Part shown: piece after piece, positions 1 to 34,254 of the stretch
How the letters are laid out: every line of letters starts with the position of its first letter
Position numbering within the stretch: position 1 is the stretch's first letter
Source: Nanobdellota archaeon
GTDB lineage: Archaea > Nanobdellota > Nanobdellia > Woesearchaeales > GW2011-AR4
DNA: 34,254 bases
Assembly (NCBI GenBank): GCA_022564635.1
Contig: JADFLA010000009.1
Span: forward strand, 1 to 34,254
Direction: 5' to 3'
Translations under genes and position numbers: made by a program
The notes under the pieces: generated by a model
Told to the model about the DNA's origin: nothing
Seen by the model: only the letters and a program-made list of their open reading frames with translations
The model's database searches: none

Positions 1-1082
1 CTGTTCAATCACTAGATCAAGAAACTCTCAAAATTATCAAAAGAGCGAATATTAAATTCGATAAATTTTCCGATTTGACTGCAGATTTCAGAAAAAATGG
101 GATACCTACATACTCTGAGGTGATACGAGGATTACCAGGAGAAACATTAGAGTCATTTAAAATGGGATTAGAAATTCTTCTTAATACATCCATAGGTTCA
201 GTAAATATTTACCATGACATGGTTTTGCCTAATGCTCCAATGAACGAACCATCTTACATTAAACAATACAACATTCAAAAAATTCGATCTCCAGTCATAT
301 TACAACATACATCAATTCACAGTAGAGGAATTCAAGAATACGAGTATATCGTGATTAGCACGAATACTTTTTCACTTGATGATCTTAAGGAGATGCATCT
401 TTATTCATGGGCATTTTTAACATTACACAAATTTGGAATCTTTGAATATATTTCAACATATTATAACATAAATCATGGAGTATTATTCATGAAATTTTTT
501 GAAATATTTTTTGATTTTTGTAATAATGTTGATTCTATTTTTTCTGATGAGGTAAAAAAAGTAAAAATTTTCAGAGACAGGGGCTATACTGGAAAAGGAT
601 GGGATCATCAAGATGAAAAACTTGGTGAAATTATTTGGCCAATGGTAGAAGCAAGTTGGTTAAGGTTAACTTATAATAAACAAAAATTACTTGAAGGAAT
701 TACTTCCTTTATTGAATACTTAGAAGAAAAATATGAATTTAACACTTTAAGAGAAATTTTGAATGACATAATTAAATTTCAGATGTTCATAATCACAAAC
801 AGAAGTGATGTGAACGATTTCAAAAGAGAATTTTTTGAATATGATTGGAAAAATTATTTTTTGAACAAAGAACCTTTGAAATCATATAAAAAACATTATC
901 AATATAAGAATAAAGTTATAGAAAAAGACCCAGTAAAATGGGGCTATAAAGTAATGTGGTACGGACGACGTCAAGAGAAATATAAATGTCATATTGAAGA
1001 TCTCCAAGAAGATGAAGTAATCAAGTCTAATTTAGATGGAATCAAATTAGAAGAATATCCAGTTCAACATCTTAATTTTTAA
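1..1082 (+). CDS. Radical SAM protein, C-terminal part (5' end outside window)
   Basis: The frame is open from base 3, so the gene enters from the left edge and about 359 codons are visible. The first residues (VQSLDQETLKIIKR, then GLPGETLESF near visible residue 45) match the last strands of a radical SAM barrel, as in the B12-binding/Elp3-like group that generates a 5'-deoxyadenosyl radical. The CxxxCxxC iron-sulfur motif and any B12 domain would lie upstream and cannot be checked. After the barrel comes a long A/T-rich-coded region with many aromatic residues that I do not recognise. The TTG at 75 is only an internal codon. It ends 109 nt before the usable start of pheS. Family call is good; substrate is unknown. 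Confidence 0.75.
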   Translation, partial: VQSLDQETLKIIKRANIKFDKFSDLTADFRKNGIPTYSEVIRGLPGETLESFKMGLEILLNTSIGSVNIYHDMVLPNAPMNEPSYIKQYNIQKIRSPVILQHTSIHSRGIQEYEYIVISTNTFSLDDLKEMHLYSWAFLTLHKFGIFEYISTYYNINHGVLFMKFFEIFFDFCNNVDSIFSDEVKKVKIFRDRGYTGKGWDHQDEKLGEIIWPMVEASWLRLTYNKQKLLEGITSFIEYLEEKYEFNTLREILNDIIKFQMFIITNRSDVNDFKREFFEYDWKNYFLNKEPLKSYKKHYQYKNKVIEKDPVKWGYKVMWYGRRQEKYKCHIEDLQEDEVIKSNLDGIKLEEYPVQHLNF

Positions 1083-1191
1083 CTTCTTATTTATTCCAAT
1101 AAAGAAATTCTTTGATAGAAGTAAAGTTGAAGTTTGGGTTGATTCAGCATTACAAGAATTAAAAGATCTGGATAAACTATCATTTGAAAAC

Positions 1192-2208
1192 TTGAAAAAA
1201 AGAAATAAAATTGTAAAGATTAATATTATAAAGATAATAAATGCAGATCCTACAGAAATAGGTAAGAAAATAATTGAGCACGGAATAAATGAAAAAAACA
1301 TAATCGACAGGCTTACTCCGGATATAATCAAATCTGGTACATGGAAAAACAAAAGAATCAGAAGCTATGATGTAAAAATTAATGTTCCAAATATTTCTGG
1401 AGGTAAAATACATTTTGTTAATCAAGCACTCCAGTATATAAAAAGAATATGGCTTGATATGGGTTTTAAAGAAATGACCGGTACCCTTGTACAAACTTCA
1501 TTCTGGGATTTGGATGCTTTATTTGTTCCTCAAGATCATCCAGCACGAGACATGCAAGATACTTTTTACATTAAAGATCCAAAATATGGAAAACTACCAA
1601 AAGAACTGGTAAAAAAAGTAAAAGCAGCTCATGAAAATGGATTTACAACTGGAAGCAAAGGCTGGCAGTATAAATGGTCGGATTTAGTTGCAAAAGAAAA
1701 TTTGTTAAGGACCCACAACACAGTACTATCAGTACAAACATTAGCAAAATTAAAAAAACAAGACCTACCGGCAAAATTCTTTTCAGTTGGAAAAGTTTTC
1801 CGCAATGAAACACTATCCTGGAAATCATTGTTTGAGTTTATACAGGTTGAGGGAATAGTAGTTGATCCAAACGCGAATTTTATGCATCTTAAAGGTTACC
1901 TAAAGGAATTCTTCGCAAAAATGGGATTTCCTGATGTAAGGATAAGACCTGCACATTTCCCATATACAGAGCCTAGCGCAGAGGTTGACGTTTTCCATCC
2001 AGTAAAAAACCAATGGGTAGAGTTAGGTGGTTCTGGAATATTTAGACCGGAAGTTGTAAAGCCTTTGCTTGGCCTTGAAGTTCCTGTACTCGCATGGGGC
2101 CTTGGAATGGAAAGAACAATTATGGAATATTACAACATAAAGGACGTAAGGGATGTTTACAAGAATGATCTAAAACAATTAAGGGAATCAAAGATATGGA
2201 TGAAGTAA
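1192..2208 (+). CDS. pheS: Phenylalanyl-tRNA synthetase alpha subunit, N-terminally short
   Basis: Catalytic subunit of the alpha2-beta2 enzyme that charges tRNA-Phe. Class II landmarks are clear: LTPDIIKSG, the motif 2 region (FRNETLSWKSLFEFIQVEG) and motif 3 (ELGGSGIFRPE, AWGLGMERTIM). Only 338 residues follow the first usable start (TTG at 1192), whereas archaeal PheS is usually about 480-500. The same frame is open back to 1051 and still reads like PheS linker sequence (FFDRSKVEVWVDSALQEL), but it has no ATG, GTG or TTG before 1192. The N-terminal winged-helix/coiled region that normally contacts tRNA is therefore missing, with the radical SAM gene lying where it should be. pheT follows after 1 nt. 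Confidence 0.9.
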   Translation: MKKRNKIVKINIIKIINADPTEIGKKIIEHGINEKNIIDRLTPDIIKSGTWKNKRIRSYDVKINVPNISGGKIHFVNQALQYIKRIWLDMGFKEMTGTLVQTSFWDLDALFVPQDHPARDMQDTFYIKDPKYGKLPKELVKKVKAAHENGFTTGSKGWQYKWSDLVAKENLLRTHNTVLSVQTLAKLKKQDLPAKFFSVGKVFRNETLSWKSLFEFIQVEGIVVDPNANFMHLKGYLKEFFAKMGFPDVRIRPAHFPYTEPSAEVDVFHPVKNQWVELGGSGIFRPEVVKPLLGLEVPVLAWGLGMERTIMEYYNIKDVRDVYKNDLKQLRESKIWMK

Positions 2209-2209
2209 A

Positions 2210-3862
2210 ATGCCAACTATAACCATTAACAGAAAAGTCTTCGAAGGTTTAGTAGGAAAAAAGCTTCCAACAGAGAAGCTAAAAGACAGAATATCAATGC
2301 TTGGTACAGACTTGGAAAGTATGGGTGAGAAAGAGATTATTGTAGAAGTATTTCCTAACAGACCTGATATGTTATCTGTCCAAGGTTTTGCCCGTGCTTT
2401 TAGTTCTTTTATTGGACATAAAACTGGTTTAAGACACTATAAAGTTGAACCGTCTCACGAAAAAATGGTAGTAGATAAGTCAGTTGCTGATGTAAGACCA
2501 TATACAGCATGCGCTATTATAAAGAACATACATTTCGACGATGAAAAAATAAAAGAAGTTATTGATATACAAGAAAAATTACATATTACTTATGGAAGGA
2601 ATAGAAAAAAAGTTGCAATAGGAATCTACCCTTTTGAGAAAATAAAAACTCCAATAAAATTTCTTGCCCAAAACCCCAAAGACATAATATTTCAACCTTT
2701 AGAATTTAATAAGGAAATGAGCGCTTTAGAAATACTTGAGAAACACCCTGCTGGTAAATCTTATGGCCATCTGCTTAGAGGAAAGAAAAAATTCCCTGTC
2801 TTTAGAGATGCAAATAATGAAGTATTGTCCGTACCACCAATAATTAATTCCCATAAAACTGGCAAAATTAATGAAAAAACCAAAGATATTTTCATAGAAT
2901 GCTCTGGGTTTGATTTTAATGTTATGAAAAAATGCTTAAATATGATTGTTTGTGCATTAGCAGAAATGAATAGTAAAATTTATTCCATGGAATTGATTTA
3001 TGGAAACAAAAAATACACCACACCAGATTTAAGGCCAGAGGAAATGAAAGTAGATATTAACTACATAAATAAATTATTGGGTCTAAATGTAAAAGAAAAT
3101 GAAATCAAAAAATTATTCGAAAAAATGGGTTATAATTATAAAAACAAAAAAGTCCTCATACCTGCCTATAGAGCAGATGTTATACACCAGGTTGATTTAG
3201 CAGAAGATATAGCAATTGCTTATGGTTTTGAGAATTTTAAATCAATAATTCCAAATGTAGCAACAATTGCAGAGGAAAATAAATTTGAAATTTTTAAAAA
3301 TAAAGTCTCTAACTTACTAGTCGGTTTAGATTTAATGGAAACAAGTACCTATAATCTAACTAATAAAGAATCCCAATGCAAGAAAATGAACGTAGATTTA
3401 CAGTTAATAGAACTCTCAAACTCCATATCATCCGATTATAACATCTTAAGATCATGGATTATACCATCTTTAATGGAAATCTTAAGAAGCAATAAACATC
3501 ATGAATACCCTCAAAAAATCTTTACAATAGGGACAATTTTTAAAAAAAATGATAAATTTGAAACTAATATAGAAGAAAACGAAAGGCTTGCAGTAGCTAT
3601 AGCTTCCGATAATACAGATTATACGGAAATAAGACAAATACTTGACTATTTGTTTAGAAGTTTAGGACTAAAATATGAAATTTTAGAAACAGAACATAAT
3701 TCTTTTATTACAGGTAGAGTTGGAAGAGTTATTGCAAGTGGAAAAAAGATTGCTTATATTGGAGAAATAAATCCAGCAGTATTAACACAATGGGAATTGG
3801 AAGTTCCTGTAACAGCTTTTGAGTTGAATTTGACAGAGTTGTATGAAATAATTAAAAAATAA
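2210..3862 (+). CDS. pheT: Phenylalanyl-tRNA synthetase beta subunit
   Basis: Beta subunit of PheRS; it carries the B3/B4 editing module and the B5 domain and supports assembly of the catalytic subunit. At 550 residues it is the normal archaeal/eukaryotic-type length. The start MPTITINRKVFEGLVG, the EVFPNRPDMLS segment, the B5 region (LRPEEMKVDINYINKLLG) and the IPAYRADVIHQVDLAEDIAIAYGF motif are typical. The ATG sits 1 nt after the pheS stop, which indicates translational coupling. The gene is convergent with L14e and leaves only 6 nt between the two stop codons. Confidence 0.95.
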   Translation: MPTITINRKVFEGLVGKKLPTEKLKDRISMLGTDLESMGEKEIIVEVFPNRPDMLSVQGFARAFSSFIGHKTGLRHYKVEPSHEKMVVDKSVADVRPYTACAIIKNIHFDDEKIKEVIDIQEKLHITYGRNRKKVAIGIYPFEKIKTPIKFLAQNPKDIIFQPLEFNKEMSALEILEKHPAGKSYGHLLRGKKKFPVFRDANNEVLSVPPIINSHKTGKINEKTKDIFIECSGFDFNVMKKCLNMIVCALAEMNSKIYSMELIYGNKKYTTPDLRPEEMKVDINYINKLLGLNVKENEIKKLFEKMGYNYKNKKVLIPAYRADVIHQVDLAEDIAIAYGFENFKSIIPNVATIAEENKFEIFKNKVSNLLVGLDLMETSTYNLTNKESQCKKMNVDLQLIELSNSISSDYNILRSWIIPSLMEILRSNKHHEYPQKIFTIGTIFKKNDKFETNIEENERLAVAIASDNTDYTEIRQILDYLFRSLGLKYEILETEHNSFITGRVGRVIASGKKIAYIGEINPAVLTQWELEVPVTAFELNLTELYEIIKK

Positions 3863-3868
3863 TTATTT

Positions 3869-4366
3869 TTAGTCTCTTTTTTCTTTGTTGATATTTTCTC
3901 TTGTTTTTTCTTTTTTAATTTCCTGTTTCTTTTTCTCTTCCACCAAACCAGCCTTCTCTTCTAACGTCTCTTTATTTCCTTCTGTTTTTTCTTTTACCTT
4001 TCCTCCAACTTTCTCTTCTTTCTTCCTCTTGAACAAATCCATTAATTTTTTCTTTTCTTCTTTCTGCTCTCTTAATTGTTCTGGAGTTTTTCTCTTTTTC
4101 ATAGGCCTCTTAGTTTTTTGTTTTGGATTTGTTTCTCTTACTTTTAAACCCAATTTCTCAAATTCTTTCTTAACGTCTTCATGAGAAGCATTCTTCTTTA
4201 TTTTGATAACTTCTTTTAATGGCTCTAAATGGAGAATATTACATTTTCTCCTTCTCGTTTGACCATCTACCAAAACAAATTTATCATCAAGAACATCAAC
4301 AACAATACATTTTAAGTTGGCATCTCTTCCGGCTGTTTTAACACATACTCTTCCAATCTCAATCAT
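3869..4366 (-). CDS. rpl14e: Ribosomal protein L14e with long Lys/Glu-rich tail
   Basis: Large-subunit protein eL14. Residues 1 to about 55 form the KOW-type core (MIEIGRVCVKTAGRDANLKC, then VDGQTRRRKCNI). From about residue 85 the protein turns into a low-complexity Lys/Glu tail to residue 165, making it about twice the length of many archaeal L14e proteins. The tail is presumably disordered and rRNA-binding (inference). GGAG lies 6 nt before the ATG and is directly preceded by a hairpin (4377-4417). It is the last ribosomal gene of the cluster; truB, often next in archaea, is replaced by the convergent pheST. Confidence 0.9.
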   Translation of the reverse strand: MIEIGRVCVKTAGRDANLKCIVVDVLDDKFVLVDGQTRRRKCNILHLEPLKEVIKIKKNASHEDVKKEFEKLGLKVRETNPKQKTKRPMKKRKTPEQLREQKEEKKKLMDLFKRKKEEKVGGKVKEKTEGNKETLEEKAGLVEEKKKQEIKKEKTRENINKEKRD

Positions 4367-4376
4367 TTTTTACTCC

Positions 4377-4417
4377 AATCTCCACAATAGGGTATGTCAC
4401 CATACCCCCTAGAGATT
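4377..4417 (-). promoter_or_regulatory. Hairpin leader of L14e abutting its ribosome-binding site
   Basis: GGGTATG (4390-4396) pairs with CATACCC (4401-4407) across a 4-nt loop, and outside it AATCTC (4377-4382) pairs with GAGATT (4412-4417). In the mRNA the outer helix ends immediately before GGAG, which is 6 nt from the L14e ATG. The placement would suit control of ribosome access, but the regulatory role is inference. Confidence 0.45.
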
Positions 4418-4841
4418 ATTTTGTCATTAATTTATTTTTACAATAAATTTAATTTTCTATCTTATCATTCACAACTATTTGTTAGTCCATTATTTAATGT
4501 TAAACTTTAATATCATTATTGCAATGAAAAATATTATTAATAATTCGAAAATTTTCTTTCTATCTAGTTTAAGGAAAATTTCGTCTCCAACGAAGTTGGT
4601 GCCGAAAATTTTTAATTTTCAAGCTTATGTTATTCGTTAACAACCAATTCTTAAGTTGCGTTTTGCCTTATTATTTTTTATAAAGCAAAACATCGAATTA
4701 TTATTATTTTGTTGTGTTGTATTATTTAATTGTGAATATCATGAAAATCAAAGATTTTCAGGATGCCAAAAATCTCTGATTTTTGTGCAAATCAAAATAT
4801 TAACCAATTAATTGTGATTGTAGTAATGAACTCTATTGTTT
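4418..4841. other. Hairpin-rich intergenic gap between L34e and L14e
   Basis: No convincing ORF. The gap is very A/T-rich and holds two paired-hairpin units. The first is CCAAC-GAA-GTTGG (4587-4599), spacer TGCC, then a 7-bp hairpin (4604-4620). The second is TGAAAATC-AAA-GATTTTCA (4742-4760), then GGATGC and an 8-bp hairpin starting CAAAAATC (4767-4785). Many archaea have cmk here, but I see no kinase remnant. Confidence 0.6.
4742..4785. repeat. Double hairpin unit
   Basis: Two perfect short hairpins with 3-nt loops (AAA and TCT), separated by GGATGC; the second begins with CAAAAATC. The same layout (hairpin, short spacer ending in GCC or ACC, hairpin) recurs at 4587-4620, 16886-16930 and 22275-22320. 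Confidence 0.5.
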
Positions 4842-5111
4842 TTATTGCAATCTTACTTTTTCCACAATCAAAGATCTCGTACATTTGCTACATAAATTAC
4901 CACCATAAGGCCTTGTAGATCTTTTCTTTGTCTTTGGCAACTTATGCATCTTTAAATTTCTTTCCCTAGGAACACCTTTAAGTAAAGAACCACAACTACC
5001 ACATTTTGCCTTTCCAGGCTTCCTTTCTTTATAGTGCAAAATAGTCCTTCCTCCAGGAACTTTTATCTGTAATCTTCTTAAACTCCGTGATCTCTTATAT
5101 GGTTCTGGCAT
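4842..5111 (-). CDS. rpl34e: Ribosomal protein L34e
   Basis: Large-subunit protein eL34, 89 residues, usual archaeal length. The start MPEPYKRSRSLRR is typical, and two Cys pairs (C37-x2-C40 and C74-x2-C77) form the predicted zinc site. There is no ribosome-binding site before the ATG; a TATA box 22-32 nt upstream suggests a leaderless mRNA of its own, separate from the SecY-DUF106 transcript because the pilin gene of opposite orientation intervenes. Confidence 0.95.
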   Translation of the reverse strand: MPEPYKRSRSLRRLQIKVPGGRTILHYKERKPGKAKCGSCGSLLKGVPRERNLKMHKLPKTKKRSTRPYGGNLCSKCTRSLIVEKVRLQ

Positions 5112-5132
5112 TTTTTATGGGAAATGAAAAAG

Positions 5133-5143
5133 ATTTATAAAGC
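5133..5143 (-). promoter_or_regulatory. TATA box of L34e
   Basis: GCTTTATAAAT on the minus strand, about 25 nt before the L34e ATG. This spacing puts the transcription start at or very near the ATG (leaderless). Confidence 0.6.
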
Positions 5144-5157
5144 TTCTTATTAGAGAA

Positions 5158-5173
5158 ATATTTAAATATATTT
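5158..5173 (+). promoter_or_regulatory. TATA-like element of the pilin gene
   Basis: ATATTTAAATATATTT lies 24 nt before the pilin ATG on the plus strand, back to back with the L34e promoter. The short distance again suggests a leaderless mRNA. Confidence 0.5.
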
Positions 5174-5196
5174 AATGGTACATTCATTTTTATACT

Positions 5197-5694
5197 ATGG
5201 GACCAAAATCAAATAATTTTTTTAAAAAAAGAGGTGTAAGCCCATTAATAGCAACTGTTCTGCTAATTTCTTTTGCTGTTGCTTTGGGAGCTGTAGTAAT
5301 GAACTGGGGCAGGAATCTTGATATCTCGATGTCTGGAGATATATGTTCTGGTGTGAGCATAAAAATAAGGAATATAAATAACGTACAGGTATGCTATGCC
5401 GGTACCGGGAAAGAAGGCCATATCAATTTTATTATTGATAATAATGGAAACAGAAATGTTGATGGACTAGGAATATGGATTACTGGGGAAAAAGGGACAA
5501 AACTATTAGATTTTAATGATTTTTCTATACAAGTAGGGGAGCTTTTAGACATAAAGGACCAGTCAGTAAAATACGACCTTGATACCTATGGCTCTATAAA
5601 AACCATACAGTTCTTTCCAAAAGTCAAAAAAGAGGATTTATTGGAAATATGCACAAGAGATTCTGTAAAAGTGGATAAGTTAGGTATTTGCTAA
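5197..5694 (+). CDS. Archaeal type IV pilin-like protein
   Basis: Secreted 165-residue protein with an archaeal class III (prepilin) signal. A short basic leader ends KKRG (residues 10-13), then VSPLIATVLLISFAVALGAV forms the hydrophobic assembly helix. This layout is cut by the archaeal prepilin peptidase just before the helix and then polymerised into a pilus or a related surface filament. The remaining C-terminal part looks like an exported beta-rich domain with Cys52, Cys67, Cys152 and Cys165, which could pair. It is oriented against the ribosomal genes on both sides and its last codon overlaps the DUF106 stop by 4 nt, an unusual place for a pilin gene. No other pilus genes are in the window. 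Confidence 0.75.
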   Translation: MGPKSNNFFKKRGVSPLIATVLLISFAVALGAVVMNWGRNLDISMSGDICSGVSIKIRNINNVQVCYAGTGKEGHINFIIDNNGNRNVDGLGIWITGEKGTKLLDFNDFSIQVGELLDIKDQSVKYDLDTYGSIKTIQFFPKVKKEDLLEICTRDSVKVDKLGIC

Positions 5695-6440
5695 TAAACT
5701 TTAATTATTCTTCTTATTAGAATGCTAAAAAGTATTGAAAATATAATATAACTGCCTAACCATCCAACTTTCCACCCAAATAAATTAAGCAATATTTTTT
5801 TATTATGCTCAATTTCTATTGAATTTATTGTGCCACCCTTTATTCTTTTCATTGGTTCTTTATATCTGTTTTCTTTTGTAATTAAAATCTCTTTTCCATA
5901 TTTTTTTCCATCAAATATATACTCGAGAAGATATTCTCCTTCCTCTCCGCTTAAAACCCACTTAACCTCACCACCCTTTACCTCTTTTCTTGCGCCACCA
6001 TCAATTGTAAGCCCTTTGGGAATGCTTAATTCTACAGTACCATCAACATTTTCTTCAAAAACAATTGTTGTTGTAAAGTCCTGTCCAGGTAATATAGGAT
6101 CATAAGCAAAATTCGTACTCATCCAGCTAAAGATGATTATTATTGGAACAATTGAATATAAAGTACTTTTCATAGATAGCATCATATATTTCATGTTTGT
6201 CTGCATAGATTTTTTCTGAACTTGCATGGCCTTTTCTGGTTCTTTTTTCAATTCCTTAATCTCTCTCTGGAATTCTTTCATTTCACCTTTTAATTGTTTC
6301 ATCAAGTCTTGGTTTGTTGTGTATTTATAAACCACAGTAATAATTAAAGATATTAAAAATGAAAGAAGAATAACAGCCCAAAGAGTAGGCAAATTAAGCA
6401 AAGGTCCAAATATTGGATTTAGTAAATTTTCAAAAACCAT
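5691..6440 (-). CDS. DUF106 membrane protein (EMC3/TMCO1, Oxa1 superfamily)
   Basis: Archaeal DUF106 proteins belong to the Oxa1/YidC/Get1/EMC3 superfamily and are thought to insert membrane proteins next to SecY. Visible are an N-terminal membrane segment (LPTLWAVILLSFLISLIITVV), a charged coiled-coil hairpin (KQLKGEMKEFQREIKELKK), a Met-rich stretch MKYMMLSMK, a second segment (SIVPIIIIFSW), an extracytoplasmic domain of about 90 residues, and a last segment near the C-terminus. I place the start at ATG 6440 (MVFENLLNPIFG). A longer frame to 6485 exists only because it reads the duplicated secY tail in another frame. The ATG overlaps the stop of the 36-codon ORF (TAATG). Confidence 0.85.
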   Translation of the reverse strand: MVFENLLNPIFGPLLNLPTLWAVILLSFLISLIITVVYKYTTNQDLMKQLKGEMKEFQREIKELKKEPEKAMQVQKKSMQTNMKYMMLSMKSTLYSIVPIIIIFSWMSTNFAYDPILPGQDFTTTIVFEENVDGTVELSIPKGLTIDGGARKEVKGGEVKWVLSGEEGEYLLEYIFDGKKYGKEILITKENRYKEPMKRIKGGTINSIEIEHNKKILLNLFGWKVGWLGSYIIFSILFSILIRRIIKVY

Positions 6441-6550
6441 TAGGAACCACCCATAAACCTTCTCATCATAGGGTTCATGCCGCATCCATCTTTTAAGAAA
6501 AGCTGGACCAAAACATAAAAGATTTTCGCTTCGTTCAAATCAAAACTCAT
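6440..6550 (-). CDS. 36-codon ORF ending in a copy of the SecY C-terminus
   Basis: The ATG lies 1 nt after the secY stop and the stop overlaps the ATG of the DUF106 gene. The peptide starts MSFDLNEAK, has a hydrophobic middle (IFYVLVQLFL) and ends MNPMMRRFMGGS, identical to the last 12 residues of SecY. 30 nt are identical to secY (6450-6479 versus 6562-6591). The final Gly-Gly-Ser uses different codons (GGT GGT TCC versus GGA GGT AGC). It may be translated through coupling, or be the scar of a duplication in place of adk. No function is assigned. Confidence 0.45.
   Translation of the reverse strand: MSFDLNEAKIFYVLVQLFLKDGCGMNPMMRRFMGGS
6450..6479 (-). repeat. secY-tail direct repeat, downstream copy
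   Basis: 30 nt identical to 6562-6591 inside secY. The copies are 112 nt apart start to start and in the same orientation. Confidence 0.9.
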
Positions 6551-6551
6551 T

Positions 6552-7967
6552 TTAGCTACCTCCCATAAACCTTCTCATCATAGGGTTCATGTCCATCATA
6601 TGTTGCCTGGAAATTTCCTCATAAAGTTTGTATACAATCATGACCGCTAGCAATATACCTGTACCGCTGCTTAAAGTTCCGGTTATATCAGCAAAGCCAG
6701 CTAAAAAACCGACAGATAGACCCCCCATTACAGTTAAAGGCCATATGTATCTACTAAGCAACCTCTCAAGTACTCTTTCATCTCTTCTAAACCCCGGAAT
6801 CTGCAATCCAGAGCTCATTATTTGTTTTGCCTGGCTTCTTGCATCCATACCGGCTGTTTGCACCCAAAACATACTAAATATCATGGCACCTATCATTAAA
6901 AATAATACATAAAAAAAGGCCTGTAAATACGGCTCTATCCCAACAAACAGTGTCTGCTGTTGTAGAATTAATCTTACTAAATTTATTGGTTGTACCCAAT
7001 ATATAAACCCGCTACTAGGTTGTCCTAAACTGTTAAATGTTCCTAATATAGGAATACCTCTGTTGTCGAGAAAGCTCCCTAATAACTGGAAGTTTGCAAT
7101 AAGTGCAGAAACTAATATTACTGGAATAACACTAGTGTAAAAAAACGATAATGGCCAACGAACACCATGACCGCGGACCATACCAAATGATAATGGTATC
7201 TCTACTTTCATTGCCTGTGCATAAACCACCATTACAAAAATAATGGCTGTAAAAAGCAATGTTGCTATCATAATGCCAGCAGTTATTGGGTCACCAGCCG
7301 CTAGGCTTTGGAATAATGCAGGAACTGCACCAGCTGAATATGTTAATCCCGCTATTCCAGAAGGACCAGGAAGCCAGTTAAAAGCCTGAACAAAAATACT
7401 CTTGCTGACTCCTGCAGCTATGAACAATCCTATTCCAGATCCAAAACCCCATTTACTCACAACCTCATCCATAAACAATATCATAATTCCACCCAAAAAA
7501 ATCTGGAAAATAAGGATTAATTGGAGTTGCGCATAAACAGGAGTCCCAATAAATGCAGTTTCCGGGGATAACCCACCCATTAAAACAAAAATAATTGCCT
7601 CAAAGATTATGAAAAATATTGCCATTAACTTCTGCAAGCCTTGAAATGTCTTTTTCCCTTCTGGTTTTGTAAGATCAAGCTTTAAAATTCCAGATCCATT
7701 GAGCAACTGTAAAACAATTGACGCTGTAACAATAGGCCCTATTCCCAAACTTATGAGGCTCCCAAATTCAGCACCTAAAATGACAGAAAAAAATTCGAAT
7801 CTTTCTAATTGATTGACACCCAACCCAAACAAAGGCATTACACCAAGAACAAAGAAAATAATTAAAACAACCAAAGTCCATTTCAACTTCTCTTTAAATG
7901 ACAGAAATTTCTGAGATGGACCTTCTACTTCTGGTAGATTATTTAAAATTGTATTCCAAATAGACAT
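6552..7967 (-). CDS. secY: Preprotein translocase subunit SecY
   Basis: Channel subunit (Sec61-alpha type) of the protein-export and membrane-insertion pore. At 471 residues with about ten membrane segments it has the normal length. Recognisable parts are the N-terminal amphipathic region (LPEVEGPSQKFLSFKEKLKW), the ELGSLIS-like TM2 plug area (GAEFGSLISLGIGPIVTASI), and the cytosolic loop between TM8 and TM9 (FWVQTAGMDARSQAKQI, then IPGFRRDERVLERLL), which docks the ribosome. It follows L15 in the spc order with a 33-nt gap and ends 1 nt before the 36-codon ORF. Confidence 0.97.
   Translation of the reverse strand: MSIWNTILNNLPEVEGPSQKFLSFKEKLKWTLVVLIIFFVLGVMPLFGLGVNQLERFEFFSVILGAEFGSLISLGIGPIVTASIVLQLLNGSGILKLDLTKPEGKKTFQGLQKLMAIFFIIFEAIIFVLMGGLSPETAFIGTPVYAQLQLILIFQIFLGGIMILFMDEVVSKWGFGSGIGLFIAAGVSKSIFVQAFNWLPGPSGIAGLTYSAGAVPALFQSLAAGDPITAGIMIATLLFTAIIFVMVVYAQAMKVEIPLSFGMVRGHGVRWPLSFFYTSVIPVILVSALIANFQLLGSFLDNRGIPILGTFNSLGQPSSGFIYWVQPINLVRLILQQQTLFVGIEPYLQAFFYVLFLMIGAMIFSMFWVQTAGMDARSQAKQIMSSGLQIPGFRRDERVLERLLSRYIWPLTVMGGLSVGFLAGFADITGTLSSGTGILLAVMIVYKLYEEISRQHMMDMNPMMRRFMGGS
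6562..6591 (-). repeat. secY-tail direct repeat, copy inside secY
   Basis: Codes MNPMMRRFMG at the end of SecY. It is identical at the base level to 6450-6479; divergence starts only in the last Gly-Ser codons. Confidence 0.9.
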
Positions 7968-8000
7968 TTTATGTAATCATCAATAAACAAGACATAATTT

Positions 8001-8435
8001 TTATTTTGAAATTATTTCACCACCATTACTCTTAATTTTTTCAACAGCTTTTTTTGATGCAAAAAGAACCTTAATCTTATATTTATTTGTCACCTTTCCA
8101 CTACTTAAAAGCTTATTAAATCCAAGTTTTTCTAAATTAATAGAAAAAAAATCACCCTCTTTCGTTAAAATATCCTGCGGAAGTTTTTCAATGTTATCTT
8201 CCAGATAATTTATATTTATTGCATTGATTTTTCTTGTATTTTTACTTACAAATCCATATTTCCCAAAATATTTATATTTCCACAAAGAAGGCTTTTTGCT
8301 ATCTGACCTCTTACCGCTGCCAGCCATTCCTTTTCCACCCCTGTTGCCGCTACCTCTATGTTTTTTCTTAGCACCCCAACCATGAGTCATACTTCCCCTG
8401 TACCTAGATACCTTTTTTCTTTTGTTTACTGTCAT
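8001..8435 (-). CDS. rpl15: Ribosomal protein L15
   Basis: Large-subunit protein uL15, 144 residues. The Gly/Arg/Lys-rich N-terminus (RGSMTHGWGAKKKHRGSGNRGGKG) is the rRNA-embedded extension, with the globular domain after it (YFGKYGFVSKN and a final alternating Val/Lys/Ala region). The ATG immediately follows the L30 stop TAG with no gap, so the two are probably translationally coupled. Genomic position before secY is the universal one. Confidence 0.95.
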   Translation of the reverse strand: MTVNKRKKVSRYRGSMTHGWGAKKKHRGSGNRGGKGMAGSGKRSDSKKPSLWKYKYFGKYGFVSKNTRKINAININYLEDNIEKLPQDILTKEGDFFSINLEKLGFNKLLSSGKVTNKYKIKVLFASKKAVEKIKSNGGEIISK

Positions 8436-8888
8436 CTAAATCATCCTTTTTATTAGATTATTAATTTTATCTCCCCTATAATCCAAAGCCCCGCTATTTT
8501 TAAATGAAACCTTTATTCCCTTTCTCCCATAACCCTTCCTGGGGCTGTTCAGCCTGAAAAATTTTTTTATTTTTTTCCCATTAACATCAATAAATTTCTC
8601 ATACTTCATTCTTCCCTTTCTATCAGAAATCCTGCCTTTATATTCTTCTGACCTTTTCTCTATCAAAGCATTGTATGTATTTTCATCTATTTCTCCCCAA
8701 GTAACATAATCCTTTACCTTTTTAATCATACCAAAATAGCTGGCAGTTTTAGGGACAATAACACAATAATTTTTATTATATAACCTTAACTTTTTAAGAG
8801 TATCATCAATATCGTGTTTTACTCCAGTGAGTCCTCTTACCCTTACAATTACAATTTTTCCATTGCTATTTTTTAATTCTTTATCCAT
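8436..8888 (-). CDS. rpl30: Ribosomal protein L30
   Basis: Large-subunit protein uL30, archaeal/eukaryotic long form (150 residues). The core begins IVIVRVRGLTGVKHDIDDTLKKLRL, and the archaeal C-terminal extension (FFRLNSPRKGYGRKGIK) is present. Lies between S5 and L15 as in other archaeal spc operons. Confidence 0.95.
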   Translation of the reverse strand: MDKELKNSNGKIVIVRVRGLTGVKHDIDDTLKKLRLYNKNYCVIVPKTASYFGMIKKVKDYVTWGEIDENTYNALIEKRSEEYKGRISDRKGRMKYEKFIDVNGKKIKKFFRLNSPRKGYGRKGIKVSFKNSGALDYRGDKINNLIKRMI

Positions 8889-8892
8889 TTTA

Positions 8893-9684
8893 TTATGAAC
8901 TTAAAAGACCTTCCACAATACTTAGTTTTTCCTCATCTTTTTTCTGTAATTTTATCTCCATAAGTTTTTTTAAAGCGTCAAAGCAGGCATAAATCAAGTT
9001 TATTTTTGTCCTTGTTTGCCCAAATGTTTGTGACCACACATCCTTTATACCCGCGATCTTGAGAACCTTGCTACACTCTTTCTCAATGCACAATCCAGTT
9101 CCTCTTGGAGCCGGTATAAGCTTTATCATTACAGAGCCATATTTGCCCTCAACAGCAAATGGCACGCTATGAGGACCCTTACAACTGCATCGCCAGCTTC
9201 CACAACCTCTAAATATCTTTATAATATTCTGCTTTGCATTTCTAGTAGCTTTTTCTCTGGCCGGCACAGTCTCTTTGCTCTTCCCATAACCAACCCCTAT
9301 ATAACCATCCTCATTTCCGACTATCGCAAAGGTCCCAAACTTTGGCTTATTACCCTCTTGAGTTTTCTTTTGAGTCTGTCTGAAAACACGCCTTTGACCA
9401 CCACCAAATTTTCCCTTTGATTGTCCTACAAGTAATAGATCCACATTTAAATTAGGGATCAGCATATCCACAATCTCATGCTCCAGAATTCTAAATCTAT
9501 TGTCAAGTATATAATCTATATTATCAATTTCTCCTGACTTTACTTTCATGCCTAATGATGTCTTTGGTTTCCAGGATTCTTTGTCAAATTCTTTGCTTCT
9601 TCTAGGTCCTCCTTTAATTTTTTCTTTCATTACCTTTTCGTCTGACAATTTTTTATCTTCTGTCTCTTCTTTATCATTTATCAT
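8893..9684 (-). CDS. rps5: Ribosomal protein S5
   Basis: Small-subunit protein uS5, important for decoding accuracy. The S5 double-stranded RNA-binding domain lies around residues 100-170 (RVFRQTQKK, then GYIGVGYGKSKETVPAREKA). A short CGSWRCSC Cys cluster and the C-terminal S5 domain (KLIPAPRGTGL) follow. At 263 residues it is longer than many homologues because of a charged N-terminal extension of about 25-45 residues and a Lys/Glu end. Confidence 0.95.
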   Translation of the reverse strand: MINDKEETEDKKLSDEKVMKEKIKGGPRRSKEFDKESWKPKTSLGMKVKSGEIDNIDYILDNRFRILEHEIVDMLIPNLNVDLLLVGQSKGKFGGGQRRVFRQTQKKTQEGNKPKFGTFAIVGNEDGYIGVGYGKSKETVPAREKATRNAKQNIIKIFRGCGSWRCSCKGPHSVPFAVEGKYGSVMIKLIPAPRGTGLCIEKECSKVLKIAGIKDVWSQTFGQTRTKINLIYACFDALKKLMEIKLQKKDEEKLSIVEGLLSS

Positions 9685-9690
9685 TTTTAT

Positions 9691-10278
9691 TTATCCAACC
9701 GTATTCTTGTTTATATTATTCTTCACTTCTTCAAATTTTCTAGATATACCACTAGGGTCATTATTATTTTTTAAATGAAAACTAAACTGTTTTTTAAATG
9801 AAGACTCATCTTTCTTCAACGACCCCGCATAATCAATTATGTGCTTTCCCATAAGCCTTTCCTTGCTAGGCAAAATTTCCTTATTATGGGGGACCTTTAA
9901 TCCTGCGTCCAATGCACCAGCCAGCACAGCATAAATTCTAGTTCCCTTAACTGATTTGTTAAGTCCCATATCAAAAACAACATCATTAAATTTCGTGCTT
10001 GCACGTTTTCCAAGCAAAAATCCAACCAAATAGGCAGCTGGTAAGTTTCCGGTTCCATATAACCAACCAAGCTTTCTCAAATTCGACGAATGAGACGATA
10101 CTTTAACTACATCTCCCTTTTTATCATACTCCACTATAGCTGCTTGTATATTTCTCAATGATTTTCTGACAACAAGTCTTGGTTTATTAGACGCTAATAT
10201 CTTTAATCTTTTTATGTAATTAGTTGTACCTTCCCTTTTCCTCCTGAATTTTACTGTATAAATTCTACTTTTTCTCAT
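9691..10278 (-). CDS. rpl18: Ribosomal protein L18
   Basis: Large-subunit protein uL18, which binds 5S rRNA with L5. Typical segments are VKFRRKREGTTNYIKRLK, PRLVVRKSLRNIQAAIVEYD, TGNLPAAYLVGFLLGKRA and GALDAGLKVPHN. I chose ATG 10278; an in-frame TTG at 10284 has AGGAG about 7 nt upstream and is a real alternative. Either start overlaps the end of L19e, so translation is coupled. Confidence 0.93.
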   Translation of the reverse strand: MRKSRIYTVKFRRKREGTTNYIKRLKILASNKPRLVVRKSLRNIQAAIVEYDKKGDVVKVSSHSSNLRKLGWLYGTGNLPAAYLVGFLLGKRASTKFNDVVFDMGLNKSVKGTRIYAVLAGALDAGLKVPHNKEILPSKERLMGKHIIDYAGSLKKDESSFKKQFSFHLKNNNDPSGISRKFEEVKNNINKNTVG

Positions 10279-10720
10279 TTCCAAGCCCGTGCTCCTGCAT
10301 ATATAGCTTTATGTGCCTTTTACTTCTGAAAAATCCACCTTTGCTTTTCATGTAAAGTGACCTGTAAGACGATTTGTTAATAATATCTTTATTCCTCAGA
10401 TTTTGCAGGAATGCCCTTTGTATCCGAATATGGTTGATCCATGACCTTTTTTTACTTAATCTCGCATGTTTACCCCCTTTCATAGACCCAAAACCCCTTC
10501 TTCTGCCCTTGCTTTTTTGTAATTTCCTTTTCCTTATTCTGTATCTAGAAATGCCTCTTGTTTTCTTGCTCTTTATAGCCTTATCTTTTATCAAAGATTT
10601 TACGTCTGCTTTGGTTATAGCCTCCTTTATCTCGTCCAACCTACTCGAATCCAGCCATATGTCATTCTCTGATGCTTTTAATATCTGTGCAGCAAGTCTT
10701 TTTTGTATTTTTAGTTGCAT
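10265..10720 (-). CDS. rpl19e: Ribosomal protein L19e
   Basis: Archaeal/eukaryotic large-subunit protein eL19, 151 residues, normal length. The start MQLKIQKRLAAQILKASENDIWLD is diagnostic, followed by a very basic middle (KLQKSKGRRRGFGSMKGGKHA) and a long helix ending SKRHIKLYMQEHGL. GAGAGG lies a few nt before the ATG, and the L32e stop is 1 nt upstream. Confidence 0.96.
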   Translation of the reverse strand: MQLKIQKRLAAQILKASENDIWLDSSRLDEIKEAITKADVKSLIKDKAIKSKKTRGISRYRIRKRKLQKSKGRRRGFGSMKGGKHARLSKKRSWINHIRIQRAFLQNLRNKDIINKSSYRSLYMKSKGGFFRSKRHIKLYMQEHGLGNEKK

Positions 10721-10721
10721 A

Positions 10722-11294
10722 TTAGCCTCTCTTAGTCAATAACTTGTCTTTTTCTTTCTTCTCTGCCTCTTTAGTATCAACTTTCTTTACCTTCTCTGAT
10801 AATTTTTCTTCTTTCTTCTCAACCTTCTTTGCTTCCTTTACTTTTTCTTTTTCCTTCGTTCTTTTTTCCCTCTTCAAATTTATTTTATTCTCAATATTTT
10901 TTATAAATTCATCAGGATTATCAAAATTTAAAATATTGAATCCATACTCTTTGGCTTTTTTTAATATTGTAATCCTCTTTCTATCGCCCAAAGAAGATGA
11001 AATAATAAGGCATATTTTTTTAGCATTCAAGCCTTCCAAATCTGCTATTGATCTAACAATGTGCTGTTGCAATCCACTTTTGTGCAAATACCTTACTTTT
11101 TTCGGACTCCTATAACCTACTGAAACATATTTAGCCCTGCCTCTAAGCTTTAACCTAATCTTCGAATGCAAGCCTTTTGGCCTCCTCCATTTTTTACTCA
11201 GCTTTTTCTTTTTGTGAGCATCCTGCCTAATAAAATGAGGTTTTTTGCTTTTGATTTGTTTTTTCAGTTCTAAAAGTTCTTTTATCGATAACAT
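10722..11294 (-). CDS. rpl32e: Ribosomal protein L32e with Lys/Glu tail
   Basis: Large-subunit protein eL32. The conserved core runs to about residue 130 (PHFIRQDAHKKKKLSKKWRR, then RPKGLHSKIRL and VSVGYRSPKKVRYLHKSGL). Residues about 139-190 are a low-complexity Lys/Glu tail like those on L14e, S3, L22 and S17 in this operon. Located between L6 and L19e, the usual archaeal position. Confidence 0.95.
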   Translation of the reverse strand: MLSIKELLELKKQIKSKKPHFIRQDAHKKKKLSKKWRRPKGLHSKIRLKLRGRAKYVSVGYRSPKKVRYLHKSGLQQHIVRSIADLEGLNAKKICLIISSSLGDRKRITILKKAKEYGFNILNFDNPDEFIKNIENKINLKREKRTKEKEKVKEAKKVEKKEEKLSEKVKKVDTKEAEKKEKDKLLTKRG

Positions 11295-11335
11295 TTTATT
11301 CCCCAGTATTCCATTTAGTAAATTTTTCTTTTAGT

Positions 11336-11893
11336 TTATTGAATTTCTTTTCCGTCTTTATTCGTAATATATATTCCATCTTGAAAAATCCTACCATCAT
11401 ACCCAGTCCTTCTTGTAAGCAGCTCTATATCGGCACTTATTTGTCCGGCAATTTCTTTGCTTGCACTCTCCACAGAAATTGAATCTCCTTCAACCTTAAC
11501 CTCTGCTCCCTGTTTCAATTCAAGAGTTCTAGGAACCTTTTCCCCTAGGAAATTTTTCACAATTAGCTGGTTATTATTCACAGACACATTCATTGGAAAA
11601 TGTCCTGAGCATATCTTTAATGTATATTTATGCCCTTCTAAGCACCCCCTTATCATGTTCTTTATATGTGCATTACAAGATTTTATCAACTTCTTGTTTA
11701 CTCGATTAGATTTAGATGCTTTTAGAGTTATAGTGCCTTCCTTATATTCAATCCCAATATTCTTATCTAAAAAGTTCCTTTTTACTTCACCTTTAGGGCT
11801 TTTTAAGGTCAATATACCTTTATCTAATTGTGTCTGGACATCTTTAGGCAATTTTATTTCTATACTCAATTTTTTGCTTTTTTTATTTGTCAT
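11336..11893 (-). CDS. rpl6: Ribosomal protein L6
   Basis: Large-subunit protein uL6, near the factor-binding site. Two L6 repeats are visible, with the archaeal signatures YTLKICSGHFPMNV and ELLTRRTGYDGRIFQDGIYI close to the C-terminus. I chose ATG 11893, 2 nt after the S8 stop. An upstream TTG at 11905 would overlap S8 and adds only four residues. A 41-nt gap separates it from L32e downstream. Confidence 0.94.
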   Translation of the reverse strand: MTNKKSKKLSIEIKLPKDVQTQLDKGILTLKSPKGEVKRNFLDKNIGIEYKEGTITLKASKSNRVNKKLIKSCNAHIKNMIRGCLEGHKYTLKICSGHFPMNVSVNNNQLIVKNFLGEKVPRTLELKQGAEVKVEGDSISVESASKEIAGQISADIELLTRRTGYDGRIFQDGIYITNKDGKEIQ

Positions 11894-11895
11894 TT

Positions 11896-12288
11896 TCAAT
11901 AACAATATGCCAAAAGTTTCCCCCCAATATTCTTTTTCTTAGCCTCATGATGCACAATAATACCTGATGGTGTTGATACAATCAATACCCCCATATCCCT
12001 TGCTAGAAGATATCTTTCTTCAAACTTTTCAAATTCATCGTTCTTGACACTATACCTTGGTTTTATCACTCCGCATTTGTTTATATTTCCCAATAGATTT
12101 AATTTGATCATATTACCTCTTCCATCCTTAATTTCTTCAAAGTCCCCAACATAATTATTGTTTTTCATGACTTCAAGAACTTTCCTTATGATTTTTGAAG
12201 ATGGTTTTATTCTACTCTCATTTCTTCCTGATTTCTCATCTATTAAAATCAATGACAAGGCATTCGCTAATGGATCATTTAGTGACAT
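11896..12288 (-). CDS. rps8: Ribosomal protein S8
   Basis: Small-subunit protein uS8, 130 residues, a central-domain assembly protein. MSLNDPLANALSLI at the start and GVLIVSTPSGIIVHHEAKKKNIGGKLLAYCY at the end are highly conserved in archaea (quoted across two adjoining parts: VSTPSGIIVHHEA and GGKLLAYCY). Sits 6 nt after S14. Confidence 0.96.
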   Translation of the reverse strand: MSLNDPLANALSLILIDEKSGRNESRIKPSSKIIRKVLEVMKNNNYVGDFEEIKDGRGNMIKLNLLGNINKCGVIKPRYSVKNDEFEKFEERYLLARDMGVLIVSTPSGIIVHHEAKKKNIGGKLLAYCY

Positions 12289-12294
12289 TTTAAT

Positions 12295-12525
12295 TCAATT
12301 GTATTTTTTGAAGCCAAGATGTGTTGCAGTTTCCCTAAAACACTGTCTGCACATGTTTAATCCGTAACTGCTTATTCCCCCTCTAACTCTTCCACATCTA
12401 GTGCATCTGTTTAAGTTAAATCCACAACTCCTTTTTTTGGGAACATTATGCTTTAGGAATTTTTTAAGCTTTATTGGTTTGGCTTTGAGCTGTTTGAAAA
12501 CTTTTCTATAATTGCTGTACGTCAT
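12295..12525 (-). CDS. rps14: Ribosomal protein S14, zinc type
   Basis: Small-subunit protein uS14. It is 76 residues, slightly longer than the usual 50-60 because of an N-terminal extension of about 25 residues. Zinc ligands are intact: C41-x2-C44 and C59-x2-C62, inside [10 protein letters not shown] and MCRQCFRE. A strong GGAGG lies 6 nt before the ATG, and the start overlaps the last 20 nt of L5. Confidence 0.95.
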
Positions 12526-13036
12526 TTTTTTCCTCCATATTCAAATTAAATATGTTCTTCATAAAATCTATAGCTTCCTCTTTTTTAATTCTGTTTTTTC
12601 TAGGAATATCACGTCTTTTTAAGGTCCTATGCTTTACCCTAAATCCCTTTCTTTTAAGTGTGATACAAACTTGCAAACCCATGATGCCTATATCCGGGTC
12701 ATATTTTACTCCAGGAATATCAATATACTCGCTTATTCCAAATGATATATTCCCTTCATTATCCAAATTGCTTGTTTTCAAAGTATTGTCTTTTGCCTCC
12801 AATAATCTTTTCAACAAATCCAATGCTTTCTCTTTCCTTAAAGTTAACTTACAACCTATTGGTAGCCCTGGTCTTAATCCCCACTCTTGGATTCTTTTTT
12901 TTGTAAATGTCTTAACAGGTTTACTTCCAGTTATACTATTTATTAACTTCATTCCCTTTTCTAATTTAGTCTGATCTTTTCCAGCACCAATGTTTAAAGT
13001 GACTTTTTCTATACTTATTTGTTTCATTGGATTCAT
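12506..13036 (-). CDS. rpl5: Ribosomal protein L5
   Basis: Large-subunit protein uL5; binds 5S rRNA and contacts the P-site tRNA. 176 residues. The start [20 protein letters not shown] is the conserved archaeal N-terminus, which supports ATG 13036 over 13027. Other landmarks are the [20 protein letters not shown] segment and the [20 protein letters not shown] region. The 3' end overlaps S14. Confidence 0.96.
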
Positions 13037-13037
13037 C

Positions 13038-13730
13038 TTAATTATTAATGGTGATCAATGGCTTGTCTTTGCCTATTGAAAATGCATACTCCTTTAGCGT
13101 TTCAATAGTTTCTCCAGCCTCATTTTTGTATAAAATTCTATTACCTATTATATCTTGGACTTTTCCTACCTGCCCAATATGTTTTCCTCCTGTAAGGTAT
13201 ATCAAAACATCTTTATCAAAACTTATTTTTTCTTTTATTTCATTCTTTTTGCCCAACGCCATCAAAATAACATCTCCTATTTTATAGTCATTCTCTTGCA
13301 CAAGAATATTCTTCCCATCATATAGATTTAATTGTATTTTTCCTTTAATGAGTTTCTTCCCCACAATTTTGCATAACTTAAGCCCTTTTTCTTCCTGACC
13401 TATTTTAATAAGATCAATTTTCCCTCTTTTGTCTAAAATAACCCTAAAATGCTCATTTGTATCATTTAACGATAAAACATCAAGCAAACCAACAGGAAAT
13501 CTGTAATCCTTTCTTCTAATTCCATCAACCTCAACATGCCCTTTTTCCAGTATATACTTAACTTCTCTGTTGCTATTTGCATAACCCAAAATATCTCTTA
13601 GAATAATGTTTAGAGGCAAAGCTACGTTTATTTTATGAGGCCCGGGACTAGGCTTAGTAACAAATTTTATTCCTTTTCTTTTAATTTTCCAAGCTTTTGG
13701 TGCAAAATATCCTTTTAGATGTTTTGACAT
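13038..13730 (-). CDS. rps4e: Ribosomal protein S4e
   Basis: Archaeal/eukaryotic small-subunit protein eS4, 230 residues. Order of parts: basic N-terminus (MSKHLKGYFAPKAWKIKRKG), S4 RNA-binding domain (around VKYILEKGHVEVDGIRRKDYR), central domain, and a KOW motif near residue 180 (YLTGGKHIGQVGKVQDI). It starts directly after the L24 stop and ends 1 nt before L5. Confidence 0.96.
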   Translation of the reverse strand: MSKHLKGYFAPKAWKIKRKGIKFVTKPSPGPHKINVALPLNIILRDILGYANSNREVKYILEKGHVEVDGIRRKDYRFPVGLLDVLSLNDTNEHFRVILDKRGKIDLIKIGQEEKGLKLCKIVGKKLIKGKIQLNLYDGKNILVQENDYKIGDVILMALGKKNEIKEKISFDKDVLIYLTGGKHIGQVGKVQDIIGNRILYKNEAGETIETLKEYAFSIGKDKPLITINN

Positions 13731-14111
13731 TTACTTCCTCCCAATAATCTTATTCCTCATTTTATCATCCATATTAACCTCAGTTATAATCAAATTAGAT
13801 GGATGTATGGGGTAGCGTGCTTTTGTTCCATCTCTCTTTACAATCTCAATACCACTAATATAAACTGAAGTTTTCTTTAAACTCACTTCATCAACCTTTC
13901 CGGATTTATTCTTAAATTGACCCCTTGTTACCTTAATGCTGTCACCTTTCCTCAAATTCAAACTTCTTTTTTTGTATTTTTTACGCAACTCTTTTGAAAG
14001 ATGCGAACTAACAAATTTCTGTTTTATATGAAGTGGAGCATTGCGTCTATATTTTCTCTGCTTCCTAGGTTGTTTGCTTTTTTTCCACGAGCTCGAATAT
14101 TTTGTCTTCAT
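13731..14111 (-). CDS. rpl24: Ribosomal protein L24
   Basis: Large-subunit protein uL24, 126 residues with this start. The archaeal signature KSKQPRKQRKYRRNAPLHIK is followed by a KOW motif (RKGDSIKVTRGQFKNKSGKV). I place the start at ATG 14111 because homologues begin near MKxxxxWKKSKQPRKQRK and a partial GTGAT lies just upstream. A longer frame back to ATG 14180 would overlap L14 by 40 nt and adds 23 residues with no family match. Confidence 0.92.
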   Translation of the reverse strand: MKTKYSSSWKKSKQPRKQRKYRRNAPLHIKQKFVSSHLSKELRKKYKKRSLNLRKGDSIKVTRGQFKNKSGKVDEVSLKKTSVYISGIEIVKRDGTKARYPIHPSNLIITEVNMDDKMRNKIIGRK

Positions 14112-14140
14112 TTTTTCATCACGTTGCGAATCAATATATT

Positions 14141-14542
14141 TTATACTACAATGCTTGCTATTTTTGCAATACCAGGCCACCTCTCACACACTTCTTTGGC
14201 AATAGCCCCCTTGAATATAGTTCCTTTTGGATTCCCCTTATCATCTTTCAAAACAACTACAGCATTATCTTCAAAATTTATTCTCATTCCCTCTGCCCTT
14301 CTGTATTCCTTCTTTTGCCTTACTATAACTGCATAAAATACCTGTTTCCTCATGTCAGGCCTGCCTCTTCGCACAGACACCATTACAAGGTCAGCAACAC
14401 CTGCAGCTGGAATTTTCCCTTTTGTAGTTCTACTTCCTATAACTGTAAATATCTTAACCACTTTTGCTCCTGAATTATCACAAGTTTCTACTAAGCTTCC
14501 AACAGGAATTGCTTTTGTTATCTTTGCCTTTATAGCTTGCAT
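14141..14542 (-). CDS. rpl14: Ribosomal protein L14
   Basis: Large-subunit protein uL14, at the intersubunit bridge. Conserved LVETCDNSGAKVVKIFTVIG, the GVADLVMVSVRRGRPDMRKQ stretch and a C-terminal FKGAIAKEVCERWPGIAKIA are all present. ATG 14542 (133 residues) is preferred to GTG 14551 because it falls 1 nt after the S17 stop (TAAAATG). Confidence 0.95.
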   Translation of the reverse strand: MQAIKAKITKAIPVGSLVETCDNSGAKVVKIFTVIGSRTTKGKIPAAGVADLVMVSVRRGRPDMRKQVFYAVIVRQKKEYRRAEGMRINFEDNAVVVLKDDKGNPKGTIFKGAIAKEVCERWPGIAKIASIVV

Positions 14543-14543
14543 T

Positions 14544-14975
14544 TTATACACTCACTTCTTCCTTATCCATTTTAGTATCCTCACTTTTTACTTCTTTTTT
14601 TACCTTAGCCTCTTCTTCTGCTTCCATTCTTTCTTTGAAATCCTTTTCTTTCCCCAAAACCTCCACCATAACAAAATTCTTGGTTTTGCTCAACGGCCTG
14701 CATTCTATAATCTTAACAATATCTCCTTCATGCGCATCAACACACCCTGGATTATGGGCTTTTACTCTGCTTCTCCTTTTTTCATACCTCTCATATTTAC
14801 TCAAAAAACGTTTTCGCTCCCATTCCACTATAGCCGTTTTCTGCATCTTAACTGATATTATGGTTCCTACGAAGATCCGGCCTCTACACCGCAATCTACC
14901 ATGAAAGGGACAATTATTATCATCACATTTTCCCTTAGGCTTTGCTACTTCTATTCCTATATTCTTCACTTCCAT
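14544..14975 (-). CDS. rps17: Ribosomal protein S17 with charged tail
   Basis: Small-subunit protein uS17, an early-assembly 16S binder. Archaeal features are the N-terminal Cys motif ([20 protein letters not shown]) and the OB fold ([20 protein letters not shown]). About 30 C-terminal residues are a Glu/Lys tail. ATG 14975 (143 residues) is preferred because AGGA precedes it and homologues begin close to this Met; ATG 14999 and TTG 15002 would overlap the eIF1 gene. Confidence 0.92.
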
Positions 14976-14988
14976 TTTCCTTGCTTGA

Positions 14989-15297
14989 TTACTTAACATC
15001 AATAGTATCTGGTGAAAAGCCCATTTTTATCAAAATTTCCTTAACCTTGTTTTTGTGGTCACCTTGCAGCTCTATTTTTCCTTCCTTTGCAGTGCCTCCA
15101 CATGCAAACTGCTCTTTCAGCTTTTTGGCAAGATCCTTAATGTCTATCTCTTTTTGATCTATACCTTCTATTATTGTTGAAAACTTTCTGAACTTCTTCC
15201 TTTCAAGGAAGATTTTTATCAATTGACTTTCCTTTGCGATTGTCTCACAAACACAAAGCTCTTTCGCCAGCCCACACTTTGAACATATTTCACTCAT
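14989..15297 (-). CDS. Translation initiation factor SUI1/eIF1
   Basis: Archaeal aIF1 (SUI1) monitors start-codon choice on the small subunit. The Cys-rich N-terminus ([13 protein letters not shown]) is typical of the archaeal form, followed by the SUI1 core with [20 protein letters not shown]. The start is ATG 15297 (102 residues); GGAGG lies 12 nt upstream and abuts a competing TTG at 15309. It lies between L29 and S17. The rpp29 (RNase P protein) gene that often follows it in archaea is not present. Confidence 0.93.
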
Positions 15298-15321
15298 GCT
15301 TTTTATCAACCTCCAGTTATT

Positions 15322-15528
15322 TTATTTTTTCAGATTTTTTTTGGTTTTTTCATAATTGATTGTCAATATTCTTGCCAGCATCTTCTTTATTTTCTTAATT
15401 TCTCCTGGATTCTTAAGCGCAGTTCCTATAGCCACTTGAGCATTTATCTTGACTAACTCTTTTTTCAGCTCGCTTATTTTTTCATCGATAGTGCCCTTAT
15501 CAGTACTTCTTATCTCCTTAGCCTTCAT
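15322..15528 (-). CDS. rpl29: Ribosomal protein L29
   Basis: Large-subunit protein uL29, 68 residues, a helical hairpin at the polypeptide exit. MKAKEIRSTDKGTIDEKISELKKELVKI is the family pattern, and the NPGEIKKIKKMLARILTI helix follows. The start overlaps the S3 stop by 11 nt. Confidence 0.93.
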   Translation of the reverse strand: MKAKEIRSTDKGTIDEKISELKKELVKINAQVAIGTALKNPGEIKKIKKMLARILTINYEKTKKNLKK

Positions 15529-16315
15529 TTTCTTTTACCTCTTTAAGAGGTGCCGAAAAGCTTTGTTTTTCAAGCACATTTTCTGCACTTTTTTTCTTAG
15601 CCACTTTCTCTTTTACGCTTTTCTTTTTATCATCTTTCTTCTTAACTTTACCTACATCTTTCTCCTTAGAATCTTTCTTTTTGTCCTCCTCTTCAGTTTC
15701 CTCGATCTTATCTTCCTTTTCTTTAATAAGCTCAACCTTATCTGGTAACTCTGTCCAAGGAGGCATAATGCTCACCTTAATACCGATTACTCCTGTTTTT
15801 AATTTTGCTTGCGCATGTGCTTTGTTAACACCAACTATTGATATATCTCCACACTTCTTAAGATACCCGGAGTAAAATCTCCAAGATTTTGCCCTGCTGC
15901 TTGGTATTTTACCGCTTACAATTATCTCAATTCCTAAAGCTCCAGCAGCCATAACATTGTCCATCACCTTGTGTCCTATAGCCTTGAATTTCTGGGATCC
16001 GAACCTTTCCAAAGCATCAGTAATTCTTTCCGCAACTATGTTGGCATCCAAATTAATGTCCTCTACCTCACTTATCTCTATCTGTGGATTTTCTAATCCA
16101 AATCTTTTTTTCAAAGTCTTTGTCAATTCCTTTATGTTCTGACCTTTTCTTCCAACTATAAGCCCAGGTCTTGATGCATAAAGTACAATTTTTTCTCCTA
16201 AAGGAGTTTTAATCATTTTTGTATGACTATGACCAACATTTTTCAGATTATCCTCTATATATTCCTGTATTTGATATTCCTTTATTTTTTGCGCTACAAA
16301 TTTCCTTTCTATCAT
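15518..16315 (-). CDS. rps3: Ribosomal protein S3 with Lys/Glu tail
   Basis: Small-subunit protein uS3 at the mRNA entry site. An N-terminal KH domain with GRKG at 55-58 is followed by the S3 C-terminal domain (the KFKAIGHKVMDNVMAAGALG segment and VNKAHAQAKLKTGVIGIKVS). Residues about 195-265 are a Lys/Glu/Asp low-complexity tail of roughly 70 residues. The start overlaps the L22 stop by 4 nt and its end overlaps L29. Confidence 0.95.
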   Translation of the reverse strand: MIERKFVAQKIKEYQIQEYIEDNLKNVGHSHTKMIKTPLGEKIVLYASRPGLIVGRKGQNIKELTKTLKKRFGLENPQIEISEVEDINLDANIVAERITDALERFGSQKFKAIGHKVMDNVMAAGALGIEIIVSGKIPSSRAKSWRFYSGYLKKCGDISIVGVNKAHAQAKLKTGVIGIKVSIMPPWTELPDKVELIKEKEDKIEETEEEDKKKDSKEKDVGKVKKKDDKKKSVKEKVAKKKSAENVLEKQSFSAPLKEVKENEG

Positions 16316-16860
16316 TCTTTAGCCTTATTTTCTATTTTCTTATCTACTTTCACTTCCTGAATTTTTTCCTTTTTATTCTCACTTTTTACTTCCTTACGTT
16401 CTTTTTTTGAAGATTTTTTTGCTATAGTTTTTTCCAGCACAACAATCTCCACATTAGTCTTTTTAGCTTCTCTACTTCTTTTTCTACCAAAGTGCATGAC
16501 CTTTGACGATTTATTCGCATTTATATGCGTTATTACCAAATTAGCCGTATTAAGACCTTTAAATTGAGCATTAGCCTCAACGTGATTTATTAGGTTTAAA
16601 ATTTCAATTGAGGCTTTTTTTGGGTACCTTCCAGCAGCTATATTCTTTTTGTGTCCTATATTCATGTTAAATCTTCTAAATGGAATTGCCAGTTCTCGAC
16701 TTATAACCTTGTTTAAAACTTCTTTAACATGATTTACATTCTTGTTTCTTATGAAATTGCATATCTCTATACTCTGTTTAAATGAAATATCCAAAGATAT
16801 TCCTATAGCTCTGGCCATATTCTCCTTATTGTAATCCTTTGCTGAATAGTTGTATCTCAT
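16312..16860 (-). CDS. rpl22: Ribosomal protein L22 with Lys/Glu tail
   Basis: Large-subunit protein uL22, lining the exit tunnel. The start MRYNYSAKDYNKENMARAIG matches the archaeal N-terminus, so I use ATG 16860 (182 residues). A GTG at 16884 would add eight residues read from hairpin-flank DNA. The AGRYPKKASIEILNLINHVE segment and the RKRSREAKKTNVEIVVLE strand are conserved. From about residue 145 it becomes a Lys/Glu tail. The 120-nt gap before it holds three palindromes. Confidence 0.92.
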   Translation of the reverse strand: MRYNYSAKDYNKENMARAIGISLDISFKQSIEICNFIRNKNVNHVKEVLNKVISRELAIPFRRFNMNIGHKKNIAAGRYPKKASIEILNLINHVEANAQFKGLNTANLVITHINANKSSKVMHFGRKRSREAKKTNVEIVVLEKTIAKKSSKKERKEVKSENKKEKIQEVKVDKKIENKAKE

Positions 16861-16885
16861 CTGTTTCAAATTTATTTGGAACACG

Positions 16886-16977
16886 AGGAAATGCTTTGCA
16901 TTTCCTGTGTACCGAAAATCTTTGATTTTCTAGTACACTGAAAATCCCAACTAAATTCAATAAAATTTGGGATTTTC
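16886..16977. repeat. Three consecutive hairpins in the S19-L22 gap
   Basis: First: AGGAAATGC-TTT-GCATTTCCT (16886-16906). Second: GAAAATC-TTT-GATTTTC (16914-16930), itself framed by GTGTAC and GTACAC. Third: GAAAATCCCA (16940-16949) pairs with TGGGATTTTC (16968-16977). They fill one of the two wide gaps in an otherwise compact operon. Confidence 0.7.
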
Positions 16978-16980
16978 ATT

Positions 16981-17364
16981 TTATTTAACTGATAACGCAG
17001 CACTTGACCTTGTAGCACCTATTCCTGGTGCAGAGTGCTCTACCCTGTTTCTTGTCAAAACAAATTCTCCAAGATAATGCCCTATCATGTCCTCAACAAT
17101 TATTACTGGAATAAACTCTTTACCGCTATAGACTTTTATTTTTTTACCCACCATCTCTGGCAAGATTATTGCATCTCTGCAATGCGTCTCAATATTATTC
17201 TCATTTTTCTTTATTTTTTTGAGTAAAATTTTTTGCTGTTCAGTAAGGCCCCTTTTGATAGCCCTTCTTTGCCTCGATGGTAGAAGTTCAGCTACCTCAT
17301 TCAAGCTCAAATTTTTTAACTCTTCAAATGTTTTTCCCCTATAAGCGAATTCTTTCTTGACCAT
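16981..17364 (-). CDS. rps19: Ribosomal protein S19
   Basis: Small-subunit protein uS19 in the head of the 30S, 127 residues, normal archaeal length. Signatures: an [20 protein letters not shown] start, [10 protein letters not shown], and a C-terminal [20 protein letters not shown]. Begins 2 nt after L2. Confidence 0.96.
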
Positions 17365-17366
17365 TT

Positions 17367-18077
17367 TTACCTTTTCTTCCCTGTTCTTTTAGGTGCAAGT
17401 TTTCCAACCTTCCTTCCTGGAGGAGCATTTCTTGAAGCTTGAGTAGGTCCGCCCTTTACTGATGAGCTTGAACCTCCAAACGGATGATCTACAGAATTCA
17501 TAGATGTTCCTGAGACTTGCGGCCACAATTTATTCTTAGCCCTCATAGCATAATATCTCTTTCCGGCCTTTAAAAACGGTTTATCCTTTCTTCCGCTCCC
17601 TGCAATCACACCAATTGTTGCCCTGCAGTCAGGCAAGAATGTTCTCCTTTTAGCAGACGGCATTTCCACAACAATCCCATCCTCCATCTTAGTAATTATT
17701 TTTGCAAAACCTCCTGATGACCTCACAAACTTACCACCATCTCCGGGAAATGATTCTATATTATATATAGCAATTCCCTCAGGTATATTCCTTAATATTG
17801 TTACATTCCCATTTTTTATTACAACACCTTTCCCCATCTCTACTTTATCTCCTACCCTTATTCCTTCTGGAGCCTGCATCAAAATCTCGATACCATTTTC
17901 ATACTCTATTTGCGCAAGAGGCGCGCTATGGCCTTGGGAGTGTATTAAATCAACTATTCTCCCGAATAAAGTACCTCCATGGTTAGCATATTTGCTTGTC
18001 CCTTTATACCTGAAACTAGGAGCCCTGTACCTAGGACTTCCTTTTCCCCTGGCCTGCTGTATCAAATTTTTACCCAT
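17367..18077 (-). CDS. rpl2: Ribosomal protein L2
   Basis: Large-subunit protein uL2, needed for subunit joining and peptidyl transfer. 236 residues. The archaeal [17 protein letters not shown] region and the [19 protein letters not shown] end are present. A strong GGAGG lies 9 nt before the ATG, suggesting that translation restarts on its own after the 140-nt gap to L23 rather than through coupling. Confidence 0.96.
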
Positions 18078-18134
18078 TTAATTTTTCCTCCGAATTTTTT
18101 TTCAAATAGTTGTGTACCGTTTCTATCACGTGTC

Positions 18135-18165
18135 GGGTGAGCCCGAACCGCATGAAGTGTGACGC
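18135..18165. repeat. 31-nt dispersed repeat, copy A (L23-L2 gap)
   Basis: Matches 26597-26627 at 26 of 31 positions, and all five differences are transitions. It contains a small hairpin with a GAA loop (GCAT-GAA-GTGT here, GCAC-GAA-GTGC in the other copy) next to CGAACC. Both copies sit 50-60 nt from a perfect hairpin that spans the stop codon of the gene upstream on the minus strand. Confidence 0.6.
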
Positions 18166-18202
18166 TTTCTTATCACCATAATTGTGAGCTAATGGGGAGG
18201 TT

Positions 18203-18227
18203 ATTAATGTAGCGAATCTACATTAAT
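18203..18227 (-). repeat. 10-bp hairpin across the L23 stop codon
   Basis: ATTAATGTAG (18203-18212) pairs perfectly with CTACATTAAT (18218-18227), loop CGAAT. The L23 stop TAG and its last two codons form one arm. It could be a 3'-end or processing hairpin, or an inserted repeat that supplied the stop. Confidence 0.55.
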
Positions 18228-18475
18228 CCCAATTGAGTTGCTATGTCTATGGCAGGATTTTCATCTGAAAACCTTACATATGCTCTTTTCTCTCCTTTTC
18301 TAACATATGTCCTGACATTTTCAACTTTGACTTTGAACATTTCCTCTACTGCATTTTTCACCATCTTCTTATCCGCATCTATATCCACCACAAAAATCAA
18401 TTTGTTCTGGCTTTCCATAAGCCTTATTGATTTTTCCGTTGATAACGGATATTTGACAATCTTGTACGGGTCCAT
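18218..18475 (-). CDS. rpl23: Ribosomal protein L23
   Basis: Large-subunit protein uL23 at the tunnel exit, docking site for SRP and the translocon. 85 residues, normal. MDPYKIVKYPLSTEKSIRLM and NKLIFVVDIDADKKMVKNAV are typical. Starts 1 nt after the L4 stop. The last codons lie in a hairpin arm. Confidence 0.96.
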   Translation of the reverse strand: MDPYKIVKYPLSTEKSIRLMESQNKLIFVVDIDADKKMVKNAVEEMFKVKVENVRTYVRKGEKRAYVRFSDENPAIDIATQLGLM

Positions 18476-18476
18476 T

Positions 18477-19280
18477 TTATCTGAATAGTTTTTCTTTTTC
18501 TAAAACTTCTAAGGAACTTGCAGTCCATAACGTTAATCTTCCCGGAACCCCATTACCAAGTACTTCTACATTAAGATTTTTTACATTAACAACATCTATC
18601 CCGGGTATATTATCTGCAGCCTTTACTATGCCACTTTCTTTTGAAACAACAATCAAAGGCCCGTTTTTTGTTTTATATCTTCTTCCCCTTGACTTGCCTT
18701 TCCCAGCTCTAATATTCCTTTTACTTACCCTATCTAACTCTTTCTTGAGCTCAAAAGCCTTTAAAACTTCTATTAACTCTTTTGTCTTGCTTAGGTCTTC
18801 AAATTTCTTGTCCAGAATAAAAGGGTAATTCTCTGGTATTATGTGTCCCTTCTTTTTTACTAGATCGCTGTTAACTGAAGCTGCTATGCATATTCTTATT
18901 GCCTTTTTCCTTTCCTTTTTGTTTATCTTCTTACGTAATATTTTTTCTGATTTTGGAGGATGTGCTCTTCTTCCACCAACAGTATTTGGTGAGAAAGCCC
19001 CAACCCAGTACATTCTTGTCCCTCTCCTTGACAATATCTTTCTTGGTGTTCTTGCTATACCAAAACCATACATACCCCTATATTTTCTTCTTCTTTTTGA
19101 AATTTTTACAGACGCTCTTTTCCCAGCTTCTGGCATGGCCCCATACGGTTTCCGTTTATTGCTCCGTAGCACAAGAAAAGATCTCCTTACCAAATCTTCC
19201 CTTACGTCCTCATCAAACTGCACAGGTAAATCTACTTCCCCTACCTTATTCCTTGAAATATCCAAAATGTCTAGTTTCAT
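18477..19280 (-). CDS. rpl4: Ribosomal protein L4
   Basis: Large-subunit protein uL4, archaeal/eukaryotic form (267 residues). VQFDEDVREDLVRRSFLVLR, the long tunnel loop (KISKRRRKYRGMYGFGIART, then GGRRAHPPKSEKI) and the KGKSRGRRYKTKNGPLIVVS region are diagnostic. In other organisms L4 can repress its own operon; nothing here shows that directly. It starts 2 nt after L3. Confidence 0.96.
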   Translation of the reverse strand: MKLDILDISRNKVGEVDLPVQFDEDVREDLVRRSFLVLRSNKRKPYGAMPEAGKRASVKISKRRRKYRGMYGFGIARTPRKILSRRGTRMYWVGAFSPNTVGGRRAHPPKSEKILRKKINKKERKKAIRICIAASVNSDLVKKKGHIIPENYPFILDKKFEDLSKTKELIEVLKAFELKKELDRVSKRNIRAGKGKSRGRRYKTKNGPLIVVSKESGIVKAADNIPGIDVVNVKNLNVEVLGNGVPGRLTLWTASSLEVLEKEKLFR

Positions 19281-19282
19281 TT

Positions 19283-20263
19283 TTACACAGTTTGATCTAA
19301 GTTTATGTATTGTATGGCCGGAGCATCATTAGGCGCAATCTTATTGGGCCTAAGAGCCTCATTAAATCTTACCATTCTTTTTTTAGCTCCAATGACCGAA
19401 CCTTTAACAAGAATGTATTGGTTTTTGATAACACCATAATTTTCAAATCCGCCTTTACTGCTTATCTCATTTGCATTTCCAATTTTTAGAAGCCATTTAT
19501 TGAGTTCTGTTCTTACATGATAACCCATTTTTCCAGCTTTGGCTTGTCTCCACATAATATGTCCTTGTGCTTTCCAGCTTCCAAGACTTCCAACCCTCCT
19601 TTGACCCTTTTCCGATTTATGATGTTTTAATGAAATCCCAAACCTCTTTACAGGACCTTGTACCCCTTTACCCTTTGATACAGCATGTATATCCACTTGC
19701 TGTCCTTCCTTAAACACCTCAGAAATATTTATCTCCTTTCCAAGCTTGCTTTTTGCATAATTCAACTGCTCTTCTTTATTCCCGCCAACAGCAATCTCAA
19801 AAACTTCTGGTTTTTTCTTCCCAATACCAGTAAGACTTGGCATTGTATGAACTAATAACCTTACATAATCAAAATCTGCAGGAATATTCTTATTTTCATT
19901 ATTTTTCTTTTGTTTTGATAATATAATTGATCTTTTTAGTTCTTTATCAACACTTTCAGCAAATTGCTCAGAAATAAGTTTTGAACCGTTTATTGTATTT
20001 TTGTAAAATTTTATAGAAGCAGTTTTTAATGGCGGACATTCGATGATCGTAGCCGGACAAAAAATGTCCATGCCCTTTGTTATTGATGTTTTTCTGTTGT
20101 CATTAATCACCAGATGAGTCATGCCAACTTTGTAGCCAGCAAAACCAAGAGGCTTTGCTTCCTTTACTTTAGCCCAAGTCCTGACTCTAGTAAAAACTCT
20201 TTTTGACCTTTTCCTTGGCCAGTACTGCAAACTTCCACTTCTCGGTTTCCTTATTGTTGGCAT
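19283..20263 (-). CDS. rpl3: Ribosomal protein L3
   Basis: Large-subunit protein uL3, close to the peptidyl-transferase centre. 326 residues; the PTIRKPRSGSLQYWPRKRSK start and the KGKGVQGPVKRFGISLKHHK segment are archaeal signatures, with GWR-type GHIMWRQAKAGKMGYH near residue 235. First gene of the S10-spc series. There is no clear ribosome-binding site, and a structured leader of about 150 nt precedes it. Confidence 0.96.
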   Translation of the reverse strand: MPTIRKPRSGSLQYWPRKRSKRVFTRVRTWAKVKEAKPLGFAGYKVGMTHLVINDNRKTSITKGMDIFCPATIIECPPLKTASIKFYKNTINGSKLISEQFAESVDKELKRSIILSKQKKNNENKNIPADFDYVRLLVHTMPSLTGIGKKKPEVFEIAVGGNKEEQLNYAKSKLGKEINISEVFKEGQQVDIHAVSKGKGVQGPVKRFGISLKHHKSEKGQRRVGSLGSWKAQGHIMWRQAKAGKMGYHVRTELNKWLLKIGNANEISSKGGFENYGVIKNQYILVKGSVIGAKKRMVRFNEALRPNKIAPNDAPAIQYINLDQTV

Positions 20264-20430
20264 CTTTTTCTAATTTTGTAGCTCTAATCACCCTATGGCA
20301 TAGATAAATATGAATAAGACAAATTGTCTATGCAAAAAAACCTTTAATTGATATCCTTTTGTAGAAAACAGTCTTACAAACTGTACTGAAAAGGACATCT
20401 TTTCAGGCTGATTTTAAGAATTGGGGTTGA
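20264..20430 (-). promoter_or_regulatory. Structured 5' leader of the L3 operon
   Basis: Between the TATA box and the L3 ATG are about 165 nt with three hairpins in series. CTGAAAAG (20386-20393) pairs with CTTTTCAG (20399-20406). ACAGT (20368-20372) pairs with ACTGT (20380-20384). GCATAGA (20298-20304) pairs with TCTATGC (20327-20333). Most other promoters here give leaderless or very short leaders, so this one is a candidate for control of ribosomal-protein synthesis (inference). Confidence 0.45.
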
Positions 20431-20446
20431 GTTTTATTTATAAAGG
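20431..20446 (-). promoter_or_regulatory. Probable promoter (TATA box) of the ribosomal operon
   Basis: CCTTTATAAATAAAAC on the minus strand is the best TATA-like sequence between the primase and L3. Transcription would begin near 20405-20410. Confidence 0.5.
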
Positions 20447-20481
20447 TTTTGAAACATTTATGCTTTTTCCCTATATTTGTT

Positions 20482-21810
20482 TCAATTTTCCTTCTTAACA
20501 ACTTTTCTTGAAAAAAACGATTTCCTAATAGAATAACTCACAGGATTTTTTATTTTACTGCATAGATTATCTGGTTTGCAAACACCTATATCAACATAAT
20601 ACATCATGTTATTGCAATTTGCTGGCAATATTTTTTTCTTTTGAGTTTTATGATATCTTAATTGTCCTAGTAAATAGTTTTCTCTTAACGGTTCGTTATT
20701 TTTTTTATTCCATTCTTTTAAGTAGCTTTCAATTTCATCATAATTCCATCCTAAACTGGTTAAGAAATTGATTAAAATAAATAATGCTCTTTTTCTTCCA
20801 TCTACCAAGCCATTATTTATTAATTTTATACATGGTGGAAAGAATTGTTCTGGCATAGCATCTTTAATTTCATAATCTCTCTTAGCTTCAACACTTATCT
20901 CTTCTTCTCTATCAGAAGTAAAATCAAATGCCTGCATAATTAACTTTTTTGCTTCCCCTTTGACAACATTATTTCTATCCAAAAACATAAATTTAGAAAT
21001 TTTAATATTTTTAGGATCAGCATCTTCTTTTTTGAAATTTAAAATCTCTTCAGGATTTAATGGCAAAGAAACCAAGCTGGATTTTTCATGCAATGAGTAA
21101 GGCATCCTGTATAAATGCCTTGAGGAAATCAGAATTGTATCAATATTCAAAAAAGGCTCTGCATTTAATTTTGCGATATTGTCTCCAAGCTCATTTTTTT
21201 CATGATAGGTTATCTTATTAGGATTTTCCTTTGTCTTTTCCACAATCTTGGAAAAATCATTGTTCTCATATTGCATTATTTTTTCTCCCAATGGTTTTTT
21301 AATCAATTCTTTTATGTAAAATGCTACTTTTCTTGCAGCATCAGGAAAAACCATACTAGTTTTTTCATTCCTTATTGTTTCTGGAAAAGCCTCAAATGGA
21401 ATTCCTATATGAAATCCCTTATTCCCTGAGAATTTACACGAAACAGATTTTACATCGTTGAATTTTAATGCCTTTATTACCAAATCAGCTGCAATTTTTG
21501 AATATTCATAAAAACTGCAGTCAATATCAAGAACTAAATCCCAACCAATCCTCAAAGAATTCAATTCATGCTTTTTGATATTTGGACTTAATTGCAAAGG
21601 ATTGCTCCATAACTCCTCTGACGAATGGAAAGAAGTAGCTTTTTGCTTTGCCAGCTCCAAAATATCATTAGGATTATTAAGAACATCAGGTCTTGCACCA
21701 AATTTATCACGATATTGAACAGCAATTTCCTTATTCTCTGCAGCCTTAATTATTTCTTCCTGTATATCCCTTCTTTTATAATGGCTTAAAGTAACATTTA
21801 ATGGCAACAT
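20482..21810 (-). CDS. Single-chain DNA primase: PriS catalytic domain fused to PriL-type Fe-S domain
   Basis: Makes replication primers. Residues 1 to about 300 match archaeal PriS: KATSFHSSEELW (57-68), the catalytic DxD in LDID (D95, D97), SGNKGFH (128-134), then NID (D224) and RMPYSLHEKSSL (235-246). Residues about 318-430 resemble the C-terminal domain of the large subunit PriL: PPCIKLI (C327), RKRALFILINFL, then C399, C411 and C417, a plausible set of four ligands for the 4Fe-4S cluster. Most archaea encode these as two genes; the fused form is known from Nanoarchaeum. A TATA-like element 25-36 nt upstream suggests a leaderless mRNA. At 442 residues the PriL helical N-domain seems absent. 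Confidence 0.85.
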   Translation of the reverse strand: MLPLNVTLSHYKRRDIQEEIIKAAENKEIAVQYRDKFGARPDVLNNPNDILELAKQKATSFHSSEELWSNPLQLSPNIKKHELNSLRIGWDLVLDIDCSFYEYSKIAADLVIKALKFNDVKSVSCKFSGNKGFHIGIPFEAFPETIRNEKTSMVFPDAARKVAFYIKELIKKPLGEKIMQYENNDFSKIVEKTKENPNKITYHEKNELGDNIAKLNAEPFLNIDTILISSRHLYRMPYSLHEKSSLVSLPLNPEEILNFKKEDADPKNIKISKFMFLDRNNVVKGEAKKLIMQAFDFTSDREEEISVEAKRDYEIKDAMPEQFFPPCIKLINNGLVDGRKRALFILINFLTSLGWNYDEIESYLKEWNKKNNEPLRENYLLGQLRYHKTQKKKILPANCNNMMYYVDIGVCKPDNLCSKIKNPVSYSIRKSFFSRKVVKKEN

Positions 21811-21834
21811 ACTGGTTAAAGGTAGTCTTTTTCA

Positions 21835-21846
21835 GTATTTAATAAT
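21835..21846 (-). promoter_or_regulatory. TATA-like element of the primase gene
   Basis: ATTATTAAATAC on the minus strand, 25-36 nt before the primase ATG. Confidence 0.45.
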
Positions 21847-21865
21847 TACTCATTAAATCAAAAAT

Positions 21866-21875
21866 TTTAAATAAA
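21866..21875 (+). promoter_or_regulatory. TATA box of the Toprim gene
   Basis: TTTAAATAAA, 22-31 nt before the ATG at 21898, implying a leaderless transcript divergent from the primase gene. Confidence 0.5.
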
Positions 21876-21897
21876 ATTATCAATAATCATAAAATCA

Positions 21898-22350
21898 ATG
21901 AATATCGTAGAAAAAGAATTCTCTGAACATATTGATAAGATAAAACAATCTAATACATTGATCATTGTAGAAGGCAAAAAAGACAGAGCCGCATTAGAAA
22001 ATTTTGGCATAAAAAATATTTTAGAATTAAACAAAAAACCCATATTCGAAATAATTGAAAATATTTCTAATAATAATAAAAATTGCATAATCCTAACAGA
22101 TTTAGATAAGCAAGGCAAAAAGCTTTATGGTAAATTAAACTCTGGTCTGCAGCAATTTGGAGTTAAAATTGACAATAATTTCAGGGATTTTTTATTTAAA
22201 AACACAAAGTTGAGACAAATTGAAGGTTTAATAACATATATAGAAAATAATTATAATAAAACAATTAATATCCTCGAAAAGCGAAGCTTTTCGGGACGCC
22301 GAAAAAGCAAGATTTTTTCGAGCGAAAACAAAAGTTTAATTAATGACTAA
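21898..22350 (+). CDS. Small Toprim-domain protein (UPF0292-like)
   Basis: Toprim is the metal-binding fold of topoisomerases, DnaG primases and recombination proteins. Here it makes up nearly the whole protein: LIIVEGKKDRAAL (21-33, catalytic Glu25), GIKNILEL, and IILTDLDKQG with the DxD pair (D68, D70). Small archaeal Toprim proteins of this kind have no settled role. The last 25 or so residues (EKRSFSGRRKSKIFSSENKS) are read through two hairpins at 22275-22320 and look like acquired sequence, so the original end may have been near residue 126. Divergent from the primase; 17 nt before the thioredoxin-like gene. Confidence 0.75.
   Translation: MNIVEKEFSEHIDKIKQSNTLIIVEGKKDRAALENFGIKNILELNKKPIFEIIENISNNNKNCIILTDLDKQGKKLYGKLNSGLQQFGVKIDNNFRDFLFKNTKLRQIEGLITYIENNYNKTINILEKRSFSGRRKSKIFSSENKSLIND
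22275..22320. repeat. Double hairpin unit inside the end of the Toprim gene
   Basis: CGAAAAGC-GAA-GCTTTTCG (22275-22293), spacer GGGACGC, then a second hairpin beginning CGAAAAA (22300-22306) paired with the TTTTTCG end (22314-22320). It has the same layout as the unit at 4742-4785 but lies in a coding frame. GCGAAGC is an unusually stable DNA mini-hairpin sequence. Confidence 0.65.
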
Positions 22351-22367
22351 ATATTTCTAAAAGTATA

Positions 22368-22922
22368 ATGGTATTACTAAAATCACTAGAAAAACTAAAG
22401 ACAGGAGACAAAGCACCAGACTTTAATCTAAAAGGTATAGATGGAAAAACATACAGCTTAGCAGATTTTAAAGATGCAAAAGCATTATTAATTATTTTTA
22501 TGTGCAATCATTGCCCTTATGTTAAAGCCAAGCAGGAAACAATAAAAGATTTACAAGAAAAATACAAAGATAAAGGTCTAATTTTGGTTGGAATTAACTC
22601 AAATGAATCCGAAAACTATCCAGAAGACAGTTTCGATGGTATGATACAGACAGCAAAAGAAAAAAATTATAATTTTGTTTATTTACATGATGAAACCCAG
22701 GAAATTGCAAAAGCTTATGGCGCAAGTTGCACGCCAGATCCTTTCTTATTTGATGCTGAACAAAAACTAGTTTATCATGGAAGGCTTAATAATCAAATGG
22801 AACCAGATCAAGAACCAACAGAATTTGATATGGATGAAGCAATACAAGCAGTTCTAGAAGGAAAAAAACCAAAACACGAATTTCTTTATTCTATTGGATG
22901 TTCTATTAAATGGCGAAATTAA
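22368..22922 (+). CDS. Thioredoxin-fold (AhpC/TSA, redoxin) protein
   Basis: Predicted cytoplasmic thiol redox protein of 184 residues. LKTGDKAPDFNLKGIDGKTY opens the redoxin fold, and the active site is MCNHCPYVKAK near residue 45. The CxxC-type pair with a preceding Asn-His and a resolving Cys in GASCTPDPFLF is the pattern of the thioredoxin-like family ending SIGCSIKWK, matched here by YSIGCSIKWRN. No signal peptide. The stop codon lies inside a 10-bp hairpin. Substrate unknown. Confidence 0.88.
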   Translation: MVLLKSLEKLKTGDKAPDFNLKGIDGKTYSLADFKDAKALLIIFMCNHCPYVKAKQETIKDLQEKYKDKGLILVGINSNESENYPEDSFDGMIQTAKEKNYNFVYLHDETQEIAKAYGASCTPDPFLFDAEQKLVYHGRLNNQMEPDQEPTEFDMDEAIQAVLEGKKPKHEFLYSIGCSIKWRN

Positions 22923-22937
22923 ACTTCGTTTAATTTC
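22915..22937 (+). repeat. 10-bp hairpin across the stop of the thioredoxin-like gene
   Basis: GAAATTAAAC (22915-22924), loop TTC, GTTTAATTTC (22928-22937). The stop TAA is 22920-22922. It is followed by pyrimidine-rich sequence. A 3'-end function is possible. Confidence 0.55.
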
Positions 22938-23071
22938 TTCCTCCCCATTTGTTCTATACAACATTACTTTTCCCACCCCAACAAATACTATTGGCTTTAC
23001 ACAACCAATTATATATTAAAACATTAAATTTTTAAATGGAATTATATTATATCTCATAAGGTGGTTTTATA

Positions 23072-23923
23072 ATGATTAACCAATTAAAAACAGTGATTTT
23101 ACTTGGAGCCTTAACAGGATTATTGCTTTTTGTAGGCCAATTAGTAGGTGGTGCTAGCGGTTTAACAATAGCCTTCATATTTGCAATAGTAATGAATATT
23201 GGCTCTTATTGGTTCTCTGATAAAATAGTTCTGAAGATGTATAGGGCCAAGCAAATTAAAGAATTAGATAATCCTAGATTATACAAAATTGTAAGAGAAG
23301 TTGTACAAAAAGCAAACGTCCCAATGCCTAAGGTATATATTATCCCTAACGAATCTTTAAATGCCTTCGCGACTGGCAGAAATCCACAGCATGCGGCTGT
23401 AGCAGCAACAGAAGGAGTTCTTAGTTCCCTTAATGACGATGAACTTAAAGGAGTCATGGCTCATGAAATAGCTCATGTTAGGAATAGGGACATTCTAATC
23501 TCAAGCATTGCAGCTACAATTGCCGGTGTAATATCTTATGTTGCTTTTATGGCACAATGGGCAGCTATTTTCGGTGGATTCGGTGGAAGAGATAGTAGAG
23601 GAGGAGGAAATATAATAAGTTTAATTGTGCTAGCAGTAATAACCCCACTAATAGCAACGATAATACAATTAGCAATCTCTAGAAGCCGTGAATATCTTGC
23701 AGATGCAACTGGAGCAAAAATTATCCAAAATTCTTCAGGATTAGCAAGTGCATTAGAAAAATTAGAAGAAGGAGCAAAATCTCATCCAATGCGAAATGCA
23801 AACCGAGCAACAGCGCATATGTTTATTGTATCTCCATTAAGAGGAGGAAGTTTTCTTAAATTACTTTCCACACATCCACCGATGAAAATAAGAATTCAAA
23901 AATTAAATAATATGAAGTTTTAA
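23072..23923 (+). CDS. htpX: HtpX-type M48 membrane zinc protease
   Basis: Membrane-bound metalloprotease for quality control of membrane proteins. Two N-terminal membrane segments (residues about 7-25 and 30-48) are followed by the catalytic HEIAH at 131-135 (Glu132 catalytic), two further hydrophobic segments (about 143-165 and 182-203) and the third zinc ligand in SREYLADATGA (Glu207). The C-terminal STHPPMKIRIQKL is typical. 283 residues, full length. GGTGG lies 7 nt before the ATG. Its stop overlaps the convergent hef stop by 4 nt. Confidence 0.95.
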   Translation: MINQLKTVILLGALTGLLLFVGQLVGGASGLTIAFIFAIVMNIGSYWFSDKIVLKMYRAKQIKELDNPRLYKIVREVVQKANVPMPKVYIIPNESLNAFATGRNPQHAAVAATEGVLSSLNDDELKGVMAHEIAHVRNRDILISSIAATIAGVISYVAFMAQWAAIFGGFGGRDSRGGGNIISLIVLAVITPLIATIIQLAISRSREYLADATGAKIIQNSSGLASALEKLEEGAKSHPMRNANRATAHMFIVSPLRGGSFLKLLSTHPPMKIRIQKLNNMKF

Positions 23924-26142
23924 TCCAACGTCTGATACTCCCTATCAACAATATCTCGTATCCTCTCAGCTTTCTTCTTACCTATTTTTTCAACTTCTTC
24001 TAATTCTTTTTCTTGGGCATTTATAACATTCTTTACACTCTTAAAATGTCTAAGCAACGGTTTTGACAAACCAGAACCAACTCCAGGCAACGAACTTACA
24101 ATGTATTCCTGCTGGTCCTTGATGCTTAAATTTTTTTTCTCTGGATGGACATTGAACGAAACTCCAATATCTTCTTGCTCCCTTTTTGCTATTATATTAA
24201 GCATCATTGCCGTGTCTTTAGGGTTTTTTGTATACAATATCGGAACTCCAAAATCTACAGTAATAGCAGATAGTGTTCCCCTTATTGCATTCGCATGCAC
24301 ATTCCTTACAGAATAAATGTCTTCTACTCCAGATATTATTAGCAACGGCCTCTCGAAATTACTTTTAAGGCTTTTTACTTGTTGTAACAATCTCCCGTCA
24401 ATGATGCTTTGAACAAAATCCTCCACGGTTTTGTATTCAACACCCACTCTGGAACTCAATATATAGTCCGCAATCGACAATTGATCAAGTTTGAGATCAA
24501 CTTCCATCTCAATCAATTCTTTTATTATACCGGAACTCTTTTCTCTATGGTCAGCAAAAATTTTTATTTTATCCTCTTTGACAATAGGTGTAATTTTTTC
24601 CTCTCGTTTATTCAAGAGCAGGCTTAATTTACCTTTCAAATTTTCAAGATTCCTATACATCCTTTTTTCTTTATGATGCGCAGACCATCTATAGCCCTCA
24701 TCCAGAGTATTTTTCGTCATCAAAATAGTAACCTTTCCCTCTCCATGCCTTCCAGTCCTCCCACGCCTTTGTATCTGTCTTATAGCAGATGGAATAGGTT
24801 CATAGAAAATGACCGTATTAACTTGAGGTATGTCCAAACCTTGTTCTGCAATAGAAGTTGCAACCAACACATTAAATTTACCTTCTCTAAATTCGTCTAA
24901 AATCTCTTTCTGCTCTTTCTGGCTTAAACCCGTCTCTCCCTTTTTTAGTTGACCCACAAATAATTTTGCATTTAAACCTTCAATATTATTTAATTTCTCA
25001 ACAACATCAACAGCATTATCCCTATATTGGTTGAAAACGATAACCTTGCTATTCTTATTTTCCTTAATTTCTTTATCTAATATTTTTTGCAGCTCTATCA
25101 ACTTCGGATGCTCTACCTTTTCTTCATATAATTTAGAGATCTTTACAAGTGCAGATCTAAAATTTAAATCCTTAACAATATTTTTAACAGCCTTTACTTT
25201 TGTTGTGGCAGCAGAATTATTTAGCCTTTCCAAATATTTATACGCAGATATTATTCCCTGAGTCTCTAACATTTCCAAACCATGACTTACTTTCATTATT
25301 TCCGCTAAAACTGATATAGCAGTCCATGCAACAAAATCTTTTCCTCCAGATGCAGCTCTTCCTCTTAATTGTCCCTGCAAAGCAAGTAGCTCAGTTTTAC
25401 TTACATATCTTAAATCAGTTCTTCTTAAGACCCCCCATTTTTTTAATTTCTCAAGTCTATCTTTCAGAAAACTCTGCAAATATTTTTTAACCTCTAAAAA
25501 CCTACTAGGAAGCTGAACTTCAATCCAATTAACTTCAACATCATGCACATAAGGCTTAACATCAGGATCATTATCTGTTCTTATTTCAATTTCCTCAATA
25601 TATAGATTCTTACAAACCTCCTGGATTTTCTCTAAATCGGAGCCAGGACTTGCAGTCAAGCCAATAATTCTTGGAAATCTCGATTTTTTATGATACTGCT
25701 TAGCTACCCATGTATAAGAATAATTTTTAACAGCATTATGCGCCTCATCCGCTATTAATAAAGAGACACTTTCCAAATCAATCCTATTATTTATTATATC
25801 ATTTTCTATACATTGAGGTGTACTTACAATTACAATAGAATTTTTCCAGAATTCTTCCCTCTTCTTTGGAGCAACAGAACCCGTAAATAAAACAATCTTA
25901 TTCTCATCTAAATCAATGCATTCTTTGACCTCATTAAATATCTGTTCTGCCAAAGGCTTTGTCACAGTTAAAAAAAGTATTTTTGAATTAGGAAAAGAAT
26001 TAAGTCGTTGAGCAGCAGCTAATATTGCTGTTTTTGTTTTACCTAAACCCGTAGGCAGAATAATCAAACAATTGCCTTTAGCACAAGAAGCCATAATTGT
26101 TTCTTGGTAAAGCCTCGGAGTAAAATTCCTTATATTCACCAT
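23920..26142 (-). CDS. hef: Hef-type helicase-nuclease (FANCM/XPF family)
   Basis: Acts on stalled forks and branched DNA. Parts in order: SF2 helicase with Walker A PTGLGKTK (30-37) and DEAH (132-135), helicase C-domain with the arginine-finger motif QRRGRTGRHG, XPF-type nuclease from about 528 (IFADHREKSSG, ADYILSSRVG), and a C-terminal helix-hairpin-helix pair (LPGVGSGLSKPLL onward). The nuclease motif V-E-R-K-x3-D reads VEYKTVED (568-575), so Arg is replaced by Tyr, while the acidic residues and Lys are kept. 740 residues, full length. A TATA box CTATATAAA (26165-26173) lies 23-31 nt upstream. Confidence 0.93.
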   Translation of the reverse strand: MVNIRNFTPRLYQETIMASCAKGNCLIILPTGLGKTKTAILAAAQRLNSFPNSKILFLTVTKPLAEQIFNEVKECIDLDENKIVLFTGSVAPKKREEFWKNSIVIVSTPQCIENDIINNRIDLESVSLLIADEAHNAVKNYSYTWVAKQYHKKSRFPRIIGLTASPGSDLEKIQEVCKNLYIEEIEIRTDNDPDVKPYVHDVEVNWIEVQLPSRFLEVKKYLQSFLKDRLEKLKKWGVLRRTDLRYVSKTELLALQGQLRGRAASGGKDFVAWTAISVLAEIMKVSHGLEMLETQGIISAYKYLERLNNSAATTKVKAVKNIVKDLNFRSALVKISKLYEEKVEHPKLIELQKILDKEIKENKNSKVIVFNQYRDNAVDVVEKLNNIEGLNAKLFVGQLKKGETGLSQKEQKEILDEFREGKFNVLVATSIAEQGLDIPQVNTVIFYEPIPSAIRQIQRRGRTGRHGEGKVTILMTKNTLDEGYRWSAHHKEKRMYRNLENLKGKLSLLLNKREEKITPIVKEDKIKIFADHREKSSGIIKELIEMEVDLKLDQLSIADYILSSRVGVEYKTVEDFVQSIIDGRLLQQVKSLKSNFERPLLIISGVEDIYSVRNVHANAIRGTLSAITVDFGVPILYTKNPKDTAMMLNIIAKREQEDIGVSFNVHPEKKNLSIKDQQEYIVSSLPGVGSGLSKPLLRHFKSVKNVINAQEKELEEVEKIGKKKAERIRDIVDREYQTLD

Positions 26143-26164
26143 ACTACTAAAGAATACGTTTTTG

Positions 26165-26173
26165 TTTATATAG
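26165..26173 (-). promoter_or_regulatory. TATA box of hef
   Basis: CTATATAAA on the minus strand, 23-31 nt before the ATG, which implies a leaderless mRNA. Confidence 0.55.
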
Positions 26174-26184
26174 ATTATGAAGTT

Positions 26185-26517
26185 TCAAAACTGTACATCT
26201 CTAATATACCCTTTATTATGGAGATGATAGCTAAGTAATATACCCAAAACAAATAATATAATAACAACTTTTCTACTGCCATAGATTGTCCCAATTAAAA
26301 ACCCTATCATGAATCCTATTATTATAATATAATATGGGATTGTAAGTTTCTTTTTCCTTTCATATAATAATCTTCCACCGATCATACCACTCAAAAAAAC
26401 AACAATATAGCTTATTACAGCACTAAAACTTGTAGCCCACAAAGCAACTATAAAGCCTATAATCATAACTACAAAAAAGAAAAACTCTGCCCAGCTTCTG
26501 AAAAAAAACTCTGCCAC
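26185..26517 (-). CDS. Small multi-pass membrane protein, unrecognised
   Basis: 110 residues with about four hydrophobic segments: FFFFVVMIIGFIVALWA, SAVISYIVVFLSGMIGG, IPYYIIIIGFMIGFLIG and KVVIILFVLGILLSYHL, joined by short basic loops (YERKKKL, GSRK). The GTG start at 26517 gives a repeated N-terminus (MAEFFFRSWAEFFFF) coded by two near-identical copies of GGCAGAGTTTTT; an alternative start is ATG at Met18. A TATA-like ATTATATATATT lies about 30-45 nt upstream. No function can be named. Confidence 0.6.
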   Translation of the reverse strand: MAEFFFRSWAEFFFFVVMIIGFIVALWATSFSAVISYIVVFLSGMIGGRLLYERKKKLTIPYYIIIIGFMIGFLIGTIYGSRKVVIILFVLGILLSYHLHNKGYIRDVQF

Positions 26518-26596
26518 TTTGAATATAGTTTTTATTTTTTTATTGGTAATATATATAATTGTTACTCAGTCCTACACCACCGTAATTATGTGTTGG

Positions 26597-26627
26597 GGGT
26601 GGGTTCGAACCGCACGAAGTGCGACGC
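26597..26627. repeat. 31-nt dispersed repeat, copy B
   Basis: The second copy of the element at 18135-18165 (26 of 31 identical). GCAC-GAA-GTGC is a perfect hairpin here and GGTTCGAACC a perfect palindrome. It lies in the 158-nt gap between two minus-strand genes, again close to a stop-codon hairpin. Confidence 0.6.
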
Positions 26628-26659
26628 GTGCTCTGTTGAATTGAACTAGTGAGAGGCAA

Positions 26660-26685
26660 GAAATATTAGCGTTAGCTAATATTTC
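26660..26685 (-). repeat. 11-bp hairpin across the stop of the M50-like gene
   Basis: GAAATATTAGC (26660-26670), loop GTTA, GCTAATATTTC (26675-26685). The TAG stop lies in one arm, as in L23. Confidence 0.6.
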
Positions 26686-27428
26686 CAAGCTTTATGCTCA
26701 AAAAATATGTAATATAAAAGCCATAGTACTATTCCGATGAAAAGTGCTGATATGACTGCAACACCTGCACCTATACTAGAGTTTAATAATATTGCTGCTG
26801 CAATAATAAATGCTGTTGAAAACGCATATAACATCCTGCTGCCGTAAAAGGTCCTGCTGCCATCCAACGGAGGTATAGGAAGTATACTATATACAGCATA
26901 AACAATATTGAAAGTAATAACTTTTTGTATTAAGGAGTTAATAACAAAACCGCTTAAGGCTTTGAAAATTGCAGCTAGAAATATTGTGCTAATAGTTCCT
27001 GTTACTGCTATTAAACCAACAGCCCAGTAATTTATTCCATACCTGAACCATCCAAGCCTATGCCCTGCTAAATGATGCACCATAAAACCACCAGGAAGTA
27101 TAAGCCAAAACAATCCATTAGTCAAAAAGACTATAATCAAGCCAAATAACAATCCAAAACTCCACATTTTCCATTCAAGCCTGTAGCCAGTGCCTAAAGA
27201 CCATATTCTTTGGACAGAAATATGAACCAACATAGAGAGAGCAACTATTAAGACAGCATTAAAGTAATTAAACAAACCTGTACTAAAATTAAATCCTCTA
27301 ACACCCCATTCTCTAAAAGAAATTATAAAAGCTATAACCAAGATTGTGATAATAAGGCTTCTTATTTCTAATGGGGTAAACTTAAAATACCTCTTTATCT
27401 TATCCGTTAAATCAGTTAAATCTCCCAT
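26676..27428 (-). CDS. Site-2 protease-like (M50) membrane protein, probably inactive
   Basis: 250 residues with about six hydrophobic segments. The C-terminal YAVYSILPIPPLDGSRTF is the conserved second motif (PPLDG) of M50 intramembrane metalloproteases. The first motif should be HExxH, but the matching helix reads SMLVHISVQRI: the catalytic Glu is Ile and the second His is Gln. It is therefore unlikely to cleave by the usual zinc mechanism and may act as a substrate-binding pseudoprotease. The stop codon lies in a hairpin. TATA-like sequence 20-30 nt upstream. Confidence 0.75.
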   Translation of the reverse strand: MGDLTDLTDKIKRYFKFTPLEIRSLIITILVIAFIISFREWGVRGFNFSTGLFNYFNAVLIVALSMLVHISVQRIWSLGTGYRLEWKMWSFGLLFGLIIVFLTNGLFWLILPGGFMVHHLAGHRLGWFRYGINYWAVGLIAVTGTISTIFLAAIFKALSGFVINSLIQKVITFNIVYAVYSILPIPPLDGSRTFYGSRMLYAFSTAFIIAAAILLNSSIGAGVAVISALFIGIVLWLLYYIFFEHKAWKY

Positions 27429-27483
27429 TAACTTTACTTTTTGTAAATATTATATTTAAATGTGTTGGTAATATGACCAATCT

Positions 27484-28173
27484 TTATCCAATACTAAAAG
27501 AATAACTAATGCTAGGCTTTTTTATCAGTTTTATAATATCCTCTTCATGCCCTGCTCCAATTATAGCAAGTATTTTCTTTTCCGGATAATTTTCCATTAT
27601 TTTTCTTAAATTCTCGGCCATAACATGATTTCTTTCCACTATCAGCACATTATAAATATTAGGATACCTTTTTTTAACTTGTCCAACTAATTTTTTTATA
27701 ATTTTTTTATCTGGAACTTTTGTAAGATCAAACTCTATGACCTTTTTCCTTAAAAATAATGCTTTTATTATATCAGCAAAAAAATTCCATTTCTCTTTCC
27801 ATGTTAGGCTTTTAGAAAATCTTTTTAATGTAATTTCTATGTCTTGGTCAATTAAAGCTATTCTGATTTTATTTTTTTTAGCCAATCTGACAGCTTTCTT
27901 CATCTCAGAACCAGGCATTACACCAACCATCTTTCCAAGCTTTTTCTCAGCCCAAGCACCTATCAAAGAAAAAATAAAGCCTTTAATACCTACCCTCTTT
28001 ATATCATAAATCCTCATCTTACCTGGTTTATTGAATAAACTATAAAGCCTTCTCCTGTCGAGCTCCAAAGCAATTATATCTGGTTTTCCCTTTTCTATTG
28101 CTTCTTCTACCTCATCTAGGCTTTGTTTTGCTATATGAGAAGTTCCTATTATTGTAAGGTTATTATATTTCAT
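27484..28173 (-). CDS. TraB/PrgY family protein
   Basis: 229 residues. The family signature is present: GTSHIA (10-15), IIALELDRRRL (near 34-44) and a C-terminal IGAGHEEDI. The TraB/PrgY/Tiki group has the fold of EreA-like hydrolases, and some members act as peptidases. No C-terminal membrane domain is seen, so this is the short form. Substrate unknown. Divergent from the PRC-barrel gene across a 196-nt region full of inverted repeats. Confidence 0.85.
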   Translation of the reverse strand: MKYNNLTIIGTSHIAKQSLDEVEEAIEKGKPDIIALELDRRRLYSLFNKPGKMRIYDIKRVGIKGFIFSLIGAWAEKKLGKMVGVMPGSEMKKAVRLAKKNKIRIALIDQDIEITLKRFSKSLTWKEKWNFFADIIKALFLRKKVIEFDLTKVPDKKIIKKLVGQVKKRYPNIYNVLIVERNHVMAENLRKIMENYPEKKILAIIGAGHEEDIIKLIKKPSISYSFSIG

Positions 28174-28214
28174 AGTATCCCAAGATAGGATATAGTTTTA
28201 AAAAACTTACTGAA

Positions 28215-28327
28215 ATATAGCAAATGCAGTAAAATTTCTAAATAGATAAGCATTTGCTATATCAGGAAGAACTAAAAAATTAATTTTTATTCAAATTTAG
28301 TTCTTCCGCTAAAAAATCGAAGATTTT
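28215..28327. repeat. Three inverted repeats in the TraB/PRC-barrel divergent region
   Basis: 13-bp arms ATATAGCAAATGC (28215-28227) and GCATTTGCTATAT (28250-28262). 12-bp arms GGAAGAACTAAA (28265-28276) and TTTAGTTCTTCC (28296-28307). Then AAAATC-GAA-GATTTT (28313-28327). All arms are perfect. They may be operators, RNA hairpins in a leader, or inserted repeats. Confidence 0.7.
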
Positions 28328-28369
28328 AAATACTTGCTACTTTTAAATAAATAATAATGGGTGATGTAA

Positions 28370-28648
28370 ATGCTTAAGATGAAAAAAATATCTGAAGCTT
28401 ATGATATGAAAGTATTTACTGATACAGGAGAATATTTTGGTGATATTGAGGAATCCATTATAACACAAAACAAGATATTTGGATGGCGTGTAAGAGCAAC
28501 AAAAAACTCTTTTCTTAATAAAGTCCTAGGTTCAGCAAAGGGGGTTATAGTCCCGCATCAGCTTGTCAAATCCATAGGAGACATAATGATAATAAGCAGA
28601 GCTGCAATACCTTCCTATTCTGAGGAAGAGGAACATAAAGAAGAATAA
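28370..28648 (+). CDS. PRC-barrel domain protein
   Basis: 92 residues. The PRC-barrel spans almost the entire protein (EAYDMKVFTDTGEYFGDIEE, then GVIVPHQLVKSIGDIMIISR), ending in an acidic tail (EEEEHKEE). Small archaeal PRC-barrel proteins are common and include relatives of the CdvA and YlmC groups, but their roles are mostly unknown. GGTGAT, matching the archaeal anti-SD closely, lies 4 nt before the ATG. Confidence 0.85.
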   Translation: MLKMKKISEAYDMKVFTDTGEYFGDIEESIITQNKIFGWRVRATKNSFLNKVLGSAKGVIVPHQLVKSIGDIMIISRAAIPSYSEEEEHKEE

Positions 28649-28684
28649 TTTTTTCTTTTTATTGTAAAAATATTTTTATATGCA

Positions 28685-28705
28685 CAAAAATGCTTTGCAT
28701 TTTTG
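28685..28705. repeat. Perfect 9-bp hairpin with TTT loop
   Basis: CAAAAATGC-TTT-GCATTTTTG, followed by GCATCC, which is the reverse complement of the GGATGC spacer in the unit at 4742-4785. It lies between the convergent PRC-barrel and antiporter genes. Confidence 0.6.
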
Positions 28706-28711
28706 GCATCC

Positions 28712-28779
28712 TATAAATCCGATTGACCTTTTAGGCTTATCAAAACTCTAGACTATCGCCCAGAGTTACCGGATTTATA
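28712..28779 (-). other. Nested stem structure at the 3' end of the antiporter gene
   Basis: TATAAATCCG (28712-28721) pairs perfectly with CGGATTTATA (28770-28779), enclosing AACTCT (28744-28749) paired with AGAGTT (28762-28767) and a small CCT/AGG stem. The antiporter stop codon lies in the outer stem. It is either a terminator-like 3' end or a small structured RNA. Confidence 0.4.
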
Positions 28780-29797
28780 TGATATCCACAGCAAAATACC
28801 TAAACCTTACTAATAAATAAGCTATATACATAAATATCATAATTATTGAAAATTTTCTAGTTAACATTCTGCTTCTCCACAAAACTCCCATAATAATAAC
28901 CGCAGTTATAATATTAACAGGTAAGTCATATACAATTATTGACCTTGGAACTTGATACGTAGAAATCATGGCTCCTAATCCAAGAGCAAGCATGGGATTT
29001 GTTATATTGCTACCTATAAGAGTTCCTAATGAGATTGAGGAAGCCCCTCTTAAAATTGCTGTAATTGATGTAGTAAGTTCTGGTAATGATGTTGCAATAC
29101 CTATAATCAAAATACCAATCATTGACCCACTTACATTGAAATGTACAACAAAAAACTCAGAGACTTTTAACATATATTCTGCACTGATAACAATAACCGC
29201 AAGTCCAATTATTATATGGATAATATCTCTAAAAATTTCTTTTTTATCTCCACCCTTAAATGCAAATCTATGATGATCTTTAAAACTTTTACCTTCCCTT
29301 ATCCATAAAAACCAGAGGTAAAGGATATATCCAAAAAACAACACTATTCCTTCTGCCCTGCTTATATCTCCATCCAGTCCAAATAATAAGACTAAAACTG
29401 CTGCTAAAATCATGATAAGAAAATCTTCTTTTAGAAATTTCCTGCTTATATGTATGGCTCTTCCATGAAGTATGGCTAAAATTCCAACAATACCAATAAT
29501 CAGGGTCTGCTGCACTATGTCTGATCCAATATTAGTCCCCAAAACAGTACTAGAAGCAACAAAAGGATCTATATTCCCCCTTATTATATCCAAGCTAGCA
29601 ACAACGCTGGTTGTTATTTCCGGCAGGCTAGTTCCTATAGAAATTACTGTAAGACCTATAAAAATTTGAGAAATCCCAAATCTTTTGCCTAGCTTTATCG
29701 ATTTCGCAATTACTTTATCTGCAACAAAAACGAGAAAAACTATAGCTATCACTCCAATAATTATATTATCAGCAGGATTTTGGCTTATAATAACCAT
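28775..29797 (-). CDS. Ca2+/cation antiporter (CaCA family)
   Basis: Membrane exchanger that swaps Ca2+ (or another cation) against Na+ or H+. 340 residues, about ten membrane segments. Both alpha-repeats with the ion-binding Glu are present: IGTSLPEITTSVVASL (54-69) and GIATSLPELTTSITAIL in the second half. A polar loop (EGKSFKDHHRFAFKGGDKKE) separates the halves, as in the YrbG/CAX_Mj group. Full length. Confidence 0.93.
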   Translation of the reverse strand: MVIISQNPADNIIIGVIAIVFLVFVADKVIAKSIKLGKRFGISQIFIGLTVISIGTSLPEITTSVVASLDIIRGNIDPFVASSTVLGTNIGSDIVQQTLIIGIVGILAILHGRAIHISRKFLKEDFLIMILAAVLVLLFGLDGDISRAEGIVLFFGYILYLWFLWIREGKSFKDHHRFAFKGGDKKEIFRDIIHIIIGLAVIVISAEYMLKVSEFFVVHFNVSGSMIGILIIGIATSLPELTTSITAILRGASSISLGTLIGSNITNPMLALGLGAMISTYQVPRSIIVYDLPVNIITAVIIMGVLWRSRMLTRKFSIIMIFMYIAYLLVRFRYFAVDII

Positions 29798-29890
29798 AAA
29801 TCCATATTTAAATATGAATTATTAAAGCTTTTCGCATTCATTTCTTGATTCCACTTTTAATTTATTCATTTAAAAAATATTAATTAGAAA

Positions 29891-29900
29891 AATTTAAATT
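29891..29900 (+). promoter_or_regulatory. TATA box of tRNA-Gly
   Basis: AAATTTAAAT centred about 31 nt before the 5' end of the tRNA, the usual archaeal spacing. Confidence 0.5.
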
Positions 29901-29926
29901 AGAAATAATGTACCTTAATTAATGTA

Positions 29927-30027
29927 CGGCAGTGATCTAATGGCTATGATTCGAGCTTCCCAAGCTCGCCATCCGGGTTCAAAAATAAATAAAAGAAATT
30001 TATGGCTTGAAAGTCCCGGCTGCCGTA
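29927..30027 (+). tRNA. tRNA-Gly(CCC) with an intron in the T loop
   Basis: Acceptor stem ACGGCAG (29927-29933) pairs fully with CTGCCGT (30020-30026), discriminator A at 30027, CCA not encoded. The D arm has ATC/GAT and a GG in the loop. Anticodon stem CGAGC/GCTCG closes the loop TTCCCAA (29957-29963), so the anticodon is CCC (Gly). T stem CCGGG (29973-29977) pairs with CCCGG (30015-30019), but the loop is 37 nt instead of 7. Removing 29984-30013 leaves TTCAAAT, a perfect T loop. The first pair is A-U rather than the usual G-C of tRNA-Gly, while C2-G71 and G3-C70 are kept. Confidence 0.85.
29984..30013 (+). other. Predicted 30-nt tRNA intron between positions 59 and 60
   Basis: TTCA (29978-29981) pairs with TGAA (30008-30011), leaving 3-nt bulges AAA (29982-29984) and AGT (30012-30014) on the two strands. 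ATAAAT/ATTTAT (29985-29990 and 29998-30003) forms the intron helix. Cutting each bulge between its second and third base, as archaeal splicing endonuclease does, gives exactly the canonical loop TTCAAAT. The intron side has a small internal loop, so the motif is a relaxed bulge-helix-bulge. Confidence 0.7.
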
Positions 30028-30028
30028 T
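30017..30028 (+). repeat. Direct repeat, left copy (tRNA end, possible att site)
   Basis: 12 nt identical to 31413-31424; covers the last three T-stem bases, the acceptor strand, the discriminator and 1 nt beyond. Confidence 0.6.
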
Positions 30029-30038
30029 AATTATCTCA

Positions 30039-30051
30039 GGTCTAATTCTAT
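30039..30051 (+). repeat. Inverted repeat, left arm
   Basis: GGTCTAATTCTAT; its exact reverse complement is at 31385-31397. Confidence 0.65.
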
Positions 30052-30080
30052 GTTAACAGTTCAAAGAAAATAAGTAATTT

Positions 30081-30088
30081 TTTATATA
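30081..30088 (+). promoter_or_regulatory. TATA box of the gene at 30111
   Basis: TTTATATA, 23-30 nt before the ATG, so the mRNA is probably leaderless and the gene is expressed from within the element. Confidence 0.5.
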
Positions 30089-30110
30089 CAAAAATTATTT
30101 TATATTAGTA

Positions 30111-31301
30111 ATGGTATTATTTACTGAAGATGTTAATGACAGGTTGAAAAGTCATATAGACGAATTAGAGCATTTTGAATTAATGCATGTTGGACTTCTT
30201 CCTAAGGGATGGATTCGAGTAAAACCTATAATTGTAGCATTAAAAAAAATTGATGAACGGGCGATTGAAGATTTAATTAGATTGCATAAACAAAATAGTA
30301 ATCATAGTTTATATTCTAAAGTAATGCCACTATTACTATCTCTTCATAGGGATTTACAAGATATGTTAACAGACATTCCAACTCTTGATGAGGAGAAAAA
30401 AGAAACTAAAATACTGAGCAGCTTAATTGATGAAATAAAAAGTATAATCACTAGCGACGAATGGAAAGATAAAGCTCTCATTAGTAAAATTAACTCTTCA
30501 GATCTTATTTATCGAAGAAATGAGGATACTAATCTGGCCATGATGAGATATTTAGTGCTAGCAGATCAGTTCAAAATTGCATTAAGTAAGAGACTAGGAA
30601 TCGATAATGCTTGGCACTATATACTTCCATTAGCGAGAGACCAGTTTATTCGTTTATATAGGGAAGTATACGTTGACGTAGGTAAGCTTCCACAAGAAAG
30701 GATTAAGGAGCTTGTATACCATCCGGAAAATATAGGTAAAGCACAAGACAAAAATAGAATTTGGAGGTTTCAGACTGCAAAATGGACAGTGAAAAATATA
30801 CATATAAAAGATATGGGTGTATGGCCTGCCATGGGAGAAACTGATATCTTTACCACTAGCGGGAATCTTCCTGACACCGCAATAAAAATTTTTACTATAT
30901 TAAATGGAAAAGCAAAAGAACAATCCTTATCTTCCAGATTTCGCTATCCGAATCGTATAATCAAAGGAATAATTAATAAGATGCCACTTTTAAAAGTAAA
31001 CGAATGGCCACCAAAAGTAAAACCCCATATTCCGGATGAAGTAATTAATAGTATATACTCTATACGTCATTACGCCGATATTATTTATCGTTTATTTCCA
31101 ATAATTATTATGCAAAGAGGAAAATTGACAAGGCGAGTTATAAAAAATAATGAAACAAAGAAACAGTTTGGATTTAGCTACAAAGTTACAAAATATGACA
31201 TCGACGATGGTAGCCACAGAGCACTAGCATTTGCCTTACTTGGAATAAAGAGATTAAAATGTTTTGTGGGAAGTAGTTTATATAGTTCTAACGTATCCTA
31301 A
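30111..31301 (+). CDS. Unknown protein with C-terminal ParB/sulfiredoxin-like DGxHR motif
   Basis: 396 residues, no signal peptide or membrane segment. The first 350 residues are helical-looking with many charged and aromatic positions and match nothing I recognise. Near the end, YDIDDGSHRALAFALLGIKRLKCFV (motif DDGSHR at 365-370) resembles the DGxHR-A-AA--LG segment of the ParB/Srx fold used in DNA-binding partition proteins, some nucleases and DndB/DGQHR-type proteins. The rest of a ParB domain (GxxR boxes, helix-turn-helix) is not clear, although LTRRV and KLPQER could be partial matches. It is the only gene between the repeats beside tRNA-Gly. It could be a mobile-element, defence or replication protein; function not assigned. 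Confidence 0.55.
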   Translation: MVLFTEDVNDRLKSHIDELEHFELMHVGLLPKGWIRVKPIIVALKKIDERAIEDLIRLHKQNSNHSLYSKVMPLLLSLHRDLQDMLTDIPTLDEEKKETKILSSLIDEIKSIITSDEWKDKALISKINSSDLIYRRNEDTNLAMMRYLVLADQFKIALSKRLGIDNAWHYILPLARDQFIRLYREVYVDVGKLPQERIKELVYHPENIGKAQDKNRIWRFQTAKWTVKNIHIKDMGVWPAMGETDIFTTSGNLPDTAIKIFTILNGKAKEQSLSSRFRYPNRIIKGIINKMPLLKVNEWPPKVKPHIPDEVINSIYSIRHYADIIYRLFPIIIMQRGKLTRRVIKNNETKKQFGFSYKVTKYDIDDGSHRALAFALLGIKRLKCFVGSSLYSSNVS

Positions 31302-31384
31302 ATTTTTCGATTATAATTTTAACTTTAACGTTACTTCACAATATCCAGAAAAACAAGAAGGAGGTCAAAAGCAGGTATAATTAT

Positions 31385-31397
31385 ATAGAATTAGACC
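31385..31397 (-). repeat. Inverted repeat, right arm
   Basis: ATAGAATTAGACC on the plus strand, the exact reverse complement of 30039-30051. Confidence 0.65.
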
Positions 31398-31412
31398 CGA
31401 TGCCGTGACATT

Positions 31413-31424
31413 CGGCTGCCGTAT
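31413..31424 (+). repeat. Direct repeat, right copy
   Basis: CGGCTGCCGTAT, identical to the tRNA-Gly 3' end. Its first three bases also pair with CCG at 31397-31399 in a short imperfect hairpin (CCGATG, loop, CATTCGG) just past the stop of the gene on the minus strand. Confidence 0.6.
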
Positions 31425-31640
31425 TTAAGCATTCTTAATAGCAGAACCAATCATAATCCCAGCCACAATAATTGCAGAAGACAAGACAACCCAATTGGCA
31501 TCTGGGCTATAGCCCATCAAACCAGAACTAAACTTTACAATCACTAAAGTTGCTATGAAATAGATAACTCCCATAGCAATAAGAAGTAATGAGGCTATTA
31601 CCGTTACAATTAAATTCTCAAAAAGTTTCCCCCTACCCAT
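31425..31640 (-). CDS. Small two-segment membrane protein
   Basis: 71 residues: a short basic start (MGRGKLFEN), a first membrane helix (LIVTVIASLLLIAMGVIYFIA), a loop with SSGLMGYSPDANW, and a second helix (VVLSSAIIVAGIMIGSAI). It resembles small hypothetical membrane proteins of DPANN genomes, but no function is known to me. TATA-like ATATATTTAAAT (31662-31673) lies 22-33 nt upstream. Confidence 0.65.
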   Translation of the reverse strand: MGRGKLFENLIVTVIASLLLIAMGVIYFIATLVIVKFSSGLMGYSPDANWVVLSSAIIVAGIMIGSAIKNA

Positions 31641-31703
31641 AACCCCAACATTTTTTTTATGATTTAAATATATTTGCTTTTTAGGCTATAGTAATCCACG
31701 AAA

Positions 31704-31713
31704 ACTATATAAA
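31704..31713 (+). promoter_or_regulatory. TATA box of the kinase-like gene
   Basis: ACTATATAAA, 25-34 nt before the ATG at 31738. Confidence 0.5.
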
Positions 31714-31737
31714 CTATATTCTGCTATCATATATGTT

Positions 31738-32331
31738 ATGAAATGGGAGTTTTTTCATGAAATAGGAAGGAAAGTAATACACCTAACAATTTTGATAGTC
31801 CTTATACTATTTTTTGCAATAAAGAACCAAGTAGGACAGCAAGCAGCATTTCTTTTCCTGGTATTTTTGCTTATAATATTCCTAATTTTAGAATATCTTA
31901 GATTAGACCTTAATCTGAAGCTTCCTTTTTTTCATCGTTTCATAAGACCAAAGGAACAATATAAGATTTTTGGGATCATATTTTTCCTTTCAGCTACAAT
32001 AATAGCCCTAGCAGTTTTTGATACTGCTATTGCGCTTGCAGCATTATTGATGACAACTTTTGGTGATATGTTTGCTTCTATAGCAGGAAAAAAGTATGGA
32101 ACAACAATGCTCTTTAGGAATAAAACAGTTATTGGCTTTGTAACAGAATTAATAACAAATTTAATAATAGCAATAATAATAAGTTTATTTTTCTCAATCA
32201 ACATTTACATTCCCATTATAATGGCTTTTGCAGCAACCGTAACAGAGACTATGGTAGACGAATTGGATGATAATCTGGCAGTTCCACTAGTAAGTGGCTT
32301 TATTGGCCAAATACTTATCTTAGCAATTTAA
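31738..32331 (+). CDS. Polyprenol/diacylglycerol kinase-like membrane protein (SEC59/DGK1/VTE5 type)
   Basis: 197 residues, about six membrane segments. The CTP-dependent lipid kinase family pattern is visible: an N-terminal FHEIGRKVIHL (6-16), then FGDMFASIAGKKYG and NKTVIGFVTELI, and a final TETMVDELDDNLAVPLVSG. Members phosphorylate dolichol, phytol or diacylglycerol, or convert lipid phosphates using CTP. In archaea the substrate is probably an isoprenoid alcohol (inference). The last 17 nt overlap the convergent gene. Confidence 0.8.
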   Translation: MKWEFFHEIGRKVIHLTILIVLILFFAIKNQVGQQAAFLFLVFLLIIFLILEYLRLDLNLKLPFFHRFIRPKEQYKIFGIIFFLSATIIALAVFDTAIALAALLMTTFGDMFASIAGKKYGTTMLFRNKTVIGFVTELITNLIIAIIISLFFSINIYIPIIMAFAATVTETMVDELDDNLAVPLVSGFIGQILILAI

Positions 32332-32779
32332 TCTTGTTATTTAATTCTTCTAAGCCTAAGGGATTTACCATCTCTGCCATGGATTTAAGTCCAGACTCCA
32401 AAGAAGTCCTGTCACATATCTTGTCATGAATATAGGGACATATTACCCAAACTTTATCAGAATCAGAAAAAGGATTTACGAAATAAATGTTCAAAAATCT
32501 AAACTCAACTAATTGTTTCCAATTACTCACAATAAACCTTATGTTTGTGGAATTGTTTAAGGTAAAAATACCATAATAACTATCATTTTTTATCCTATTA
32601 ATAATATCACCTTCAAGAGTTAAACTAACAATAAAATATTTTGTCTTATCTTTATAATTGATAATAAAATCAAATCCTTCTTTATACTTTTCAATATTAA
32701 CTATCTCCCCCTTTACACTATCCTTATTTTCCAAAAACCTTATACTCCAATCAACTATGAAAGAATTAACATTATTCAT
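32315..32779 (-). CDS. Uncharacterised protein next to PCNA
   Basis: 154 residues, soluble, no signal. The N-terminal half (SFIVDWSIRFLENKD, then EGFDFIINYKDKTKYFIVSL) alternates hydrophobic and charged residues in a way that could fit an alpha/beta nuclease-like or sensor fold, and the C-terminal half has VWVICPYIHDKICD with two Cys. I do not recognise the family. It lies 39 nt downstream of pcn on the same strand and may share its transcript. Confidence 0.6.
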   Translation of the reverse strand: MNNVNSFIVDWSIRFLENKDSVKGEIVNIEKYKEGFDFIINYKDKTKYFIVSLTLEGDIINRIKNDSYYGIFTLNNSTNIRFIVSNWKQLVEFRFLNIYFVNPFSDSDKVWVICPYIHDKICDRTSLESGLKSMAEMVNPLGLEELNNKIKLLR

Positions 32780-32818
32780 ACAAACAAAACTAGAAATAAT
32801 TATTTATAAAATTTGTGC

Positions 32819-33565
32819 TTATTCATTCTCTACCCTTGGAGCAAGAATAAAACTAAGCATTACCTTATCTACAGCCTTATATTCAAGCTTTAATGGATAA
32901 TCATTGTTGAAACAAATAGAAACCTCATCTGCTATCTTGCTGCCAGTTACCATCTTCTTAAGATACTCAATGCTGTACTTTGCCTTTACTTTCTCACCCC
33001 CATCAACATTTATTTTTGTTTTGCCTCCTTCCTTAACCTCAATTTTTGCCTGGCTTAAGTCCCCTTCAGCGTTTATAGTGAATTTTTTTGGTTCTGCCAT
33101 AAAAGTTACAGACTCTGCAACCACATCAACATCCTCCACAGCCTCATTCAGAATCTCAGAAGCAAGCTTTATAGCAACAGGAAATTTTAAATCGGGTATT
33201 TTTTGTTCTTTCTCATCAAGTTCTATTATTGGTAAATTAAATGTTCTCAAATTAGTTCCCTTTAATTCTACCCTTAATTTATTTTCAGGATCAAGTTCTA
33301 AAGTAAGCATGTCATCTGGTTTTGCTCTTCTCAATATCTGCTTTAGATTGCTTAGATTAATAGCAAACTCAACATCCTTCTTTACATCATATTCTGTAAA
33401 AGAACTGCTCAATAACTTAAAAATAACCATTGCAACATTTGCTGGATCCATAGCAACTAACTCAATAGCCTCTTTATTAACCTTAAATCTTGCTTCATTC
33501 ACTAGTTCAGAAATTATTGATATGCTTTCCTTTAGGTATTTAGGTTCTGCAAGAGTTAGCTTCAT
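32819..33565 (-). CDS. pcn: DNA polymerase sliding clamp (PCNA)
   Basis: Ring-shaped clamp that tethers polymerase, ligase and Fen1 to DNA. Two PCNA folds are visible with the family patterns FKVNKEAIELVAMDPANVAM, the FAINLSNLKQILRRAKPDDM stretch and a C-terminal DYPLKLEYKAVDKVMLSFIL. 248 residues from ATG 33565, normal length. This start is chosen because homologues begin MK(L/F)xLxxP and GGGGGT lies 7 nt upstream; the frame to 33589 adds eight residues that cover the ribosome-binding site. One PCNA is seen, implying a homotrimer. Confidence 0.95.
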   Translation of the reverse strand: MKLTLAEPKYLKESISIISELVNEARFKVNKEAIELVAMDPANVAMVIFKLLSSSFTEYDVKKDVEFAINLSNLKQILRRAKPDDMLTLELDPENKLRVELKGTNLRTFNLPIIELDEKEQKIPDLKFPVAIKLASEILNEAVEDVDVVAESVTFMAEPKKFTINAEGDLSQAKIEVKEGGKTKINVDGGEKVKAKYSIEYLKKMVTGSKIADEVSICFNNDYPLKLEYKAVDKVMLSFILAPRVENE

Positions 33566-33594
33566 AGTATGTACCCCCAAAAGTAGCAAATGAT

Positions 33595-33610
33595 TATTTA
33601 TTTATATATT
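33595..33610 (-). promoter_or_regulatory. TATA-like element of pcn
   Basis: ATATATAAATAAATAA on the minus strand, in the gap between the nuclease gene and pcn, 30-45 nt before the ATG. This would leave a short leader that includes the GGGGGT ribosome-binding site. Confidence 0.5.
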
Positions 33611-33618
33611 TTTGTGTT

Positions 33619-34254
33619 TTAAATTACCACTTTATGCCCGTCTTTTACCAGAAATATGTTCTTATCCCTCTTGTACCCCATTTCAACAGCCAAGTCAGCA
33701 AGAGCATCTTTCATTTCCTTGTTTCCGTGAGCAGGAATTATATTTTTAGGTTTGACCAAATTAATGAAGTCTCTTAAATCTTCCCTAGCTGCGTGTCCTG
33801 ACTGGTGGATATCTTTAAAAATCCTTACACCGAACCGCTTTAATTCATTTTCTAGTGCTTCCCTATTCGCTATATTTGTAGGTGTTGGTATGGTCTTGCA
33901 AGAAAATATTACATTATCATCATGATATAGTTTAAATTTTAGCTCTCCTTTTGCAATCCTGTACAAAACAGATTTAGGCTCTCCTTGATGTCCTGTAACA
34001 ACCAAAAGATATTTTTTCCTTTCCTTATCAACTTTTTTTAATTTTCTTTCTATCTGCCTTCCATATTTTACAATCTCTATATCCTTGGAAAAATTTACTA
34101 ATCCAACATTTTCAGCGGCCTTTACATACTTAGATAATGACCTCCCCATAAAAACAATTTTCCTATTCAGCTTTTTACCAAACTCTATGATAGACTTAAG
34201 TCTTGCTATATGAGAAGCAAAAGTAGTCACTACAATTAGATTATTTTTATTATC
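33619..34254 (-). CDS. RNase J-type beta-CASP nuclease, C-terminal part
   Basis: The frame is open to the right edge, so the 5' part (with the metallo-beta-lactamase HxHxDH motif) is outside. About 211 residues are visible: NLIVVTTFASHIARLKSI marks the start of the beta-CASP domain, followed by VVTGHQGEPKSVL, the HQSGHAAREDLRDFI motif and KNIIPAHGNKEMK. These fit archaeal RNase J, a 5'-3' exo/endonuclease in RNA decay. The apparent GTG start at 34230 is only an internal codon. Confidence 0.88.
   Translation of the reverse strand, partial: DNKNNLIVVTTFASHIARLKSIIEFGKKLNRKIVFMGRSLSKYVKAAENVGLVNFSKDIEIVKYGRQIERKLKKVDKERKKYLLVVTGHQGEPKSVLYRIAKGELKFKLYHDDNVIFSCKTIPTPTNIANREALENELKRFGVRIFKDIHQSGHAAREDLRDFINLVKPKNIIPAHGNKEMKDALADLAVEMGYKRDKNIFLVKDGHKVVI

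Follow-up and report, generated by a model that had tools for sequence, protein, structure and literature searches.

A putative relaxed BHB intron in the T loop of tRNA-Gly(CCC) and its relatives across woesearchaeal tRNA genes

The window, by which we mean the whole stretch of 34,254 nucleotides that was analysed, carries a tRNA-Gly(CCC) gene whose T loop is extended by an insert between positions 59 and 60 (Table 1). The remainder of the gene reads as a regular tRNA, with U8, A14, the D-loop GG, A21, the anticodon loop TTCCCAA and a discriminator A, and its acceptor and T stems are perfect, as the first-pass annotation had stated; the gene start given there, 29927, was one base late, the acceptor stem beginning at 29926. 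Removal of 29984-30013 leaves TTCAAAT, a normal 7-nt loop in a normal cloverleaf, and on this shortened sequence ARAGORN calls tRNA-Gly(CCC), which together with the sequence itself confirms the proposed location of the insert. On the window as it stands, ARAGORN calls no tRNA and Rfam finds none at the gathering score, nor any reported as a tRNA at E<=10, so both programs miss the interrupted form, as had been suspected of standard finders. A 396-aa protein without a Pfam match (window 30111-31301, forward strand) adjoins the tRNA gene, and a scan for sigma-70-type promoters and terminators returned nothing above chance.

Table 1. Features of the tRNA-Gly(CCC) gene, in positions of the window.
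Feature	Position	Strand	Basis
tRNA-Gly(CCC) gene, including discriminator A (30027)	29926..30027	+	model R1, 86.8 bits over 29926-30026
Acceptor stem, 5' strand ACGGCAG	29926..29932	+	7/7 pairs with 30020-30026 (CTGCCGT); covaries across 34 aligned genes
D arm	29935-29950	+	direct sequence reading
Anticodon stem-loop	29952-29968	+	direct sequence reading
Anticodon CCC	29959..29961	+	sequence; ARAGORN on spliced form
T stem, 5' strand CCGGG	29973..29977	+	5/5 pairs with 30015-30019 (CCCGG)
T loop, 37 nt	29978-30014	+	direct sequence reading
T loop, 5' exon part UUCAAA (54-59)	29978..29983	+	pairs with 30008-30011; homologous pairs covary A-U/G-C
UUCA (54-57), exon strand of the central BHB helix	within 29978..29983	+	
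Putative 30-nt intron at 59/60, AATAAATAAAAGAAATTTATGGCTTGAAAG	29984..30013	+	homologous introns in relatives L021, L022, L023, L035
UGAA, intron strand of the central 4-bp BHB helix	30008..30011	+	4/4 pairing with UUCR in 146/167 genes
3' splice-site bulge AG/U, predicted cut after 30013	30012..30014	+	3-nt bulge in fold
3' exon: U60, T stem 3' strand, acceptor 3' strand, A73	30014..30027	+	sequence

The predicted fold of the precursor beats 200 of 200 shuffled sequences (z -2.8). It stacks a helix UUCA(A)/(U)UGAA on the T stem, and the minimum-energy structure shows a 3-nt AGU bulge on the 3' side and, between the two splice sites, the 4-bp central helix UUCA/UGAA. On the 5' side, the same structure extends the central helix to 5 bp and places a 2x3 internal loop before the inner helix; with the central helix held at 4 bp, the loop becomes 3x4. 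A 3-nt bulge had been described on each strand: the one at the 3' site stands, while the one at the 5' site gives way to this internal loop. A strict hBHBh' arrangement, with a 3-nt 5' bulge facing nothing and followed by an inner helix, is thus absent from the window fold, and since the 5' side forms an internal loop, the motif is a relaxed BHB. The archaeal cutting rule, applied after the second base of the bulge, yields UUCAAAU, in line with the regenerated TTCAAAT claimed earlier. A group I intron was also considered and ruled out, as the intron measures only 30 nt, has no Rfam match and presents no ribozyme core.

The pairing seen in the window recurs, with compensatory changes, across related genes. 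Among 186 candidate genes (a few of them likely false), base R57 and intron nucleotide -6 form A-U in 105 cases, G-C in 50, G-U in 17 and A-C in one, with a Fisher p of about 1e-27 for the A/G by U/C table, uncorrected for phylogeny; a minority of genes are mismatched at pair 57. The 60 genes that were not selected by the CCGGG pattern gave 24 A-U, 18 G-C, 7 G-U and 2 A-C, and most of these genes have AG before the cut. Intron nucleotide -7 is unconstrained, indicating that the pairing ends at 4 bp, as the BHB rule demands. Near-BHB inner helices are present in 43% of real introns vs 6% of shuffled ones, and family-wide the 5' site is a strict 3x0 in 13% and a 3x1 or 4x1 in 25%, with an inner helix of at least 3 bp. 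All seven acceptor pairs covary across the intron in 34 aligned genes; because the scanner required a paired acceptor, only this covariation is informative, and not the 100% pairing. With the T-loop insert alone cut out, ARAGORN called 155 of 162 genes, of which it had found 7 before; for the 53 genes without another intron, the count rose from 6 to all 53.

These data bear on the idea that the 37-nt T loop is simply retained, as an enlarged loop, in the mature tRNA. We consider it most improbable: insert length differs between tRNAs, from about 13 nt to more than 120 nt, while both the 3' end YGAAAG and its pairing with UUCR are kept, which is expected of splice sites and not of a retained loop, and conventional 37/38 introns are present in several of the tRNAs as well.

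The proposal to look for the type of splicing endonuclease in the genome led to a single alpha-type EndA of 191 aa (L019:1474-2049, reverse strand), with the catalytic Tyr, His and Lys kept, and RtcB is present as well (546 bits), which completes the EndA/RtcB pathway. No second EndA or beta subunit was detected in the genome, PF02778 matching only the same gene. The closest solved relative by sequence is chain 3iey_A, the partner of NEQ261 of N. equitans. Within a set of 99 genomes, EndA was found in 50 of the 52 near-complete ones, nearly always once (PF01974). Woesearchaeal EndA proteins are mostly about 180-220 aa long, and the loop insert of the Sulfolobales enzyme 2cv8 is absent from 31 of 31 aligned sequences. 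A strongly conserved block, TW(Y/H)EF(A/S)AKNRVAHSTKK, is shared by the EndA of this genome (L019) and 30 relatives; it is close to N. equitans 3iey_A, unlike M. jannaschii, and is a candidate specificity region.

Relaxed or scattered introns have been linked to (alpha-beta)2 or epsilon-2 enzymes with a CSL/ASL loop (PMC4033280, PMC12397907, PMC7714728), and the substrates given for single alpha-type enzymes are limited to canonical introns or strict hBHBh' motifs (PMC4033280, PMC7714728). Judged from its sequence, woesearchaeal EndA may have gained relaxed specificity in another way, or T-loop substrates may suffice for a CSL-less enzyme; the latter could be good enough because the T stem and UUCR are invariant.

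Our preferred reading, to which we give a probability of roughly 0.93, is that the window holds a functional tRNA-Gly(CCC) gene with a relaxed BHB intron at 59/60 of the T loop, spliced by EndA and RtcB. Mechanistically, exon UUCR (54-57) of the precursor would pair with YGAA near the 3' end of the intron, and the resulting UUCR/YGAA helix would stack on the T stem across the 3-nt bulge formed by AG and U60. The single alpha-type endonuclease would then be expected to cleave at both ends of the intron, behind A59 and in front of U60, and RtcB to ligate the exons into the normal loop UUCAAAU. It is on sequence grounds that we infer this excision and the exact cut sites. The internal loop at the 5' splice site of the window, where a clean 3-nt bulge would be sought, counts against this explanation. 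The BHB-type intron at 59/60 that had been put forward for a DPANN tRNA-Gly(CCC) is nevertheless supported by restored detection, conservation in relatives, helix covariation, the presence of EndA and RtcB, and the lack of a second copy in the genome searched.

The window gene has many companions in its own genome (G000), where T-loop introns occur in about 12 of the roughly 27 tRNA genes found: Gly(CCC), Gly(TCC), Val(TAC), Tyr(GTA), Asp(GTC), Lys(TTT), Pro(TGG), Pro(GGG), Trp(CCA), Leu(TAA), Glu(TTC) and Phe(GAA). About 15 genes have ordinary T loops. Several of the genes have a second intron as well, so that their anticodons were assigned by eye; the acceptor stem is imperfect in Pro(TGG), and the central helix in Gly(TCC) and Phe. 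Used alone, the Rfam tRNA model places 12 tRNAs above its cut-off in this genome. The architecture scanner gave one match in five shuffles of 180 kb vs 30 real rows, some of which recur in overlapping loci. It also flagged Glu(CTC) and Cys tRNAs, which were rejected, as they have intact T loops followed by repeated 3'-end sequence.

Other features of the tRNA complement in this genome were recorded in passing. Copies of the tRNA 3' end, from T loop to acceptor, lie downstream of tRNA-Glu(CTC) (L018, G000:C37) and tRNA-Arg(TCT) (L014, G000:C56) and look like integration scars. The genome also has D-loop introns and long 37/38 introns, and several of its tRNAs have two or three introns (L015:1322-1473, L012, L206, L208).

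A closed relative, G044 (one contig, completeness 100%), presents a similar picture, with T-loop introns in 12 of about 25 detected tRNA genes: Asp(GTC), Glu(TTC), Val(GAC), Arg(TCG), Pro(TGG), Ala(TGC), Arg(TCT), Ile(GAT), Gln(TTG), Ile(TAT), Ser(GCT) and Leu(TAA), the anticodons being taken from sequence. Ordinary T loops are found in 13 genes, namely Thr(CGT, TGT, GGT), Gly(GCC), Met(CAT), Lys(TTT), Cys(GCA), His(GTG), Val(TAC), Phe(GAA), Ser(CGA, GGA) and Leu(CAG). No anticodon of G044 occurs both with and without a T-loop intron, and the sole aspartate tRNA found, Asp(GTC), carries one, which makes a pseudogene explanation very unlikely. Rather than the isolated oddity it had been taken for, the intron is one of a lineage-wide set.

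The chance that the window gene is a dead or decaying copy, with another intact tRNA-Gly(CCC) doing the work, is accordingly slight in the extreme. At 87% completeness the genome could hold a second copy that was not seen, but a search for one, as had been suggested, returned only the gene described here. Moreover, both of its exons are intact with the acceptor stem fully paired, the T-loop-intron form of the gene is kept in relatives G012, G004, G009 and G016, and in G044 twelve anticodons exist only as genes of this form.

The relatives of the window gene extend well beyond these two genomes. A comparison of 147 genomes yielded many related tRNA-Gly genes in which similarity ends at the same base; many relatives have T-loop inserts in Gly(CCC) and Gly(TCC), and Gly(CCC) is intact in L024, L028, L032 and L041. 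We then have the exact pattern CCGGG-TTCRA-gap-YGAAAGT-CCCGG, scanned over 84,980 GTDB genomes, which matched at least 117 stretches; among the matches listed, 109 are archaeal and 8 bacterial. The archaeal matches listed are mostly labelled Woesearchaeota or Nanoarchaeota, with single ones under Vulcanisaeta, Thermoprotei, Bathyarchaeota, Aenigmatarchaeota, Thermoplasmata and Methanosarcinales and two labelled Asgard or Heimdallarchaeota. The full tRNA architecture was found in 106 of these 109 archaeal matches, and none of the 8 bacterial ones listed is a tRNA. The pattern is present in 55 of about 199 sampled genomes of the same order vs 2 of about 172 sampled in the remaining orders of the class, and its reversed form in none of 371 genomes, vs 57 with the true pattern. 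This search sets a lower bound on prevalence, because none of the 12 introns of G044 lies in a tRNA with that T stem; an order-wide search with model R1 was excluded from the estimate, as it mixes intron-bearing and intact tRNAs.

Two families of conserved T-loop introns were observed among these genes. One, of about 70 nt, occurs in distant genomes (L161, L157, L164, L034, L133, G112:C43:17258-17342), shows conserved islands GCAAG, AAGCC and GCGUUG and a paired 3' hairpin, and is hosted by Gly(CCC) in the members read. The other (GGTTTAGCTTRGAAAATCC...TAAAACCTG) lies in Gly tRNAs of L064, L135, L155 and the genomes of family f62. From their sequences, a guide-RNA role is possible for the longer T-loop introns; Rfam, run on ten loci with conserved intron families, reported only one tRNA and an rRNA fragment.

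Several introns are related between different tRNAs of one genome. The Val T-loop, Tyr T-loop and Glu 37/38 introns of G000 are related over 66-80 nt, with identities of 72% (Val-Tyr) and 75% (Val-Glu), and the pairing base differs between Val (G57/C) and Tyr (A57/U). The Glu(TTC) T-loop intron of the same genome (G57/C) belongs to the family of Gly(CCC) introns (A57/U) of relatives. Likewise, the Glu, Arg and Ile T-loop introns of G044 are related, with G57/C in Glu and Arg vs A57/U in Ile, and its Phe 37/38 intron contains the same segment; the Glu and Arg introns match over 30 nt outside the obligatory end, above all 2000 shuffles. Within each related T-loop set, a recipient G57 is matched by C in the intron and a recipient A57 by U. 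That different tRNAs hold related introns, with a pairing base that follows base 57 of the recipient, argues for spread between tRNAs. The base switch would be the trace expected of insertion into a new tRNA, with restored pairing either following or being a condition for it, and reverse splicing, recombination or repeat insertion are candidate routes.

Such a spread may have a simple basis. UUCRA and a T stem closed by G53-C61 are nearly invariant in tRNAs, so that every tRNA carries the exon half of the splice site, and any isotype can accordingly accommodate a working intron with YGAAAG at its end. Introns with this ending would thus be able to spread between the tRNAs of one genome.

An intergenic palindrome of G000, GAAAGCATACTCACTAAAGTTCGTAGCTTTC (L270:1490-1535; G000:C65:4029-4060), resembles the T-loop introns of G044, and a link between dispersed repeats and introns is possible on this likeness. 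The same resemblance, and the fact that BHB constraints force similar intron ends, would fit introns that were inherited vertically at 59/60 and are alike through dispersed palindromic repeats or convergence, and not through transposition. We find this unlikely, as the introns of Val and Tyr (59/60) and Glu (37/38) share long stretches across two positions, and the Glu/Arg match of G044 lies outside the obligatory end and exceeds every shuffle. Tentatively, and at a little less than even odds, we propose that woesearchaeal T-loop introns form a mobile class that uses the universally conserved T loop as a docking site, has spread across isotypes and between 59/60 and 37/38, and is removed by a single loop-less alpha EndA whose specificity became relaxed. 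If true, the rule proposed for scattered tRNA introns, that they depend on loop-bearing (alpha-beta)2 or epsilon-2 enzymes, would no longer hold.

Taken globally, about one in two of the tRNA genes that can be detected in these genomes escapes Rfam and ARAGORN. For a very large order of uncultured archaea, this distorts tRNA counts, studies of codon usage and estimates of completeness; the intron models of tRNAscan-SE 2.0 were trained on Crenarchaeota/Euryarchaeota and Thaumarchaeota (PMC8450103). The introns also preserve, within single genomes, a record of movement between tRNAs accompanied by compensatory base changes, of relevance to how archaeal tRNAs gain introns, and they pose a testable challenge to the view that endonuclease architecture (CSL/ASL loop, heteromeric or epsilon type) limits the introns a lineage can hold.

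Position 59/60 is one of many scattered non-canonical positions for archaeal tRNA introns, for which Crenarchaeota and Nanoarchaeota have been named rich sources (PMC4090602). The introns reported here share with those of Thermoproteales and others their position, the BHB or relaxed HBh'/hBH motif and, often, an additional 37/38 intron (PMC4090602). Unlike in that review set, 59/60 is here one dominant non-canonical site, occupied in nearly half of the detected genes of both genomes, and the host is a DPANN order; our search of the open-licence literature found no papers on T-loop introns of DPANN or Woesearchaeota. In Atabeyarchaeia and Freyarchaeia, Asgard archaea of another phylum, 92-95% of tRNA genes have introns, often non-canonical and multiple, and the accessible portion of the source describes neither a T-loop family nor a shared splice signal (PMC11291895). 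Transposition of tRNA introns has been reported for Thermoproteales (Fujishima et al. 2010, as cited in PMC4033280), and similar introns in different isotypes of one order are common to both cases; here the phylum is another, the pairing base switches together with base 57, and family members are also found at 37/38. The ARMAN epsilon-2 and crenarchaeal (alpha-beta)2 enzymes with ASL/CSL loops (PMC12397907) likewise belong to archaeal hosts with diverse intron positions, whereas woesearchaeal EndA is the product of a single gene without the loop insert. Position 59/60 and BHB splicing were thus already known; new are the scale, the universal exon-side splice signal, the evidence for transposition in this order and a single EndA without the loop supposed to be necessary.
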